DNA of 64,000 nt, from the NCBI RefSeq assembly GCF_011043775.1, contig NZ_JAAKXY010000003.1:620001-684000 (forward strand), read 5' to 3'. Source of the stretch: Natronolimnobius sp. AArcel1 (GTDB lineage Archaea; Halobacteriota; Halobacteria; Halobacteriales; Natrialbaceae). The notes under the pieces were generated by a model, which was given only the letters and a program-made list of their open reading frames with translations, did no database searches and was not told the origin of the DNA. Shown here in pieces: positions 1 to 64,000 of the stretch. The translations under genes and the position numbers were made by a program. How positions within the stretch are numbered: the stretch's first letter is position 1; every line of letters starts with the position of its first letter.

Positions 1-1767
1 AAGTATCCCGATTATGTTGAGCCCAACCCCGACTTTGGCCATCTGCGGGAGCGTAATGTAGCCGCTGCCGAAGACAATTGCGTTCGGCGGCGTTGCGACC
101 GGGAGCATGAACGCGAACGAGGCTGCGGTCGCAGCCGCGATCATCAGTCCGAAGGGGTGGACGCCGATGCCCACTGCAACGCCGGCGAGGATTGGCATCA
201 ACATTGCCGTCGTCGCCGTGTTCGACGTAACTTCGGTCAGGAAGATCGTCATGACGACCACCGACAGAAGGATGAGAACCATGGGGACGCCAGCAAGCGC
301 CTGTAGTTGCTCGCCGATCCACGCTGCGAGACCGGTATCGCCGAAGCCGGAGGCGATGGCGAGCCCGCCACCGAACAAGAGGATGACACCCCACGGGATG
401 TCGACGGCGTTCTCCCAGTCCAGTAAGAACGTGTGATCGCCGTCCTCGGTCGTCGTCGGCAGCGTAAAGAGGATCATCGCGCCGCCGATCGCGACGACAG
501 TGTCGGCGTCTTCGGGGACAGGGACCCCGAAAACTGGATCGAGAACCAGAGCGATCGCGCCAGGAACGATCGCTGGGGAAGAATCGAACTGGCCGATCAG
601 GCTGGCCCCGATCCAGGCGACGGCCATGCCGACAAAGACGACAAGGACCAGTTTCTCTTGCTTGCCCATCACGCCAAGGTCGGAGAGTTGTCGATCGATC
701 GTGTCGGCACCGATCGGTAACTCGTCGAACTGCGGTGACATCGCGATACGCGTGACGTACAGGTACACTGTCGCCAGACCGACGAGTGAGATCGGGACCC
801 CATAGAGCATCCACTGGGCGAAGGAGATTGACTCGCCGAACAACTCGTTGGCCTGGCCCGCAAAGAGGATGTTTGGTGGCGTCCCGATCAGCGTTGCGAC
901 GCCGCCCACGGAGGCACCGTAGGCGATACACAGCATCAGCGCTACGCCGAACGAGAAGTTACCCTGACTGGTGTCGATGTCGAGTCCAGTCTCATCGATC
1001 AGGTCAGCGGTCTGGTAGATGACCGCCAGCGCGATCGGCACCATCATCATCACAGTCGCGCTGTTCGAGACCCACATCGAGAGAAACGCCGTCGCGATCA
1101 TGAACCCGAGAATAAGCCTCGAGGGTTCCGTGCCGACAGCTTTGATGGTTCGCAGGGCGATCCGTCGGTGCAGCCCCCACCGCTGCATCGCCATCGCAAG
1201 GAAGAAACCACCCATAAAGAGAAAGATCAGTGGATCGGCGTACGACGGTGTGGTGTCTTCGGCTGGCAACGCCCCGGTCAGTGGAAACAACGGAATCGGC
1301 AGTAGCGACGTTGCAGGGATCGGAATCGCCTCGGACATCCACCAGACGGCCACCCAGGCGGTGACTGCGGCGACTGCCTGACCTTCCGGCGTGAGTCCCT
1401 CCGGCGTCGGCGAAAGGTAGATCAGTGCGAACAGCAGCGGCCCGAGCACGAAGCCGATTTTCTGTCGAAGTCCGTATGTCCCGCCACCGACGTCGAACGG
1501 ATTTCCATCGTCGCCCCGGTCACCGTTGTTGCCGCCGTCTGGATCCGACCCGTTGCCGTCTCCCGAGTTTCGGCCACCATCCGCGAACGCCTTCTCGGCG
1601 AGTTGTTTTTCCTCGTCGGTCACGCCGTCCATGTCTCGGACGATAGCCGGCCCGTCAAGGCGGAGGTACGCTTTCGTCTGAGCGTTGAGTCGCCACAGAT
1701 AGTTCCAGATCTTTTGAATAAACGTTTGACCTGTTTCCCGGGAGATATCCACCATTATTCCGTTCAT
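1..1767 (-). CDS. DASS/SLC13-family sodium:anion symporter (3' end outside window)
   Basis: Partial gene of 589 codons running off the left edge. It encodes a polytopic membrane transporter of the divalent anion:Na+ symporter family (SLC13; di-/tricarboxylate or sulfate uptake). Both family clamp motifs are readable: SNSAT at about residues 234-238 and VATPPN at about 557-562, the loops that hold Na+ and the substrate carboxylate or sulfate in known members. The first 85 or so residues are hydrophilic, with a Gly/Asp/Asn-rich stretch before the first membrane segment. The ATG at 1767 is the first in frame; one at 1755 is an alternative. It is divergent from the tautomerase gene. The exact substrate cannot be told from sequence. 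Confidence 0.9.
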   Translation of the reverse strand, partial: MNGIMVDISRETGQTFIQKIWNYLWRLNAQTKAYLRLDGPAIVRDMDGVTDEEKQLAEKAFADGGRNSGDGNGSDPDGGNNGDRGDDGNPFDVGGGTYGLRQKIGFVLGPLLFALIYLSPTPEGLTPEGQAVAAVTAWVAVWWMSEAIPIPATSLLPIPLFPLTGALPAEDTTPSYADPLIFLFMGGFFLAMAMQRWGLHRRIALRTIKAVGTEPSRLILGFMIATAFLSMWVSNSATVMMMVPIALAVIYQTADLIDETGLDIDTSQGNFSFGVALMLCIAYGASVGGVATLIGTPPNILFAGQANELFGESISFAQWMLYGVPISLVGLATVYLYVTRIAMSPQFDELPIGADTIDRQLSDLGVMGKQEKLVLVVFVGMAVAWIGASLIGQFDSSPAIVPGAIALVLDPVFGVPVPEDADTVVAIGGAMILFTLPTTTEDGDHTFLLDWENAVDIPWGVILLFGGGLAIASGFGDTGLAAWIGEQLQALAGVPMVLILLSVVVMTIFLTEVTSNTATTAMLMPILAGVAVGIGVHPFGLMIAAATAASFAFMLPVATPPNAIVFGSGYITLPQMAKVGVGLNIIGIL

Positions 1768-1928
1768 TCCTGCCAAAGTGTATAAACAGTACCGATAGTG
1801 GCCTTTCGAAAGGGAACGCTACATATCTATCGAGCCAGCCTCATCGGCGATAAACATTAGATTAGTTTCATGTATGACGGTCGCTCGAGAGCGGATGTGT
1901 TTACACTCATCACGGCCTACCTCGAGGT

Positions 1929-2303
1929 ATGCCACTATTACAGTTCGATACGACGCTATCCCTGTCGGCCGAAGAAAAAGCGTCGCTCGCAGACCGGGTA
2001 ACCGACTCCTACACGACCGAGATGGCGACGACCGCGGGCCATGTCGCAGTGACGATTCGCGAGCGTGAGCCGAGCGACCTCTATCTCGGGCGCGCTGTCG
2101 ACGGGCCACTCGTCTTTCTCGACGCCGAGATTCGACGCGGCCGGTCGGTCGACCGAAAGCGCGCGTTCGCTCTCGAGACGTTCGCGTATCTCGGCGAGAC
2201 GTTCGATGTTCCCGACGAGAACATGAAGGTCGTGTTCACCGACCACCCCGGCGAGTCGATGATGGGTGTCGACCGTGTCGGCGGCGAGTGGGACGAGGAG
2301 TGA
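1929..2303 (+). CDS. tautomerase-superfamily protein (4-oxalocrotonate tautomerase/MIF-like)
   Basis: A 124-residue soluble protein beginning Met-Pro-Leu-Leu. A proline at position 2, exposed after Met removal, is the catalytic base in tautomerases such as 4-oxalocrotonate tautomerase and MIF. The segment with VTIRE and the length of about 125 residues (two beta-alpha-beta units in one chain) fit the longer, MIF- or MSAD-like members. The physiological substrate is unknown. It is transcribed away from the DASS transporter and precedes an MFS gene on the same strand with a 112-bp gap. Confidence 0.75.
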   Translation: MPLLQFDTTLSLSAEEKASLADRVTDSYTTEMATTAGHVAVTIREREPSDLYLGRAVDGPLVFLDAEIRRGRSVDRKRAFALETFAYLGETFDVPDENMKVVFTDHPGESMMGVDRVGGEWDEE

Positions 2304-2415
2304 GCCGACGCCACAGACGGCGGACCAATCCAAACTGAATGAGCCCCTGCGTCCCGGAACGTGTCTCCGCCTTCGGGACTGTAAAGCGCTCGCTCGAGGA
2401 ACCTCGCGGTAGTCG

Positions 2416-3612
2416 ATGGATCAGTCCTACTGGCGGACAGTTTCGCTCGTCACGCTGTGGCAAGTCTCGGCGAGCATCTGTTACTACACGGTGTTTGCGG
2501 CGACGCCGTTTTTCCGCGACGAGTTCGGCCTCTCGCGGTTTTCGGTGGGCTTTGTCGTGACGGCGCTGACGCTTGGCTATGCGGTCTGGCTGTTGCCTAT
2601 CGGCGCGCTGATTGACCGCTTTGGGGAGGGACGCACGCTCATCATTGGCTTGGTTGGACTCTCGGCCGGTGCCGCGATGGTCGCAGGTGCGCCGACCTAT
2701 GCGCTCTTGCTTGCGGCGGCCTTCTTCCTCGGATCGATGTACGCGACGGCGATTCCGGGGACGAACAAGGCGATCTACGACAACATTGCCGCGGGGCGTC
2801 AGAATTTCGCGATGGGGATCAAACAGGTCGGTGTCACCGCCGGCAGCGGCATCAGTTCGTTGCTCGTAACCGGTCTCGCAGGAATCCTCTTCTGGCAAGC
2901 GGGCTTCCTGATCGCTGCCGGTGTCGGCATCGTCGTCGCCGTTATCTTCGCATTCTTCTACAGCGGCTACAGCGACGGTGGAACCGCAGAGTATCCCGAC
3001 TTCGGAACGCTCGCACACAACCGCCCATACCGCGTGCTCGTCGTCGCGGGCTTTTTCCTCGGCGCAGCGCTGTTCACCACGACCGGCTACACCGTTCTCT
3101 ATGTCGAAGAAGAGATCGGTACCTCGGTCGTCTTTGCCGGCGTCGTCCTCGCGCTCGTCCAACTGTTCGGTAGCTTCGGCCGGATCATCACCGGATGGCT
3201 GAGCGACACCCTCCCCGGCGAACCGGACACCCGAATTGGCGCTATTCTGATCGTCCAAGCCGTCGTCGGCGCTGGGATGTTCGTCGTCGTCGCGACGACC
3301 GACAGTCCGTGGAGTGCCGTCGTCGCCTTCTCGGCGCTCGGTTTTTTTGTCCTCGGAAACACCGGCGTCTACTACTCCTACATGGCGACGCTCGTCACCG
3401 CCGACGAGATGGGCGGCGCGACCGCCGCCGGCCAACTCGCGCTCGTCGTTGGTTCAGTCGTCGCCCCGCCTGCCTTTGGCTACCTCGCAGACACCGTCGG
3501 TTACCAGAGCTCGTGGTGGCTACTCGCTGCCGGAACCCTCGTCGCTGCTGCGCTCTTAGTCTACGCGATCCGCCTCGAGCCGCCCGTAGATGAGCCGGCA
3601 ATGCAGGAGTAA
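2416..3612 (+). CDS. MFS transporter
   Basis: A 398-residue major facilitator superfamily permease with about 12 hydrophobic segments. The loop LIDRFGEGR near residues 64-72, between helices 2 and 3, matches the family signature (G-x3-D-R-x-G-R-R type), and WLSDTLPGEP about 190 residues later is the equivalent loop of the second half. It has no signal peptide and is expected in the cytoplasmic membrane. The substrate is not predictable. The reverse strand is also open across most of this gene but has no domain content. Confidence 0.88.
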   Translation: MDQSYWRTVSLVTLWQVSASICYYTVFAATPFFRDEFGLSRFSVGFVVTALTLGYAVWLLPIGALIDRFGEGRTLIIGLVGLSAGAAMVAGAPTYALLLAAAFFLGSMYATAIPGTNKAIYDNIAAGRQNFAMGIKQVGVTAGSGISSLLVTGLAGILFWQAGFLIAAGVGIVVAVIFAFFYSGYSDGGTAEYPDFGTLAHNRPYRVLVVAGFFLGAALFTTTGYTVLYVEEEIGTSVVFAGVVLALVQLFGSFGRIITGWLSDTLPGEPDTRIGAILIVQAVVGAGMFVVVATTDSPWSAVVAFSALGFFVLGNTGVYYSYMATLVTADEMGGATAAGQLALVVGSVVAPPAFGYLADTVGYQSSWWLLAAGTLVAAALLVYAIRLEPPVDEPAMQE

Positions 3613-3682
3613 GGGGCTATGTCAGCCCGTTATCCGCAGAATACAGAGAATTGCTTTATGTGTCGGCACCTAATCGAAGTGT

Positions 3683-4150
3683 ATGTACCGCATCTTACTG
3701 CCGGTCGATAGAAGCGAGTCACGAGCACGCACACAGGCCGACGCAGTCCTCGAGATGCCGGCCGCTTCGGACGACCTCGCCGTCGATGTCGTTCACGTCC
3801 ACGACGAGGTATCGACGTCGAACGCGGAGTGGGCTGCTGGCGGCAGCTTCGCCGAAACCTATGCCGAAGAGATGGCCGAGCACGTCCGCAACGCCGACCG
3901 AATCCCATCGTCGGTCGAAGTCGCAGTTGAGCGCCTCGAGTCGAGCGACCTCGAGTACGCAGTCCACGAACGAAGCGGGGGTCCGGCCGAGGCGATTCTC
4001 GAACTCGCAGACGAACTCGACGCGAACGCGATCGTTCTCGGCGTTGGCAGTCGCTCTCCAGTCGGGAAGGTGTTGTTCGGCAGCGTCGTACAAGCAGTGA
4101 TTCTCGATAGCGACCGGCCGGTAATGACCGTCCCGGTGGACGTCAACTAA
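3683..4150 (+). CDS. UspA-family universal stress protein
   Basis: A 155-residue single-domain Usp protein. It begins MYRILLPVDRSESR, the usual first beta strand and nucleotide-binding Asp. It ends with a G-x2-x-x9-G-S type loop (GVGSRSPVGK...FGSV), the ATP-binding signature of the UspFG-like class. Role: stress-associated nucleotide-binding protein, probably dimeric and cytosolic. It is convergent with the Get3-like gene, only 14 bp away. It is one of four usp genes in the window. Confidence 0.88.
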   Translation: MYRILLPVDRSESRARTQADAVLEMPAASDDLAVDVVHVHDEVSTSNAEWAAGGSFAETYAEEMAEHVRNADRIPSSVEVAVERLESSDLEYAVHERSGGPAEAILELADELDANAIVLGVGSRSPVGKVLFGSVVQAVILDSDRPVMTVPVDVN

Positions 4151-4164
4151 TCCGGTCAGTCGAG

Positions 4165-5403
4165 TTATCGGAGGCAGGCCGCGACGACCGCGAGCATCTC
4201 CTCGCCACGAACTTCGTCGGCAAACAGCGGCACGCGTTGGACGTCCGTTCCGCGGAACAGCTCTTGTGCCTCCGCGAGCGCACTCTGTTGGACATCCCAG
4301 CGCCGTTGACAGAACTCACAGTCGTCTAAGTTCGGCTCGAGGAACTGCTCTGATCCCTGGACGTCGCCAGTCACGTCCGAGAGTGGTTCCATGACGCGGT
4401 TGACGACGAGCGTCCCGACTGGAATACCGAACTCGTCAAGCTGCGCTCGCAGGCGCTTTGACTCGAAGACGCTCATTTCCTCGGGCACCATGACGATCCG
4501 AAAGTCCGTCCGCGCGGGATCACGAAGCGCCGCTCGCAAGCGCTCGATGCGCTCTTGTAGTTCGTCCAAATCCTCGAGGTCGTCCGGCTCCGGCGGTTCC
4601 TGCCCGCCGAACATGCCTTTCATGCCTTCGAACATGCCGCTGATCCGCTTGCGGAATGTGATGATCTTCCCCATCATCGAGTCCATCAGTTCCGGCAACT
4701 CGAGCAGTCGCAGGGTATGACCCGTTGGTGCGGTGTCGACGATGACGCGCTCAAAGCGTGGGTCGTCCATGTACTCGAGAAGGAGTTGCATCGCGGCGGC
4801 TTCGTCCGCGCCGGGCATCGAGCCGCCGAAGATGGCGTCCATCGGGGAGTCGCCGCCGAGCATCTCACCGAGACCGCCGAGGTCGCCCAGTGGCCCCTCA
4901 CTGGCCCCGTCAGGTCCCATTCCGAATCCGCCCGCAGCGTCGGCGTCCGGACCGGCGTCCGGACCATCGCCACCAGCCGACCCACCAAGGAATGCCTGGC
5001 CGCGCTCCATGGCGGCTTCGGGGTCGATCTCGGCTGCGTAGAGGGGGACGTCCTCGCGGATTCGGCCGGGTTCGGCAGGAATCGCCGTTTCGAACGTGTC
5101 GGACAGCGAGTGGGCGGGATCCGTCGAGACGACAAGCGTGCTCGTCCCTGCGCGGGCGCTATCGAGTGCTGTCGCGGCCGCCATCGTCGTCTTGCCGACG
5201 CCGCCTTTTCCGCCGTAGAGGACGTACTCGGGGCCGTCGATCGGTCCGTCGGAGGGCTCGACGTCGATGGTCTCACGGTCGTGATCCGGCTCCGAAACGG
5301 AGTCCGTTGGCGTGACCTCGATTGTGTTATCGCCGCCGTCGCCTGTCGCCCGTCCGTGCTCCTGCTCGTCTTCGTCGACCGGTTCGACATCGAGTCCGCT
5401 CAT
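4165..5403 (-). CDS. Get3/ArsA-family ATPase
   Basis: A 412-residue deviant-Walker P-loop ATPase of the ArsA/Get3 (TRC40) family. After an acidic tail of about 58 residues comes the P-loop GGKGGVGKT at 64-72 with the signature Lys, then STDPAHS (switch region), DTAPTGH (A-loop) and a CEFC motif at 362-365. The CxxC pair is the zinc site at the dimer interface of Get3 proteins. A Gly/Asp/Met-rich insertion around residues 138-200 and a Met-rich segment around 240-265 (FEGMKGMFGG) occupy the region that binds hydrophobic clients in Get3. It has a single ATPase domain, so it resembles Get3 more than the two-domain bacterial arsenite pump ATPase. No arsenic genes are nearby. It lies 60 bp downstream of the aminotransferase on the same strand. 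Confidence 0.88.
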   Translation of the reverse strand: MSGLDVEPVDEDEQEHGRATGDGGDNTIEVTPTDSVSEPDHDRETIDVEPSDGPIDGPEYVLYGGKGGVGKTTMAAATALDSARAGTSTLVVSTDPAHSLSDTFETAIPAEPGRIREDVPLYAAEIDPEAAMERGQAFLGGSAGGDGPDAGPDADAAGGFGMGPDGASEGPLGDLGGLGEMLGGDSPMDAIFGGSMPGADEAAAMQLLLEYMDDPRFERVIVDTAPTGHTLRLLELPELMDSMMGKIITFRKRISGMFEGMKGMFGGQEPPEPDDLEDLDELQERIERLRAALRDPARTDFRIVMVPEEMSVFESKRLRAQLDEFGIPVGTLVVNRVMEPLSDVTGDVQGSEQFLEPNLDDCEFCQRRWDVQQSALAEAQELFRGTDVQRVPLFADEVRGEEMLAVVAACLR

Positions 5404-5463
5404 AGCACGCTCTTTTCCGAGCGGACACGAGTATTCGTCGGTCTCTCGCTGGCTGCTCGTCCG

Positions 5464-6564
5464 TCACCCGAAATACTGCGCCAATCGATCCGCTGCGTCC
5501 TCAACGCGCGGCGTGACGAGCGCAAAGCGCAGCCAGTCCGCCCGCGAGTCGCCGAACGCCTCGCCGGGCATCCCCGCGACGCCCGCCTCGTCGACCAGTT
5601 GAAAGACGTTCTCGAGCGTGCCCGGATAGCCCTCGAACCGCGCCATGACGTAGAACGCGCCGTCTGGGCGGGTGTACTCCGCGCCCGCGTCCTCGAGTGC
5701 GTCAGTAAAGGTGTCGACGCGCTCGCCCAGGAGTTCGCGGTTTGCCTCGTAGTAGGCGGGATCGGTCTCTTGGAGCGCCTGGAAGACGGCGTACTGGGCG
5801 GGTCGGCTCCCGGCGACGTTGACCAGCATGTGTCGGCTCTTTGCGGCCTCGACCAGTTCCGGTGGGAAGACGGCGTAGCCAACGCGAAAGCCGGTGATCG
5901 AGAGTGATTTCGAGAAGGCGTTCGTCACGATGCGATTGTCGGAGTCGATTGCAAGCGCGCTCGCAAACTGTCCCGAGAGGTCGTAGTGGTCGTAGACCTC
6001 GTCACTAACGAGAATCGCGTCGTATGCTTCGGCGATGGCGACGAGTTCCCGCATCGTGTCTTCGGGATACACCGCACCGGTCGGGTTGTTCGGCGTGTTG
6101 ACGACGATTGCGCCTGTCTGCTCGCTCGCGGCCTCGCGAACGGCGTCCGGATCGATCTGACCCGCATCGTCCGTTGCGACGAAACACTGTGTCCCGCCGA
6201 GCATCGTCGTCTTGCCCGGATAGTAGGGATAGACCGGGTCAGTCAGAATAACCTCGTCGCCGCGGTTGCGCTCGAGCGCGCGAGCCATCGCAAGGTAGTT
6301 CGCCTCGCCCGCGCCGTTGGTGACGACGACCTGTTCCACATCGACGCCACGGCGGGCAGCGATTTCCTCGCGTAACTCGCGAAGTCCCTCGCTTGGCGGG
6401 TACTGAAACGCTGCCGACTCGAGGTCGGCGTACTCGTGTAATCCCTCGCGAAGTGCGTCGGGTGGCTCCCAGTCGGGATTTCCGCTGACCATGTCGATCA
6501 CGTCACGCTCTGCCCGTGAGGCGTACTGCATAACCCGAAAGAAAAGTGGCGTCTCGTACTCCAT
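5464..6564 (-). CDS. PLP-dependent class I/II aminotransferase
   Basis: A 366-residue fold-type I aminotransferase. NTPNNPTG at 156-163 is the substrate-carboxylate and PLP-binding turn. NAFSKS places the Schiff-base lysine at about K219, followed by GFRVGY. The subfamily resembles aspartate/aromatic aminotransferases, but the amino acid substrate cannot be fixed. It is slightly shorter than the typical 380-400 residues. It may be cotranscribed with the downstream Get3-like ATPase (60 bp). Confidence 0.9.
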   Translation of the reverse strand: MEYETPLFFRVMQYASRAERDVIDMVSGNPDWEPPDALREGLHEYADLESAAFQYPPSEGLRELREEIAARRGVDVEQVVVTNGAGEANYLAMARALERNRGDEVILTDPVYPYYPGKTTMLGGTQCFVATDDAGQIDPDAVREAASEQTGAIVVNTPNNPTGAVYPEDTMRELVAIAEAYDAILVSDEVYDHYDLSGQFASALAIDSDNRIVTNAFSKSLSITGFRVGYAVFPPELVEAAKSRHMLVNVAGSRPAQYAVFQALQETDPAYYEANRELLGERVDTFTDALEDAGAEYTRPDGAFYVMARFEGYPGTLENVFQLVDEAGVAGMPGEAFGDSRADWLRFALVTPRVEDAADRLAQYFG

Positions 6565-6616
6565 GCGTGGGCTATTGGGGCCCTCGACCGTGGGTTTTTC
6601 TCTTGCGACTCAACGG

Positions 6617-7402
6617 TCAGGAGTCTCCATCGTGCTCGGCGCTGTCAGAACGTGGTGTCTCACTCGAGTCAGCGTTGTCGCCGCCGTCGCCATCGTCGCT
6701 CCCAGCAGTGGGTAACGATTCAGTGCCTGGAGAGGGAACAGGTTCGGTTGGACCGTCGAGCAGGGACAGGGCAATTCGCCCGGTCAACGCGGCGAGTGCG
6801 TTCACCAGGTGGAAACAGACGAGCAGCAAGACAACACCGAGGACAACGGCAAGCCCGAGTTCTGGAACAGTATCGATGGCCCACGTAATCGGCTGGTCGT
6901 TGACCGTCACGAATTCCGTCTCGGTAGGGTAGTGCACTGGCGACTGCACCAGCGACAGGGCCGTCGCGAACAGGAACAGGCCGATAAACGACACGAATCC
7001 CAGGCCGATTTTGAGAAACAAAAATCCGAGTCCGCGCCAGGTCGACCCCGCGACAAGATAGCGCCGAAGACTCGAGACGAACCCATCGCCGTCCCCTCGT
7101 TGGACGTCATTTGGTGCCTCGAGGTCGACAGCGAGCAAGGCGTTCGCGAGCGCGCGCTCGAACGCGGCAAGGAGTCGGCTGCTGAGGATCGTTGCGATGA
7201 CAATCGGAATTCCGACGATGAACAGTATGAGAAACGTGCCAAAGACGAGTCCGAACATGAAGACTGCCGAGTACGCAAACGCCAGCGGAATCGCCAGAAA
7301 CAGGTACACTAGATTTGTGTACGTCTGCTTGGCGGTGACGACGCCGAGTAGCGAACTGCCGCGCCAACGACTGTCTCGAGTCGCGTGTTCTGACGATTCC
7401 AT
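6617..7402 (-). CDS. haloarchaeal multi-pass membrane protein, putative sensor-domain family
   Basis: A 261-residue integral membrane protein with two long hydrophobic blocks, about residues 30-75 and 125-225, each probably a pair of helices. They are separated by a charged segment, and the C-terminus is an acidic, disordered tail of about 40 residues. The architecture and the AxANALL...W...R..L pattern resemble the Pfam 'putative sensor' family common in haloarchaea and actinobacteria. That assignment is from memory of the family and not from a search. It lies just upstream of the aminotransferase and Get3-like genes on the same strand. Confidence 0.6.
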   Translation of the reverse strand: MESSEHATRDSRWRGSSLLGVVTAKQTYTNLVYLFLAIPLAFAYSAVFMFGLVFGTFLILFIVGIPIVIATILSSRLLAAFERALANALLAVDLEAPNDVQRGDGDGFVSSLRRYLVAGSTWRGLGFLFLKIGLGFVSFIGLFLFATALSLVQSPVHYPTETEFVTVNDQPITWAIDTVPELGLAVVLGVVLLLVCFHLVNALAALTGRIALSLLDGPTEPVPSPGTESLPTAGSDDGDGGDNADSSETPRSDSAEHDGDS

Positions 7403-7512
7403 CGTAGGTGACAGTTCACAAGCGCGTATGAAAGCGGTTGGGTTCAGTTCAAGAGCGAGAAACAGCCGGCAAAATCGAGCAGATTGGGTCGCCTCGAGGT
7501 CGTTATCTGCCG

Positions 7513-9024
7513 TCAGTACGTCGCGTCGATGATCGTCTCGTCCAGATCGTCGAACTGCGAGAGATACTCGAGTCGGTCTGAACGAAGGTCGGCGGCGGCG
7601 TCCTCGTAGTCCTCGACGTGGTCGGGGACGTAGAACTCCTCGATGTCGATTCCCGGTACCGTTTCGGGAATCGTCAAGCCGGTCTGGTCGTCATCGCTCC
7701 ACTCGACCGTGCCGCGGGCGAGTTCAGTCAGAATCGTCACCGATTCGGTGACGCCGATATCGGCCGACTTGTCGCCCAGATAGCCCGTGTTGATGATGTA
7801 ACAGTCGACGTCGAGTTCGGCGATCAGGTCGCGGAACAGGTTTCCTTCCTCACCTTCGGAGCCGATGATGAACGGGTTCGTCCCGACGACGCGGATGGAT
7901 TCACCGGCACGCGATGGATCGCCTGCGCTGGTCTCGATGGACTCGCCGAGCATGAACGCGACGGCGGCTTCTTCCTCGTTGAGCTTCGCAACCGGCGGCA
8001 TGAGCGGATTCCGGGTGATAAAGAAGACCTGATCCATCCGCTCTAAGTCGATGTCGTCATCTGCGCTCTCGAGTTCGTCGCGACGGACAACTGCGCGTGA
8101 GTTCGAGGTGTATCGATCCGCATCGAAGTCGACGGTGCCGTCGTCGTCGACAGCGACGTTCTCGAGGACGGCAGATTCGGCGGTTGCAGCGTCGTAGAGT
8201 TCCGGCTGTTCGTCCTCGTCGAGGCCGATCGTTTTGATGAACAGCCCCTCGCCTTCGCTGCCGGCGACGGAGCCATCCGGCAGGAGGCCACAGACGTCAT
8301 CTTGCAGCATGACGGCCTCTTCTTCGCCCTCGAGCCAGCAGCCGTGGGAGGTCAGTGTCGACTTGCCGGTCGCGGACAGGCCCATGAAGACCTGGCCGAC
8401 GGTCTCGAGGTCATCGTCATCGGTTCGGACGCGAACGCGCTTGCTGCCGGCGTGGAGTCCGAGTCCGCCGCGCTGTTTCACGCGGAACATGAACAGGCGC
8501 AGGAACGACTTTTTGGCCTCTCCGAGGTAGTCGCTGCCGAGTGCAGCGGTAAAGCCCTCCTCGGGCAGGACGCGAATTGCGGTTTGGTCGTAGTCGGGGT
8601 CGTGAACAGTTACGAGGTCGGGCTCAGACTCGTCGGTCGGCTCGAAGAGGGTCGCCCACGCGAGTGCGATGCGGGCGTGCTCGACCGGCACAAAGAGACG
8701 GCAGCAAAACGATGCGTCGGGGTGGCGTCCCATCTGGCGGTCGACACAGATCATCTCGCGTTCGGTTGCGCGCTCGACGGCATCGGTAAGCAGCGCGTAG
8801 TCGTCTGCGCCGAACTCGTGATCGACCGCATTCTTCGTCTTATCGGAACTGCGCGAACGAAACTCGCTGACGTAGGACGGTGATCCAAACTCCGTCGTCG
8901 TCTCAGCATGCGCCGCGAGGTCACGAAGGTCCTCGAGCGACGGATTGTAGCGCACGTTCGACGCAGTGTTCGGATCTGGAAGGCCCCGTCTGACCGGCGG
9001 GCGCTTCGTCCCGGTTTCGGACAT
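7513..9024 (-). CDS. pckA: phosphoenolpyruvate carboxykinase (ATP)
   Basis: A 503-residue ATP-dependent PEPCK that converts oxaloacetate plus ATP to PEP, CO2 and ADP, the entry step of gluconeogenesis. The kinase-1a P-loop GLSATGKST is at 215-223, followed by a kinase-2-like acidic segment (LQDDVCGLL) and FFITRNPLMPP about 115 residues later, the equivalent of the conserved FLT/DAFGVLPP block. The protein is strongly acidic, as expected for salt-in adaptation. A TATA-like CTTTATCT (reverse strand, about 9047-9054) is about 25-30 nt before the ATG, so the transcript is probably leaderless. PEP synthase and pyruvate kinase are in the same window. Confidence 0.92.
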   Translation of the reverse strand: MSETGTKRPPVRRGLPDPNTASNVRYNPSLEDLRDLAAHAETTTEFGSPSYVSEFRSRSSDKTKNAVDHEFGADDYALLTDAVERATEREMICVDRQMGRHPDASFCCRLFVPVEHARIALAWATLFEPTDESEPDLVTVHDPDYDQTAIRVLPEEGFTAALGSDYLGEAKKSFLRLFMFRVKQRGGLGLHAGSKRVRVRTDDDDLETVGQVFMGLSATGKSTLTSHGCWLEGEEEAVMLQDDVCGLLPDGSVAGSEGEGLFIKTIGLDEDEQPELYDAATAESAVLENVAVDDDGTVDFDADRYTSNSRAVVRRDELESADDDIDLERMDQVFFITRNPLMPPVAKLNEEEAAVAFMLGESIETSAGDPSRAGESIRVVGTNPFIIGSEGEEGNLFRDLIAELDVDCYIINTGYLGDKSADIGVTESVTILTELARGTVEWSDDDQTGLTIPETVPGIDIEEFYVPDHVEDYEDAAADLRSDRLEYLSQFDDLDETIIDATY

Positions 9025-9458
9025 GTGATAGAAGAGTTACCATCGTCACAGATAAAGATTGAGGTTCCGAATCTCTGCGTGAGAGGCGCTCTCGTGACGT
9101 ATGACACGGACTTACACATTGTACGTAATCGAGTTTATAGAGAACACCAGCCACATTTGAGACAATTACTATGGCTGTAGATAATGCCCTCGTTCCGAGG
9201 CGTATTGGAGTGAGAAAAAGCTATTTTCGCTCAATAGCCACGAAATCGGTAGTTCTGTGCCTGTGGTGGCGTTGGTCGAACGGAAAACCGATGCGCTCGC
9301 TCGAGTAGAGATGATGTCGTCATTGACTGTGGGTTAGAGTATGTTCCGCTATAGAGAACTCTGTTGTGAATTACTGGATGGCTCTTCCACTAAACAAAAT
9401 CATCTTTCTTGACACTGGCTCCCGCCAATTAACAACAAACCAGTGCATACAATCGAGC
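9025..9458. other. 434-bp intergenic region between divergent pckA and cinA-like genes
   Basis: No credible gene is seen. The stretch is more A/T-rich than its neighbours and contains the pckA promoter near its left end. A short imperfect hairpin around 9210-9236 (GAGTGAG...CGCTC) is visible. It could hold regulatory sites or an unrecognised small RNA, but nothing is strong enough to name. Confidence 0.6.
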
Positions 9459-9971
9459 ATGGATGCCATCGATCTCGAGCGCTCGCGGGCCGTCGCCGAC
9501 GCCCTCGCTGAAACTGACGACACGGTCGCCGTTGCTGAGTCCTGCACTGGTGGGTTGATCGGCGCGACACTGACAGCGATTCCGGGCTCGAGTGACTACT
9601 TCGAGTCCGGAGCGACGACCTACGCCTACGGTGCCAAGCGCCGCGCACTCGGTGTCAGCCGCGAATCGCTCGACGAACATGGAGCGGTCTCTGAACCCGT
9701 CGCCCTCGAGATGGCCCGCGGTGTTCGCGACACCTGCGACGTGACCTGGAGCCTTTCGACGACGGGCGTCGCCGGCCCATCCGGCGGTTCCGAGGACACC
9801 CCAGTCGGCACGGTCTACATCGGCGTCGCCTACGCCGGCCCCTGGGGCAGCGAGTCATCATATGCAACCGCCTCGCGCTACGAGTTTGACGGAGATCGCG
9901 CCGCAGTTCGCGCCAAAACCGTTTCACAGGCGCTCGAGGACCTTCTCACTGCAATTGGGAATCGGCCCTAA
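9459..9971 (+). CDS. CinA C-terminal-domain nicotinamide-nucleotide amidohydrolase
   Basis: A 170-residue stand-alone CinA C-terminal domain (PncC type). It is predicted to deamidate nicotinamide mononucleotide to nicotinate mononucleotide in NAD salvage. Family motifs: VAVAESCTGGLIGATLT near residue 26, with the catalytic Ser of ESCTGG, then YAYGAKR, and TGVAGPSGGSEDTPVGTV near 105. The upstream frame stays open to 9366, but homology begins at the ATG at 9459 (MDAIDLERS), which I take as the start. The N-terminal COG1058 domain of full-length CinA is absent. Confidence 0.88.
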   Translation: MDAIDLERSRAVADALAETDDTVAVAESCTGGLIGATLTAIPGSSDYFESGATTYAYGAKRRALGVSRESLDEHGAVSEPVALEMARGVRDTCDVTWSLSTTGVAGPSGGSEDTPVGTVYIGVAYAGPWGSESSYATASRYEFDGDRAAVRAKTVSQALEDLLTAIGNRP

Positions 9972-10034
9972 CATCACGAGTGTGGACAGTCTCGAGAGAA
10001 AGCTATTCGGCGCTTGCCTCTCGAGTACCGCGTA

Positions 10035-10517
10035 ATGAACAAGAAGGGACACGTTCTCAACGCGGTGTTACTGAGTATCGGGTTGGGGTATCTCCTTGAG
10101 CCGGCGGGGAATCTGGAGACGTTCGAGACGATTATCGCTATCGGCGTGCCGATCACGCTCGGGGCGATGGTGCCGGATATCGACACTGCGTTCGGCAAGC
10201 ACCGGAAGACACTGCACAATCTCCCGCTGCTCGCCGGATTTGCAGTCTTTCCCGCACTCTTTGGCAACCTCGAGTGGGTCTGGGTCGGCGTGTTGACACA
10301 CTACATTCTCGACGTTGCCGGCAGTAAACGCGGCATCGCCTTGTTCTATCCACTCTGGAAGAAGGAGTTTGGACTCCCCATCGGCGTCGCAGTCAGCAGC
10401 AAGCGTGCAGATCTAATGATGGTCATCGTCACGATTGCGGAACTGGTGATTGCTGCGGTGATTTTGTATCAAGTTCCGGAGTGGCTCGAGGCAGGCCAGC
10501 AGTTCATCGGCGTGTAA
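10035..10517 (+). CDS. YdjM/LexA-binding-like inner-membrane metal-dependent hydrolase family
   Basis: A 160-residue membrane protein with four or so hydrophobic segments. The early MNKKGHVLNAVLLS and the later PDID...K.R..LH and HYILDVA elements carry the His and Asp residues that define the membrane-bound metal-dependent hydrolase (DUF457/YdjM) family. The start is placed at the ATG at 10035, after a non-homologous seven-codon extension. It follows the cinA-like gene by 63 bp on the same strand. Confidence 0.75.
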   Translation: MNKKGHVLNAVLLSIGLGYLLEPAGNLETFETIIAIGVPITLGAMVPDIDTAFGKHRKTLHNLPLLAGFAVFPALFGNLEWVWVGVLTHYILDVAGSKRGIALFYPLWKKEFGLPIGVAVSSKRADLMMVIVTIAELVIAAVILYQVPEWLEAGQQFIGV

Positions 10518-10536
10518 GAAGACGGTTTCCGAGGCG

Positions 10537-11607
10537 TTAGCGGCTGTTCGGTGCCCACTCCTCGCAGGCGTCCATATCGTTCATTGCCGTCTCGTGGAGC
10601 CCACAGTATGGAACCATGCCCGACGAGGACGACCGAACGTACTCGAAGTGCTGGCAGTTTCCACAGTAGCGGTCACCGGGAGAATTCGCGTTCGACCCTG
10701 TCCGGTCCGACGCGGCGCTCGAGTCAGCGTCCATAATTTCGGCATCGGAGCCACCGGCTGTCGCCGAAACGCCATTCGAGGCGCTTCGGTCGCGTGTCGC
10801 CGACCCAGCCGCGTGTGGGCCAGTTGTCGCCCCTGTGGGCTCGTCAGTACCGAGTGGCGACCTGATGTCATCAGTTTCCGTCCCGCCATCACTGGTTGCT
10901 GCGCCTGCGGCTGGCGAGGGCGACTCACTCGAGTTCGAGTGAGTCGTCTCACTGCCGTCGAACGAGAGCGTCGTTCCGTCGGTATCGGCGGCGTTCGTCT
11001 GTGTCTCGACTTCGCCATCGGGCGTGTTGCCAAAAAAGCCAATCCCGCCGAAGCCACTCGAGGGAGTCTCGGATTCCTCAACCTCGACGATGGTCTGATT
11101 GTGACGCGTGACGTTCATCTCGAGCATCCCGCCGGGATCATTGCGCGTCTTGAAGTTGACAACGGCGCTGAACAGACACCAGATGGCGGTCACGAGCCCG
11201 AGCAGGTAGACTGCAGAGACCTCGAGCGTGAGTTGATCGCTGCCGTAGCGCCAGTTTTCTGGGTAAGCATACCAGAAGAGCACGACGCCAAGCAGGCACA
11301 GGCTAGCACTGATCGCAGCGGCGGCGCGGACGCGACGACTCGCCGGTAGGACGATAAAGAGGCCGACGAGCGTCGCGGGGACGCCAATGCCGGCGAGGAC
11401 GCCAGCGACCCGGACGACTGCGAAGTGGTCGCTCATTCCCCAGTCGGCTACGGACACGACGAATCCGGCGAACAGGTCCGTCGTGGCCACGAGGACGGCA
11501 ACGACGGCCAGGACTGCGCCACAGACAACCAGCCCCATCCCCGCGTAGAGCCGCTGGAGGCTCACACCCCGGGCATTCCCGTCGTAGACCTCCGTCAGGC
11601 TTGTCAT
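10537..11607 (-). CDS. haloarchaeal membrane protein with C-terminal Cys-rich zinc-ribbon-like motif
   Basis: A 356-residue protein in three parts. Four hydrophobic helices lie in residues 20-160. A Ser/Thr/Asp/Gly-rich, presumably disordered linker spans about 190-310. The C-terminal segment has the spacing CGNCxHF...PYCGLH...CEEW, a plausible metal site with four Cys plus His. The frame is open to 11634, but the ATG at 11607 (MTSLTEVYDG) gives the best start. It is convergent with the YdjM-like gene and divergent from the small gene at 11722. Function unknown. Confidence 0.7.
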   Translation of the reverse strand: MTSLTEVYDGNARGVSLQRLYAGMGLVVCGAVLAVVAVLVATTDLFAGFVVSVADWGMSDHFAVVRVAGVLAGIGVPATLVGLFIVLPASRRVRAAAAISASLCLLGVVLFWYAYPENWRYGSDQLTLEVSAVYLLGLVTAIWCLFSAVVNFKTRNDPGGMLEMNVTRHNQTIVEVEESETPSSGFGGIGFFGNTPDGEVETQTNAADTDGTTLSFDGSETTHSNSSESPSPAAGAATSDGGTETDDIRSPLGTDEPTGATTGPHAAGSATRDRSASNGVSATAGGSDAEIMDADSSAASDRTGSNANSPGDRYCGNCQHFEYVRSSSSGMVPYCGLHETAMNDMDACEEWAPNSR

Positions 11608-11721
11608 GGACAGCCTTTCTACCTCCCTCCACAAAACCCTACGTCAGACACATCTCGAGAATCTGAGGGTATTACCCGCCGAAGCGAAACCTTGAATCGC
11701 TGGGCTTGCAAACTGGCGCAT

Positions 11722-12006
11722 ATGAGCGACGACGAGGACGACGATCCAGCAGTGTCACTCGGTGAGCACACACCCGTCGAGGGCGCGCCACTGGCCCGCG
11801 TCAGTTCCCGACTTACCTGGCCCAAAGAAAAAAGCGAAGTCGCCCGTCTCGAGGGCGAAAGCGTAATCCGAACGCCTGCGGGTCCACAGGAACTGGCTGC
11901 GATCCTCGAGGACGTCGATGAGACGTACTTCCAGCGCCACCAGGAGTTCGAAACCCACATCCGGTCCGTTATCGGAACCGGTCCAATCCCGACTGCAGAC
12001 GAGTAA
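11722..12006 (+). CDS. small haloarchaeal protein (DUF5789-like)
   Basis: A 94-residue acidic soluble protein. The core 'ITRTPAG' type segment (here VIRTPAGPQELAAIL) and the helical C-terminus resemble the haloarchaeal DUF5789 family, by recollection. The start is the ATG at 11722, after a Met-Ser-Asp-Asp acidic N-terminus. It is probably translated from the same message as the CPBP-like gene, whose GTG lies 3 bp after this stop codon. Function unknown. Confidence 0.65.
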   Translation: MSDDEDDDPAVSLGEHTPVEGAPLARVSSRLTWPKEKSEVARLEGESVIRTPAGPQELAAILEDVDETYFQRHQEFETHIRSVIGTGPIPTADE

Positions 12007-12009
12007 CAC

Positions 12010-12708
12010 GTGGCGACGGACGGCACCCACCGAACCGTTGGCTGGCTTCGTGACCAATTCAATCGCCTCTCGTGGTTTCAGAAGTCGATACTGACCGGTG
12101 CAGTTCTGACGCTGCTGTGGATGCGCTACGTTCCCGGCGACCTCGAGACACGGGTCGTTGTCGACCTGCTGATCCTGGTCGGCGGCCCGCTCGCACTGGG
12201 ACTGACCCACGGCCGTCATATTGGCTGGAACATCAATCGCGTCGCGATTCGAAATGCCGTCTTGCTCTCGATGTTCGTCCTCCCCTTCTATCTCATCGGG
12301 TCGACGCTCCCGACGATTCGCCAGTTCTATCCGATGTGGGAGACCTCAACTGCGCCCGGCGAATTCATTCCGCACGCAATCAAACTGTTCGCGATTGCGC
12401 TGGCGACTGAGACCTATTATCGTGGGTTGCTCTGTGTCGGCGTTAAAGACATTGGCTTCAAAGCGGTGCTTATCAGCCCCGTCGTCTACATGATTCACCA
12501 CGCCTCGAAGCCACCCATCGAATTCCTGCTCTCGGGGCCGACCGACGTGCTCTTCGGTGCAGTAGACTACAAATCGAACTCGATTCTCCCATCCGTCATC
12601 GCCCACGGAGCCGGTCTCGTCCTCTTAGACTGGCTCGTCCTGCACGATCCGCTGTTCGATCCAACGCCTGCGTTGCAGTACCTCGAGTGGCTGCCAGTGC
12701 CGCTGTGA
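12010..12708 (+). CDS. CPBP-family intramembrane protease-like protein
   Basis: A 232-residue multi-pass membrane protein starting with GTG, 3 bp after the upstream stop. Family hallmarks of CPBP (CAAX protease/bacteriocin-processing, Abi) proteins are present but degenerate. The first motif, normally EExxxR, reads TETYYRG (about residue 136), so the leading Glu is replaced. The second and third histidine motifs are seen in VYMIHH and IAHGAG. It may therefore be a catalytically weakened member. No bacteriocin or prenylation genes are adjacent. Confidence 0.65.
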   Translation: MATDGTHRTVGWLRDQFNRLSWFQKSILTGAVLTLLWMRYVPGDLETRVVVDLLILVGGPLALGLTHGRHIGWNINRVAIRNAVLLSMFVLPFYLIGSTLPTIRQFYPMWETSTAPGEFIPHAIKLFAIALATETYYRGLLCVGVKDIGFKAVLISPVVYMIHHASKPPIEFLLSGPTDVLFGAVDYKSNSILPSVIAHGAGLVLLDWLVLHDPLFDPTPALQYLEWLPVPL

Positions 12709-12721
12709 ACTCGCGTGAGAA

Positions 12722-13447
12722 TCACTCGAGTCGCGCGTCCGTAATTCGCAACCGCCCGCGTGTTCCTTCCCACTCGCGCTCGTACTCGAGATCCAGTCGC
12801 TGATCCATATGCGGCCCGTCAACAACTACTGTCTCGAACTCGCCGCCCTCTCCCAGAATGTGGACGCCGTATTCTTCGTTGAGGACCTCGAGGTCGGCGA
12901 TTTCCTCGTGATCGAGCGTCCGCCCGAGCCAGGACTCATCGAGTCCGTGGGCGGCGGCCTGAATAATCATGATTTCGAAGCCTGCCTCGAGCATTGCATC
13001 GGCGAGGTCGCGAGGGTTTTCCTGCCACAGCGGCGCGAACAGGTCACACTCGAGGCGGTCGCACATCCCCTGAATACGACTCGTCTGATACTCGCTTTCG
13101 ACAGCACCCGCCGTGACGCCGGCGATGCCGCCCTCGAGTTCGTCCTCGAGATCGACGAGTGCAGCCTCGAGTGGCTCGAGTTCGTCATCTCCCTGCACGC
13201 TCGAGTCCGGCACAGAATCGGCCTCGAGATCGCCCGGATCGACGTCGATCAGTTTGATTCCCATGCTTTCGGCGGCCAGCGAGGCGAGGTCCGTCGCTGG
13301 AACGTGATACATGTACGAATCCTCGGATGGATGCACAGTCACGAGTCGCTCGACGGACAGTCCGGCCTCGAGTGCCTGATACACGGCCCATGACGAATCT
13401 TTCCCGCCGGAGAAAAGCCCAACCCACGCGCCATCTGCGTCGCTCAT
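12722..13447 (-). CDS. Dph6-like diphthine--ammonia ligase (PP-loop ATPase)
   Basis: A 241-residue adenine-nucleotide alpha-hydrolase. The PP-loop SGGKDSS is at 13-19 and the conserved GExGEFET-type block appears as GEGGEFETVVVDGP near residue 207. This domain performs the ATP-dependent amidation of diphthine to diphthamide on aEF-2. It is single-domain, as in archaea. It is 38 bp upstream of the DUF373 stop codon region on the same strand order (DUF373 gene then this gene). Confidence 0.85.
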   Translation of the reverse strand: MSDADGAWVGLFSGGKDSSWAVYQALEAGLSVERLVTVHPSEDSYMYHVPATDLASLAAESMGIKLIDVDPGDLEADSVPDSSVQGDDELEPLEAALVDLEDELEGGIAGVTAGAVESEYQTSRIQGMCDRLECDLFAPLWQENPRDLADAMLEAGFEIMIIQAAAHGLDESWLGRTLDHEEIADLEVLNEEYGVHILGEGGEFETVVVDGPHMDQRLDLEYEREWEGTRGRLRITDARLE

Positions 13448-13485
13448 ACTGAGTAGTTGGGGTCGGAGAGTAAAGGGATGGCGAG

Positions 13486-14820
13486 TTAGGTTCCGTCCGA
13501 ACTCGAGTCGTCGGTCGACTCGTCCGCTGCTGACTCCGTCTCAGGTGTTTCCGGCCCGCCATCAGTGCGACCCGATTCGGCCGTCGGCGTCGGGGTTGTC
13601 GCTGGCTCGGTTTGTTGATCGGTGGCTTCCGATGATGCACTTTCGGGGGCCGGACTCGAGCCATCCGCGGGTGCGTTCGAGTCGTCTTCATCGCCAGCGC
13701 CTGACTCCCCGTCGCTCACGGAGGCAGCGACTCGTGCCCCGATCAGACTCACGATGAGCGCGGTCACGACGTAAATCGTTAGTCGCTCGCCGCCGCCGAT
13801 CTGGAAGCTATCGAGTGTGAGCGCCCCCTGTTCGATCCCTGCGAAGACAACGGGGCCGATCACGCTCTGTTGCTCGAGGAAGTATGCCGAAAACCCGCGA
13901 ATTACGAGTCCAACGGCGACGACGATAAACGGCAGATTCCGAAATGAGCGACGGACAGGTTCCTCGCTGATCGCCTCATCGAGTAAGCGACCGGCGCTTG
14001 CAGTCAGCGCCGCCATCGCGAGCCACGGGACACTGTCAAAGAGAAACTGTGTCGCAGGTATGAGCACGCCGGAGGGGTCATCGAGACTCGAGACGCCGAG
14101 TGCGCCGATGAACAGCCCGACGAACGTCAATCCCGTCGCGACGACGTAGGTGACGACCGACACCTGCCCGGAGTACAGCGCTTCGCGTACCTGATGAGAA
14201 AAGCCGGTGAGGATTTCGTCGATGTTGAACCCTTTATAGAGCAAGAACAGGCCGATCACAGTCGTAATCGCGGCTGCGCCCTGTGCCGTTCCAATCTGCA
14301 TCGCAAGCACCGGAAACACGAGCAGCGTCAATCCGAGCGGCACCAGCACGGTCTGGCGCAACTCCTCGTCCGCAAGAAACTGCTTCAGGAGGTAGTACGT
14401 CGATTCGATGTCTCGAGCCTGTCGGACGACGACCCGGTCGACCGAGTCGATGCGAACGCGACTCTCGACAATGGGCACCAGTCGCTCGTCTTCGGCGCTG
14501 TCGATAACGACGACCGCCGAGTCCGGGTCGTAGTCCGCCATCAGGTCGTCTACCTGCCGGGCCACCGCTCTGTCAGCCGAGACCATCGACTCACGGTCCC
14601 CGGAGACGACCGCCACGACGACATCTTCGTTTTCGTCGCGCAGGTCCTGGGCAACCCGCAGTGTCTCGAGCAGAGAATTGACGCCTGAATCCTCGGGATC
14701 TGCAAGCCCGATATCGGTTACAAGCGCGCGAACGGCCTCCCAGCCGACGATTGGTGAGCGAAGCCCGGTCTTGCGACCCACATCGTCGGTCCGGTCGAGG
14801 CACACGACCAGCGTTGTCAC
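13486..14820 (-). CDS. DUF373 family membrane protein
   Basis: A 444-residue archaeal DUF373 protein. The N-terminal soluble half (about 1-165) starts MTTLVVCLDRTDDVG and contains Rossmann-like Asp-rich motifs (CLDRTDD, VVSGD). It is followed by about seven hydrophobic helices (170-370) and an acidic Ser/Thr/Pro-rich tail of about 70 residues that is probably disordered. The family is widespread in archaea but its function is not established. It is probably cotranscribed with the Dph6-like gene downstream. Confidence 0.85.
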   Translation of the reverse strand: MTTLVVCLDRTDDVGRKTGLRSPIVGWEAVRALVTDIGLADPEDSGVNSLLETLRVAQDLRDENEDVVVAVVSGDRESMVSADRAVARQVDDLMADYDPDSAVVVIDSAEDERLVPIVESRVRIDSVDRVVVRQARDIESTYYLLKQFLADEELRQTVLVPLGLTLLVFPVLAMQIGTAQGAAAITTVIGLFLLYKGFNIDEILTGFSHQVREALYSGQVSVVTYVVATGLTFVGLFIGALGVSSLDDPSGVLIPATQFLFDSVPWLAMAALTASAGRLLDEAISEEPVRRSFRNLPFIVVAVGLVIRGFSAYFLEQQSVIGPVVFAGIEQGALTLDSFQIGGGERLTIYVVTALIVSLIGARVAASVSDGESGAGDEDDSNAPADGSSPAPESASSEATDQQTEPATTPTPTAESGRTDGGPETPETESAADESTDDSSSDGT

Positions 14821-14922
14821 GAGTGTCGTTCCATGCTGTGGAACGATAAAACCACTTACTCGTTCGACCGGTTCACCGCCGGTAATCGCTTCCCGACCTC
14901 CCGGTCGGCATAACGGGTGCGA

Positions 14923-15918
14923 TCAGGTTCGCAGTCGGAACTCTCGATCCTCGGCAAGTCCAGTCAGACCTGCCCCAAACGCGTAGGCGACCTGCTGGGC
15001 ACCCGCACCAACCCGCGCCATCAGCGGCCGCTCCGGTTCGAACTCCTCGATGGCAATCTCGTCCGTCTCGAGGCGACGCTCGAGTTCGTCTTCGATATCG
15101 CGGCGGGTGCCGAGTTCGTCGACCAGCCCGAGGTCGTGTGCCGACTCGCCGAGGTAGATTCGCGCTTCGGTATCGCGGATGAACTCAGCGTCCATCTCGC
15201 GGCCTTCACTGACGCGCTCGACAAACGTCTCGTAGTAGTCGTCGATCACACCTTGGAGGTACTCGCGTTCGTCCTCTTCGAGTTCTTTCAACGGCGTGCC
15301 AGCGTCTTTGAACTCGCCGGCGGCGAATCGCTCGTAGGAGAGGCCAACTTTCTCTGCGAGGTCACTGGCGTTGACTCGTGAGCCGATCACGCCAATCGAG
15401 CCCACGATGGAGCCCTCGCGCGCCCAGAGTTCGTCACAGCCGCTTGCGATCCAGTAGCCGCCACTGGCACAGACATCCGTCGTGTACGCCACGGTCGGAC
15501 CGTCAAATCGCTCGGCTGCCAGTCGAATATCGTCGCTCGGGACGACCTCGCCGCCGGGCGTGTTGAGTTTCAACAGGAGTGCGTCGACGTTTTCGTCGTC
15601 GTCCGCGCGGTCAATCTGGTCGACGATATCGTCGGCCGGCGTCGAACGCGGACTCGAGGGGAGCGGGCCGCCACCCCCATCACGCGTAATCGGCCCGTCG
15701 ACAGCGACCTCGGCGACGTTGTAGCCGGGAAACAGCGACCCAGCAACGTTGCCACCAATTTTCAGGCCGAGCAACACGGCACCGAGAGCAAACAGGACAC
15801 CAAACAGGTCCGTCAGCGTCGTCGGATAGTAGACGAACAGTCCAATTCCGGCCACAGCGAACACGGCAACGGCAAGCAAGACAACTGCGAGTGATCCAAT
15901 ACCGCTCTTACTGACCAT
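14923..15918 (-). CDS. sppA: signal peptide peptidase SppA (S49 family)
   Basis: A 331-residue membrane-anchored S49 serine protease that degrades signal peptides left after secretion. Two N-terminal hydrophobic segments (about 8-28 and 38-55) anchor it. The Ser nucleophile is S152 in DVCASGGYW and the general-base Lys is K204 in GEFKDAGTP, the short-form Ser/Lys dyad of SppA. The ATG at 15918 is preferred over an upstream in-frame GTG at 15933. The length is typical of short archaeal/Bacillus SppA. Confidence 0.9.
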   Translation of the reverse strand: MVSKSGIGSLAVVLLAVAVFAVAGIGLFVYYPTTLTDLFGVLFALGAVLLGLKIGGNVAGSLFPGYNVAEVAVDGPITRDGGGGPLPSSPRSTPADDIVDQIDRADDDENVDALLLKLNTPGGEVVPSDDIRLAAERFDGPTVAYTTDVCASGGYWIASGCDELWAREGSIVGSIGVIGSRVNASDLAEKVGLSYERFAAGEFKDAGTPLKELEEDEREYLQGVIDDYYETFVERVSEGREMDAEFIRDTEARIYLGESAHDLGLVDELGTRRDIEDELERRLETDEIAIEEFEPERPLMARVGAGAQQVAYAFGAGLTGLAEDREFRLRT

Positions 15919-16186
15919 CGCTTCCGCTAGCACCTCGATTCATGCTCGAGTCTGTGTCTGCCGCCCGGTTAACCGTTACCGTCGGCACTCGCCCGGAGTC
16001 GACTAGCAGGTGTGACGACAGCGGTCTCACTTTCGGAGTTGTGCGCCACTATAGGAACACGAAAACAGCACGATCAACAGTACTCAATAGGCGTTCGTTT
16101 CTCCTCACGACCAACGGCATCCGTCCGTCCACTCTGTCAGCCCCACTCGACGAAACGACGGCTCTCGAGTGATACTCTGGTCGGGC
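15919..16186. other. intergenic region without recognised gene
   Basis: About 270 bp between sppA and the terminator of the coiled-coil gene. It contains the sppA promoter region. A short open frame on the plus strand has no recognisable features and I do not call it. Confidence 0.6.
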
Positions 16187-16213
16187 AAAAACACGTTCCC
16201 GAAAGAGAACGTG
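16187..16213 (-). terminator. hairpin plus T-tract terminator of the coiled-coil gene
   Basis: Read on the minus strand, CACGTTC and GAACGTG form a perfect 7-bp stem (arms at 16207-16213 and 16192-16198) with an 8-nt loop, immediately followed by TTTTT. It lies 30 bp after the stop codon at 16244. The layout is that of an intrinsic terminator, which is less common in archaea than a simple T-tract. Confidence 0.7.
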
Positions 16214-16243
16214 GGACGAATCGAAAGATCCGAGAGACGACCC

Positions 16244-17125
16244 TTAGAGCAGGCCAGTCTTCTGGAGCTTCATCAGGTCCTCGGTGTCGAGGGTCTCGCC
16301 CTCTTTGAACTTCTGATAAATCTCCTCGGCCTCCTCTTTGGCCGCTTCTTTCTTCTTGTCGCGAGCGGACTTGCGCTCTTGCTCTTCTTCCTTGTCCAGT
16401 TCGCGCAGACGCTTCTGGACGCGAACGAAGTCTTCGTGGTGCTGGTCGGCGGCTTCCTGGGCTTCCACGAACTTCTCGTGCATCTCGTCGGCTTCATCAC
16501 GGATGTCGTCAGCCTCGCGATAGGCCTCGATCATCTGGTTGTGATGTTCCTGGGCCTTGTCCGCAAGCTCCGTCACCTTCTGGTGGTGCTGGGACGCTTC
16601 CGAGCGAACTTCTTCAGCTTCCTCGACGAGCCCTTCGAGATCCTCGTTCTGCTCGAGTTTTCCCTTGCGGTCTTCGTACTCTTCGCGCTTGGACTCGATT
16701 TTCTCGATCAGCTCTTGCTCTTCTTCGCTCGAGAGAACCTCGGTCTGCTGTTTGAACTCGAGTTGCTCAATTTCTTCCTCGAGCTTGTCGAGGTCCTGGC
16801 CCTCGTCGAGTTCCATATCCGATTTGAGCTTCTCGACTTTGTCGAAGAGCTTGTTGGCCTCGGCGTTGAGCTCGTTACGGCTCTCTTTGTGCTCTTGGAC
16901 CTGCTCGTTGAGCTCGTCGCGCTGCTCGCGGTGTTCCTGGGCCTCGTCGACCTTCTCGCGCGTTTTGGCGTTCAGATCGTCGCGGCTGGAGGCGCGCTCG
17001 GAGGCCATCTGGTTGAGATCGTTTCGCCGATCTCGGAGCTGGCCTGCCATCTTGATAAGCTCGCCTTTCGATTTGTTTGCTAGGTCGTCCTCTGTCAGTT
17101 CGATGTTTTTCGATTCGTCTACCAT
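16244..17125 (-). CDS. archaeal coiled-coil protein
   Basis: A 293-residue, highly charged protein that is almost entirely predicted coiled coil. It has Glu/Lys/Arg/Gln-rich heptads from about residue 15 to 275, no cysteines and no membrane segment. The family of long charged coiled-coil proteins is conserved in euryarchaea and often misannotated (for example as phosphoserine phosphatase); no enzymatic motif is present here. The gene follows the CetZ gene on the same strand but with a 398-bp gap holding its own promoter-like elements, and it ends in a clear hairpin terminator. A structural or cytoskeletal role is only inferred from composition. Confidence 0.75.
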   Translation of the reverse strand: MVDESKNIELTEDDLANKSKGELIKMAGQLRDRRNDLNQMASERASSRDDLNAKTREKVDEAQEHREQRDELNEQVQEHKESRNELNAEANKLFDKVEKLKSDMELDEGQDLDKLEEEIEQLEFKQQTEVLSSEEEQELIEKIESKREEYEDRKGKLEQNEDLEGLVEEAEEVRSEASQHHQKVTELADKAQEHHNQMIEAYREADDIRDEADEMHEKFVEAQEAADQHHEDFVRVQKRLRELDKEEEQERKSARDKKKEAAKEEAEEIYQKFKEGETLDTEDLMKLQKTGLL

Positions 17126-17523
17126 GTGTTAGTCAAACCTCTGTGCCATACCCGCACCGGGGTGACAGGATGCTGTCGTGGCTCCTGTAGAGAGCAACTG
17201 CTCACGACTTGCGAAACCTGGTGAATAAGATTTCCTGTCATTGATCGTCGAGCGATACGCGCCCCGATGGCGTTCTGGTACCGATAGCTACTGTCGCCTA
17301 TAATTTAAATGTACCGGTCCTTCAAACCGTGAAAACCGTTAGCAGGGACCCTGTTTGAGCCTGTTGGACACTCACATGGTTCGGGACTGCATATATAAAG
17401 ACAGCCGCTGGTACTGATCGGAATCGAGTGCACGTTCGTAGAGTTCTCTGCGCATTCGTCGTGTCGGAAACGTGAGCGGGCCGACTGTGTCGTCCCCCTT
17501 TGACTCTCCGTTGCCCGCTTGCG
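17126..17523. other. 398-bp leader/promoter region of the coiled-coil gene
   Basis: No gene is seen. Two TATA-like elements read toward the coiled-coil gene on the minus strand: TTTAAATTATA at about 17299-17309 and the self-complementary TATATA at about 17392-17397. Starting from either would leave a leader of about 130-240 nt, which is long for a haloarchaeon whose mRNAs are mostly leaderless. The TATATA could also fire rightward, producing RNA antisense to the 3' end of cetZ. A structured leader or small RNA is possible but unproven. Confidence 0.5.
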
Positions 17524-18603
17524 TTAGAAGAGGTTCTCGAGGCGGTCGTCAGTCAGCGCTTCAGCGCGATCGACGTCCGTCTCCTCGGCTTGCTGGGCCT
17601 CGCGTGCGCGTTCCATAAATCGCTCGAGGCGCTCGGAGCGTTCGGCTCCGCCGAGTAAGACCAGTGCGCCGAGGCGGTCGCTTTCGAGCGGGAAGTCTCC
17701 GCCACGGACCTGCATGCTCTCAGTCTCGTCCTCGAGCCAGCGCCGGGCTTTCTCGACGCCTTTGCGTGGAATCGCTTCGGGTCTACCGGCGATAACAAGC
17801 AGTGCGGAATCGGCCTGCGTCGCGTCGGGCAGGCTGGTTCCCGTCAGGAGTGCCTGCCGGGCAACGGTCATCGTCGTCCGGAGATTGTCGCTTGCATCCT
17901 CAGCGGCGACCTCGCTCGCGTAGCCAAGCACAGAGATCCCGCCCGAACGCAAGGTATTGATAACCTCGCTCGAGTCGACGACGCTTTCGCCGACGCCGTC
18001 GACGGCTTCGCCGGAGGCAAACAGTAGGCCGACGCGCTGGGCGATTTTGCCGTTGATCCGGTCGAACGCGCCATCGATACTTTCACCCTGTTCGTGCCAG
18101 GAGTCGTTGTCGATCAACAGCGTCGAGTCGGCCTCGCGTGCGAGTGTTTTTAACGACCGGCCCGCGTTCGCCTGGTACAGCGAGCCTTCGTTCTGGCCGG
18201 GCAAGACGCCGAGTGCGTAGACCGGGATATCGTAAATTTGCTGTAAGTTGTGTACGAGGACCGGTGCACCGCCGCTTCCTGTCCCTCCACCGAGGCCGGC
18301 AACGACGAAAATCGCGTCGGCACGCGAGGTGATTCGTCCATCGAGTCCGCCGAGGACTTCCTGGATATCTGACTGCATGACCTCGGCACCCAGTTCATTG
18401 TCCCCACCGACCCCGTGTCCATTGACACGGTCTGCACCGATCAGTTGGGTATCGACGAACTCGAGCGATTGGAGGTCAGGTTCCGCGGAGTTGACGGCCA
18501 GGGCACCTTGAACGGCGTCGTAACCCATGTTCGCGTCGAATTGGGCAAGCCGTTCGGTTACCTTCCCACCGGCCTGACCGACTCCGATCAGGGCAACCTT
18601 CAT
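17524..18603 (-). CDS. CetZ-family tubulin-like GTPase
   Basis: A 359-residue tubulin/FtsZ superfamily protein of the haloarchaeal CetZ branch. The G-box is GLGGGTGSGG at 103-112 (CetZ signature, versus GGGTGTG in FtsZ). Other family landmarks are GVGQAGGK at 7-14, NGHGVGGDNELGAEV near 61-75 and the C-terminal GGDFPLESD. CetZ proteins assemble into dynamic filaments that control cell shape and motility. The EVMQSDI and alanine-rich pattern looks closer to CetZ2 than CetZ1 of Haloferax, but that subclass is a guess. It is divergent from the oxidoreductase gene. Confidence 0.93.
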   Translation of the reverse strand: MKVALIGVGQAGGKVTERLAQFDANMGYDAVQGALAVNSAEPDLQSLEFVDTQLIGADRVNGHGVGGDNELGAEVMQSDIQEVLGGLDGRITSRADAIFVVAGLGGGTGSGGAPVLVHNLQQIYDIPVYALGVLPGQNEGSLYQANAGRSLKTLAREADSTLLIDNDSWHEQGESIDGAFDRINGKIAQRVGLLFASGEAVDGVGESVVDSSEVINTLRSGGISVLGYASEVAAEDASDNLRTTMTVARQALLTGTSLPDATQADSALLVIAGRPEAIPRKGVEKARRWLEDETESMQVRGGDFPLESDRLGALVLLGGAERSERLERFMERAREAQQAEETDVDRAEALTDDRLENLF

Positions 18604-18756
18604 ACACTCCCGCTAGGAGCGAAACTAGTTGAACGTTGCGATGAATGTATTGACCAGTTACACGTCACCGAGAAGGTGCCGTGCCTCGAAACCGTGCGGC
18701 CGGAGTCGATCACCGCGACGGAAACGTCTAACTATATCTATTGTGAACACGCACCC

Positions 18757-19917
18757 ATGTCACTCCAAGTCGGTGTTCTCGGCTACCGGTTCATGGGTAA
18801 GGCACACGCAAACGCTATGGCGCGACTGCCAATGTTCTTCCCGGACGCGCCCGAGATCGAACGCAGCGTGTTGATCGGCCGCGACGAAGATGCGCTGAAC
18901 GACGCTGCAGACCAGCTCGGCTTCGAACGCACCGCAACCGATTGGGAGGACGTCGTCGACGAGGTCGACGTCTTTTACAACCTCGGCCCGAACTTCGTCC
19001 ACGCCGAGCCCTCGATTGCCGCCCTTGAGGCCGGCACACCCGTTTTCTGTGAGAAACCACTCGCACCGACACTCGAGGCGGCCGAGGAGATGGCCGACGC
19101 CGCCCGTCACGCCGGCTCGGACGTGCCCGCCGGCTGTGCCTTTAATTATCGGTTCGTTCCCGCCATCCAGTACGCGAAAGGGCTGCTCGAGGCGGGCGAA
19201 CTCGGTGAGATTCACCACGTTCGCGGCCAGTATCTGCAGGATTGGCTGATCGACCCCGACGCGCCGTGGTCGTGGCGCAACGACGAGGAGATGGCCGGGT
19301 CAGGCTCGCTCGGCGACCTTGGCGCACACACCATCGACCTGATCCGATTCCTCGTCGGCGACGACGACCTCGCGGGCGATATCGACCGACTCAGCGGTCA
19401 CCTCCAGACGTTCGTCGACGAACGCCCCGTTCCCGGCGCAGAGGGCAGCGCACTCGATAGCGCTGGCGGTGACTCAACCGAAACCAAACCCGTCACCGTC
19501 GACGACGCCTATTCGGCCCAACTCGAGTTCGAAAACGGCGCAATGGGCGTTCTCGAGGCCTCGCGCTTTGCGAACGGCCACAAGAACGACCACTCCATCG
19601 AGATTCATGGCTCGAAGGGCAGCCTGAAGTTCTCACTCGAGCGCCTGAACGAACTCGAGGTCCTGCGCGAAGACAGTCGCGGCTACGAGACGATTCTCGT
19701 TACTGACGAGAGTGACCCCTATGTCGAGCACTGGTGGCCACCGGGCCACGTCATCGGCTGGGAACACACGTTCGTCCACGAGAACTACGAATTCCTCTCC
19801 GCTGTCGAGAACGGGGACGAATTCAACCCAAGCTTCGAGGATGGATTAGCCGTCCAGCGCGTCCTGAGCGCCATCGGGGACAGCGACGAACGCGGCGAGT
19901 GGGTCACGCTCGAGTAA
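18757..19917 (+). CDS. Gfo/Idh/MocA-family NAD(P)-dependent oxidoreductase
   Basis: A 386-residue sugar or polyol dehydrogenase-type protein. The N-terminal Rossmann fold begins with an altered glycine motif, GVLGYRFMGKAH (residues 6-17), followed by the family EKP motif at 99-101 (CEKPLAPT). The C-terminal half is an alpha/beta domain with DLGAHTIDL and GPGH/HGSKG-like segments. Substrate unknown. The ATG at 18757 is chosen because homology begins there, and the TATA-like ACTATATCTA about 20-27 nt upstream fits a leaderless message. The frame is open further upstream into cetZ. Confidence 0.87.
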   Translation: MSLQVGVLGYRFMGKAHANAMARLPMFFPDAPEIERSVLIGRDEDALNDAADQLGFERTATDWEDVVDEVDVFYNLGPNFVHAEPSIAALEAGTPVFCEKPLAPTLEAAEEMADAARHAGSDVPAGCAFNYRFVPAIQYAKGLLEAGELGEIHHVRGQYLQDWLIDPDAPWSWRNDEEMAGSGSLGDLGAHTIDLIRFLVGDDDLAGDIDRLSGHLQTFVDERPVPGAEGSALDSAGGDSTETKPVTVDDAYSAQLEFENGAMGVLEASRFANGHKNDHSIEIHGSKGSLKFSLERLNELEVLREDSRGYETILVTDESDPYVEHWWPPGHVIGWEHTFVHENYEFLSAVENGDEFNPSFEDGLAVQRVLSAIGDSDERGEWVTLE

Positions 19918-19962
19918 CAACTGCGTCGTTGAGGGTCGATTTTCGATTTCTGATTGAGCCAG

Positions 19963-20580
19963 CTACCGCGGCGGTCGCGCGACGCGAGTCTCACGCGAAA
20001 CGGCATCGACGTGGACGTGGACGCGCTCGTCTCCGAGGTCAAACGGGACGATCCAGGAGGCACTGGTCCGATGAGGTTGCTCCGAGAGCGGTGCCTCGCG
20101 GTCGTGATCCTCGGCCGCGAGCGCGTCGCGGGCGAGTCGTTCGGCCTCATCGGCGTCCTCAATGCGGAGGTCTTCGGTCAGGCGAACAGTGACGACCGGC
20201 GTGTCGGACATGCGGACGACGCGTTCGGTGACGCTGCCCATCAGGACGCGGTCGATGCCAGTCCGACCCTGCGTTCCCATGACGACCATCTCGATGTCGT
20301 GGGCGTCGATATACGCGAGAATCTCTTCGTGGGGAACGCCATGCTCGACCGCCGTGACGACGTCGACGCCTGCGGCTTCGGCCTCGAGTTGGACGCGTTC
20401 GACCGCCCGATAGGCGGCTGGCGTGGCCTCTTCGGCCTCGAGCGTGCCGAGTGGTCCTTCAGGGACAATCGAGAGTGCATGAACCGTGGCATCGAACTGC
20501 TCGGCGATGGCCAGTCCGTGTTCGATTGAGCGCCGCGTCCCATCGCTCCCGTCCGTCGGAATCAGCACGTCCTGATACAT
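19963..20580 (-). CDS. UspA-family protein with C-terminal extension
   Basis: A 205-residue universal stress protein. The Usp domain (about 1-145) starts MYQDVLIPTDGSDG and ends with a canonical ATP-binding loop GTQGRTGIDRVLMGS. It is followed by an unusual tail of about 60 residues, rich in Glu, Asp, Arg and His, with no recognised domain. The gene starts 71 bp from the 78-bp palindromic element and lies downstream of the 45-residue zinc-ribbon gene on the same strand. Confidence 0.85.
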   Translation of the reverse strand: MYQDVLIPTDGSDGTRRSIEHGLAIAEQFDATVHALSIVPEGPLGTLEAEEATPAAYRAVERVQLEAEAAGVDVVTAVEHGVPHEEILAYIDAHDIEMVVMGTQGRTGIDRVLMGSVTERVVRMSDTPVVTVRLTEDLRIEDADEAERLARDALAAEDHDREAPLSEQPHRTSASWIVPFDLGDERVHVHVDAVSRETRVARPPR

Positions 20581-20651
20581 GTACCCATACTTCGGACTCG
20601 AGGCTCATAAACTCGCAGCCAGAATCGGGTGCCTGCGGGCTGGTGTCCTTA

Positions 20652-20729
20652 TACTACTGGACAAAACGAGTTACAGATTTTCGACCGAACTGGTGGTCGG
20701 AACTCTGTACTGACTTTTGTCCGGTAATA
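20652..20729. repeat. 78-bp double-tier palindromic element, copy 1
   Basis: Symmetry 15-8-12-8-12-8-15: outer arms TACTACTGGACAAAA and TTTTGTCCGGTAATA, unpaired 8-mers, inner arms AGATTTTCGACC and GGTCGGAACTCT, and an 8-nt loop. A second copy with the same layout is at 46630-46707. The last base touches the stop codon (reverse strand, 20730-20732) of the zinc-ribbon gene. It encodes no protein and resembles a MITE or a mobile hairpin terminator. Confidence 0.85.
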
Positions 20730-20867
20730 TCACGCTGTCGCGAAATTGGCTGGGGTGATGGGTGATCCACAGAACGGACAGCCGCTCTCGAGCGTCGCCA
20801 CACGTTCCGGGCGCTCGAGGGTGAGTTGGGAGACACACTCCGGACAGCGGAATTGGTAGGAACTCAT
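20730..20867 (-). CDS. small zinc-ribbon protein (45 residues)
   Basis: A 45-residue protein, MSSYQFRCPEC...SGCPFCGSP..., ending NFATA. Two CPxC knuckles (CPEC at 8-11 and CPFC at 30-33) make a classic rubredoxin-knuckle zinc ribbon, as in the many haloarchaeal zinc-finger microproteins (DUF7560-like by recollection). It is too short for ordinary gene finding but has a good ATG, haloarchaeal codon use and intact cysteine spacing. Its TGA stop abuts the 78-bp palindrome. It is followed on the same strand by the usp gene. Function unknown. Confidence 0.75.
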   Translation of the reverse strand: MSSYQFRCPECVSQLTLERPERVATLESGCPFCGSPITPANFATA

Positions 20868-20963
20868 AACAGCTACTAGTAGACTCCACTCGGGGATAGC
20901 CCTATAACCACGATATCAGGGCTGTTTACATACTCCCCGTAATTGGCGCTTCGGAGACGGAAT

Positions 20964-20973
20964 GATTTATACA
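20964..20973 (+). promoter_or_regulatory. TATA box of the VOC gene
   Basis: GATTTATACA lies 22-31 nt upstream of the ATG at 20995, the spacing of haloarchaeal leaderless promoters. Confidence 0.55.
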
Positions 20974-20994
20974 GAGTCGCCCTGACCCGCAGGT

Positions 20995-21378
20995 ATGGAG
21001 GTTCACCACACGGCAGTTCGCGTCTCAGATCTCGAGGCAACGAAAGCGTTCTACGAAGACGGTCTCGGCCTCGAGTTCTCGAAGGAGTTTACGACCGGCG
21101 ACGGCGTCCGCAACTACTACGTCACCGGCGACAACCTCGAGACGGAGATTCAGTTCGCTTACGACCCAGAGAGCGACGACGAGATCGAACCTGGCGGCAT
21201 CGTTCACCTCGCGCTCCTCGTCGACGACGTCTCGGAAACGCTCGAGACACTCACCGAACGAACCGACTGTGAGGTGCTTCGCGGTCCGATCACCGTCGAT
21301 GCGGTCGACGCTCGCGCGGTCTTTGTCGAAGATCCCGACGGCTACGAAGTCGAGATTTTCGCACACCTCGAGGAATAG
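20995..21378 (+). CDS. VOC-superfamily (glyoxalase-like) metal-dependent enzyme
   Basis: A 127-residue vicinal-oxygen-chelate protein. Two beta-alpha-beta-beta-beta modules are visible. The N-terminal MEVHHTAVRVSDLEATKAFYEDGLGLE carries the first His ligand (H4 or H5). The second module has IVHLALLVDD and ends with FVEDPDGYEVEIF, which carries the Glu ligand. It is similar in size and motifs to glyoxalase I/lactoylglutathione lyase homologues, but haloarchaea lack glutathione, so another thiol adduct or a different substrate is likely. Confidence 0.85.
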   Translation: MEVHHTAVRVSDLEATKAFYEDGLGLEFSKEFTTGDGVRNYYVTGDNLETEIQFAYDPESDDEIEPGGIVHLALLVDDVSETLETLTERTDCEVLRGPITVDAVDARAVFVEDPDGYEVEIFAHLEE

Positions 21379-21409
21379 CGGCCGCTCGTGCGGCCGGCGG
21401 GTATCGGTT

Positions 21410-21868
21410 TTATTCGTCGCTGCTCCGGACGAACGTCACGGGACACGGCGACGAGAGCAACACTTCCTGTGCGGTCGAGCCGAAGACGGCCTTGCCGGTC
21501 GGCGAGCGTTTACGGCCACCGACGACGACGCGGTCGGTGTCGGCCTCGCTCGCCAAATCGACGATTGTTGAGCCGTGTTCGCCGACGGCACCGCGGGTCT
21601 CGTACTCGATATCGTACTCGTCGAGTGATGCCTTCAGGTCGCGAATTGTCGAATGTCGGGCTGCGACCTCGTCGGGATCAATCTCGTCGACTTCGGTATC
21701 AAACTCGAGGCGCTCGAGCACTTCGTCATACTCGCTGTCGGTAAAGACGTGTGCAAGGACGACGGTCGCATCGGCTGGCGCAGCAACTTCAATAACAGCC
21801 TCTGCGAGATCATCGATTCGGTCAGCATCGCCCGGTCCAACGGCCAGCAGTACACTTTCCAGCGTCAT
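21410..21868 (-). CDS. UspA-family universal stress protein
   Basis: A 152-residue Usp protein starting [17 protein letters not shown]. It ends with the loop [16 protein letters not shown] and PCPVTFVRS. The same C-terminal block recurs in the usp gene at 60927 ([16 protein letters not shown]...PCPVTYVRS), so the two are close paralogues. The frame is open much further upstream, but the ATG at 21868 matches the family N-terminus. It is divergent from the SDR gene, with 90 bp between them. Confidence 0.87.
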
Positions 21869-21958
21869 GGCAGTGCGTTTCTCGCCCACTGACGTAAATC
21901 CATGTGTCTCGGTCACACTGTTCCAGACCTTTTTGCACGCGCTCAGCAAGTCATCGGT

Positions 21959-22729
21959 ATGGACGGACCGGACCTCACCAATCGAACAGTGCTCGTCACA
22001 GGAAGCGCCCGCGGCGTTGGGCGCGAACTCTTGCTTGCGACAGCCGACTGTGGCGCGAACACGGCCGTACACTACCACTCGAGCGCCGACGCCGCCCGTG
22101 AAGTCGCTTCCGAAGCCCGTGACCGCGGTGCAGGCGAGGCGATGACAGTCCAGGCAGATGTTACGACACCTGAAAGCGTCAACGGCCTATTCGCTGCCGT
22201 CGAATCCGAACTCGGCCCCGTCGACGTGCTCGTGAACAACGTCGGCGATTTCGCGCCGGCCCACTGGGAAGACATCGAGTTTGACACGTGGAACCGCGTC
22301 CTCGAGACGAATCTCAATGGGACGTATCTGTGCAGCAAGCGGGCACTGCAGAACATGCGTGGAGGTGACGGCGCGAACGACGGCGCAAACGGGGACAACT
22401 ACGCCCGAATCGTCAACATCGGCTACGCCTCGAGCGAGAAAGGCCTCGTTAGCCCGACAAACTTCCCCTACTTCGTCGCGAAAGCGGGCGTCCTGATGTT
22501 TACGCGGATGCTCGCCGCGGATACGCAGGACGACGGAATCACTGTCAACGCCATCTCGCCGTACGTGGTCGAGAACTCCGACGAATTCCCCGCGGAACTG
22601 CCTCGAGACCGGCCCGCAAGTTTCGAGGACTTGATTCAGCCGCTGTATTTTTTCCTCGATCCCGAGGCGGGATACATCAGTGGCGAAAATATCGAAGTCG
22701 ACGGCGGTTGGCTGCCTGAGACGGTCTGA
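21959..22729 (+). CDS. SDR-family oxidoreductase
   Basis: A 256-residue short-chain dehydrogenase/reductase. The cofactor motif TGSARGVG is at 14-21, NNVGD is the NNAG-equivalent, and the catalytic Tyr/Lys pair is seen in YFVAK. It ends with DGGWLP, the usual SDR C-terminus. HSS after the glycine motif suggests NADP(H) preference (weak inference). The substrate is unknown; 3-oxoacyl-ACP reductase-like annotation would be generic. The ATG at 21959 is chosen over an upstream in-frame ATG at 21902 by homology. Confidence 0.88.
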
Positions 22730-22794
22730 GTACTCGAGTCGTAGCGTATCGCCGCGGCAGTTTTTCGACCAGATTTTGCGAGGACTAGTGAGAG

Positions 22795-24030
22795 TTATTC
22801 GGCCTCGAGCGAGACGACATCGGCATCCGCCGGCCCGCTCCCATCGAATTCGGCGACGTACGCGTCGAGTTGGTCGGGATCGTCCGCACCCGGCAGTGTT
22901 CGCTCGGCTGTGCGACAGGGTTCCTCGACGCCGAGTTGGTCGCTGACCAGATCTGCCGTCGCCTCGGCCATCGCGCGGTAGGTGGTCAGTTTGCCGCCGA
23001 CAATCGAGGCCATGTTCGCGACGCGCTCGTCATCGTCTGCATGCTCGAGCAGGAAGAATCCGCGCGAGATGCCGCGTGACTGGCGAGTGGCTTCGTCCGG
23101 TGCGTACAGTGGGCGGACGCCCCACCACGTTCGGATTTCGTCGGCGTCGGTGACCGGCGGCAGCATTTCGGCGCACTCCTTGCGGACGCGCTCGAGTTCC
23201 CACTCCGCCGTATCGTACTCGTCGGGATCGTCCACGTCGATGCTCGTCGTCCCAAGGACGACCTCATCCGTGTGCGGGAGGATAATATCGCCGTCGTCGG
23301 GGTCACGACACCGATTGAGAACTGGCTCGAGGCCGTCGTACGCGACAGAGACCATCACGCCTCGATTTGGTTGCATGTCCACGTCCGCGCCCGCCATCGC
23401 AGCGACGCGGCCAGCCCACGCGCCAGCGGCGTTGACGACGAACTGCGGTTCGATAGTCTCTGCAACGTCTCCGCCGAGGTCGACCGCAGCGATCCGGTCA
23501 TCCTCGAGCGTCATGTCTTCGACCGGTGCGTGCGTGAGCACTCGTGCGCCGTGTTCTCGAGCATCTGCGGCGTTCGCGGCGACCAGTCGCGACGGATAGA
23601 CGACGCCATCCGGCACCTCGAGTGCGCGCGTGACTGTCGACGAGAGATCGGGCACTCGCTCGCGGGCTTGCTCGCCCGTCAGTTCCGTCGTCGGAATGCC
23701 GATCTCCTCGCAGGCATCGCGCTTGGTGTCGAAATAGTCTGGGTCGTCGTCCTCGAGTTCGACGAACAGACCGCCGGTGTCGCGGACGCACGCGCCAGCA
23801 ATCTCACCGAAAGTCTGGCGTTCGCGAAGACACTCTTCGGCACCCGGTCGGTCGCTTTCGGCATACCGCGCGCCGCTATGACAGAGGCCGTGCGAGCGAC
23901 TCGAGGTCCCTGCGGCAAGTCCCCCACTGTCGACGAGGGTGACGTCGAGGCCGCGCAGTGCGAGGTCACGTGCGGTTCCGGCACCCGTCGCCCCGCCGCC
24001 GATAACGAGGACATCCGTCTGAATCACCAT
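22795..24030 (-). CDS. FAD-dependent glycerol-3-phosphate dehydrogenase-like protein (short GlpA)
   Basis: A 411-residue DAO-type flavoprotein. The dinucleotide-binding motif is GGGATGAG (11-18), followed by the GlpA-like SRSHGLCHSGARYA, NAAGAWAG and GGKLTTYR blocks. These are typical of the catalytic part of anaerobic glycerol-3-phosphate dehydrogenase subunit A. The protein is about 100-150 residues shorter than usual GlpA and lacks the C-terminal BFD-like [2Fe-2S] domain. No glpB, glpC or glycerol kinase is adjacent, so it may be a paralogue with a different substrate. The ATG at 24030 is the family start; the upstream open frame overlaps the next gene. Confidence 0.8.
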   Translation of the reverse strand: MVIQTDVLVIGGGATGAGTARDLALRGLDVTLVDSGGLAAGTSSRSHGLCHSGARYAESDRPGAEECLRERQTFGEIAGACVRDTGGLFVELEDDDPDYFDTKRDACEEIGIPTTELTGEQARERVPDLSSTVTRALEVPDGVVYPSRLVAANAADAREHGARVLTHAPVEDMTLEDDRIAAVDLGGDVAETIEPQFVVNAAGAWAGRVAAMAGADVDMQPNRGVMVSVAYDGLEPVLNRCRDPDDGDIILPHTDEVVLGTTSIDVDDPDEYDTAEWELERVRKECAEMLPPVTDADEIRTWWGVRPLYAPDEATRQSRGISRGFFLLEHADDDERVANMASIVGGKLTTYRAMAEATADLVSDQLGVEEPCRTAERTLPGADDPDQLDAYVAEFDGSGPADADVVSLEAE

Positions 24031-24158
24031 ACGGGAGCCAGGGCCTCGAGCGAAAAACGTCTGTCCCCAAACGCAGGGCGGAGAGCCAACGGCTGGAGTC
24101 GTCGGCCGTGAGAGAATCGAACCTGAACAGATATCCGTCCGGACGCAAACGACTCCGT

Positions 24159-24956
24159 ATGAACGAGCCTGGCATCCAGTCGCTGATGGACCAGGAAACG
24201 CTCGATGACCGCGTCCGCGCCGGCGAGACGCCCTCGTGGGTCGCCGCTCACTGGCACTCCTTTCAGGATGGGTTGCTCGGCCAGCGAAACGAGACGCCGT
24301 TTCCCTGCTTTTTCGGCGCTGAATCGGTTCACCAGGGCGAACCACTGTATACTGCCGTCCCGTCGATGAGCGACGCCGACGCGCTCGTCTCGCTTCGTGA
24401 CACCATCCTCGAGTATCTCGAGGTCTATCGCGACCACGCCGAGCGCGCCTCGCTGGTCACCTTCTTCAAACCGCCCGCGGAGCCGCTGTCGGAACAGGCG
24501 TATCACGACGCGCTGTGGCACATCCTTCAGACGCTGCACGTCCACGACACCGAGCCGTGGCCAGCGGATATCCCGACCAACCCCGATGACTCGCGCTGGG
24601 AGTTCTGTCTCGGCGGCGAACCCATGTTTCCGACCTGTCGCGCACCGTTTTACGACGACCGGAAGAGTCGCTACTGTCCGATTGGCCTCGAGATCACGTT
24701 CCAGCCGCGGACGCTGTTCGAGTCGCTGTCGGTGACGGCCGACACGGACGCCGGCCAGCACGCACGCGATGTGATTCAAGAGCGCCTCGCCGAGTACGAC
24801 GGCGTTTGTCCCCACGCCGATCTGGGTGACTGGGGCGTCGAGGGTGACCGCGAGTGGATTCAGTACATGCTTTCGGCGGACGAGACGCAAGCCCCCGAAA
24901 CATGTCCGATCACGGTCACGCGCGAGCATCCAAAGCCGGCGGCGCGATTGTCATGA
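24159..24956 (+). CDS. YqcI/YcgG family protein
   Basis: A 265-residue soluble protein. TPFPCFFGAESVHQGE near 47-62 matches the conserved 'FPC' block of the YqcI/YcgG family, and LGGEPMFPTCRAPFYDDRKSR near 150-170 is the second family block. The biochemical function of the family is not known, though some members are linked to amino acid modification. The ATG is at 24159. Its TGA overlaps the ATG of the next gene (ATGA), indicating translational coupling with the isochorismatase-like hydrolase. Confidence 0.75.
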   Translation: MNEPGIQSLMDQETLDDRVRAGETPSWVAAHWHSFQDGLLGQRNETPFPCFFGAESVHQGEPLYTAVPSMSDADALVSLRDTILEYLEVYRDHAERASLVTFFKPPAEPLSEQAYHDALWHILQTLHVHDTEPWPADIPTNPDDSRWEFCLGGEPMFPTCRAPFYDDRKSRYCPIGLEITFQPRTLFESLSVTADTDAGQHARDVIQERLAEYDGVCPHADLGDWGVEGDREWIQYMLSADETQAPETCPITVTREHPKPAARLS

Positions 24957-25531
24957 CAGGGACATCCGGACCGCTCGAGTCGCTATCGGACGACGCAGTC
25001 TTGGTCCTGATTGACCTCCAGCAAGGCTTCGACGAGTCTGTCTGGGGGACGCGAAACAATCCCGATGCTGAAGCGCGGGCCGAATCGCTGCTCACACGCT
25101 GGCGCGAAACGGATCTGCCCATCGTCCACGTTCGCCACGACTCGAGCGAGGCCGACTCGCCGCTTCGAGGCGACCAGCCGGGATTTGCGTTCAAACCCGA
25201 AACAGCGCCACTCGAGGGCGAGGCGACGTTCGTCAAGTCGGTCAACGCTGCCTTCATCGGTACCGGCCTCGAGGACTGGCTTCGAGAGCGAGACCTCGAG
25301 ACGCTCGTCATTGTGGGCCTGACGACTGACCATTGCATCTCGACGAGTACGCGGCTGGCGGAGAATCTGGGCTTTTCGCCGATTGTGGTTGCTGATGCCA
25401 CGGCGACGTTCGACCGGACGTTCGACGGGGAAGAGTTCGACGCGGAGACGATACACCGAAGCGCACTCGCACAGCTCGAGGGAGAGTTCGCACAAATCGT
25501 TCGAACCGACGCGCTCCTCGAGTCAGTATAG
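24953..25531 (+). CDS. isochorismatase-like cysteine hydrolase
   Basis: A 192-residue alpha/beta hydrolase of the isochorismatase/nicotinamidase superfamily. The catalytic triad is visible: Asp in LIDLQQGFDES, Lys in TFVKSVNAAF, and Cys in TTDHCISTST. The exact amide or ester substrate is unknown. It overlaps the upstream YqcI/YcgG gene by 4 nt and overlaps tail-to-tail by 9 nt with the geranylgeranyl reductase-like gene. Confidence 0.88.
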   Translation: MTGTSGPLESLSDDAVLVLIDLQQGFDESVWGTRNNPDAEARAESLLTRWRETDLPIVHVRHDSSEADSPLRGDQPGFAFKPETAPLEGEATFVKSVNAAFIGTGLEDWLRERDLETLVIVGLTTDHCISTSTRLAENLGFSPIVVADATATFDRTFDGEEFDAETIHRSALAQLEGEFAQIVRTDALLESV

Positions 25532-26788
25532 TCCAGCGCGCCGTTGCAGGATATCTGCGAGTTGCAGCTCCTCTCGAGCAAACTTTTTGAGAAGCGGCAG
25601 GTCATCGCGGTGCAGCAGTTTGGTGATCGCGAACGGATTGCCTTTGTTCGCTTTCGCGAGCGTGTCGTCGTCGAGTCGGCTGAGATCAGCCATGAACTGG
25701 TCATATCGCTCATCCGAGGCGAGATAGAGCAGTTTCGTCATCAGCAGGCGCGCGCGCATGTTTGGTGCGACGTCGCGGTGCCAGAGCGTCTCATACACCT
25801 CGAGATTGTCTGCGGTCGGCTCGAGATTGCCGTGTTTGAGACAGCTATCGACCGTCGCCGCTGCCGCGCGGCCGGATTTCATGCACTTGTGGATCCCCTC
25901 GCCCCAGAGCGGGTCGACCGTCGGCACGGTGTCACCGATAGCCATGAACCGGTCGGTGTGCATCTGGCCGGGCATCTGGATGTGTGCCGAGCCCCGGTGC
26001 ATCTTCCCCTCGAGCCGGGTGGCGTTTTCGAGCCGTGGGTCGGTATCGAGCCAGTGCTCGAGGTAGTCGTCGACGGTGAAGTCGTCCTTGCCGTACTGGT
26101 GGTACTTTTCGTTGCGGATGTAACAGAGGCCGACCTTGGCGGTGTCTTCGCCGGTGTGGAAAATCCACGAGTAGCCGCCGGGTGCGAGTTCGTGGTCGAG
26201 TCGCAACATCATTGCGTCGTGGAGATCCGCAAAACCGGGGCGGTCGATATCGATGCCCTCGAATTCGTACTCGATCCCGATGGCGTGATTTTCGTGTGAG
26301 AGGTCGCTGACGCCGAGTTTCTTCGCGATCGGCGCGGCTGGCCCCGTCGCGTCGATAATGATTTTGCCGTAGACTTCCTCATCGCCGTTGACTGTGACGC
26401 CGACGATCTCGCCGTTTTCCATGATCGGCGCGGTGACGCGCGAATCGAACCGATACTCTGCGCCGTCGTCGCGGCTATCTTTGACGAGATAGCGCTTGAA
26501 GTCCGCGAACTCGAGGACAGCACCGGACTGGTTCTGGACGTAATGGTCATGTGGCGACTCGAGGACGACCTTGTCGGTGTACTGCATGACGACATCGTCG
26601 GGGATGCCGAAGGCAGCCATCATCGACGGGAACGTCCCGGCAGTCGATTTGTTACTCTGGCGCGGGAACTCATCTTCCGCCTCAGTCTCCAAGACAACGA
26701 CGTCGTAGTCCCGGGCTGCAAGGTCGCGTGCACACTGGGCACCGGCAGGACCGGCACCGGCAATCACCACGTCGTAGCGGTCGTTCAT
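25523..26788 (-). CDS. geranylgeranyl reductase-family FAD oxidoreductase
   Basis: A 421-residue flavoprotein. GAGPAGAQCARDLA (11-24) is the FAD-binding motif. GDTVPTVDPLWGEGIHKCMKSGR near 275-300 is the second FAD contact and matches the geranylgeranyl reductase family, which saturates isoprenoid chains such as those of archaeal membrane lipids or quinones. The closest activity in archaea would be digeranylgeranylglycerophospholipid reductase, but haloarchaea carry several paralogues, so the substrate is uncertain. Confidence 0.82.
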   Translation of the reverse strand: MNDRYDVVIAGAGPAGAQCARDLAARDYDVVVLETEAEDEFPRQSNKSTAGTFPSMMAAFGIPDDVVMQYTDKVVLESPHDHYVQNQSGAVLEFADFKRYLVKDSRDDGAEYRFDSRVTAPIMENGEIVGVTVNGDEEVYGKIIIDATGPAAPIAKKLGVSDLSHENHAIGIEYEFEGIDIDRPGFADLHDAMMLRLDHELAPGGYSWIFHTGEDTAKVGLCYIRNEKYHQYGKDDFTVDDYLEHWLDTDPRLENATRLEGKMHRGSAHIQMPGQMHTDRFMAIGDTVPTVDPLWGEGIHKCMKSGRAAAATVDSCLKHGNLEPTADNLEVYETLWHRDVAPNMRARLLMTKLLYLASDERYDQFMADLSRLDDDTLAKANKGNPFAITKLLHRDDLPLLKKFAREELQLADILQRRAGLY

Positions 26789-27106
26789 GTATCCGTGATT
26801 CTCTCGGATCCTAATGAGTTTATTCAGTCACAGCGCCGTATCAATCTTCGTATATGTCCTTTCTCGAGCGGTCGGAATTCGATACACTGGGGCCACGCAC
26901 ACATCGCATTTAGCACTGTAGGTCCTCAGATACGTCGTACTTGGGGGTCTGTCGCCGTTCGGAGTGTACCGTGATAGTGACAACCGTCTTCGCTGATCGG
27001 AACACACTTATCTGACTGACTGGTTAGTTAGTCCAGTGACTACGCGAGACGGAACGCGGCCGCGGCTGGTGCGATTGTTGCGACTGATGCGACGGCGGAG
27101 GCAACG
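26789..27106. other. divergent intergenic region of GGR-like and MATE genes
   Basis: 318 bp with no gene. It contains an imperfect palindrome at 27014-27033 (separate entry) and a good Shine-Dalgarno-like GGCGGAGG 8 nt before the MATE start. Nothing else is recognised. Confidence 0.6.
27014..27033 (+). promoter_or_regulatory. putative TetR-type operator upstream of MATE gene
   Basis: GACTGACTGGTTAGTTAGTC: 14 of 20 positions are palindromic with the form GACTnACTnnnnAGTnAGTC, a layout typical of TetR/AcrR-family operators. It is about 75 bp before the MATE start. No regulator gene is adjacent in the window. Confidence 0.4.
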
Positions 27107-28555
27107 ATGACGCTTCGGGACCACCTCGAGCAGACGTTTTCGGCACACGAGGAGGTCGATTTGACTGACGGTGGAATCGTCAAGCCGCTGCTCTATCTGT
27201 CGATTCCGCTTATCATTACGAACGTCCTGCAGACGGCGTACAACGTTGCAGACACGTTCTGGCTGGGCCGCTACGGAACGGTCGAGGTCGCGGCGATCAG
27301 CTTTGCGTTTCCGATCATCTTCCTGCTGATCTCGTTCGCGATTGGCTTCTCAGTCGCGGGCAGCGTACTCGTCGCCCAGTATATCGGCGCGGACCGAGAG
27401 AGCGATGCGGAGTATGCGGCGTCGCAGACCGTTGCGTTCTCAGTTCTCAGTTCGCTCGTACTCGGTGGACTGGGCTATTTCGTCGTCGAGGACCTGCTCA
27501 TGCTCTTCGATGCTGAACCGGCGGTCGTCGCGGCCGCGACGAGCTACATGCAGATCTACGCGGTCGGCCTCGTCTTCGTCTTCGGCTTCATGATGTTCAC
27601 CGCGCTCATGCGTGGCTACGGAGACACCGTGACGCCGATGCTGGTCATGCTCGTCTCGGTCGTGATCAACATCGTCCTCGATCCGCTGCTCATCTTCGGC
27701 GTCGGCCCGTTCCCCGAACTCGGCATTGCCGGTGCTGCCTACGCGACCATCTTCGCCCGCGGCGTGACGCTCGCAATCGGTCTCTGGCTCATGTTCCGTG
27801 GCTACCGCGGCGTCCGCATCCGCCTCGAGGAGATGATCCCGAACCCGAGCTATGGGGCCAAACTCATCCGAATCGGGCTGCCAGCGTCGTTCGAGGGAGC
27901 GAGCCGCGCGCTCTCGATCTCGCTGTTGCTCTTTGTCGTGGCGCTGTTTGCGACGCCGGTTGTCGCGGCCTACGGGATCGGCACGCGCATCCTTTCGGTG
28001 ATCGTCCTGCCGGCGATGGCGCTCTCGCAGGGCGTCGAGACGATGACCGGCCAGAACGTCGGTGCTGGCAAGCCTGACCGGGCGGCGAAGGCGAATCATC
28101 TCACCGCCGCAGTGATCTTCGTCGGTCTCACCGCCGTTGGCTTGTTCTCGACGCTGTTCGCTGAGCCGCTGGTCGCACTCTTTACGAACGATCCGGAAGT
28201 CGTCGACGCCGGGGCCACCTTCCTCTACTACGTTGCCCCGACGTTCGGCCTCTTTGGGGCAATGTACACCTACATGGGTGGCTTCCGCGGCGCGGGCATG
28301 ACAGGGACGGCCGCCGGCTTCGTCTTGCTCGCGTTCATGGTCGTCCAGATACCCGTCGCCTGGGTCGCCTCGAGTGCGTTCGGTCCGTCAGGCATCTGGG
28401 CGTCGTTCGCGGTTGCACATCTGGTCGGCGCGGTCGGTGCGGCCCTCTGGTTCCGCCGAGGAACGTGGCGAACGAACGATCTCACTGGCGGGGGCGGCGG
28501 ACCCGGTTCTGACTCGGACTCGGCGTTCGATGTTGGAACGCCGAGTGACGACTGA
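27107..28555 (+). CDS. MATE-family efflux transporter
   Basis: A 482-residue polytopic exporter (MATE, DinF/NorM clan) with about 12 membrane helices in two repeated halves. Landmarks: YNVADTFWLGRYG near residue 44-56, VAQYIGA near 89-95, and the C-terminal half VGAGKPDRA near 318. It exports cationic drugs or metabolites using an Na+ or H+ gradient. The ATG at 27107 is preceded by GGCGGAGG. A palindrome about 75 bp upstream may bind a repressor. Confidence 0.9.
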   Translation: MTLRDHLEQTFSAHEEVDLTDGGIVKPLLYLSIPLIITNVLQTAYNVADTFWLGRYGTVEVAAISFAFPIIFLLISFAIGFSVAGSVLVAQYIGADRESDAEYAASQTVAFSVLSSLVLGGLGYFVVEDLLMLFDAEPAVVAAATSYMQIYAVGLVFVFGFMMFTALMRGYGDTVTPMLVMLVSVVINIVLDPLLIFGVGPFPELGIAGAAYATIFARGVTLAIGLWLMFRGYRGVRIRLEEMIPNPSYGAKLIRIGLPASFEGASRALSISLLLFVVALFATPVVAAYGIGTRILSVIVLPAMALSQGVETMTGQNVGAGKPDRAAKANHLTAAVIFVGLTAVGLFSTLFAEPLVALFTNDPEVVDAGATFLYYVAPTFGLFGAMYTYMGGFRGAGMTGTAAGFVLLAFMVVQIPVAWVASSAFGPSGIWASFAVAHLVGAVGAALWFRRGTWRTNDLTGGGGGPGSDSDSAFDVGTPSDD

Positions 28556-28648
28556 TCGGTTGCTGGGCGTCGTCCTGGCACGAGTCCGTGCGCTCTCGAG
28601 TCGCCAGCAGTGAAAAGAGCGAAGAGGGAGTCGCCGCACACCCACGGT

Positions 28649-29554
28649 ATGGACACGACACGCATTCTGCAGATCGACGCCTTCACCGACGAACCGCTGG
28701 CTGGGAATCCCGCCGGCCTCGTCCCTGATGCAGACGGACTCACCGCTGACCAGATGCAGGCAATCGCCGCCGAGATGGCCGTCAGCGAAACCGCGTTCGT
28801 CTCCGCGAGCGACGATCCCGATGCCGACCGACGCATTCGCTACTTCACGCCCACACAGGAGGTCGACCTCTGTGGCCACGCGACCATCGCCACCTTCGCC
28901 CACCTCCACGACGAGGGCCTCGAGTCGGGCACGACGACCCTCGAGACGAACGTCGGCCCCCTCGAGATCGAACTCGAGGGCGACGGCACGGTCTGGATGA
29001 CCCAGGACGCCCCGCAGGTGCGCGAAGTCGATATTGGCTACGACCGCGTGGCCGACGCGCTCGGGGTCGAACAGGCCGCACTCGAGGGGGCGAGTGACGA
29101 TATTCCGCTCGCGAGAGCGTCGACTGGAGTGCCGTATCTAATCGTCCCAATCACATACCTCTCAGATCTCGGTGACGCAACGCCGGACATGGCGGCTGTC
29201 GAGGCGCTGACTGACGAACTCGACGTACTCGGGGTCTACCTGTTCACCTTCGACGCGCTCGCGGCCGACTCGACCCTGCACGGGCGGCTGTTCGCACCCG
29301 GCGCTGGCATCCCCGAAGACCCCGTCACGGGCACCGCAAGCGGCGCTGTCGCGGCCTATCTGGACCGATTCGGTGCGTTCGACAACGATCTGCCAGATGA
29401 GTTGCGCCTCGAGCAGGGCCACTACGTCGACCGGCCGGGGCTGGTCCGCGTGCGCCTCGAGGACGAGGTTCGCGTCGGTGGCCGCGGCGTGACCGTCCTC
29501 GATGGCTCGCTCGTGATTCCCGAGGAAGAAGACGACGAGATTCTCGAGGCCTGA
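28649..29554 (+). CDS. PhzF-family isomerase-like protein
   Basis: A 301-residue PhzF/YddE-type protein of two diaminopimelate epimerase-like folds. Landmarks: FTDEPLAGNPAGLV near 13-26, the catalytic-Glu segment VSETAFV near 50, FTPTQEVDLCGHATIA near 72-87, and ...PVTGTASGAVAAYL in the C-terminal half. PhzF proteins catalyse proton transfer and isomerisation on small acids; no phenazine genes are nearby, so the substrate is unknown. The ATG at 28649 is the family start; 13 preceding codons are open but not conserved. Confidence 0.88.
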   Translation: MDTTRILQIDAFTDEPLAGNPAGLVPDADGLTADQMQAIAAEMAVSETAFVSASDDPDADRRIRYFTPTQEVDLCGHATIATFAHLHDEGLESGTTTLETNVGPLEIELEGDGTVWMTQDAPQVREVDIGYDRVADALGVEQAALEGASDDIPLARASTGVPYLIVPITYLSDLGDATPDMAAVEALTDELDVLGVYLFTFDALAADSTLHGRLFAPGAGIPEDPVTGTASGAVAAYLDRFGAFDNDLPDELRLEQGHYVDRPGLVRVRLEDEVRVGGRGVTVLDGSLVIPEEEDDEILEA

Positions 29555-29772
29555 CGCAGACGGGCAGACAGCACACGTTCAACCGCTCGAGCAGCGTACT
29601 GGCAATAGCAATCGGTTTTCTCGGATAGCAGAGACGTTCGGTGAACTCGAGTAGCGGTCCACCTCGTGAGACGTGGTTTCCTGTGCTCTCTGTCCAGTTT
29701 GATCGGCCAGTTACCTGGCAGGAACAACGTTCTCGCGGAGAAATTGATCCAATTTCGAGTTGCAGTCACGAA

Positions 29773-29796
29773 CGAACGTTCGCAACATTCTTTATT
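29773..29796 (+). promoter_or_regulatory. ppsA promoter with palindrome
   Basis: A perfect 10-bp palindrome CGAACGTTCG (29773-29782) sits 8 nt upstream of TTTATT (29791-29796), the TATA box, which lies 26-31 nt before the ppsA ATG. This implies a leaderless message with a regulator site just upstream. Confidence 0.45.
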
Positions 29797-29821
29797 CGCT
29801 CCAGTGACCACTCAGATACAG

Positions 29822-32170
29822 ATGGCTGTACTCTGGCTGGACGAGATCAGTGCCGGCGACATCGAGCGGGTCGGCGGCAAAGGCGCCTCCCTGGGGGAAC
29901 TGACGGGTGCAGGATTACCCGTCCCACCAGGCTTCGTTGTCACTGCCGGGACCTACCGCTCGTTTATCGAAGCGGCGGAAATCGACGAGGAACTCTTCGA
30001 GGCCGTCGACGTCGACGCCGACGACTCGAGTGCGCTCGCGACCGCGGCCGACCGCGCACAGGAACTCATCCTCGAGACGCCGTTTCCCGAGGACCTGCGC
30101 GAGGAGATCATCACCACCTATCGCGACATCGGCGGGGAAGAAGAGGCCTTCGTCGCCGTCCGTTCCTCGGCAACCGCAGAGGACCTCCCCGATGCCTCCT
30201 TTGCCGGCCAGCAGGAGACGTTCTTAAACGTCACCGAAGAGGCTTTGCTCGAGCGCGTCCGCGAGTGTTGGGCCTCCCTGTTCACCCAGCGAGCGATCTA
30301 CTACCGCCAGGAACAGGGCTTTGACCACTCGAGTGTCAACATCGCGGTCGTCGTCCAGCAGATGGTCGACGCCGAGAAATCGGGCGTCATGTTCACCAGC
30401 CACCCATCGACGGGTGATCCGACGATGATCATCGAGGCCGCCTGGGGACTGGGCGAAGCGGTCGTCTCCGGGGCAGTCTCACCGGATAACTACGTCGTCT
30501 CGCGTGGGGATCGCTCGACCGACGTCACCGTCGCCGAGAAGAAGGTTATGCACATCAAAGACGAGGAGACAGGCGAAACCGTCGAACGCCCGGTTTCTGA
30601 TGAGCGCCAGACCGAACGCGTTCTCACCGACGAGGAAATCGAGGGTCTCGTTGATCTCGGCGAACGCGTCGAAGACCACTACGACACCCCACAGGACGTC
30701 GAGTGGGCGATCTTCGAGGACGATATCTACATGCTCCAGTCGCGTCCGATCACGACGATCGACGACGGGGCACGCACCGAGGCTGCAGACCCGATCGAAG
30801 ACACCGTCAGCACCGCTCCTGGCGTCGCCGATGGTAGCGGCACACAGACCGCAAGCGCCAGCACAGATTCAGGCGGAGCGACTGGCGACAGTGCCGGCGA
30901 CGTGATCATCGATGGCCTCGGCTCGAGTCCGGGCACTGTCAGCGGCCCCGCAAAAATCGTCACGAAACTCGACGATCTGGCCAAGGTCGCAGAGGGCGAC
31001 ATCATCGTCACCGAGATGACGATGCCCGATATGGTGCCCGCGATGAAACGTGCCTCCGGAATCGTCACTGACGAGGGCGGGATGACCAGCCACGCAGCGA
31101 TTGTCTCCCGGGAACTCGGCGTTCCCGCCGTCGTCGGTACGACCAACGCGACGACTGTCCTGCAGGACGGACAGGTCGTCACGCTCGATGGCGACAAAGG
31201 GACCGTTCTCGAGGGTGAAACCGTCGAACCCGACGAGGAAGCCGAACCAGTCGAGGAGGTCCGTCCAAAGTCGCCGGTTAAGCCGATGACCGCGACCGAG
31301 GTCAAAGTCAACGTCTCGATTCCCGAAGCCGCCGAACGCGCGGCCGCCACGGGCGCAGATGGCGTGGGCCTGCTCCGAACGGAGCACATGATCCTCTCGC
31401 TGAATCAGACGCCCGAGAAGTTCATCGAGGAAAACGGCACCGACGAGTACACGAACCAGCTCGTCCAGGGCATCCGCAGCGTCGCAGACGAGTTCTACCC
31501 GCGGCCAGTCCGCGTGCGCACCCTTGACGCTCCAACCGACGAGTTCCGCCAACTCGAGGGCGGCGAGGATGAACCCGTCGAGCACAACCCGATGCTTGGC
31601 TACCGAGGCATTCGACGCTCGCTCGACCGCTCGGATGTGTTCGCCCACGAACTCGAGGCGTTCCGCCGCCTGTACGAGATGGGCTATGATAACGTCGAGA
31701 TCATGCTGCCGCTGGTCAACGACGCCGAAGACGTCTACCAAGCAACGAAACTCATGCGTGAGGCCGGAATCGACCCGGACAAGCGCAAGTGGGGCGTGAT
31801 GATCGAGACGCCAGCATCCGCACTGGCGGTCGAGGAGTTAGCCGAGGCCGGCATCGACTTCGCTTCGTTCGGAACGAACGACCTCACGCAGTACACGCTC
31901 GCGGTCGACCGGAACAACGAGCACGTCGCCGACCGCTTCGATGAACTGCATCCCTCCGTCCTGCGCCTGATCGGCGACGTAATCGAAACCTGCCGCGAAC
32001 ACGACGTGGATACGAGCATCTGCGGGCAAGCCGGCTCGAAACCCGACATGGTTCAGTATCTCGTCAACGAAGGCATTAGCTCGATTTCGGCGAACATCGA
32101 CGCCGTCCGCGACGTCCAGCACGAAGTCAAACGCGTCGAACAGAAGTTGTTGCTCGAGTCGGTCCGCTAA
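29822..32170 (+). CDS. ppsA: phosphoenolpyruvate synthase
   Basis: A 782-residue pyruvate, water dikinase (pyruvate + ATP to PEP + AMP + Pi). The N-terminal ATP-grasp domain (about 1-320) starts VGGKGASLGEL and contains RSSATAEDLP. An Ala/Ser/Gly-rich linker of about 40 residues follows (320-365). The mobile domain has GGMTSHAAIVSRE with the phospho-His at H424. The C-terminal TIM-barrel (about 500-780) ends with CGQAGSKPDMV. All key residues are intact. This is the gluconeogenic partner of pckA. A T-tract (32195-32200) follows the gene. Confidence 0.94.
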   Translation: MAVLWLDEISAGDIERVGGKGASLGELTGAGLPVPPGFVVTAGTYRSFIEAAEIDEELFEAVDVDADDSSALATAADRAQELILETPFPEDLREEIITTYRDIGGEEEAFVAVRSSATAEDLPDASFAGQQETFLNVTEEALLERVRECWASLFTQRAIYYRQEQGFDHSSVNIAVVVQQMVDAEKSGVMFTSHPSTGDPTMIIEAAWGLGEAVVSGAVSPDNYVVSRGDRSTDVTVAEKKVMHIKDEETGETVERPVSDERQTERVLTDEEIEGLVDLGERVEDHYDTPQDVEWAIFEDDIYMLQSRPITTIDDGARTEAADPIEDTVSTAPGVADGSGTQTASASTDSGGATGDSAGDVIIDGLGSSPGTVSGPAKIVTKLDDLAKVAEGDIIVTEMTMPDMVPAMKRASGIVTDEGGMTSHAAIVSRELGVPAVVGTTNATTVLQDGQVVTLDGDKGTVLEGETVEPDEEAEPVEEVRPKSPVKPMTATEVKVNVSIPEAAERAAATGADGVGLLRTEHMILSLNQTPEKFIEENGTDEYTNQLVQGIRSVADEFYPRPVRVRTLDAPTDEFRQLEGGEDEPVEHNPMLGYRGIRRSLDRSDVFAHELEAFRRLYEMGYDNVEIMLPLVNDAEDVYQATKLMREAGIDPDKRKWGVMIETPASALAVEELAEAGIDFASFGTNDLTQYTLAVDRNNEHVADRFDELHPSVLRLIGDVIETCREHDVDTSICGQAGSKPDMVQYLVNEGISSISANIDAVRDVQHEVKRVEQKLLLESVR

Positions 32171-32194
32171 CGGTTCGTTACGATCTCAGTTCTG

Positions 32195-32200
32195 TTTTTT
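32195..32200 (+). terminator. T-tract terminator after ppsA
   Basis: TTTTTT located 25 nt after the ppsA stop codon, without a strong hairpin. This is the usual archaeal terminator form and lies before the convergent secreted-protein operon. Confidence 0.5.
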
Positions 32201-32273
32201 GGGTCACGACTCATCTCAATCGATTGTCGATCCAACTGAAACACCTCGAAACGGCAAACTCGAGAGCCGAGCG

Positions 32274-33917
32274 TCAGTCGCGACGGACGACGAGCAAGAC
32301 ACCGAAGATGGCAGCAAGCGCAGCAACGGAACCGAAGCCTGAAACGGGCAGTGACTCAGAGTCGTCCGATTCGGTATCGTGTGAGCTGTCTGTCTCGCGG
32401 TCGTCCTGTGACTCGTTCGACTCAGGCTGGCCGTCGTCATCGTCGTGGTGCTCGTCCGTGTCCGGCTCTGCGAGGACCGTCGTGGTCACAATCGCACTCT
32501 CGTTCGGTGTCCCGACGTGGTGCGTGTAGTCGCCGTTTGCATCCGGTGCAACCGCGTCGAACTCGAGGGTCGTTTCGCTGTCCGGTTTAAGGTCGACCGA
32601 GCGCTCCTCGACGACAGTGCCGTCGAACTCGTACGTGATCGTGGCGGTTCCGTGTTCCGTGCCGCTGTTTTCGATGGTGGCGGTTACGGCAAGCGAGTCG
32701 CCGGGCGAGGCGTTCGATGGTGCCTCGAGAGAGGTGACCTCGAAGAACGCAGCGTCGTCGTCCAGCACAGTGATTGTCTCGTTTGTCGTCCCCGTCTCGT
32801 CATCGTCGGTCTCGACGGTCAACTCGACCGTCTTCTCGCCGGGGTCATCGAACGTGATGTTTGCGTGTTCGCCGCTCACGTTTTTGTCGCCGACAGACCA
32901 CTCATAGGCGACGATCTCGCTATCCGGTGCGCTCGAGTTGCTGGCGTTCAGCGTGACCGTCTCACCGATGACTGGATTCGCCGGGTCGACGGAGATGTTC
33001 GCTTCGGGGCCGTCCGTGTCGTCTCCGCCACCCACACCGGGCGCACCCAGATCCGGACTACTCTCTCGGTCTCCACCAGTGAGTTCGAGGTCAATCGTCC
33101 CGTCGTCGGGCGTCTCGACTTCGATATACTCCTCGAGGGTGTCACACTCGTCGACGCTGCCGCTGTCGGTCACCGTCGCATCGACCGGGTCGACCGAGCC
33201 GTCCGCCATATAGAAGACGAACGGGCCGTCGTACTGGTGTGCCGTCGTATCGAACGTGACGTAGCCCTCGCTGCCCTCGTAGGTGACTGCCCAGATGACG
33301 TGATCGTCGCTGACGACTGTCTCGTCGGGTTCGTCGCCCGCATCGAGCGATGTCCGATCATCGTAATCGCCGTGCGTGCAGGCGTGGGCGTGGTTGACCG
33401 TCTGTTCGGCGAGTAACTCGAGGGTGTATTCTGTCGGCTCTGGCTCGGGTTCGTCACCGGGGTCGGACCCTGGGCCTGAGCCTGGATCAGAGCCGGAGCC
33501 CGAGTCCGAATCATCGCCATCCTCGAACGCTCCGCTCGGGAACGTCAACGACTGTTCGTGCGTTCCGGACTCGAGATCAACGGGGCTCTCGAGGGCGGCT
33601 GGGCCGGAGGCGTTCGCGACGTGGAACGAAACCTCGTCGCCAGCGGCGCTATCGAGACTCAGCTTTTCGTCGAACGCGTCGTCGCCACCGTACTCGCCGG
33701 CTTCATCGACGGTGATCTCGCCACTGACGGTGCCGTCGACGACGGCAACGAGTGTCGTTCCGTTCGGTGCGAGGGTGCCATCGTCGTCAACAGCCTCGCC
33801 GTAGAAGTTCGCCGGCGGGCCTGGCGCGCCCTCCTGTGCGGCTCCGATGGCGACGCTCCCGGCCGTGATAGCCGAGATGATGATGATTGCTGCGATGACT
33901 GTTCGGACGTGATTCAT
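32274..33917 (-). CDS. secreted HACxH-domain protein with PKD, CARDB and PGF-CTERM-like anchor
   Basis: A 547-residue exported protein. Domains in order: Sec signal peptide (about 1-27); a small beta domain (33-130); an acidic linker; domain A (about 165-285) with HACTH at 178-182, HVIW, GYVTFD, AH and a second Cys in DECDT; a PKD-like Ig fold (about 300-385); a CARDB-like fold (388-480); a Ser/Asp/His-rich tether (483-525); and a C-terminal LPVSGFG-hydrophobic-VVRRD segment. The last resembles PGF-CTERM, the archaeosortase/lipid-attachment signal. Domain A is shared with three other copies in the neighbouring genes. The His and Cys pattern suggests metal binding at the cell surface. The gene starts 4 bp after the stop of the 868-residue gene upstream, so the two form an operon. 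Confidence 0.82.
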   Translation of the reverse strand: MNHVRTVIAAIIIISAITAGSVAIGAAQEGAPGPPANFYGEAVDDDGTLAPNGTTLVAVVDGTVSGEITVDEAGEYGGDDAFDEKLSLDSAAGDEVSFHVANASGPAALESPVDLESGTHEQSLTFPSGAFEDGDDSDSGSGSDPGSGPGSDPGDEPEPEPTEYTLELLAEQTVNHAHACTHGDYDDRTSLDAGDEPDETVVSDDHVIWAVTYEGSEGYVTFDTTAHQYDGPFVFYMADGSVDPVDATVTDSGSVDECDTLEEYIEVETPDDGTIDLELTGGDRESSPDLGAPGVGGGDDTDGPEANISVDPANPVIGETVTLNASNSSAPDSEIVAYEWSVGDKNVSGEHANITFDDPGEKTVELTVETDDDETGTTNETITVLDDDAAFFEVTSLEAPSNASPGDSLAVTATIENSGTEHGTATITYEFDGTVVEERSVDLKPDSETTLEFDAVAPDANGDYTHHVGTPNESAIVTTTVLAEPDTDEHHDDDDGQPESNESQDDRETDSSHDTESDDSESLPVSGFGSVAALAAIFGVLLVVRRD

Positions 33918-33921
33918 GCGG

Positions 33922-36528
33922 TTAGTCGGCTCCGTTCAGGGCAGCGGCGCGGTCGGTCGGCTCGTAGTTCGGTCCAATCGTTCCGCGGTCGGCACGATCC
34001 GGATTGTCGACGTACAGCCAGTAGGCGTCGTAGCCGCTGATCAATGATCCCGCACCGAGTTGCGTTCGCTGCTGTGCGTCGAAGACCGTGATCCCATCGC
34101 GTTCGGGATCGATATTCACCAGATCGTCCCCGAGCGTTCGAGTTCCCTCATCTTCGCCGAGTGCGAAGTTCGCACTCGCGAGGTGCCAGCCATCCTCGAG
34201 GTGGACATCGCCGGGTGCTGGTGCGTCGTCAGTCTGGAAGTCGTAACCGAGTCGCGCGTCGGCGTCGGCATCAACGTACAGTCCACGGTGGAGATCGCCA
34301 GCTGCGTCGATCACCTCGCCGTCGTCGTAGCTCGCGCCGAGGCTGACGTAGCTCTCGGCCTCGGTGTCCCAGCGCTCAAGTGCGCTGACGTTCTCCGTGT
34401 GGAGGGCGGCGGGCTGTGGAATCCCCTGCAGCGAGAATCCATCCTCGAGCGAGCGGACTTCGTGGACGAGGTCGATTGTTGCCTCGTGGTCCGTGTCAAC
34501 GCCGTCGATAGCGATGGTCGCTGGACCGGGTTCGACGGCGGGGTCGATTGCGGTCGTGTCGACCGTTGCTCCGTCGATGGAGCCGTCTTCGACCGTGACG
34601 CCGGTCGTTTCTGCGAGCACGGTGTCCTCGCGGACCACCTGCACCGTTACGTCTCCCTCGAGTGCGGTGCCGTCGCCGTCGGTCAGCCCGTCTGCGCTGA
34701 CTGGGAGTGGGTCGTCGTCGACAATCCCGGCGAACTCGTGTGCCACAGTCGTTTGCTCGCCTGCGATGTCGTCTGGAACCTCAGTGTCCTCGCGCAGTTC
34801 GAAGTCGATCAGGCCATCCTCGGGCGTTTCGACCTGAACGTACGAATCGAGGGTTGCACACTCATCGACCTCACCGCGCTCGACAACCTCGGCGTCGACG
34901 GGATCAGCCGTCCCGTCGGCTGTGTAGAAGACGAACGGGCCGTCCCACCAGTGCGGTTCGGTGTCGAACGTGACGTACCCTGACTCGCCCTCGGCAGTCA
35001 CATTCCAGATGACGTGGTCGTCCTCGAGGACGGGGCCGCTCCCGGGTTCGTCACCGCCATCCAGTGCCGTTCGGGAGTCGTAGTCACCGTGGAAACAGGC
35101 GTGACTGTTGTCGATTTCCGTTTCAACGAGGAATTTGATGCCAGGCGGCCGCTCCGACTCGACTGCGACGGATGCCGTCTCGTCGATAACCGTCTCGTCC
35201 TCGCGGAGTTCGAAGACGACTTCTGTTTCGCCGTCGCCCGCAGCGAGTACGTAGACGTGATCGCCGCGTTCATCGAATCCAAGCAGCTCCTCAGCACCCG
35301 CTGCATGGGACACACCGAGTTCGTGGTCGTCGCCGAGTTCGATCTCCTCGCCGGAGTCGTCTTCTGCAGTCGCCTCGAGCACGAGCGGCTCACCGCCGTA
35401 GAGGTCGGGAATCTCGCCGTCCCACTCGCCGTCTTGCCACGTGGCAACGACAGCGTCCGTGTCGCGGTCGACTACCTCGAGCGTTCCGAGTTCGTCGCTC
35501 TGTTCGTCGTCTCCGTCGGTTTCATCGTCTCCATCACTCTCGTCATCGTCAGCCGCGTCAACTGCGACCTCGAGCGATGGCGTCTCGTAGACTGCTTCCT
35601 CGCCATCACTCACCAGGAAAACGACCTCCGTCTCGCCCGCTTCATCGCCGGAGAGCGTGACGTGGTCGCCGTGGCTCTCGAGGCTCAGGACGGACTCGGT
35701 TGCGCCCGCAGCGAACGCGGCCTCGAGATGGTAGTCGTCGCCGAGGTCGAGTTCGTCACCGTCATCTGTGACAGCTGCCTCGAGCGAGATTGAGTCGCCC
35801 GCTTGCAGGTCGGGCACCTCGCCGTGCCAGTGGTCATCGTGAACGTCCGCGAGCGCGTCGTTCGTCTCGCGGTCGAGGAGTTCGAACGCGTCGATATCCA
35901 GATTGTGCGTCTCGTCGTCGCTGTCGCCAGACTTGTTTTCGCTCTCGTCGGTTTCGTTCGTGTCGTCTGTGTCATCCGTTTCGTCACCGCCATCGGACTC
36001 TTCGTCCGAACCGTCCTCATCGGCTTCGTCCGCGGTGAGTTCAAACTCGAGCGTGCCGTCCTCGGGCGTCTCGACCTCGAGATAGTTGTCGAGTGAGTCA
36101 CACTCCTCGACCTCGCCACTCTCGAGAACTGTGGCATCAACGGGTTCCGCGGAACCGTCGGCCACGTAGAAGGTGAACGGGCCGTCGTAGGCGTGTGCAT
36201 CAGTGTCAACGGAGACGTATCCCTCGTCACCCACGTACGTGACGTTCCAGATGTCGTGGGTCTCCTCGAGTGTCGGTCCCTCGCCGACCGCGTCGCCAGC
36301 CTCGAGTGGCGTTCGCGGATCTTCGTCACCGTGGCCACATGCGTGTGCGTGATCAACGGATTCCTCGGCCAGGAAGATGACGCCCTCGGCGTCCTCGGCG
36401 GGCACGGTGTCATCTGAAGCGCCGACTGTTCCGCTCGCAAGGAGGCCGCCGGCCGCGACGGCAACCATCAGCACTGCAACGATTGTCAGCGCATCTTGTC
36501 GTTTCGTCTGCTGTCTTCTTGCAATCAT
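33922..36528 (-). CDS. large secreted protein with A-B-B-A arrangement of His-rich domains
   Basis: An 868-residue exported protein. Domains: signal peptide (about 1-37); domain A1 (50-167; HACGH at 62-66); acidic linker; domain B1 (210-325; HWHGEVPDL and SHGDHV); acidic linker; domain B2 (348-457), in which the first His motif is lost (EWDGEIPDL); domain A2 (463-581; HACFH at 476-480); then an Ig-like region and a C-terminal beta domain (about 590-868) without obvious anchor. Domain B also occurs inside the ZnuA-like lipoprotein transcribed divergently. Predicted role: extracellular metal (probably zinc) capture or delivery. Its promoter shares TTATTAAAACC-N9-GATAATA with the ZnuA-like gene. 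No known database name can be given without a search. Confidence 0.82.
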   Translation of the reverse strand: MIARRQQTKRQDALTIVAVLMVAVAAGGLLASGTVGASDDTVPAEDAEGVIFLAEESVDHAHACGHGDEDPRTPLEAGDAVGEGPTLEETHDIWNVTYVGDEGYVSVDTDAHAYDGPFTFYVADGSAEPVDATVLESGEVEECDSLDNYLEVETPEDGTLEFELTADEADEDGSDEESDGGDETDDTDDTNETDESENKSGDSDDETHNLDIDAFELLDRETNDALADVHDDHWHGEVPDLQAGDSISLEAAVTDDGDELDLGDDYHLEAAFAAGATESVLSLESHGDHVTLSGDEAGETEVVFLVSDGEEAVYETPSLEVAVDAADDDESDGDDETDGDDEQSDELGTLEVVDRDTDAVVATWQDGEWDGEIPDLYGGEPLVLEATAEDDSGEEIELGDDHELGVSHAAGAEELLGFDERGDHVYVLAAGDGETEVVFELREDETVIDETASVAVESERPPGIKFLVETEIDNSHACFHGDYDSRTALDGGDEPGSGPVLEDDHVIWNVTAEGESGYVTFDTEPHWWDGPFVFYTADGTADPVDAEVVERGEVDECATLDSYVQVETPEDGLIDFELREDTEVPDDIAGEQTTVAHEFAGIVDDDPLPVSADGLTDGDGTALEGDVTVQVVREDTVLAETTGVTVEDGSIDGATVDTTAIDPAVEPGPATIAIDGVDTDHEATIDLVHEVRSLEDGFSLQGIPQPAALHTENVSALERWDTEAESYVSLGASYDDGEVIDAAGDLHRGLYVDADADARLGYDFQTDDAPAPGDVHLEDGWHLASANFALGEDEGTRTLGDDLVNIDPERDGITVFDAQQRTQLGAGSLISGYDAYWLYVDNPDRADRGTIGPNYEPTDRAAALNGAD

Positions 36529-36565
36529 TTATGCTACCAACCCATCTCTGTTGGATGTTTAAAAA

Positions 36566-36592
36566 TATTATCTAGTTGGCTGGTTTTAATAA
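36566..36592 (-). promoter_or_regulatory. promoter and shared operator-like motif of the 868-residue gene
   Basis: On the minus strand TTATTAAAACC (36582-36592), 9 nt, then GATAATA (36566-36572). The latter is a TATA box 38-44 nt before the ATG. Sequence and spacing match the promoter of the ZnuA-like gene exactly except for one base. Confidence 0.6.
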
Positions 36593-36856
36593 CTAGCAAT
36601 GGTTTGACTAATGTCTAATGTCGAAGAACATGCTCGAGACCGCACGGAGAGGCTATGACGGACCGTATTTCCAACTCAGCTGAAACATGTTCCAAACAGC
36701 GCCCGCGTGGATAGCGATGGCAATCGATCCCACACGTTGCTGTTCGCGATGGTCGCTCGACTCGAGTCCGCTGGCACGGCGGTTGATCCAGTAAGACGCC
36801 CCACAGCGACGGACCGCGTATCGATTTAGCAATGAGACCAATCTCAATAACAGAAT

Positions 36857-36883
36857 TTAGTAAAACCTTGGGACAAGATAATA
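36857..36883 (+). promoter_or_regulatory. promoter and shared operator-like motif of the ZnuA-like gene
   Basis: TTAGTAAAACC (36857-36867), 9 nt, then GATAATA (36877-36883), 33-39 nt before the ATG. The same element with identical spacing serves the divergent gene, and a weaker version precedes the HACxH lipoprotein gene. Confidence 0.6.
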
Positions 36884-36915
36884 AGATACTTGTTTGCTAC
36901 CCCACACGTGTGTGT

Positions 36916-38337
36916 ATGGATCTCTCACGACGTGCGACGCTGACCAGTAGCGCAACGCTCGCACTCGGCGCACTCGCCGGTTGCATGAACGAACCGAGCG
37001 GAAACGGAACCGACAGTGACGGGACTGAAAGCGAAAGCGAGGCCGAACACAGCGGCTACGCGGCCTTTTTCACACTCTGGGATTGGGCCGAACACGTCGC
37101 CGGCGACCACATGACGTTCACGAATCCCGTCGCCACTGGCGAGATGGGCCACGGCTGGGAACCACCAGCGGACATCCAGCGCGACATCGCCGACTCGGAC
37201 ACGTTCATCTATCTGGATACGGCCGAGTTTTCGTGGGCCCAAGACGTTGCCGCCGGCCTCGAGGATGACTACGATGATATCGCCGTCATCGACGTGATGG
37301 ACGGCCTCGAGTCGTCGCTGTTGCCAATTGATCGAGACGCAGACACCGACCGGACTCCTGATACTGACCACGAGTACGATCCCGACTCGCTCACCGTCGA
37401 CGGGTTCGAGGTCTATGACCGCCAGTCCGGCGAGGAAATCGCCTACTGGCACATCGACCACTGGCACGGCAGTGTCCCTGACGCGCCGGTTGACGGCCAC
37501 GCCGCCGTCGAGGGTGTCTTCGAAGACGACGAGGGACGCATCCTGCCACTCGGCGACGACCAGCCGTTCCAGTTCGACGCGCGCGTCCTCGATGGCGCAG
37601 ACGACGATGTCGTAGAAATCGTCTCGCACGGCGATTACGTCGAGTTCCACGGCCTCGAGGCCGGTCGGACGCGGATTGCCTTTGAACTCGTCGCTGGCAG
37701 CGAGGTGATCTGGGATACGAGCGAGGATAGCATGACCGCGGATGTCGTCGAGGAACTCGACGAGAGCGACGTGCCGGAGTTTTACGACCCGCACGTCTGG
37801 GTCGACCCCGTTCTCGCACAGGATGTCGTCGAGGCCATCGCGGATGGACTCGCCGATATCGACCCCGACAACGCCGACGCCTACGCGGACAACGCCGCGG
37901 CCTACATCGAACGCCTCGAGGACGTTGACCGGCAGTTCGAAGAACTTGCAGCCGAGGCCGAGCGCGACGTGGCCGTCCTCGCCGGACACGACGCGTTCCA
38001 GTACATCGAGCACCGCTACGATTTCGAGATTCACACGCCTGTCGGAATCTCCCCCGATGCAGCTGAATCCCAATCGGACATCGCCGAGGCCATCGACGTC
38101 GTCGAGGAACACGATATCGAGACGGTCCTCTACGATCCGTTCGAGACGCCAAATCCTGATGAGGACATCCCGCAGATGGTCGAGGTGCTCCTCGAGAACA
38201 CCGATGCAGACACCTACGAGCCGCTGACACCAGTCGAAGGGACGACCGAAGAGTGGAACGAACAGGACTGGGGCTGGATCGAACAGATGGAAGAACTCAA
38301 TCTTCCGTCGCTGCGGGCGGCACTGGGCGCAGACTGA
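36916..38337 (+). CDS. ZnuA-like metal-binding lipoprotein with inserted His-rich domain B
   Basis: A 473-residue ABC-transporter substrate-binding protein of the ZnuA/TroA (cluster 9) family. The N-terminus SRRATL plus hydrophobic stretch and LAGC (Cys23) indicates a Tat-exported lipoprotein. Metal ligands of ZnuA are readable: H79 in MGHGWEP, H293 in DPHVWVDP, H358 in AGHDAFQY, and an acidic residue near DPFETP (about 408-411). Between ligands 1 and 2, where ZnuA carries a disordered His-rich loop, it has a folded-looking insert (about 159-277). The insert contains HWHGSVPD and SHGDYV and is homologous to domain B of the divergent secreted protein. The start at 36916 gives the export signal; 28 upstream codons do not. 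No permease or ATPase gene is adjacent. Confidence 0.87.
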   Translation: MDLSRRATLTSSATLALGALAGCMNEPSGNGTDSDGTESESEAEHSGYAAFFTLWDWAEHVAGDHMTFTNPVATGEMGHGWEPPADIQRDIADSDTFIYLDTAEFSWAQDVAAGLEDDYDDIAVIDVMDGLESSLLPIDRDADTDRTPDTDHEYDPDSLTVDGFEVYDRQSGEEIAYWHIDHWHGSVPDAPVDGHAAVEGVFEDDEGRILPLGDDQPFQFDARVLDGADDDVVEIVSHGDYVEFHGLEAGRTRIAFELVAGSEVIWDTSEDSMTADVVEELDESDVPEFYDPHVWVDPVLAQDVVEAIADGLADIDPDNADAYADNAAAYIERLEDVDRQFEELAAEAERDVAVLAGHDAFQYIEHRYDFEIHTPVGISPDAAESQSDIAEAIDVVEEHDIETVLYDPFETPNPDEDIPQMVEVLLENTDADTYEPLTPVEGTTEEWNEQDWGWIEQMEELNLPSLRAALGAD

Positions 38338-38387
38338 GCGCACAGGCAGTTGACAGAATGTTGAACTACCGCAGTTCCGCGCCGTCG

Positions 38388-39014
38388 TTATTCTGCCTGT
38401 AACTCGAGCGTGATCACGCCTTCTTCGGGTTCGACTTCCACGTACTCATCGAGCGGGCCACACTCATCGTCGTCAACGTCGCCCTCCTCGAGTAGCGTCC
38501 CCGAAACGGGTGTTGCGGTTCCGTCGGCTGTATAGAAGACGAACGAGCCGTCCGCGTGATGAGCGTCAGCGTCGAAAGTGACGTAGCCCGCTTCGCCCTC
38601 GTAAGTTACCTCCCAGATGACGTGCGTTTCGTCGACGGTAGCTGCCGCCTCAGTTTCCGAGCCAGCCTCGAGCGGTGTTCGGTCATCGAACTCGGCGTGG
38701 AGACACGCGTGCTCATGGTCGATGTGTTCCTCACCGAGCAACTCGAGGGTGTGTTCGGTCGGTTCGTCGTCCGTCTCGTCGTCTGTCTCGCCGTTCGCCT
38801 CAGCATCCGACTCGCCGTCGGAATCGTCGTCAGAAGCGTTAGGCGTCTCGTTTGCACTCGAGTTGGTATCATCAGACTCGGGGTCGGATTCCGCCTCGGT
38901 ATCCGAGCCGTCAGCCGACTCATCATCGGACGTAAGCGCAGTACACCCGGCCAGCGCGGTCACGAGTGCGGTTCCGACGCCAGTCTCGAGTAGCGTTCGA
39001 CGTGTATACGTCAT
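38388..39014 (-). CDS. Tat lipoprotein with a single HACxH domain
   Basis: A 208-residue protein. MTYTRRTLLE with a hydrophobic stretch and LAGC (Cys24) is a Tat lipoprotein signal. Residues 27-87 are a Ser/Asp/Glu-rich tether. Domain A fills 88-208: HACLH at 102-106, THVIW, GYVTFD, AHH, and a late Cys in DDECG. It is the simplest member of the group and convergent with the ZnuA-like gene. The promoter has TATTAAAACA followed by A/T-rich TATA-like sequence at the same distance as in the other two. Predicted surface metal-binding protein; not named in databases as far as I know. Confidence 0.82.
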   Translation of the reverse strand: MTYTRRTLLETGVGTALVTALAGCTALTSDDESADGSDTEAESDPESDDTNSSANETPNASDDDSDGESDAEANGETDDETDDEPTEHTLELLGEEHIDHEHACLHAEFDDRTPLEAGSETEAAATVDETHVIWEVTYEGEAGYVTFDADAHHADGSFVFYTADGTATPVSGTLLEEGDVDDDECGPLDEYVEVEPEEGVITLELQAE

Positions 39015-39044
39015 ACCAGTGTCACCAGACTGCTTGTTTAAAGT

Positions 39045-39070
39045 TGTTATTATTAAATCCTGTTTTAATA
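39045..39070 (-). promoter_or_regulatory. promoter of HACxH lipoprotein gene with weaker shared motif
   Basis: On the minus strand TATTAAAACA (39061-39070), 9 nt, AATAACA (39045-39051), about 31-37 nt before the ATG. It matches the TTAnTAAAACC-N9-GATAATA element of the two divergent promoters at most positions. Confidence 0.45.
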
Positions 39071-39179
39071 TATCATAGGCGATATTTTGGGCGGCTATCT
39101 CAGGGTTCGACTGGCGTCGCAGCTAGCGCAATGGCAGCCAAACGCAATGCATAAACCCAAAACCATCTACATACGTGAT

Positions 39180-40265
39180 ATGCAGACCGAGCCGCAGGCG
39201 TTCGACCGGGTGCTGTCGTCGATGTGCACCGAGCCCCACCCGGTAGCGCGCGAGGCGGCCGAACGGTTTCTCGCGACGAATCCTGGTGACCCCGGCACCT
39301 ACCCGACCATCGCCGCCCTGGAGGACGACGCAATCGCGATGCTCGGCGAGATTGCCGGCCTCGAGAACCCGGCCGGCTACGTCGCAAGCGGCGGGACGGA
39401 AGCGAACATTCAGGCAGTCCGCATCGCCCGCGAGCGCGCTGAGACGCGGCGACCAAACATCGTCATGCCCGAGTCGGCGCACTTCAGTTTTCAGAAAGCC
39501 GCGGATGTCCTCGGCGTCGACCTTCGGATCGTCCCCGTTGACGAGCAGTATCGCGCCGATCTCGAGGCGGTCCGGGCCTCAGTCGATTCGGAGACTGCGC
39601 TCGTGGTCGGCGTTGCCGGGACGACCGAGTACGGGCGCGTCGACCCGATTCCGGAACTCGCCACGATCGCCCACGCAGCGGACGCACTGTGTCACGTCGA
39701 CGCGGCCTGGGGCGGCTTTGTCCTTCCCTTTACCGACGACGAGTGGCATTTCGGCCACGCCGACATCGACACAATGGCAATCGACCCTCACAAAATGGGC
39801 CAGGCCGCGGTCCCCGCAGGCGGCTTGCTCGTGCGCGACGAGCGTCTTCTCGACGAACTCGCAATCGACACGCCCTATCTCGAGTCGACCTCGCAGGCGA
39901 CGCTCACCGGAACCCGCTCGGGTGCAGGCGTTGCAAGCGCCGTCGCCGCGATGGAAGAGTTGTGGCCGAGTGGCTACCGGAGCCAGTACGTCCGTTCGCA
40001 GAACAACGCCGAATGGCTCGCCGACGCTCTGGAGAAGCGCGGCTACAGCGTCATCGAACCGACGCTCCCACTGGTTGCCGCGGACCTTCCCCGGTCGACG
40101 TTCGACGCTCTCCGCGCACGCGGCTGGCGCATCTCCCGCACTGCAACCGGCGAACTCCGCATCGTCTGTATGCCCCACGTCACCCGCGAGATGCTCGCCT
40201 CGTTTATCAGCGACCTCGACCAACTCGAGGTGCGTGCGAGCGTGCCGGTCGTGAGCGACGACTAA
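39180..40265 (+). CDS. mfnA: MfnA-type tyrosine/aspartate decarboxylase (PLP)
   Basis: A 361-residue group II PLP decarboxylase. [13 protein letters not shown] near 66-78 and HVDAAWGGF near 166-174 bind PLP, and DPHKMGQ holds the Schiff-base Lys (about K205). In methanogens MfnA makes tyramine for methanofuran; in haloarchaea the homologue is thought to make beta-alanine from aspartate for coenzyme A. The latter is more likely here. The ATG at 39180 matches the family start; 31 preceding open codons are not conserved. Confidence 0.88.
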
Positions 40266-40322
40266 TCTGCTGATTCGAGGATCGATACGCGTTTTACCCG
40301 CCCGCTGCGACTCACAGATAGT

Positions 40323-40652
40323 ATGGCCTTTGACTGGCTCGACGGCATGGCTGTCGTTGGATTCATCGCGCTTGCAGCCGCGGCGTTCGCGCTCGAGGGA
40401 ATCGTCGTCGCGGCCGCGTTCGGCGGCTTTGCGCTCTCGCTGTCGGTCTGGCGGTTGTACGGCGGCCGCCCCTGGGAGGCCCTTGGCTGGCTCGCGTGGG
40501 TCTGTGCGGCCGGCACGCTTGTCCTCGATATCGGCGGCGGCGCGTTTCTCACACTGTTTCTCGGCTTCGGCCTCGTCGGCGTCTTCCTCCTGATCGGCGG
40601 CCGATTCGGCTACCTGCGAGATGTCTGGAGCGTCGACTCGAGCGAGGCGTAG
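40323..40652 (+). CDS. small membrane protein
   Basis: A 109-residue protein with three or four hydrophobic helices (about 10-27, 28-46, 56-72 and 74-94), rich in Ala, Gly, Leu and Phe. It ends with a short polar tail. No family recognised. It follows the decarboxylase by 57 bp on the same strand and precedes the metG leader. Confidence 0.65.
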   Translation: MAFDWLDGMAVVGFIALAAAAFALEGIVVAAAFGGFALSLSVWRLYGGRPWEALGWLAWVCAAGTLVLDIGGGAFLTLFLGFGLVGVFLLIGGRFGYLRDVWSVDSSEA

Positions 40653-40710
40653 CCCGCAGACACTCGCAGAATCACCAACAGTTATCACGCGCGAGCGAGT
40701 AACTGGTAGT

Positions 40711-40785
40711 ATGCGACTTGGCGCTGTCACCACTGCTGTCTGTTCTTGCACTCGCATGCCGACGCGCATGCGTATGCGTTCGTAG
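40711..40785 (+). CDS. possible Met/Arg-rich leader peptide upstream of metG
   Basis: A 24-codon frame from the ATG at 40711: it begins MRLGAVTTAV, has CSC at 11-13 and ends TRMPTRMRMRS before TAG. Three internal Met codons lie within the last nine residues. GTTATCAC about 25-30 nt upstream could be a TATA box, giving a leaderless message. Its position before methionyl-tRNA synthetase invites an attenuation-type model. It is short and could be chance; translation is unproven. Confidence 0.35.
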   Translation: MRLGAVTTAVCSCTRMPTRMRMRS

Positions 40786-40922
40786 CCACAGCGCCACCGC
40801 GGGGAACGCGCCGCGAGGCCGGTCATACGGCCCCAATCGCGGCGTCGAAACCCGTGCGCTCGAGTCGTCGTTTTGAGTTTCTCGAGGCGACACGAACTGT
40901 ACTGAGAGCACGACCGAAAACC

Positions 40923-40941
40923 GGCGGGTTTTACGCCCGCC
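40923..40941 (+). promoter_or_regulatory. inverted repeat around the presumed metG promoter
   Basis: GGCGGG-TTTTACG-CCCGCC, a perfect 6-bp stem with a 7-nt loop, ends 17 nt before the metG ATG. TTTTA in its loop is about 26-31 nt before the ATG, where a leaderless TATA box would be. It may be an operator or an RNA hairpin. Confidence 0.4.
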
Positions 40942-40958
40942 ACCGACAGAGAACGAAT

Positions 40959-43067
40959 ATGAGCACACGCAACGACGACTTTCCGACGGATAGCCCCGCC
41001 GTCGTGACCTGTGGGCTCCCCTACGCGAACGGGGACCTCCACATCGGTCACTTACGCGGGTACATCGGCGCAGACGCCTTCAATCGCGCACTGCAAACGC
41101 TTGGCCAGCAGACGGCCTATGTCTGTGGCTCGGACATGCACGGTACCCCGGTTGCCGTCAACGCCGAGCAGGAGGGTGTCGACCCCGAGGACTTCGCGCT
41201 TGACTGGCACGAACAGTACGAGGAGACGTTCCCCAAGTTCAACGTCGAGTTCGACAACTACGGCCACACTCACGACCAGACGAACACCGAACTCACGCAG
41301 GATATCGTCCGCACGCTGGACGAGGAAGGCTACATCTACGAAAAGGAGATCCAGGTGGCCTACGACCCTGACGCAGACCAGTATCTCCCAGACCGCTACG
41401 TCGAGGGAACCTGTCCCTACTGCGGCGAGAAAGCCCGCGGCGACGAGTGTGACGAGGGCTGTCAGCGCCACTTAGAGCCCGGCGAGGTCGAAGACCCAAC
41501 GAGTACGATCACCGGCAACCCCGCAGAGTACCGCGAACGCCCGCACAAGTTCTTCGAGGTCTCCGAGTTTTCGACGTTCCTGACCGAGTTCCTTGACGAC
41601 TTAGAGGGTACCTCGAACGCGCGCAACCAGCCACGCCAATGGATCGAAGACGGCCTGCAGGACTGGTGTATCACCCGCGATATGGACTGGGGAATTGACT
41701 ACCCGAACGGCGAAGATGGACTCGTCCTCTACGTCTGGGTCGACGCCCCAATCGAGTACATCGCCTCAACCAAGCAGTACTCAGAACGCGTCGGCACTGA
41801 CGAGTACGACTGGGAACAGCCCTGGAAGGGCGACGGCGAAATCGTCCACATCATCGGCCGCGACATCATCCAACACCACACGATCTTCTGGCCCGCCATG
41901 CTCGAGGCGGCGAACTACAACAAGCCCCGCGGCGTCGCCGCAACCGGCTTCATCACGATCAACGGCAAGGGCCTCTCGACCAGTCGGAATCGTGCGATCT
42001 GGGCGAAAGAGTACCTCGAGGAAGGGTTCCATCCTGACCTGCTGCGATACTACCTGACGACCACGGGCGGCCTCCAGCAGGACGTCGACTTCTCGTGGGA
42101 TGCCTTCCAGGAGAAGGTCAACGGCGAGTTGGTAGGAACGGTTGGCAACTTCTGGTACCGCTCGCTGCTGTTTGCCTACCGCAACTACGAGGGCACGCCA
42201 GACGCCGACGTCTCGACCGAAGTCCACGAGCGCATTCAGGACGCCATCGCGGCGACCCGCTCGAGCGTCAACGACTACGATTTGCGCGGCGTTGGCCGTG
42301 CAGCGACCGAACTCGCCCAGTTCGGTAACGAGTACATCCAGCGCCACGAACCCTGGAAGCTCACCGACGAGAGCCCCGACGAAGCCGCACAGGTCATCCG
42401 CGACTGTGTCCAGATCGCCAAGGCCGTCGGCGTCCTGCTCGAGCCGATTGCCCCCGACAAAGCCCAGGCTCTCTGGGAGCAACTCGGCGAGGACGGCGAT
42501 GTGTCTGCAACGCACCTCGAGAACGCACTCGAGGCTCCACCCCGAACCTTTGAGGAACCCGGCGAACTCTTCGAGAAAATCGAAGACGACCGCGTCGAGG
42601 AACTCAACGTCAAACTCGCCGACCGTATCGCGTCGGCAGCGACAGACGATGACGACGAGTCAGCCGACGCCGAAACCGAAAGCGACGACACGGCCGCGAC
42701 CGAAGCCGACGACATGACCGAGATCGACGGCCTCGAGCCGCTCGCAGACGACCGCATCAGTTTCGACGACTTCCAGGAACTCGACATCCGCGTCGGCCGC
42801 ATCGAGTCCGCTGAGGGAATCGAGGGCGCGGACGACCTCGCGAAACTCGAGGTCGACATCGGCTTTGAGACGCGCCAGATCGTTGCCGGCATCAAACAGC
42901 TCCACGACCTCGACGAACTCCCCGGCGAGAAATGCGTCATGCTCGCTAATATGGAGAAAGCCGAGCTGTTCGGCGTCGAGTCCAACGGCATGATCCTCGC
43001 GGCGGGCGAGGAGGCGGATCTGCTGACGACTCACGGCGACGCCGAGATCGGCGAGAAGATTCGGTAA
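40959..43067 (+). CDS. metG: methionyl-tRNA synthetase
   Basis: A 702-residue class I aminoacyl-tRNA synthetase that charges tRNA-Met. HIGH is at 28-31 (DLHIGHL). The zinc knuckle is CPYCGEKARGDECDEGC near 150-166. The KMSKS loop appears as GKGLSTSRN (K337), the archaeal style. The anticodon-binding helical domain spans about 400-560. A Glu/Asp-rich linker (about 563-590) leads to a C-terminal Trbp111/EMAP-like tRNA-binding OB domain (600-702; DIRVGRIESAEG...ANMEKAELFGVESNGMILA). The ATG at 40959 is the family start. Confidence 0.96.
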   Translation: MSTRNDDFPTDSPAVVTCGLPYANGDLHIGHLRGYIGADAFNRALQTLGQQTAYVCGSDMHGTPVAVNAEQEGVDPEDFALDWHEQYEETFPKFNVEFDNYGHTHDQTNTELTQDIVRTLDEEGYIYEKEIQVAYDPDADQYLPDRYVEGTCPYCGEKARGDECDEGCQRHLEPGEVEDPTSTITGNPAEYRERPHKFFEVSEFSTFLTEFLDDLEGTSNARNQPRQWIEDGLQDWCITRDMDWGIDYPNGEDGLVLYVWVDAPIEYIASTKQYSERVGTDEYDWEQPWKGDGEIVHIIGRDIIQHHTIFWPAMLEAANYNKPRGVAATGFITINGKGLSTSRNRAIWAKEYLEEGFHPDLLRYYLTTTGGLQQDVDFSWDAFQEKVNGELVGTVGNFWYRSLLFAYRNYEGTPDADVSTEVHERIQDAIAATRSSVNDYDLRGVGRAATELAQFGNEYIQRHEPWKLTDESPDEAAQVIRDCVQIAKAVGVLLEPIAPDKAQALWEQLGEDGDVSATHLENALEAPPRTFEEPGELFEKIEDDRVEELNVKLADRIASAATDDDDESADAETESDDTAATEADDMTEIDGLEPLADDRISFDDFQELDIRVGRIESAEGIEGADDLAKLEVDIGFETRQIVAGIKQLHDLDELPGEKCVMLANMEKAELFGVESNGMILAAGEEADLLTTHGDAEIGEKIR

Positions 43068-43115
43068 GCAGCGGTCGGAGCGAGGGTTCGGTTTCCTCGG
43101 ATAGAATTATGAGAA

Positions 43116-43388
43116 TTACCTGCAGTCTGCTGGTTGAAGGAGAAGATATGTGCCATTCTCAACAGTGATGTGAAAGTCGCTGTAGACGAATTTTACTGTG
43201 CCAGTCTGCTGTGACTCACACAGTTCGTCCAGGAATTCTGGATCTATCGTCGCATACAGTGGGCGCAACTCCCATGGGTCACAGTCGTTGAGTGAACTGA
43301 CAGCATTGATCGCAGCCGTACTGACAGATTCACCCTCGTGAATCTCGTATTCGATCAGTACCTGCTGTTCCGGATCTTCGGGGACCAT
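43116..43388 (-). CDS. HalOD1 output-domain protein
   Basis: A 90-residue stand-alone HalOD1 domain, the haloarchaeal output module often found at the end of response-regulator and sensor proteins. The pattern VSTAAINAVSSLNDCDPWELRPLYATIDPEFLDEL... followed by V.F.YSDFHITVENG matches the family, recognised by its 'LPPLYxxIDPDALD' core. The ATG at 43388 is preferred over 43442. It is convergent with metG. Confidence 0.75.
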   Translation of the reverse strand: MVPEDPEQQVLIEYEIHEGESVSTAAINAVSSLNDCDPWELRPLYATIDPEFLDELCESQQTGTVKFVYSDFHITVENGTYLLLQPADCR

Positions 43389-43445
43389 TATTGTGTGCAG
43401 TGGTTGTAACCGGATAAATCCCGAGTTGGAACATGTAACCAAAAG

Positions 43446-45578
43446 CTACAGCGGCACGCGCAGGAAGTTCCAGTAGGAAAGCAGCCAGCAAAACCCAACG
43501 AGGCTGACCGTCACCAGCGCGTAGTGAATCCTCGAGAGCCGGCCCCAGTAGCCCTCGCGCCAGGCGACGACGGTACAGACGGCAGCGGCCGCCGTTCCAA
43601 GCACGCCGAGAATAGGCAGGAGAGAGACGAGGTCGTACGCGAGCGGCGGCCTGCTCAACAGCGTATATGGCGAGAGTACTAACAGCGTGAATGCGCCGAC
43701 GACGAAGCCGAACAGGGCAGTAATTGCTCCACCAGCGATCCATCGCGCTCGAGCGGGCGAGAGCCACGCTGTCAAGCGGTCGTATACTCCCTGTGTGCTC
43801 GAGTCTGTGTTGTCATTCGAGTGCGTGTCGCCGTTCAAGTCCATGTCACTGCTCGCGGCGTCCGTTTTGTGCTCGTCCTCATGGTCGCTCTCGCCAGCAG
43901 CCGCATCGTTTTCCCCACCGCCGCCGAATCGTCTCCGTGCGCGTGCGAGCGGCCAGCCAACGGCACCGGAAAGCATCCCGAGCGTTGCAGCGCCGGCGAG
44001 ACCGCCATGGACGGACAGCGATTCGTGCCTCGAGATGCGTTCGAACGCCTGAAAGCCGAGAAAGAGGTGGGTCACGTCGCCGTCTTGTGCGCCGAAGGCT
44101 AGCGTGTCATCGCCGTCGACGGTCGTGAAGACGAGCGACTCGTCGGTTTCGACCCAGCGCTCCGGCCCGCCGCCGAAGTCGGTGACGAGATAGCCGTCGT
44201 CGTCGACAGTCACATCGACCGAGCCGGCCTGCAGTGTCGAGGAGAAGCGGGCATGGGTCGACTCCGCGATGCGAACGCCGCGATAGGTTCCCTCGAGTGC
44301 GGCTGCGTGTTCGGGTGGGCCGTCGGGTTCGGCCGGTGCGTCGTTTTCATCATCTGTAGGCAGGTACTCCTCGAGCAGTGCATCGACGAACGCGCTGTTT
44401 GCGGCCGCGCCGGTGTCGGTGTTGTACGCACAGAACAGCCCGAAGTCGTACTCGGGGACGACCAGCAGGTAGCTGTAGGACGTGCCGGGAATCGCGCCGT
44501 CGTGCTCGAGCACACGAATTCCACTATGGTCGCCCTCGATCAGGCCGAAAGCCATCCCGGGCAGTGCGTCGTGGTGGGTAAACCACTGCTGGTGGAGCGC
44601 CTCGACTGTCTCGGATTCGAGGACGCGATTGCCGTCGACGTCGCCGTCCCCGAGGTGGACGCGCAGGAACTGTGCCATATCGGCTGCGGTCGCCGTTGCC
44701 GCGCCAGCAGGGGCGATCTCGAGATGGAGCGGCGGCGTTTCCTGTCGCATCCCTGCGGCCGCGGTGTAGCCCTTTGTGACCTCGATTCCGTCGGGGACGG
44801 GCTGTTCGAACGTCGTGTGGTCCATCTCGAGTGGGTCGAACAGGTGCTCGCGCGCGTAATCTTCGAAGGGCATGCCGGTCACGTCGGCGACGACCTGCGC
44901 GGCGAGTGCGGTGCCGTAGTTCGAGTAGGAGATGATCTCACCAGGTGGGCGCACGCGATTCGGTTGCTCCTGGCTCAGCACGTCGGGCAGCGGCCGGATC
45001 TCGTCGGGATCGTCGACCCAAGTTCCCTGAAACCGCTCTTCGAAGCCGGCCGTGTGTGTCGCGAGATGAGCCATCGTGATCGAGTCGTCGTCCGTCTCTG
45101 GAATTGACACCGACTCGAGAGACGCCTCGAGTGGCTCGTCCGGGTCGATTCGGCCGTCCTCGAGCAGTTGCGCGACGGCGGTCCAAACGAGTGGCTTCGA
45201 GACCGAGCCGATTCGGAACGCGGTTTCCGCGGGGTCGACCGACTCGCCAGTTTCTGCGTCGCGCTCACCGTAGCCCGCGGTGAGTTCGACGGTTCCATCG
45301 TGGACGACTGCGACGGACGCGCCGACGACATCGTGAGCGTCGAGCAGGTCGTCCAGCTGGTCGTCCACGAACGACTCGAGGCCATCGAGATCGAGCGCGT
45401 CGGCCTGGGAAATGTTCGAGACGGGTGTTGGGGCGGGTATATACCCACTCGAGTCGCCCGTCGCGCCTCGAGAGCGGTCGGCCGCGGCGACGGTCTCTGG
45501 AAGGCAGCCAGCAAACGATGTTGCGCCGAGTAGGGCCGAGCCCTGGAGTACGCGTCTGCGGGGAATGGGGTTCGACAT
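43446..45578 (-). CDS. beta-lactamase-fold serine hydrolase with C-terminal membrane domain
   Basis: A 710-residue class C beta-lactamase/penicillin-binding-protein-like hydrolase. A twin-arginine signal RRRVLQ and a FAGC motif (Cys25) indicate a Tat lipoprotein. The catalytic motifs are S125-V-S-K128 and Y218-S-N220. The serine hydrolase domain covers about 62-440. A lipocalin-like beta region follows, and the last 180 residues contain about five membrane helices with an acidic loop. Archaea have pseudomurein-free walls, so the substrate is not peptidoglycan; esterase or D-peptidase activity is possible. Divergent from the ArsR-type regulator. Confidence 0.85.
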   Translation of the reverse strand: MSNPIPRRRVLQGSALLGATSFAGCLPETVAAADRSRGATGDSSGYIPAPTPVSNISQADALDLDGLESFVDDQLDDLLDAHDVVGASVAVVHDGTVELTAGYGERDAETGESVDPAETAFRIGSVSKPLVWTAVAQLLEDGRIDPDEPLEASLESVSIPETDDDSITMAHLATHTAGFEERFQGTWVDDPDEIRPLPDVLSQEQPNRVRPPGEIISYSNYGTALAAQVVADVTGMPFEDYAREHLFDPLEMDHTTFEQPVPDGIEVTKGYTAAAGMRQETPPLHLEIAPAGAATATAADMAQFLRVHLGDGDVDGNRVLESETVEALHQQWFTHHDALPGMAFGLIEGDHSGIRVLEHDGAIPGTSYSYLLVVPEYDFGLFCAYNTDTGAAANSAFVDALLEEYLPTDDENDAPAEPDGPPEHAAALEGTYRGVRIAESTHARFSSTLQAGSVDVTVDDDGYLVTDFGGGPERWVETDESLVFTTVDGDDTLAFGAQDGDVTHLFLGFQAFERISRHESLSVHGGLAGAATLGMLSGAVGWPLARARRRFGGGGENDAAAGESDHEDEHKTDAASSDMDLNGDTHSNDNTDSSTQGVYDRLTAWLSPARARWIAGGAITALFGFVVGAFTLLVLSPYTLLSRPPLAYDLVSLLPILGVLGTAAAAVCTVVAWREGYWGRLSRIHYALVTVSLVGFCWLLSYWNFLRVPL

Positions 45579-45668
45579 CAGTGATGGGTCGTGCTTCTCG
45601 AGGGAACGGCATATGTATTCGGAGCAATATTTTTCTCCATGCGCTGCCGTCGGCGCTCGTGAACCGCT

Positions 45669-46586
45669 ATGCCAGCACAGCACTCCCAACACGACCGCTC
45701 GCGCTTTGACCGCCCCGAAGATCCGTTCAAGGCCCTCGGCAACGAGACGCGCCTCGAGATACTACGTGCGCTGTACGAACGCGGGCAAGAAACCGGCGCG
45801 GTACACGAGGAGACGCTTCCGTACGCCGAGTTGCGCGAGGCCGTCGGTATCGAAGACAAGGGCAACTTCAACTACCACCTGCGCCAACTCGATGGCGCGT
45901 TCCTCGAGTCGGTCGACGAGGCCGATGGCGGGCGAAGCGGCTACCGACTGACGTTCGCCGGCTTCGAGATTGCGAAGGTAATCGACATCGACGCGTGGCG
46001 CTCGCACGACGTCTGCGGCCCGACGAAGCTCCCGATCGGCAGTGACGCAGACGACAGTCCGCTCACCGCCGTCTACGAAGATAGCGTCGTCACAGTTAGT
46101 CACGACGGCGACCCGCTGTACGCCCACGCCGTCCGGCCCGCCGGGGCAGCCGACCGAGAGATGGAACTCGAGGAACTGCTTTCCGTCGCCTCAACGCTGT
46201 GGCGACACACCGTCGAGCGCATTCTCGAGGGTATCTGTCCGTACTGTCACGCGACGGTCGAGCGCTCACTCGAGGTCGGCGACGGGCCGGATCGGTACTG
46301 GCAGTATACGTTCGGGGGCACCTGCACCGAGTGCGGCCCGCTGGGCGGCTCGCACGTCGGCGTTGCGGTTCTCTCGCACCCGGCTGTCGTCTCGCTGTTC
46401 TGGGAGCACGGCATCGACCTTGCCGACTGGCAGGTCTGGAACGTGCCGTTCGTCACCGACGACGCGGTAACTGTCGTCGATGACGAGCCCACGCGGCTCC
46501 GGATCGATGTCGAATGCAACGTCGACCGACTTGCGGTGTTCGTCGATGACTCAGTGCGCGTCGTCGATACCGAACGCCTCGAGTAA
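45669..46586 (+). CDS. ArsR-type winged-helix transcription regulator with zinc-ribbon-like C-terminal region
   Basis: A 305-residue protein. The N-terminal winged helix (about 18-105) begins DPFKALGNETRLEILRAL, the ArsR/HTH_20 signature. The C-terminal half has two Cys pairs, CPYCHA (about 190) and CTECGP (about 219), a possible zinc ribbon in haloarchaeal DUF7351-like regulators (name from memory). It is divergent from the serine hydrolase, which it may control. The 78-bp palindrome copy 2 begins 44 bp after its stop codon. Confidence 0.82.
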   Translation: MPAQHSQHDRSRFDRPEDPFKALGNETRLEILRALYERGQETGAVHEETLPYAELREAVGIEDKGNFNYHLRQLDGAFLESVDEADGGRSGYRLTFAGFEIAKVIDIDAWRSHDVCGPTKLPIGSDADDSPLTAVYEDSVVTVSHDGDPLYAHAVRPAGAADREMELEELLSVASTLWRHTVERILEGICPYCHATVERSLEVGDGPDRYWQYTFGGTCTECGPLGGSHVGVAVLSHPAVVSLFWEHGIDLADWQVWNVPFVTDDAVTVVDDEPTRLRIDVECNVDRLAVFVDDSVRVVDTERLE

Positions 46587-46629
46587 CGCGTCCGTCTCGA
46601 GCGATATCGGCGCTCGAGCGCGCTGCACC

Positions 46630-46707
46630 TACTGCCGGACAAAACGAGTCACAGATTTCCGACCGAACGGGTGGTCGAAAATCTTTACTGACTTTTGTCC
46701 GGCAGTA
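46630..46707. repeat. 78-bp double-tier palindromic element, copy 2
   Basis: Same 15-8-12-8-12-8-15 layout as copy 1, but with perfect outer arms: TACTGCCGGACAAAA and TTTTGTCCGGCAGTA. The inner arms AGATTTCCGACC and GGTCGAAAATCT pair at 11 of 12 positions. The two copies agree over most of their length. Its last base touches the stop codon of the GYD gene (reverse strand, 46708-46710). No target-site duplication is evident. Confidence 0.88.
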
Positions 46708-46995
46708 TCAAATCTCGTCGACCAGTTGCGAGAAGTCGTCCGTATCGATGAGTCCCATCGTTTTGCCCTCGAGCCCGTGCTTTCGAAGCGTGAGCGCGGA
46801 TTTGAACGCCGAATCGCGATCTGTCGCCTCGAAGATAATCACGAAGTCGTGCTCGCCGAGGACCGCGTAGGAATCGACGAGTTCGGCGTTGTGGTCCTCG
46901 AATTCGGTCCGAATCTCGCCCCAGATGGAGGCCAGTTCCTGTGCGTTCTGGACGTCACGATCATCGACCGTGATGAGCGAGGCGTAGGTTGGCAT
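46708..46995 (-). CDS. GYD-domain protein
   Basis: A 95-residue alpha/beta protein of the GYD family (named for a Gly-Tyr-Asp motif). It begins MPTYASLITV and has the central VLGEHDFVIIFEATD (the GYD-equivalent), followed by helix and strand. Such proteins are dimeric ferredoxin-like folds of unknown function. The TGA stop is immediately followed by the 78-bp palindrome. Divergent from pyk. Confidence 0.85.
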   Translation of the reverse strand: MPTYASLITVDDRDVQNAQELASIWGEIRTEFEDHNAELVDSYAVLGEHDFVIIFEATDRDSAFKSALTLRKHGLEGKTMGLIDTDDFSQLVDEI

Positions 46996-47061
46996 ACGTT
47001 CGCTTTTCTATCACAAACACGCGGAAAACGATTCACGTGGCACAAGACGGCAGGCAAAACC

Positions 47062-47077
47062 AACTCGAAATCGAGTA
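47062..47077 (+). promoter_or_regulatory. TrmB-like palindrome upstream of pyk
   Basis: AACT-CGAAATC-GAGTA. It matches the haloarchaeal TrmB consensus TACT-N7/8-GAGTA at all but one base and sits 41 nt before the pyk ATG. In Halobacterium, TrmB represses pykA in the absence of glucose. No TATA-like box is certain; CTTTTTT at 47088-47094 is the candidate. Confidence 0.5.
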
Positions 47078-47118
47078 AAGTACGTGGCTTTTTTGCCATC
47101 CCCCCGCTAACTGCGGCT

Positions 47119-48891
47119 ATGAGAAACGCGAAAATCGTCTGCACGCTCGGGCCTGCCTCGAGCGACCGCCGTTCTATCCGAAATCTCGCCGATGCTGGCA
47201 TGTCCGTCGCGCGCCTCAACGCGAGCCACGGCAGCCGCGAGGACCGAGCCGACCTCATCGACCGCGTCCGCGATGTCGACGACGAGCGCGACGAACCCGT
47301 CGCGGTCATGCTCGACATGCAGGGACCAGAGATCCGAACCGCACCGTTGCCAGAGGGCGAAACCGTCACCCTCGAGACGGACTCCGAGATTCAGTTCGTC
47401 GAAGGCGACGACGTGACACCCGAAACGGTCGGCCTCTCGCTGCCGGTCGACGCCGTCTCCGAAGGCGACCGCATCCTCCTCGATGACGGTCTGATCGAGA
47501 CGACCGTCCTCGAGCGCGACGGAGATGTCGTCCGCGCACACGTCGATACCGGCGGCGAACTCGGCGGGCGGAAGGGCGTCAACGTCCCTGGCGTCGACCT
47601 CGATCTGGATATCGTCACCGAGAGCGACCGCAAGGACCTCGAGTTGGCTGCGGAGAAGGAGGTCGACTTCGTCGCGGCGAGTTTCGTCCGGGACGCAGAA
47701 GATGTCTACGAGGTCAGCGAGGTGCTCGAGGAGTTCGGCGCGGAGATTCCGCTCATCTCGAAGATCGAACGCGTCGGCGCGGTCGAGAACTTAGACGAGA
47801 TCATCGACGCCTCCTACGGCATCATGGTCGCTCGCGGCGATCTGGGCGTCGAGTGTCCGATGGAGGACGTGCCGATGATCCAGAAGCGGATCATCCGAAA
47901 GTGTCGCAACGAGGGGCTGCCGGTCATCACGGCAACTGAGATGCTCGATTCGATGGTGACTGCGCGACGGCCAACCCGCGCGGAAGCCTCGGACGTGGCA
48001 AACGCCGTGCTCGACGGGACTGACGCCGTCATGCTCTCGGCGGAGACCGCTATCGGTGACCACCCTTCCGAGGTCGTCGAGGCGATGGGCAGCATCATCC
48101 GCGAGGTCGAAGGCTCCGAGGAGTATTCCGAAACACTCGAGCAGCGGGTTCCATCCGCCGGCGAGGCTCGAACGGATGCACTCGCACGCTCCGCGCGATT
48201 TCTTGCTCGAGACATCGGCGCGGACGCCGTCGTCGCTGCGACCGAATCCGGCTATACAGCGCTGAAGACCGCGAAGTACCGGCCGGGCGTCCCCGTCGTC
48301 GCCTCGACGCCGAGTCACGAGGTCCGACGCCGCCTCGCGCTCTCGTGGGGCGTCACGCCGCTGTATGCCCGTGTCTCCGATCAGGGTGCTGACGCCGTCG
48401 TCGAAAAAGCCGTCCAAGCGGCGCTCTCCGCTGGCATCGCCGAAAGCGGTGACACCGTCGTCGTTCTCTGCGGCATGATGACCGAACTCGAGGGGGCGAA
48501 CACGACGAACATGCTGAAAGTCCACGTCGCCGCCGAGGCGCTGACGACCGGCCGCGTCGTCGTCGAGGGTCGTGCAACAGGCCCCGTCGTCCGAACATCG
48601 GATGGCGACCTCTCGGACGTCCCCGAGGGAGCGATCGTTGCCCTCTCCACGGAGTTCAACGAGGAGTTCTCCGGTGACTTAGAGACAATCGGCGGCATCA
48701 TCAACGCCCAGCGTGGGATGACGGGCTATCCCGCGCTCGTCGCTCGAGAGATGGACATTCCGATGATCAGCGGTGCCGATATCGAGGATATCGACGCCGA
48801 CCAGACGGTGACGGTCGACGCCGAGCGTGGGGTCGTCTACGGCGGCGACATCGGCGACCGAACGATCGAATCACGAGCGAACCGCGACTGA
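47119..48891 (+). CDS. pyk: pyruvate kinase with C-terminal PEP-utiliser-type domain
   Basis: A 590-residue pyruvate kinase (PEP + ADP to pyruvate + ATP). The N-terminal TIM barrel begins MRNAKIVCTLGPAS. The active-site Lys is K215 in LISKIERVGAV, followed by IMVARGDLGVE. The PK C-domain spans about 345-475. An extra C-terminal domain (about 480-590) resembles the mobile phospho-His domain of PEP synthase, but the His position is Tyr (GMTGYPALVARE, Y537). The ATG at 47119 is the family start. A TrmB-like site lies upstream. It is the glycolytic counterpart of pckA and ppsA. Confidence 0.93.
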   Translation: MRNAKIVCTLGPASSDRRSIRNLADAGMSVARLNASHGSREDRADLIDRVRDVDDERDEPVAVMLDMQGPEIRTAPLPEGETVTLETDSEIQFVEGDDVTPETVGLSLPVDAVSEGDRILLDDGLIETTVLERDGDVVRAHVDTGGELGGRKGVNVPGVDLDLDIVTESDRKDLELAAEKEVDFVAASFVRDAEDVYEVSEVLEEFGAEIPLISKIERVGAVENLDEIIDASYGIMVARGDLGVECPMEDVPMIQKRIIRKCRNEGLPVITATEMLDSMVTARRPTRAEASDVANAVLDGTDAVMLSAETAIGDHPSEVVEAMGSIIREVEGSEEYSETLEQRVPSAGEARTDALARSARFLARDIGADAVVAATESGYTALKTAKYRPGVPVVASTPSHEVRRRLALSWGVTPLYARVSDQGADAVVEKAVQAALSAGIAESGDTVVVLCGMMTELEGANTTNMLKVHVAAEALTTGRVVVEGRATGPVVRTSDGDLSDVPEGAIVALSTEFNEEFSGDLETIGGIINAQRGMTGYPALVAREMDIPMISGADIEDIDADQTVTVDAERGVVYGGDIGDRTIESRANRD

Positions 48892-48949
48892 TCGAGGCCG
48901 ACCTCTCGCGGACCGCGGGTTTTTGATTGCGGGGCTACTACGGCGAGAC

Positions 48950-49351
48950 ATGGCTGACGAAGCGCCCGAACGGGGCGACTCGGAGACCGACTCTCCGGAC
49001 GCATCGACCACGGGCGACGCCCAGTGGGACGGCCCGAGCGCGTGGGATATCGAGGACGACGCATCGACATCGACAGCAACAGAGGCGACTGAGCAACCGC
49101 ACTACTCGAGTAACGACGGGACTCGCGAGACCACAGCCGAGCAGGATCGGTTCCCGCTGGATCTCTCGCGTGATGAATCGGACGCGGCTGACGAGGACGA
49201 GAGCGAAGATGAAGACGACCCGTACGGGCCAGAGCCCAGCTCCACGCCGGTCGTCGCCGGTGATCCAGACCTCGAGAACGCCGTGTTCGTCGTCCTCGGT
49301 GCCGTCATGATGCTTCTCGTGATTGCACGTCTTGTCTCACTCCCGCTGTAG
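48950..49351 (+). CDS. acidic membrane-anchored protein (DUF7312-like)
   Basis: A 133-residue protein. Residues 1-105 are hydrophilic, rich in Asp, Glu, Ser, Thr and presumably disordered. The C-terminus has one helix (about 108-131; AVFVVLGAVMMLLVIARLVSL). It is similar in pattern to haloarchaeal DUF7312 proteins, by recollection. It starts 58 bp after pyk and is probably cotranscribed. Function unknown. Confidence 0.6.
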   Translation: MADEAPERGDSETDSPDASTTGDAQWDGPSAWDIEDDASTSTATEATEQPHYSSNDGTRETTAEQDRFPLDLSRDESDAADEDESEDEDDPYGPEPSSTPVVAGDPDLENAVFVVLGAVMMLLVIARLVSLPL

Positions 49352-49367
49352 TCGTCGCCGGATATGA

Positions 49368-49679
49368 CTACGCGCCAGCCGAAATCGCTTGTAGCTTCTC
49401 GAGTCCGTTCGCTGCCTCCGCTTTGGTTTGCTCGAGTGAGTCGACGACTTCTGGCGGAAGATCCATCCGATCTGCGAGTTCGAGCAACGTCTCGAGTTTC
49501 GTAATCTCGAGGCGCGCGATCTGCTCGCTCGTCGACTCGCTGTGAGCCATGTAGAACTCCTCGACGGCTTCGTCGACCGCTTCCGACGCCAGTTTCGATT
49601 GGAGGTCCTCGAGTTCCTATTCGATGTGGTATAATTCGCGAAGCGTTTCGGCGAAGAGGTCTCGTTCGTGTTCGATCAT
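49368..49679 (-). pseudogene. DUF892 (YciE)-like protein gene interrupted by in-frame TAG
   Basis: From the ATG at 49679 the frame reads MIEHERDLFAETLRELYHIE, then TAG (49617-49619), then ELEDLQSKLASEAVDEA and on to the TGA at the end, 103 sense codons in all. LRELYHIE and the later EFYMAHSESTSEQIARLE match the ferritin-like YciE/DUF892 family ('ELYHAE..L', 'HLEET..HVERLE'). Everything except one codon is in register; the stop replaces what is probably CAG, AAG or GAG. A downstream ATG at 49550 could still make the last 60 residues. A sequencing error or recent inactivation is equally possible. Confidence 0.7.
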
Positions 49680-49780
49680 GGCACACGTGGGAACAGCACG
49701 GAGTGAGAAAGGGGTTCGCCCGTCGAATGAAACCCCGCGTCGGGCGTGGGATTAAGGCTGGGGCGCTCGAAGCAGCGACC

Positions 49781-50251
49781 ATGACGCTCCCAATCGACCC
49801 AGCGACGCTCGATCCCGATGATTTCGGCGAGAAACAGGCCATCCTCGAGATGGATCACGAGGAAGCCATCGAACACGTCCGCGAGGTCTGTAAGGACGTC
49901 GGCTTTGGTATCCCAGTCGAGTTTTCCCCGTCGGAACTGCTGAACGAGAAAGTCGATGCGGATCGCGACCCCTACTACGTGCTTGGCGCTTGCAATCCCG
50001 AAATCGCGGATCAGGCCTTAGACGAGACGAAACGCATCGGCGGGCTCTTTCCCTGCAACATGATCATCTGGGAGGAAGCACCGGGTCGCCAGCGCGTCTA
50101 TCACGTCTCGATCATGAAGATTGCTCGCTTACTCGGTACAGCCCCCGACAACGACGCGTGGGACGACATCCTCGAGAAAACGGGTGACCTGACCGCAGAA
50201 ACGTTCGAACGCCTCGAGTCGGTCGAGACCGAAGTCAGCGACGGCGACTGA
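49781..50251 (+). CDS. DUF302 family protein
   Basis: A 156-residue soluble protein. The block FGIPVEFSPSELLNEKVDADRDPYYVLGACNPEIADQAL and then GLFPCNMIIWE matches the DUF302 family (the 'Y.vlgaCnP..A..aL...p..g.llPC.v.v' pattern). A Cys in LGACNP and another in FPCNM are conserved. The family forms antiparallel dimers of unknown function. The ATG at 49781 follows an RBS-less leader, and the upstream open codons are not conserved. Confidence 0.85.
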   Translation: MTLPIDPATLDPDDFGEKQAILEMDHEEAIEHVREVCKDVGFGIPVEFSPSELLNEKVDADRDPYYVLGACNPEIADQALDETKRIGGLFPCNMIIWEEAPGRQRVYHVSIMKIARLLGTAPDNDAWDDILEKTGDLTAETFERLESVETEVSDGD

Positions 50252-50334
50252 CTGGGACTGATTGCTCGAGTCGGTGCCGGTTCTGTCTCCAAACGCGACG
50301 GCGACACGCCAGCGTATCGCGTAGTGACTCGCTG

Positions 50335-50703
50335 CTACCGCCCGTCAGGGTCGTCGGTCCGTCTCGTTTGATCGTCACCGTCTCTCGGCTCACCAACGCC
50401 ATCCGCTGGCGCGTGGGCTGACTCTGCTGCTGACTCGAGTGGTGATGTGGTTTCGGGTTCGTCTACGGGTGTCCGCTGACTGTCGCGTTCGTCATGGCTG
50501 TCGCGTGCATCATCCGCGGCCGCTCGGTCGGCGTCCTGCTCGTCGAGTTCGGCCTCAAGTGCTTCGAGTGCCTGATCAGCATCGTGTCGGATGTAGCCGG
50601 CATAGAAGAGCACGAGGCTGAAGATGATCAGTGGCAGTCCGAACAGCGTAAAGAGTGCGGCCAGCAGCGTAAGCGGATCGCTGGGAATGGATGCGGGAAA
50701 CAT
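50335..50703 (-). CDS. haloarchaeal small membrane protein
   Basis: A 122-residue protein with two short hydrophobic helices (about 10-40) and a long acidic, disordered tail (45-122) rich in Asp, Glu and Ala. The start MFPASIPSDPL is the ATG at 50703. It lies 38 bp downstream of nreA on the same strand. Function unknown. Confidence 0.6.
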   Translation of the reverse strand: MFPASIPSDPLTLLAALFTLFGLPLIIFSLVLFYAGYIRHDADQALEALEAELDEQDADRAAADDARDSHDERDSQRTPVDEPETTSPLESAAESAHAPADGVGEPRDGDDQTRRTDDPDGR

Positions 50704-50741
50704 GTGCGGCGGTCCGGGCCGCGCGGACAAAGGTGTTCTCC

Positions 50742-52052
50742 TTACTCAGACGGGCCTCGAGCGCCGAAGGCACTCAGATTCGACTGCAACCCGGCGGCGA
50801 GTTCGGATTTGCGCCGCAGGCGCTGGTATGAGATTGGCAACTGCGTGGCGATTTCGGCGAGTGCGCCGTGGAACGTCTCGGCTTCGCCGTACTGGCCGTC
50901 GAAGGCGTTGCGAACGCTTTCGCGGACCTGCCAGACGCCGACTGGTGCCCAGTAGTCGTCGCTCACTTCCCGGAGCACGAGACACTTTGCCTGTCTGCCA
51001 ATGGACTCGAGATGTTCCAGCGCGCCTAATCGAGCCGCATAGTACGCCCCCGCGGTTTCTTCGACGTAACTTGAGCGCCCCTCGAAGCCCTCGCTCGCGC
51101 TTGCCATCCAGGTGTCGCCCGTTGGATCGGGATTCCAGATGCTGCCGGGGGCTTTCATCTCGACGAGTTCGAACTCCCAGTTGCCCGGCGCGAGGACGAC
51201 CCAGTAGCGGTTGCCCATGTACTCGTTGGCCCAGACCTGTACCTCGTCGACGCTTGGCGCGTTACGGATGCGCCCGCGCAGGTACTTGCCAACGGTGTCG
51301 TCGACCGCCGTAATCGACCAGCGCGTCGGGACGAGTCGGCGCTGTTTCGCCTCGCCCAGCGCGCCCGCGGAGAGAATCGAATTGATCTCGTAGACGTCGA
51401 AGCCCCGACGATAGAGATAGGTCATCGCGCCCTGAGCCTGCCAGTCGTCGTCCTCTAAGGTCTTCTTGACCGGTTTCGGCACGTAGGGGTTCTCGCGAAG
51501 TTCGGCGTTGCGCGCGTTGGCTCTGGGGCCGCGAGGCGTTGCAACATCCGTCCCTGTATCGAGTCCAAGATCCGGTTTATCATCGAGACCGATCTCGAGA
51601 TCAACGGGACGACCCGAGATGGCGACCTCGCGCTGGACGCCGACGAAGCCGTCCCACGAATCGTGAACGTTCGGCGTCAGCCGGCTTGCAATACTCGGCG
51701 AATCGACGTTCGCGCGCTTGTTCGAGTTCAGGAGACCAGTTCGGCGCTGTAGCACGTCGGGAATCGCGTAATCGTCGCGATACCACTCGCTGTCGGTGAC
51801 GTACTCCTGGGCGTCGTCTTCGTTCCCGACCGGTGAAAGGAGTCCAACAGGAATGTCAGGATAGTTCGAGCGGCCGACGAAAATCGACGGTGAAGTCGAG
51901 CCAACGAGCGTGTCGCCACTCAACGCGTCGTCAAACTGGCGTTCGAACTCCTCGAGGTGGTCCGTAATCGCGTACGACTTTTCCTTGGCGAGACGTCGTC
52001 GCTCGGCTTCCTCGTCGGGCTCTAAGTCCTCGATGTAGTCGTCGAGGCGCAT
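50742..52052 (-). CDS. nreA: NreA, archaeal DNA-repair protein
   Basis: A 436-residue Nre protein. The core contains SPSIFVGRSNYPDIPVGLLSP (about 53-73) and later GEAKQRRLVPTRWSITA (about 233-249), both strongly conserved in NreA/NreB. The C-terminus ends with QSNLSAFG (423-430), matching the PIP motif QxxLxxFF by which NreA binds PCNA. Nre proteins protect against alkylation damage in archaea. No N-terminal zinc-finger cysteines are present, unlike some euryarchaeal homologues. Confidence 0.9.
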   Translation of the reverse strand: MRLDDYIEDLEPDEEAERRRLAKEKSYAITDHLEEFERQFDDALSGDTLVGSTSPSIFVGRSNYPDIPVGLLSPVGNEDDAQEYVTDSEWYRDDYAIPDVLQRRTGLLNSNKRANVDSPSIASRLTPNVHDSWDGFVGVQREVAISGRPVDLEIGLDDKPDLGLDTGTDVATPRGPRANARNAELRENPYVPKPVKKTLEDDDWQAQGAMTYLYRRGFDVYEINSILSAGALGEAKQRRLVPTRWSITAVDDTVGKYLRGRIRNAPSVDEVQVWANEYMGNRYWVVLAPGNWEFELVEMKAPGSIWNPDPTGDTWMASASEGFEGRSSYVEETAGAYYAARLGALEHLESIGRQAKCLVLREVSDDYWAPVGVWQVRESVRNAFDGQYGEAETFHGALAEIATQLPISYQRLRRKSELAAGLQSNLSAFGARGPSE

Positions 52053-52450
52053 TCACCGGAAGTAGGGATGCGGCCGGTTTGAATGTTTGTAGTACCAGCA
52101 GCACGGACGCACCCAACCACACGGTGTGCGATCCAGTATGCGACGGCGTGGACTGGTACCGACAGTTTCCGGCCACGATGTCAGAGGCACGGCCAGACCG
52201 GTGTTCGGGCAGTTCACCGACCGTCGGCCGCACCCATAGTTTCGCATGTGGGTAAAAAGACCTAGCAGGGTGTTTTCTGACCTGGAAAACGCGCTCGAGT
52301 GCCGGCAGTACGCCGATTTTTCGCTGTTTGGCGTGCTTCTGTCCTTGATAATACCACCCGCTCATACAGTTGTATCGGCCCTCGAGACTTGGTCACACAG
52401 TCGGCTCGAGAAAGACAACGGTTAAAAACGGCGGGCGGGAAGGGACGAGT
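52053..52450. other. 398-bp intergenic region between nreA and the HVO_2753-like gene
   Basis: No convincing gene. It holds the two outward promoters; the right one is TTAAAAA at 52422-52428, 23-29 nt before the ATG at 52451. The middle contains GC-rich and A/T-rich patches without a recognised RNA fold. Confidence 0.55.
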
Positions 52451-52630
52451 ATGAGTACGACGGACGACCATCAGTCCCGATCCTGCGTCTCTTGCGGGAT
52501 CAACATTGCCGGGACGAACGCTGCGGCGTTCAAATGCCCCGATTGCGGAGTCCAGATCTTCCGCTGTGCCAAGTGCCGAAAACAGAGCAACCTCTATGAG
52601 TGCCCTGACTGCGGGTTCACCGGACCATAA
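52451..52630 (+). CDS. HVO_2753-family zinc-finger microprotein
   Basis: A 59-residue protein with four CxxC-type knuckles: CVSC (15-18), CPDC (about 30-33), CAKC (about 39-42) and CPDC (52-55), giving two zinc fingers. Size and motif spacing match Haloferax HVO_2753, a 59-residue protein required for normal swarming and biofilm formation. The gene ends 5 bp before the aEF-1beta ATG, the same pairing as in Haloferax, so the two are an operon. Confidence 0.88.
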
Positions 52631-52635
52631 TACAC

Positions 52636-52902
52636 ATGGGTAAAGTAGCAGCCAAACTCAAGGTCATGCCGAACAGCCCCGAAATCGACCTCGACGCTCT
52701 CCAAGAGCGCCTCGAGAGTTCGCTCCCAGAGGGTGCAAAGATAAACGGCGTCGAACGCGAGGAAGTCGCGTTTGGTCTTACCGCACTGTACCCAACTGTG
52801 ATCGTCCCTGACGGCGCAGGCGGGACGGAAACCGTCGAAGAGGACTTCGCGGACGTCGAAGGCGTCGAAAGCGTCGCCGTCGAAAACGTCGGTCGCATCT
52901 AA
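52636..52902 (+). CDS. ef1b: translation elongation factor 1-beta
   Basis: An 88-residue archaeal aEF-1beta, the guanine-nucleotide exchange factor for aEF-1alpha. It begins [20 protein letters not shown] and ends [10 protein letters not shown]. The length and the IKPIAFGL-type segment (here [13 protein letters not shown]) match the family. It is translated immediately after the zinc-finger gene. Confidence 0.93.
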
Positions 52903-53031
52903 GCGACACTGCGACCCACCGCGATTTTTCGATTTTCACAGTTGCCTCGAGCGGTGCGACCAGCTTTTGTGCAGCCCCAAACAGCAGCGTCCATCGCAAT
53001 CCTTAGGCTCGAGGATCCAGAATCTACCGCC

Positions 53032-54339
53032 GTGAACGTCCTGTCGGATCCCACAACGCGACGCTGGCTCGCATGGGGTGCGCTGGCGACCATCTTCTTG
53101 CTGGTCAATCTCCACCGACTTTCGACTGGCGTCATTGCAGACCGCCTTACGGTGGCGTTCGGAACGACCGCCGCCCAGCTCGGCGTGTTACACGCCTCGT
53201 TCTTTCTCATCTACGCGATCGTCCAGATACCAACCGGCGTCCTCGCCGATCGGTTCGGTCCGCGCCTTGTCGGCTCGATCGGTGGCTTCGTCCTGAGCCT
53301 CGGCGCAATCGGATTTGCGATCAGCGATAGCTTCCTCGCCGCCTTTCTCTCGCGGGCGCTCATCGGCCTCGGCAGCGGGGTCATATTCATTTCGATCCTG
53401 CGATTTTGTGCGAACTGGTACCGGCCCGACGAGTTCGCGACGATGACCGGACTGACCGCTGGCGTCGCCGGATTGGGGGCGATTCTCGCAACGACGCCGC
53501 TTGCAGTCACCGTCGATCTGTTCGGTTGGCGGCCCTCGATCGGCGCGCTCGCAGTCGTTGGCTTCATTGGAGCCGGTGCAACCGCCCTATTGGCGCGCAA
53601 CTCCCCCGCTGACGCCGGCCTCGAGCCAATCGATGGCGTCCCTACGCAGTCCTCGAGTTCCCGGTCGGAGATTATCGAGACACTGCGAACCCTGGCTCGA
53701 GACATCGATCAGTGGCTTCTTTCGGTCATCTTTTTCGCCGGGAACGGGGCCGTGTTGACGCTCATTGGGCTGTGGGGCGTGCCGTACCTGGTCGTGGTCT
53801 ACGACCTCAACGTGGCGACCGCGTCGTACTTTACGATGCTCGGATCGGTCGGCATGCTCGTTGGCTCGCCGGTCATCGGCTGGCTCTCGGATCGCCTCGA
53901 GCAACGACTGGTACCGCTTTCAGCTGGGGTGGCTGCGTTCGCGATTGCACTTAGCGTCATCCCCGTCTTCGGCCAACCACCATTGTGGGCGATTGCCGTG
54001 TCGTATCTCGCCTGTGGATTCTTGCTCGGTTCGATCATGCTCTCGCTGTCGGTGATTAAAGAACGCTACCCGCCCGCAGCAAGCGGTGTCGCGACGGCAA
54101 CGGTCAACACGTTCGGCTTCGTCGGGGGAACCGTCCTGCCCGCTGCGATGGGCCTTGCTCTCGATGCGTACCAGACGGACGAAACGGTTGACGGAACAAT
54201 CGCCTACACGGAGTTTGGGTATCGGATCGCCTTCGGCGTCCTTGCGGCCACGCTGGTAGTTGCGTTTCTGTGCTCGCTGTGGCTGCTCATCCGGGATCGA
54301 CGACGGAAACAGCACCCACAACACCGCAGCGGACAGTAA
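53032..54339 (+). CDS. MFS transporter
   Basis: A 435-residue major facilitator permease with 12 hydrophobic helices. The inter-helix loop VLADRFGPRLVG (about 63-74) is the MFS signature, and WLSDRLEQR is its counterpart in the second half. It resembles nitrate/oxalate-type antiporters in pattern (IPTGVLADR), but the substrate is unknown. A GTG at 53032 is taken as start because the hydrophobic domain begins soon after; an upstream TTG at 52942 is also in frame. Confidence 0.83.
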   Translation: MNVLSDPTTRRWLAWGALATIFLLVNLHRLSTGVIADRLTVAFGTTAAQLGVLHASFFLIYAIVQIPTGVLADRFGPRLVGSIGGFVLSLGAIGFAISDSFLAAFLSRALIGLGSGVIFISILRFCANWYRPDEFATMTGLTAGVAGLGAILATTPLAVTVDLFGWRPSIGALAVVGFIGAGATALLARNSPADAGLEPIDGVPTQSSSSRSEIIETLRTLARDIDQWLLSVIFFAGNGAVLTLIGLWGVPYLVVVYDLNVATASYFTMLGSVGMLVGSPVIGWLSDRLEQRLVPLSAGVAAFAIALSVIPVFGQPPLWAIAVSYLACGFLLGSIMLSLSVIKERYPPAASGVATATVNTFGFVGGTVLPAAMGLALDAYQTDETVDGTIAYTEFGYRIAFGVLAATLVVAFLCSLWLLIRDRRRKQHPQHRSGQ

Positions 54340-54377
54340 CTTACTCGAGTCGAGTGGACGGTGACAAAACCGGCGTT

Positions 54378-54821
54378 CTACACGTCAGGCTGACGATCCG
54401 GATCTGCACCGAGATCAGCGTTCGAGACGATCTGTGCGCCGGGTTCTGAGAGATCAACAGTGACGTCGCCAGGGACCGCTTTGCTGATCTCGTCGACGTT
54501 GCCCGCGAGCACAGTTAGAATATCGTCAGGGTTGGCGTACAGCAGCATGTTCCCGTCCTGGCCTTCAGCGACGAGTTGGGTGTCGTTGAGGACGATCTGG
54601 TTGTTCTGAATCGTCGCTGCGACGACGGGTAGTGCCTCGGGTTTCCCCTGTTCGTCGTCGCGAACTCGGCGGATATGGACCGCATCCAGGTCGAGAACGT
54701 CCTTGTGCTCTTTGATCCGCTCGGCGCAGTTGACCATATCCTGAAGCAGCGCCGACTTGTGGTGTCCGCCGCCGTGTTCGCCATCGAGACAGTGCTGGCA
54801 GACGCGGAGTTCGATTCGCAT
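54378..54821 (-). CDS. conserved haloarchaeal protein with Cys/His-rich N-terminus
   Basis: A 147-residue soluble protein. It begins MRIELRVCQHCLDGEHGGGHHK, with CQHC and three His nearby, a possible metal site. The rest is alpha/beta with an acidic C-terminus. No family recognised. It is convergent with the MFS gene. Confidence 0.6.
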   Translation of the reverse strand: MRIELRVCQHCLDGEHGGGHHKSALLQDMVNCAERIKEHKDVLDLDAVHIRRVRDDEQGKPEALPVVAATIQNNQIVLNDTQLVAEGQDGNMLLYANPDDILTVLAGNVDEISKAVPGDVTVDLSEPGAQIVSNADLGADPDRQPDV

Positions 54822-55030
54822 TGGCCCACCGTTCTCGCTCGAGACCGATGAGAATTCCGCTTCGACCCGTCGTAAGTCGCGCTTCTTTCTGCCGCGGCGC
54901 GTCCGTCGACGGCAAGATGTTCGCTTTCACTCACAACGGCTGATCTGTCCGTTCACGGCACGGATCTCTCTCTCTCTCTCGAGAGACACGCCGTTCGGGG
55001 GTAATAACATCATCCGCAGTACCCAGTACA

Positions 55031-56275
55031 ATGAAACGGATTCGGCTCGGAACGGTAGTACACGAGGCGATTACGATTCCACCGACTGACCGAACCCGAC
55101 GGACGATGCTTGCGAGTACGGCAACAGTCGGCACGCTCGCGGTCGCCGGCTGTCTCAGCGTCCTCGACGAAACGGACAGCGACGACCCCTTCGAGGTCGA
55201 GACGGTCTCTGACGACCTCGCGTACCCGTGGTCGATTACCGTCGTTCCGGACGACGACCGGTTGCTGGTGACCGAACGCGAGGGCACTCTCACACTCATC
55301 GACCGATCCGACGGGAGCCTCGAGTCCGTCGACGGTGTCCCCGACGTTCACGCGGAGGGACAGGGCGGCCTCCTCGACGCGGCGCTTCACCCCGAATTTC
55401 CCGACGATCCCTGGGTCTACCTGACCTACGCCGCGACGAACGACGACGGCGAGTCCACCACACACCTTGGCCGGGGACAACTCGAACTCGACGCGGACGA
55501 TCCCGGCCTCGAGTCGTTCGAGGAACTCCATGTCGCCGAGCCGTTCGTCAACTCGAACGGCCACTACGGTTCGCGGGTCGTCTTCGGCGAGGATGGAGCG
55601 GTCTACGTGACCACGGGTGACCGCCAATCCAAAGACTTCGGGCCGGACCACGTCTCACAGGACGCGACGAACGAACTCGGTGCGACGTTGCGCCTCGAGC
55701 CAGATGGTTCGATTCCCGATGACAACCCGTTCGTCGATGGTGCGGGTGACGACGAGGCCTTCGCGGACGCGATCTACACCTACGGCCACCGGAACGTCCA
55801 GGGGATGACCGTCCATCCCGAGACTGGCGATCTCTGGCAGAGTGAACACGGCGAGGAAGACGGCGACGAACTCAACATTCTCGAGAGTGGCGAGAACTAC
55901 GGCTGGCCGGTCACTCACACCGGCTGCGAGTACGGAACGGACGACCCCGTCGGTGAGCGGCCCCAAGAGCGCGAGGACGTGGTCGATCCAGTCTACTACT
56001 GGGAGTGCAACAGCGGCGGCTTCCCGCCGGCCGGCATGACCTTCTACGAGGGCGATTCATTCTCCGACTGGGAGGGCGATCTGTTCGTCGGCAACCTGGC
56101 CGGCGAGTACCTCGGTCGCTTCACCGTTGACGGGACCGATGTTGAGGAGCAGTCGCCGCTGCTCGAGGACCGTGGCTGGCGAATCCGGGACGTTGACGTC
56201 GATTCAGAGACCGGTGAGCTCTACGTAGCAGTCGACGACGCGGACGGGCCACTCGTCAGGCTTCTTCCGGAATAG
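55031..56275 (+). CDS. PQQ-dependent sugar dehydrogenase-like (GSDH) lipoprotein
   Basis: A 414-residue six-bladed beta-propeller of the glucose/sorbosone dehydrogenase family (soluble PQQ-glucose dehydrogenase, Aldose sugar dehydrogenase). RTRRTML plus hydrophobic stretch and VAGC (about Cys38) indicate a Tat lipoprotein. Family landmarks: LAYPWSITVVPDDDRLLVTER, GGLLDAALHPEF, YGHRNVQGMTVHP, WQSEHGEEDGDELN (Asp/Glu metal and substrate-binding loop), and FPPAGMTFYEG. PQQ synthesis genes are not in the window, so the cofactor is assumed. A (CT)n run lies in its upstream region. Confidence 0.87.
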   Translation: MKRIRLGTVVHEAITIPPTDRTRRTMLASTATVGTLAVAGCLSVLDETDSDDPFEVETVSDDLAYPWSITVVPDDDRLLVTEREGTLTLIDRSDGSLESVDGVPDVHAEGQGGLLDAALHPEFPDDPWVYLTYAATNDDGESTTHLGRGQLELDADDPGLESFEELHVAEPFVNSNGHYGSRVVFGEDGAVYVTTGDRQSKDFGPDHVSQDATNELGATLRLEPDGSIPDDNPFVDGAGDDEAFADAIYTYGHRNVQGMTVHPETGDLWQSEHGEEDGDELNILESGENYGWPVTHTGCEYGTDDPVGERPQEREDVVDPVYYWECNSGGFPPAGMTFYEGDSFSDWEGDLFVGNLAGEYLGRFTVDGTDVEEQSPLLEDRGWRIRDVDVDSETGELYVAVDDADGPLVRLLPE

Positions 56276-56396
56276 TGACCATTGGACACGCATTCGAAAA
56301 ATCGCCCGACGAAGTCATGATCGAAACGCATGTTCGATTGTAACTCCAAATCCTTTTGGAAAACGGCTCAAGCAAGCTGCCCCCGAACAGCGGGCT

Positions 56397-56585
56397 ATGT
56401 TCACAGACAAAGAGTCCGCCGAGCAGGAACCGCCACGCCAGTACCTCGTGAAGTGCGACGGCTGTGCGTTCGAACAATCGGTCGACGGACGCGACGAAGC
56501 GGCGACGGTCGGAAACGATCACCGCCGCAAGACCGAACACGACGTTATCGCGGTGGAGATGCCGCCGTCGGTCGGCTCCTCGTAG
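56397..56585 (+). CDS. small Cys/His protein
   Basis: A 62-residue protein. CDGCAFEQSV...NDHRRKTEHDV gives a C-x2-C...H...H pattern that could bind one zinc ion, similar to several haloarchaeal microproteins. The start is the ATG at 56397. No family name is certain. Convergent with the MBL gene. Confidence 0.6.
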   Translation: MFTDKESAEQEPPRQYLVKCDGCAFEQSVDGRDEAATVGNDHRRKTEHDVIAVEMPPSVGSS

Positions 56586-56666
56586 CCGCCAGTGCCGTTT
56601 GGAGCGCCCGTTTCCGCAGCGACGTTCCCCAGCACCGCAGCTGTCACATCTTCCGTTGCTTCTCTC

Positions 56667-57356
56667 TCACTCACCGCTCGAGCGCTCGGCAATCGCCGCG
56701 ATTCGTGCCGTTCCTTCTTCGACGTAGCCGCCGTGATAGCAGACGACGCCGTCAATCTCGAGGGTTGCAAGGTCGGCGACGGACTCGAGTGCGCGGTCCA
56801 TATCGGGCGTGAACTCGGGTTTTGGGCCTGCAAGGGCGGTGTCGCCGTCTGCAACCAGCGCATCACCAGCAAGCAGCAAGCCAGTGTCCGGGAAGTACAG
56901 CGAGACGTGACCGGGCGAATGCCCTGGCGTCTCGAGGACCTCCATCGGTCCAGCCAGCGTCGGAATTCGGCTTCCATCCGTTAACTCGAGGTCGACGCCG
57001 ACCGGCGGATACCGTTCGCCGTCGCCCTTGAGCGGATCGCGCTCGCCCGTAATGTACGGCGCTTCGGCAGGGTGGGTCGCGACGGCCGCATCCGTGTGCT
57101 CGAGCAGGTCGGCGAGGCCGCCCGCGTGGTCGGCGTCGTGATGCGTGAGAACGACGAGCCAGATATCTGTGAGTTCGTAGCCGAGACTTCGGAGGTGCGT
57201 CCGAAGGGAGTCGACCGCGCCCTCGGGCCCGACGTCGATCAGGACGAGGCCGCGGTCGCTCTCGACGAGCGTTGGCGTGACTGTGAGCTCGTGGCCACCG
57301 TGGTCGACCGTGAACGGAAGCGTATGCAGGCCGGGTCCATCGTCTTGCTCTGACAT
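56667..57356 (-). CDS. MBL-fold metallo-hydrolase
   Basis: A 229-residue metallo-beta-lactamase-fold hydrolase. The metal motif THHDADH is at 71-77, followed by HPAEAPYI, GHSPGHVSLYF (about 143-153; third His), GDALV (Asp bridge) and CYHGG at the end (last His). All ligands of a dinuclear site are present. It belongs to the glyoxalase II-like/small-hydrolase branch; the substrate is unknown. Confidence 0.88.
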   Translation of the reverse strand: MSEQDDGPGLHTLPFTVDHGGHELTVTPTLVESDRGLVLIDVGPEGAVDSLRTHLRSLGYELTDIWLVVLTHHDADHAGGLADLLEHTDAAVATHPAEAPYITGERDPLKGDGERYPPVGVDLELTDGSRIPTLAGPMEVLETPGHSPGHVSLYFPDTGLLLAGDALVADGDTALAGPKPEFTPDMDRALESVADLATLEIDGVVCYHGGYVEEGTARIAAIAERSSGE

Positions 57357-57490
57357 GGGTGCCCGTTCGGCTGCAATCGAAAAAGGCTGTAGGGTTCGAC
57401 GTTCCTGCGGATTGCTATCCAGGCCACTCGAACAACGCTGCGCACGACAATCGTAGAAGCGACTGACTGTGTCACGCCTCAGTCAGAACA

Positions 57491-58687
57491 CTACTCGAGG
57501 ACGGCTCTGAACGCCTGATTGAAGTCCCCGATCAGGTCGTCGACGTGTTCGATCCCGACGGAGACGCGAATCAAGCTATCAGAGAGGCCGGCCTCGAGTC
57601 GTTCCTCGCGTGGAATCGCGGCGTGAGTCATCGGTGCGGGCTGTTCGATCAGGCTCTCGACGCCGCCGAGACTCTCTGCGAGTGTGAACACCTCGGTGTT
57701 CGAGACGACCTCGCTTGCCTCCTCGAGACTCGCGTCGAGTTCGAAACTGAGCATGCCACCGAAATCGCGCATCTGCTCGGCGGCGATGTCGTGACCCGGA
57801 TGCGACTCGAGGCCGGGGTAGTAGACGCGCTCAACGACGGGGTGGTCCTCGAGCCACGCCGCGATCTGGTTCGCGTTCTCGCAGTGGCGATCCATCCGCA
57901 CGGGGAGCGTTTTCGTCCCGCGGAGGACGAGAAAGCTCTCGAAGGGGCCGGGCGTCGCGCCCACGGCGTTCTGGTAGAACCCAAAGCGCTCGTCGAGGTC
58001 GGCGTCGTTCGTCAACAGCGCGCCGCCGACTACATCGGAGTGGCCGCCGAGATACTTCGTCAGCGAGTGCGAGACGATATCCGCGCCCAACTCGAGCGGT
58101 TGCTGCAGATATGGGGTCGCGAACGTGTTATCGATTGCACACAGCGCGTCGTGTGCGTGAGCAATTTCGGCTGCCCCTTCGATATCGACAATCGACAGGA
58201 GTGGGTTTGTTGGCGTCTCGAGCCAGAGCAACCCCGTCTCCTCGCGGAAGGCGTCCTCGATGGCCTCGAGGTCGGTCATATCGACGAACGAAAACTCGAG
58301 GTCGTAGTCTTCGTAGACTTGCGTAAAGAGGCGATGCGTGCCGCCATAGACGTCGTTTCCCGTCACGACGTGGTCGCCCGACTCGAGCAGGTTGAGCACG
58401 GTGTTGATCGAGGCCATTCCGCTAGCGAACGCACGGCCGTAGTCAGCGTTCTCGAGGGCAGCGAGGTTTGCCTCGAGGTCCGTGCGCGTGGGATTACCGG
58501 TGCGAGAGTATTCGTAGCCGCGGTGCTCGCCCGGTGCGTCCTGCTCGTAGGTCGAGTTGGCATGAATTGGTGTCATCAGCGCGCCGGTCTCGGGGTCAGG
58601 TTCCTGCCCAGCATGAATTGAGCGCGTTTCGAACCGGTAGTCGTCGCCTCGAGTGCCGTCGGCTGGGCTGGCGGGCTCGTCGTCCAT
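57491..58687 (-). CDS. trans-sulfuration PLP enzyme (cystathionine gamma-synthase/lyase family)
   Basis: A 398-residue Cys/Met metabolism PLP enzyme. [11 protein letters not shown] (about 58-68) is the phosphate/PLP contact and [17 protein letters not shown] holds the Schiff-base Lys at K211. The C-terminal SLGGVESL and [12 protein letters not shown] blocks are intact. It may act as cystathionine gamma-synthase, gamma-lyase or O-acetylhomoserine sulfhydrylase; sequence alone does not separate them. The ATG is at 58687; the frame is open further upstream. Confidence 0.9.
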
Positions 58688-58771
58688 GCCTATACCAACG
58701 CTGGCACCGCACGTTATGTTTGTCCCGCAGCGCGCTCGAGAGCGTTCCCACCGATTTAAAACTGCATGATA

Positions 58772-58780
58772 ATTATATAT
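58772..58780 (+). promoter_or_regulatory. TATA box of the rubrerythrin-like gene
   Basis: ATTATATAT lies 25-33 nt before the ATG at 58805, implying a leaderless message. On the other strand TTTTAAAT (58754-58761) may serve the trans-sulfuration gene. Confidence 0.55.
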
Positions 58781-58804
58781 GGTCTCAAGACGAAGCGTTT
58801 TGCT

Positions 58805-58960
58805 ATGCCGCACGATCAAGACGTCGAAGGCGACACGTCGAAGATTTCCTCCGAATACGAGTGCATGCAATGTGGGCGAATCGTCACGGCGCGGACGAAT
58901 CCCGGCGAATGTGAGGAGTGTGGTGGTGACTTCCAGAACCGGGCAAAATCGATCGAATAA
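58805..58960 (+). CDS. rubrerythrin-like small zinc/iron-ribbon protein
   Basis: A 51-residue protein with two knuckles, CMQCG and CEECGG, spaced as in a rubredoxin-like domain, ending DFQNRAKSIE. It matches the short 'rubrerythrin-like' haloarchaeal proteins (DUF7129-like, from memory). The start is the ATG at 58805. It may bind Zn or Fe. Confidence 0.72.
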   Translation: MPHDQDVEGDTSKISSEYECMQCGRIVTARTNPGECEECGGDFQNRAKSIE

Positions 58961-59069
58961 GTGCTTGAGCAGGCTGTGCTGTACCGCGTCCCAACTGCAT
59001 CAGTTCACATTGACGTTTGATCGACAGTACCGACCATATCTTCATACGGGATGTCAACGACCGATCCAT

Positions 59070-59444
59070 ATGGAACGACCATGGAAACGAATCGCGCTTG
59101 ATGCCGTCGCTGGACTCACTGCAGTGGTCGCTGCACAGCAACTGCGTCACGTCACGGAAGCATCACCAAATCCCGAAGGGGTCGAACTCCGCCCGCGCTG
59201 GGCGCTCGTGGGCGCACTCTCGAGTATCGGCTGGGGGTACGCGTCGGACGCCGACATCGGCGGCCTCCGCCGGAGTCGACTCCGCCGTGGTGTCGTTGCC
59301 GTCTCCTGGGGCGCACTCTCGTACCGACTGCAACCGAGCGATAGCTCGACGACGTACAGCGTGGCCCTCGGCAACGGCATCGGGACGCTCGCCTATCGGT
59401 TCTGGTTCGGCGTCGTTCGCCCTCGACCCGGCGGGGCCAAGTGA
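59070..59444 (+). CDS. conserved membrane-associated protein of unknown function
   Basis: A 124-residue basic and weakly hydrophobic protein (about three marginal membrane segments), with WRxxLDAVAGLTAVV near the N-terminus and GWGYASDAD in the middle. No family recognised. It precedes the L21e gene by 66 bp. Confidence 0.55.
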   Translation: MERPWKRIALDAVAGLTAVVAAQQLRHVTEASPNPEGVELRPRWALVGALSSIGWGYASDADIGGLRRSRLRRGVVAVSWGALSYRLQPSDSSTTYSVALGNGIGTLAYRFWFGVVRPRPGGAK

Positions 59445-59510
59445 CCAGTGCGCTGACGAAGCCGGAACGTGCGTTTTATAACGCTCTCCAAGTAAGAGGG
59501 TCGTACGACT

Positions 59511-59819
59511 ATGCCGAACTCTAATGGCCCACGCCAAGGAACCCGACGAAAGCTTTCGAACGCACCTCGAGACCGCGGTTCCTCGCCACCACAGCGAGCG
59601 ATTCAGGAATACGAAGAGGGCGAAAAAGTCCACCTCAAGATTGACCCAAGCGTTCACAAGGGTCGATTCCACCCGCGCTTCGACGGTCTGACCGGCGAAG
59701 TCATCGGCAAACAGGGCAACGCGTTCAAAGTTGAGATCAACGACGGCGGCAAAGACAAGATTCTGATCGTCACCGCCGCACACATGCGCGCACAAGACCG
59801 CGCCGAAGATCGGGTCTAA
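59511..59819 (+). CDS. rpl21e: 50S ribosomal protein L21e
   Basis: A 102-residue large-subunit protein. [37 protein letters not shown] and VTAAHMRAQ are L21e landmarks. TTTTATAA about 30-40 nt upstream is the likely TATA box. It starts the cluster L21e-RpoF-DUF655-RsmA, an arrangement conserved in euryarchaea. Confidence 0.95.
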
Positions 59820-59835
59820 CCACGGCTCACTCACG

Positions 59836-60192
59836 ATGACGATCTTCAAAGAGATCGTCGACGAGGAGTTTCTCACCGTCTCCGAAACGAAGGAACTTCT
59901 CGCCGACATCGAAGCCGAACGCGCACTGGATGAGGACCGCGAGCTGCCGTACGAACTCGCGCGTGCGATTGAGCACGCAAACCGGTTTACCGCACTCGAG
60001 CCTGAGGAGGCCCAACAACTGGTCGACGACCTGCAGGAGCTCGAGAAGGTCGACGAGCCAACGGCGTACAAAATCACGAATCTCCTGCCACGAAATCGAG
60101 ACGAACTCCGATCCGTGTACTCACAGCAGCGGTACACGCTCTCGGGCGACGAACTCGATGACATTCTCAACGTCGTCGCGAAGTACGCCTGA
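59836..60192 (+). CDS. rpoF: DNA-directed RNA polymerase subunit F (Rpb4)
   Basis: A 118-residue archaeal Rpb4 homologue that forms the stalk of RNA polymerase with RpoE. It begins MTIFKEIVDEEFLTVSETKELL and is all helical, with a C-terminal HRDC-like part (NLLPRNRDELRSVYSQQR). It is 16 bp downstream of rpl21e, and the two are certainly cotranscribed. Confidence 0.93.
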   Translation: MTIFKEIVDEEFLTVSETKELLADIEAERALDEDRELPYELARAIEHANRFTALEPEEAQQLVDDLQELEKVDEPTAYKITNLLPRNRDELRSVYSQQRYTLSGDELDDILNVVAKYA

Positions 60193-60231
60193 CAACGCTT
60201 TCGGTTGCTGATCGGGGCGTCCGGGCCGACT

Positions 60232-60240
60232 CTTTAAGTA
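60232..60240 (+). promoter_or_regulatory. TATA box of the DUF655 gene
   Basis: CTTTAAGTA, 24-32 nt before the ATG at 60264, suggests an internal leaderless promoter within the cluster. Confidence 0.5.
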
Positions 60241-60263
60241 CGACGTACACGTATCCGAAGGCA

Positions 60264-60848
60264 ATGAGCGAAGCCGACAGCGACGGGACGGACGTTCGAC
60301 GCGCGGTCGTGTTGGATTACCTTGCACATGGTCTGTCGGACGATGGGCGACCACAGTATGAGAAGTCACCGGCAGGCTATGCCCTTGGAATCGAGGATTT
60401 CGCCCTCTACCAGGTTGCTTTCGATGAGGATGAGCGCCTTACAATCGGGAGCGAAGTCGTCGTCTCGCCACCGAGCGAGCGATCTGTTGTCACGGAGTGC
60501 CAACAGGTCGAGTACGGCGCCCTCTCATCGGGTGCCCAGTCCGAACTCGAGTACGTCGTCCAGGACTTAGTCGAGGAGAACGAACAGCGCTTCGTCGATT
60601 TCTACAACGATGCCCAGCCGATTACGCTGCGACTCCACCAACTCAACCTCCTGCCTGGCATCGGGAAGAAGCTCCGTAACGGCATCTTAGACGAGCGAAA
60701 ACGGAAGCCATTCGAGAGCTTCGATGAACTCTCCGAGCGCGTCTCTGGGCTGCACGACCCAGATGAAGTGCTCGTCGAGCGCATTCTCGAGGAGTTACAA
60801 GACGACGATCTGAAGTACCAGACGTTCGTCGGCCAACAAGATCAGTAG
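60264..60848 (+). CDS. DUF655 (HhH-containing RNA-binding) protein
   Basis: A 194-residue archaeal DUF655 protein. An N-terminal OB-like beta domain carries DYLAHGLSDD and VVVSPPSERSVV. A C-terminal helix-hairpin-helix region (about 120-190) carries RLHQLNLLPGIGKKL and PFESFDELSERV. It lies in its conserved place between rpoF and rsmA, separated from rsmA here by a usp gene. It is likely to bind nucleic acid; function not established. Confidence 0.88.
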   Translation: MSEADSDGTDVRRAVVLDYLAHGLSDDGRPQYEKSPAGYALGIEDFALYQVAFDEDERLTIGSEVVVSPPSERSVVTECQQVEYGALSSGAQSELEYVVQDLVEENEQRFVDFYNDAQPITLRLHQLNLLPGIGKKLRNGILDERKRKPFESFDELSERVSGLHDPDEVLVERILEELQDDDLKYQTFVGQQDQ

Positions 60849-60894
60849 TCCAGTGAACGGACACTAGAACGCTCTGTTATTGGTTGATCCAGTA

Positions 60895-60902
60895 CATTTA
60901 AG
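60895..60902 (+). promoter_or_regulatory. TATA box of the inserted usp gene
   Basis: CATTTAAG lies 25-32 nt before the ATG at 60927, giving the usp gene its own leaderless promoter. Confidence 0.5.
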
Positions 60903-60926
60903 AAGCCAGGAACTGAAAGAAGTATT

Positions 60927-61403
60927 ATGATTGAGACGATTCTCCTTGCGATTGGACCGGGCGATAGCGACCGCGTTGACTCGCTTGTCAATCAGACGGC
61001 TGCCGTTGCCGGGCCAACAGAAGCCACCGTCGTACTGGCACACATCATCGAGCCCGACGAGTACGAAAACGAGGTCCACAACTACCACGATGCCATCGAC
61101 CAGATGGGCATCGACCTCGAGAACCGCAACCTCACACCGGAGACGCTCGCAAAGGAGACTGAACCGATCGGCGAAATCACGAAGCGACTGGATGAGGCAG
61201 ACATCGAGGTCGACATCCGCGCCGGCGTCGGCGACCGAGCCGAAGAGATCGTCGACCTCGCAGACGAGATCGATGCGGACAACCTTATCGTCGGTGGCCG
61301 CAAGCGCTCGCCGACTGGCAAGGCAGTCTTCGGCAGCACGGCACAGCGTGTGCTGTTGACTGCGCCGTGTCCAGTCACCTACGTCCGCAGCGGAACGATC
61401 TAA
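60927..61403 (+). CDS. UspA-family protein inside the L21e-RsmA cluster
   Basis: A 158-residue Usp protein starting MIETILLAIGPGDSDRVD and ending with [16 protein letters not shown] and PCPVTYVRS. The ATP-binding loop is intact. It is a close paralogue of the usp gene at 21410. Its place between DUF655 and rsmA, with its own TATA box, looks like an insertion into a conserved information-processing cluster. Confidence 0.88.
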   Translation: MIETILLAIGPGDSDRVDSLVNQTAAVAGPTEATVVLAHIIEPDEYENEVHNYHDAIDQMGIDLENRNLTPETLAKETEPIGEITKRLDEADIEVDIRAGVGDRAEEIVDLADEIDADNLIVGGRKRSPTGKAVFGSTAQRVLLTAPCPVTYVRSGTI

Positions 61404-61486
61404 CGACCGACGACCACAGATTTTGTCTCGCCACTGCTGCGTTCCGAGACGCTGGGCTTACACTACCTCACCTCGAATCGCCGGCA

Positions 61487-62323
61487 ATGAGAGATCCCGA
61501 TGCGCTGATCGCCCGGGCGGGTGTCCGCGGCGATCCGGACCGTGACCAGCACTTTCTCGTCGACGACCGCGTTCTGGACCGGCTACCAACCTACCTCGAG
61601 GACCTCGAGGTCGACACGAGCCATCTGCTCGAGATCGGTGGCGGGACGGGCGCGCTCACCGACCGACTGCTTGCGATTGCTGACGAAGTAACCGTTATCG
61701 AACGCGACCGGACACTCGCCGCGTTTCTCGAGGAGGAGTTTCGTGACGAGATTGAGGCGGGGCAACTGACGGTGATCGAGGGCGACGCCCTCGAGGCCGA
61801 TCTGCCGGATTTCACGGCGTCAGTCTCGAATCTTCCCTACGGCGTTTCGAGTGAGATCACCTTCCGATTACTTCCGGAAGGGCGCCCGCTCGTGTTGATG
61901 TTCCAGCAGGAGTTCGCCGAGCGGATGGTCGCCGAGTCCGGAACCAGTGAGTACGGGCGGCTGTCCGTGTCGACCCAGCACTATGCGGATGTTGAACTCG
62001 TCGAGTCGATTCCGAAGGAAGCGTTTTCGCCAGCGCCGGCTGTCCAGAGTGCAGTCATTCGTGCAGTGCCTCGAAAACCCGACTACGAGGTCGATGACGA
62101 GGAATTCTTCCTCCGATTCGTCAAGGCGCTCTTTACGCAACGCCGGAAGACGATCCGCAACGCGATTCGGAACACGGCCCACATCTCGAATCTCGAGGAG
62201 CCAGAGGCAGTCGTCGAGGCGGCTGACGACGACATCCTCCAGAAGCGGGCTGATGCGATGGCGCCCGCAGAGTTCGCGGCGCTTGCGCAGTTGGCGCTCG
62301 AGGTCGGCGAGCCGACGACATAA
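61487..62323 (+). CDS. rsmA: 16S rRNA dimethyladenosine transferase (RsmA/KsgA/Dim1)
   Basis: A 278-residue SAM-dependent methylase that dimethylates two adjacent adenines in the 3'-terminal hairpin of 16S rRNA. DQHFLVD (about 19-25), LEIGGGTGALT (SAM motif I, about 46-56), and NLPYGVSS (motif IV) are intact. The C-terminal helical domain has FVKALFTQRRKTIRNAI. The ATG at 61487 is the family start; upstream frame not conserved. Confidence 0.94.
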   Translation: MRDPDALIARAGVRGDPDRDQHFLVDDRVLDRLPTYLEDLEVDTSHLLEIGGGTGALTDRLLAIADEVTVIERDRTLAAFLEEEFRDEIEAGQLTVIEGDALEADLPDFTASVSNLPYGVSSEITFRLLPEGRPLVLMFQQEFAERMVAESGTSEYGRLSVSTQHYADVELVESIPKEAFSPAPAVQSAVIRAVPRKPDYEVDDEEFFLRFVKALFTQRRKTIRNAIRNTAHISNLEEPEAVVEAADDDILQKRADAMAPAEFAALAQLALEVGEPTT

Positions 62324-62421
62324 TCGGGATCGTGACGGTTCAAGCTGGTATACATAAGTCGCACTGATCGACGGATACTCAAGCCCCCGGGAACGAGAGA
62401 TGCGAGAGACGGAGACTCGCT

Positions 62422-63582
62422 ATGGATCTCGGAGTACTCGATTTCAACTGGCTCGCCGGGGTGACGGAGTCGACCGAGCAAAAAGTCGCCGTGACGCTCG
62501 CAGCTGCCGGTCTCTTGTTGATCGTCTTGTTCACCTACCGCCGGTTGCAATCGTGGGTGAGCGACCGGACACGGCCGCTGTACGGCGATATCGCCTCGAC
62601 GATCGTACTCATCGGGACCTGTCTGGTGTCGTTTTCGATTGTCGTCGGTGTCTGGGAGTGGACAGATGAGGTACAGAATCTCTCGGATCAGCACGATATC
62701 GGCGGCGAGGTCATTGCACAGGCGATTGTGACGTTCATCCTGGCTGTCGGCGCGTTGATCGTCACGCGGTTTATTAAGCGGATGATCGACGAGGTGTTCG
62801 ATACGGCGTCGACCGTGACCGATCACCAACGCGAAATCTCCCAGCGCATCTCACAGGTCATCATCTGGTCGGTCGCACTCATTATTATTCTCAGCGTCTG
62901 GGTTGAGGACCTCGGCGGCCTCCTCGTCGGTGCTGGTTTCCTCGGAATTGTCGTTGGGATGGCCGCCCAGCAGGTGCTCGGAACGATCCTCGCCGGGTTC
63001 GTCCTCATGTTCGCCAGACCGTTTGAAATCGGCGACTGGGTCGAAGTCGAGGGTCAGCAAGGAATCGTGACCGACATCTCGATTATCAACACACGTATCC
63101 GATCCTTTGACGGCGAATACATCATGGTCCCCAACGATGTCATCTCCTCAGAAATGGTCACGAACCGCTCGAGATTCGGGCGCTTACGCGTCGAAGTCGA
63201 TGTTGGCATCGACTACGAAAGCGACGTCGAGCGGGCAGCCGAACTCGCAGCAGACGCTGTTTCTGACCTCGAGGACCCGCTCTCGGCACCGGGAGCACAG
63301 GTCATCACCAAGGAGTTTGGTGATTCAGCGGTGGTCCTTGGCGTCCGATTCTGGATCGATAGCCCGAACGCACGCCAGTACACGGAGTCACGAACGGCGG
63401 CGATCAACGCGATCAAGGAGGCGTTCGACGAGGAAGGAATCAAGATTCCGTATCCACAGCGCGAACTGACTGGGCGAACCGAAACAAACGGGTTTCAGGT
63501 CACAACCCACGGTGCAGAACCGCCGTCCGAGGAGTCGACGGAGGGCCAAGAGCACCGCATGACCTCACCGGAGGGAGAGTAA
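62422..63582 (+). CDS. MscS-family mechanosensitive channel
   Basis: A 386-residue small-conductance mechanosensitive channel. Five hydrophobic segments span residues 20-195. The pore-lining helix with Gly/Ala repeats (GAGFLGIVVGMAAQQVLG) is at about 173-190. PFEIGDWVEVEGQQGIVTDISI opens the cytoplasmic beta domain (MscS signature) and VPNDVI follows. The tail is acidic. It opens on hypo-osmotic shock to release solutes. The stop codon TAA is immediately followed by the ATG of the methylase gene. Confidence 0.93.
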   Translation: MDLGVLDFNWLAGVTESTEQKVAVTLAAAGLLLIVLFTYRRLQSWVSDRTRPLYGDIASTIVLIGTCLVSFSIVVGVWEWTDEVQNLSDQHDIGGEVIAQAIVTFILAVGALIVTRFIKRMIDEVFDTASTVTDHQREISQRISQVIIWSVALIIILSVWVEDLGGLLVGAGFLGIVVGMAAQQVLGTILAGFVLMFARPFEIGDWVEVEGQQGIVTDISIINTRIRSFDGEYIMVPNDVISSEMVTNRSRFGRLRVEVDVGIDYESDVERAAELAADAVSDLEDPLSAPGAQVITKEFGDSAVVLGVRFWIDSPNARQYTESRTAAINAIKEAFDEEGIKIPYPQRELTGRTETNGFQVTTHGAEPPSEESTEGQEHRMTSPEGE

Positions 63583-64000
63583 ATGAGCCTCGAGGAACGC
63601 CGTGATATTGGCGGCGATGTCTACCAGCCGGCCGAGGACTCGTATCTGCTCGCCGAAGCGGCGTCCGAGCGCCTGCAGGCGGAGACTGCTGGTACTGAGA
63701 AGCAGCCACTCGTTCTCGAGGTTGGCACTGGTTCGGGCTACGTCGCTGCCCACGTCAGCGAGGAAACGAACGCGCGCGTGATCGCTGCGGATCTGAACCC
63801 CCACGCCGCTCAAGAAGCCCGCGACAAGGGCCTCGAGTCCGTCCAGGCTGACCTCGTCTCGCCGTTCGCAGACGACGCCTTCGACGCCGTCCTGTTCAAC
63901 CCGCCGTACCTCCCGACGGACCCCGAAAACGAGTGGGACGACTGGATGGAACGCGCCCTCTCGGGCGGCGAGGACGGCCGCGCCGTGATTGACCCATTCC
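63583..64000 (+). CDS. HemK2/PrmC-type class I SAM methyltransferase (3' end outside window)
   Basis: 139 codons before the right edge. GDVYQPAEDSYLLAEAA is the family N-terminus. LEVGTGSGYVA (about 46-56) is the SAM motif, AADLNPHA follows, and FNPPYLPT holds the NPPY catalytic motif for glutamine N-methylation. In archaea this protein methylates a release factor-associated Gln (eRF1/aRF1). Its start is adjacent to the mscS stop, so the two are coupled. Confidence 0.92.
   Translation, partial: MSLEERRDIGGDVYQPAEDSYLLAEAASERLQAETAGTEKQPLVLEVGTGSGYVAAHVSEETNARVIAADLNPHAAQEARDKGLESVQADLVSPFADDAFDAVLFNPPYLPTDPENEWDDWMERALSGGEDGRAVIDPF

Follow-up and report, generated by a model that had tools for sequence, protein, structure and literature searches.

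In AdcA-ZinT, an accessory extracytoplasmic zinc domain supplies a zinc-binding protein. Similarly, AztD is reported to hand zinc to AztC (PMC6689063). In the actinobacterium Corynebacterium diphtheriae, the genes of the anchored-repeat ABC system are regulated by zinc and Zur, and the gene encoding a GTP-binding protein, zrg, belongs to the same regulon (PMC6711530). Among haloarchaea, the znuA1C1B1 operon of Haloferax is the sole zinc operon with experimental work that we found in the literature searched (PMC8155600); the same search returned no description of a domain insertion in a haloarchaeal ZnuA and, apart from this znu operon with a small RNA in Haloferax, no haloarchaeal zinc-uptake regulon.

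Here we describe a cluster of four neighbouring open reading frames (positions 32274–39014) within a 64,000-nucleotide stretch of the genome of Natronolimnobius sp. AArcel1 (hereafter the window; the genome is referred to as the source genome). Together, these reading frames carry four copies of one domain, domain A, and three copies of another, domain B (Table 1). We think it probable that the four genes specify the surface part of an uptake system for a transition metal, of which zinc is the likeliest, that the A and B domains collect the metal and hand it off, and that a 28-nt inverted repeat switches the genes.

Table 1 Features of the four-gene cluster, in positions of the window
Feature	Position	Strand	Remarks
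547-aa exported surface protein	32274..33917	-	N-terminal region, one domain A, PKD, CARDB, C-terminal TM with PGF-CTERM-like tail
Domain A of 547-aa protein	33072..33434	-	residues 162-282
868-aa exported protein	33922..36528	-	architecture A-B-B-A, then C-terminal region
Domain A copy 2, 868-aa protein	34786..35151	-	genome profile search
Domain B copy 2, 868-aa protein	35149..35499	-	degenerate, HxxHWH lost
Domain B copy 1, 868-aa protein	35554..35904	-	genome profile search
Domain A copy 1, 868-aa protein	36028..36393	-	genome profile search
Operator-like inverted repeat TTATTA-N16-TAATAT	36565..36592	-	5' of 868-aa gene
Operator-like inverted repeat TTAGTA-N16-TAATAA	36857..36884	+	59 nt 5' of probable ZnuA start, one-change form
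ZnuA-family (PF01297) Tat lipoprotein with inserted B	36916..38337	+	longest ORF from 36832
Domain B inside ZnuA-like protein	37387..37746	+	between N-lobe motif GHGWEP and second motif DPHVW
208-aa Tat lipoprotein, one domain A	38388..39014	-	ORF and domain search
Domain A of 208-aa lipoprotein	38391..38759	-	sequence used for AF2 model
Operator-like element ATATTA-N16-TAACAA	39044..39071	-	5' of A-lipoprotein gene

The coordinates and motifs that a first-pass annotation had assigned to this cluster all hold, as does its count of four A copies in three proteins, the copies being 57–60% identical to the first. Its count of three B copies (28–38% identical) also stands, but the second copy in the 868-aa protein has degenerate motifs (WDGEIPD, ERGDHV). 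The start given for the ZnuA-like gene, 36832, is probably to be replaced by 36916, from which a Tat lipoprotein is encoded (MDLSRR..LAGC); the operator-like repeat falls between these two positions. Because only 4 nt separate the end of the 868-aa gene from the start of the 547-aa gene, these two genes probably form one operon. Their products had been described as anchored, which fits the 547-aa protein in that it has a C-terminal anchor-like segment, with PGF-CTERM scores below the cut-offs (11.9 versus 18.8 bits for PF18204 and 13 versus 24.5 bits for TIGR04126), but does not fit the 868-aa protein, in which we found no C-terminal anchor-like segment. The four-gene cluster contains neither znuB nor znuC; both are found at other loci of the source genome.

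The ZnuA-like protein matches PF01297 over residues 77–461 (E 2e-44; 152.5 bits versus a gathering threshold of 29), has relatives in the PDB that include AdcA and YcdH, and contains all three of the ligand motifs GHGWEP, DPHVW and GHDAF. Judged by these matches it is a true member of PF01297 and a predicted metal binder. Approximately 120 extra residues, at 186–305, constitute domain B and lie, as had been proposed, between metal-ligand loops 1 and 2, from GHGWEP to DPHVW. ZnuA proteins have a His-rich loop at the position where B is inserted. The suggestion that B takes the place of this loop is borne out as regards position, but there has been no simple replacement, since relatives carry B and a His-rich loop together. 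The core of the window protein (hereafter ZnuA[B], for ZnuA with B inserted) is 91% identical to that of its orthologue (L092) in the sole congeneric genome sampled, and no domain A was found in that genome.

Domains A and B matched no Pfam or NCBIfam family, and by these profile searches they are two undescribed domain families. In the source genome, a search for domain A recovered the four window copies with E values from 1e-59 to 1e-66 and no further copy, nothing else falling below E 0.2, and a search for domain B recovered the window copies at E<1e-49 together with four more copies outside the window, at two loci on contig C6. Homology between A and B was considered and rejected (profile comparison probability 0.2%). 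The AF2 model of domain B (pLDDT 97.3) is Ig-like, with S-layer and filamin-type Ig domains as its nearest structures; assignment to one specific Ig family was set aside, as the matches were generic only (best E 6e-4, TM 0.51). The AF2 model of domain A (pLDDT 95.9) is beta-rich, with a single helix at residues 15–24 that bears H17-A-C-x-H21, so that H17 and H21 sit on the same helix. When compared with the PDB, this model retrieved nothing below E 0.3, and the best match (E 0.33, TM 0.40) was dismissed as a known fold for A.

In domain B, an HxxHWH hairpin is near-invariant (H22 in 52/53, H25 in 51/53 and W26 in 53/53; H27 is near-invariant as well), and the histidines of this hairpin are gone as a set from copy 2 of the 868-aa protein. 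In domain A, H17, H21 and H46 are lost jointly at two loci, L053 (Y, R, G) and L061 (A, A, G), where the Cys pair is retained, and C19 and C100 are lost jointly in two other copies that retain the histidines; further apparent exceptions in the table of A residues are mostly domains that a His run or a B insertion interrupts. The separate co-loss of the His triad and of the Cys pair thus distinguishes a three-His site from a disulfide. H17, H21 and H46 are the likely ligands of domain A. Of the clustered His and Cys for which the first-pass annotation had proposed to inspect predicted structures, the model and the co-loss give A a plausible set of His ligands; the conserved Cys were considered as metal ligands too, but were rejected on the same co-loss pattern, which fits a disulfide better. 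The A-containing lipoproteins L050:8904-9728, L058:9657-10562 and L060:9670-10698 have very long Asp-His runs, each contributing to totals of tens of His, both ahead of the domain and within it. Such runs in A lipoproteins occur at two places, ahead of HACGH or between the motifs GYVxFE and FAFF; at the second of these places, the A domain of L062 contains an inserted B. Two further lipoproteins (L052:9178-10227 and L053:9817-10899) fuse A to a rhodanese-like domain, the A of L053 being the one without the His triad.

These features also bear on whether A and B need bind metal at all. They could be homotypic protein–protein contact modules that bring the surface proteins and the binding protein together in a complex, with metal bound by the His runs and ZnuA only, an explanation that we consider unlikely. 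It would accord with the Ig-like fold of B, Ig being a common interaction fold, with the long His runs that many of the lipoproteins carry, and with the retention of B copy 2 in the window although its histidines are lost; the near-invariant HxxHWH of B and the joint loss of the His triad of A, however, suggest a ligand role.

The genomic context in relatives bears on the metal-uptake reading. A co-occurrence of the A and B domains with znuB and znuC had been put forward as a check, and the domains were found mainly beside metal transporters: the B loci that we fetched encode ZnuA with an inserted B in 30/42 cases, ZnuB in 26/42 and ZnuC in 20/42. The typical order is a B or BB lipoprotein gene followed by those for ZnuA[B], ZnuC and ZnuB. 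Several genera have A in place of B in the lipoprotein encoded 5' of ZnuA[B], and an A-lipoprotein gene adjoins ZnuA[B]-ZnuC-ZnuB in L050, L054, L055, L058–L060, L062, L077, L078 and L080. In Halorutilus (L088), the genes for ZnuA[B], ZnuC and ZnuB have genes for multidomain A/B proteins on either side, all in one co-directional row, and a single co-directional row in genome G032 (L047) encodes an A-lipoprotein, an A-B-B-A protein, an A-PKD-CARDB protein, ZnuA[B] and ZnuB. The A-B-B-A architecture thus recurs in L047, and also in L049, with A-B-B-B-A in L083. Moreover, the ZnuA of Natribaculum, Natrinema and Haloterrigena has A where others have the inserted B; the tree indicates at least two gains of an A insertion in ZnuA, with the caveat of a long Natribaculum branch. 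Some A and B genes are solitary, far from any transporter. Diverged solo B-type lipoproteins (HWH..SHWH) are encoded away from ZnuA in L124, L127, L129, L130, L131 and L132, and some of their genes adjoin other lipoprotein genes.

The source genome itself has ZnuA genes at other loci as well. In L006, on contig C6, the genes for ZnuA[B], ZnuC and ZnuB stand in a row behind that for a His-run-bearing B-B Tat lipoprotein; L007 encodes a ZnuA with a weaker B together with ZnuB, adjoining cobalamin genes; and L008 contains a plain ZnuA-ZnuC-ZnuB operon. A different palindrome, TTAGACTAGTCTAA, precedes this plain operon, 5' of position 8019 in L008. We presume that it may be a DtxR/SirR-type site and that the operon may encode a manganese system.

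Many A and ZnuA[B] genes are preceded by an inverted repeat of 28 nt, TTATTA-N16-TAATAA, typically 59 nt from the start. A loose form of this element precedes 27/43 ZnuA[B] genes and 18/36 A genes compared with 0/792 other genes in the same stretches, counts that were taken in the same sequences from which the element was discovered and in which orthologous promoters are not independent. When strict TTATTA/TAATAA pairs at spacings of 8–25 were tallied, 26/31 were found at spacing 16 and 0–2 at each other spacing. In L049, a one-change form precedes a gene for a GTPase resembling the zinc chaperone ZigA, near A genes. The fixed spacer and the occurrence of the element before unrelated genes (A, ZnuA and GTPase) argue against mere relatedness. 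In the whole source genome the operator pattern gives 6 hits and a reversed control gives 7, so that the count alone is not unusual; the five sites of the loose form lie before the 868-aa gene, the A-lipoprotein gene and the ZnuA[B] gene of L006, and two are on contig C8, neither of them linked to a recognisable gene. What is notable about the hits is their position and fixed spacer, not their genome-wide number. The B-lipoprotein genes have a distinct element, TTAAYAR-N10-16-TTASYAA, which is present at 16/30 of them and at 0/792 others.

The closest described counterpart of the 28-nt repeat is the operator of the nickel-uptake regulator NikR, which in Escherichia coli is GTATGA-N16-TCATAC, that is, 6-N16-6 (PMC7055735). 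The two are alike in being 28-nt inverted repeats with 6-nt arms and a 16-nt spacer; they differ in that the arms here are TTATTA/TAATAA, not GTATGA/TCATAC, and in that the targets are ZnuA-type and A/B genes. NikR_C is present in 193/194 Halobacteria genomes, and the source genome contains three NikR-type genes (L170, L171 and L172). The one at L172:30-1869 (contig C2 near 169,000) is a NikR-family gene with a metal-domain insert; a COG0523 GTPase gene, ZigA-like, lies divergent to it, and the two are a candidate zinc regulator pair. Because of the 6-N16-6 geometry and of this divergent arrangement, we hypothesize that a NikR-family protein regulates the A and ZnuA[B] genes.

Zinc is the likeliest metal of the A-containing branch. 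COG0523 GTPase genes are found near A genes in genome G064 and in Natrinema/Haloterrigena, and the top model for their products is the zinc chaperone ZigA, with scores of 425–433 bits that are below the NF038288 cut-off of 600, yet for which this is the best model by far. A protein of FAD/NAD(P)-binding type that lacks an NCBIfam match is encoded recurrently beside the ZigA-like GTPase and A genes (L049:6407-7675 and L057:10869-12116). The assignment to zinc is uncertain because of the NikR-type geometry and because other B branches accompany urease and NikR or CbiM. Genes for ZnuA[B], mostly with ZnuB, lie inside urease clusters in L111, L112, L115, L118, L121 and L123, several of which also have urea-type transporter genes. 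These urease-linked ZnuA[B] proteins form a separate clade (99 SH-aLRT); in L111, L112 and L115 a NikR gene adjoins ZnuA[B], an arrangement seen in no other branch, and in two of these a repeat identical or nearly identical to GTATTA-N16-TAATAC is found at the ZnuA start. The urease-linked ZnuA[B] is a probable ZnuA-type nickel importer. In a non-haloarchaeal class, a secreted B-B protein is encoded between cobalamin genes and genes for CbiM, a NikL-like protein, CbiQ and CbiO (L179:6844-9063 and L181:7597-13657), a setting that points to cobalt or nickel. Another B is fused to an unnamed domain and adjoins formate dehydrogenase-like genes in L180 and L183. Since it occurs in ZnuA, urease/NikR and CbiM contexts, B appears to accompany transition-metal uptake generally.

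The same system might thus serve nickel or cobalt in place of zinc, which strikes us as rather improbable. The operator spacing shared with NikR, the NikR genes and NikR-like repeats beside urease-linked ZnuA[B], and the BB protein beside CbiM/CbiQ/CbiO all speak for these metals. Against them, the urease-linked branch is distinct from the A-containing one and none of its ZnuA[B] genes has the TTATTA-N16-TAATAA element, A genes adjoin genes for ZigA-type GTPases in several genomes, one of these GTPase genes shares the element, and a NikR-like gene of the source genome is divergent from a ZigA-like gene.

With respect to distribution, 14 of 194 Halobacteria genomes (12/65 genera) contain A, 35 (17 genera) contain B and 160 contain ZnuA. 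Across 393 genomes of the phylum, we found A in Halobacteria only, and B elsewhere in only three genomes, all of one family. When public genomes were scanned for A, the 15 loci recovered were all from archaea, mostly Natrialbaceae, with others in Halorutilus and in two MAGs, one of Halovenus and one labelled 'Euryarchaeota'; this search used back-translated patterns that distant bacterial relatives could escape. Bacterial relatives were also sought via plasmids, and nothing credible emerged.

Taken as a system for zinc uptake, the cluster could work as follows. Surface and lipid-anchored A/B proteins would bind scarce metal through the His sites of the domains and through the His runs; from there it would pass between like domains, from the surface proteins to the lipoproteins and on to ZnuA. 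The A or B domain in the ZnuA loop may serve as a receiving arm that replaces or supplements the His loop, and ZnuB and ZnuC, encoded elsewhere in the source genome, would import the metal. The A/B and ZnuA genes would be switched jointly through the 28-nt inverted repeat by a putative regulator. The first-pass annotation had proposed an extracellular metal-gathering relay: the gathering of metal for a ZnuA-type importer is strongly supported by the genomic context, the promoter element and the recurrent insertion of A or B at a single ZnuA site across many genera, but some B branches appear to serve nickel or cobalt. That the A/B system is one for extracellular metal gathering is well supported by these comparisons of sequence. 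Storage or detoxification of metal at the surface, for which His-rich surface proteins able to buffer surplus metal and A proteins that are solitary or joined to a rhodanese-like domain might be adduced, is very improbable given that A and B are inserted in the binding protein of an importer and share a promoter element with importer genes.

More tentatively, we suggest that A and B may be unrelated extracellular metal-handling domains of archaea that are interchangeable in one loop of metal-binding proteins, are strung together at the cell surface and serve zinc, nickel and cobalt, that a haloarchaeal regulator of the NikR family may have been turned to zinc, and that the whole may be convergent with the actinobacterial system. 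The cluster yields a defined promoter element and two new families of domains whose ligands can be tested, and it makes the passing of metal along surface proteins via shared domains testable in haloarchaea.

As in AztD-AztC and AdcA-ZinT, an accessory protein or domain would here feed a zinc-binding protein; we found no sequence relation of A or B to those accessories, and the presumed donor and acceptor here both carry the shared domain. Compared with ordinary ZnuA and other cluster A-I proteins that have a His-rich loop, the ZnuA-like protein is of the same family (PF01297), with the same motifs and the same insertion position, but an entire folded domain, B here and A in some relatives, is inserted in that loop. 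The actinobacterial anchored-repeat ABC systems (TIGR03772/TIGR03769; the troA locus of C. diphtheriae) had already been brought up in the first-pass annotation, with the remark that the domains look different, and this holds for the family profiles: no A or B member matched the anchored-repeat models at E<=1. Homology of A or B to the actinobacterial repeat, compared by family profiles only, was rejected for want of any profile match. The best TIGR03769 match in the source genome falls in the 547-aa protein, at its PKD region (E 0.23), and the window ZnuA-like protein matches TIGR03772 in its C-lobe only (E 2e-19; 69.6 bits versus a cut-off of 350.45). These comparisons point to an independent origin of the archaeal A/B system, which would give the actinobacterial surface system an independent archaeal counterpart. 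In both systems, a cluster A-I binding protein has a domain in common with surface proteins, and ABC genes adjoin the A/B genes in haloarchaeal relatives, though not in the window; here, however, the hosts are archaeal, Tat lipoproteins are found in place of sortase anchors, and a NikR-type repeat is found in place of a Zur box.
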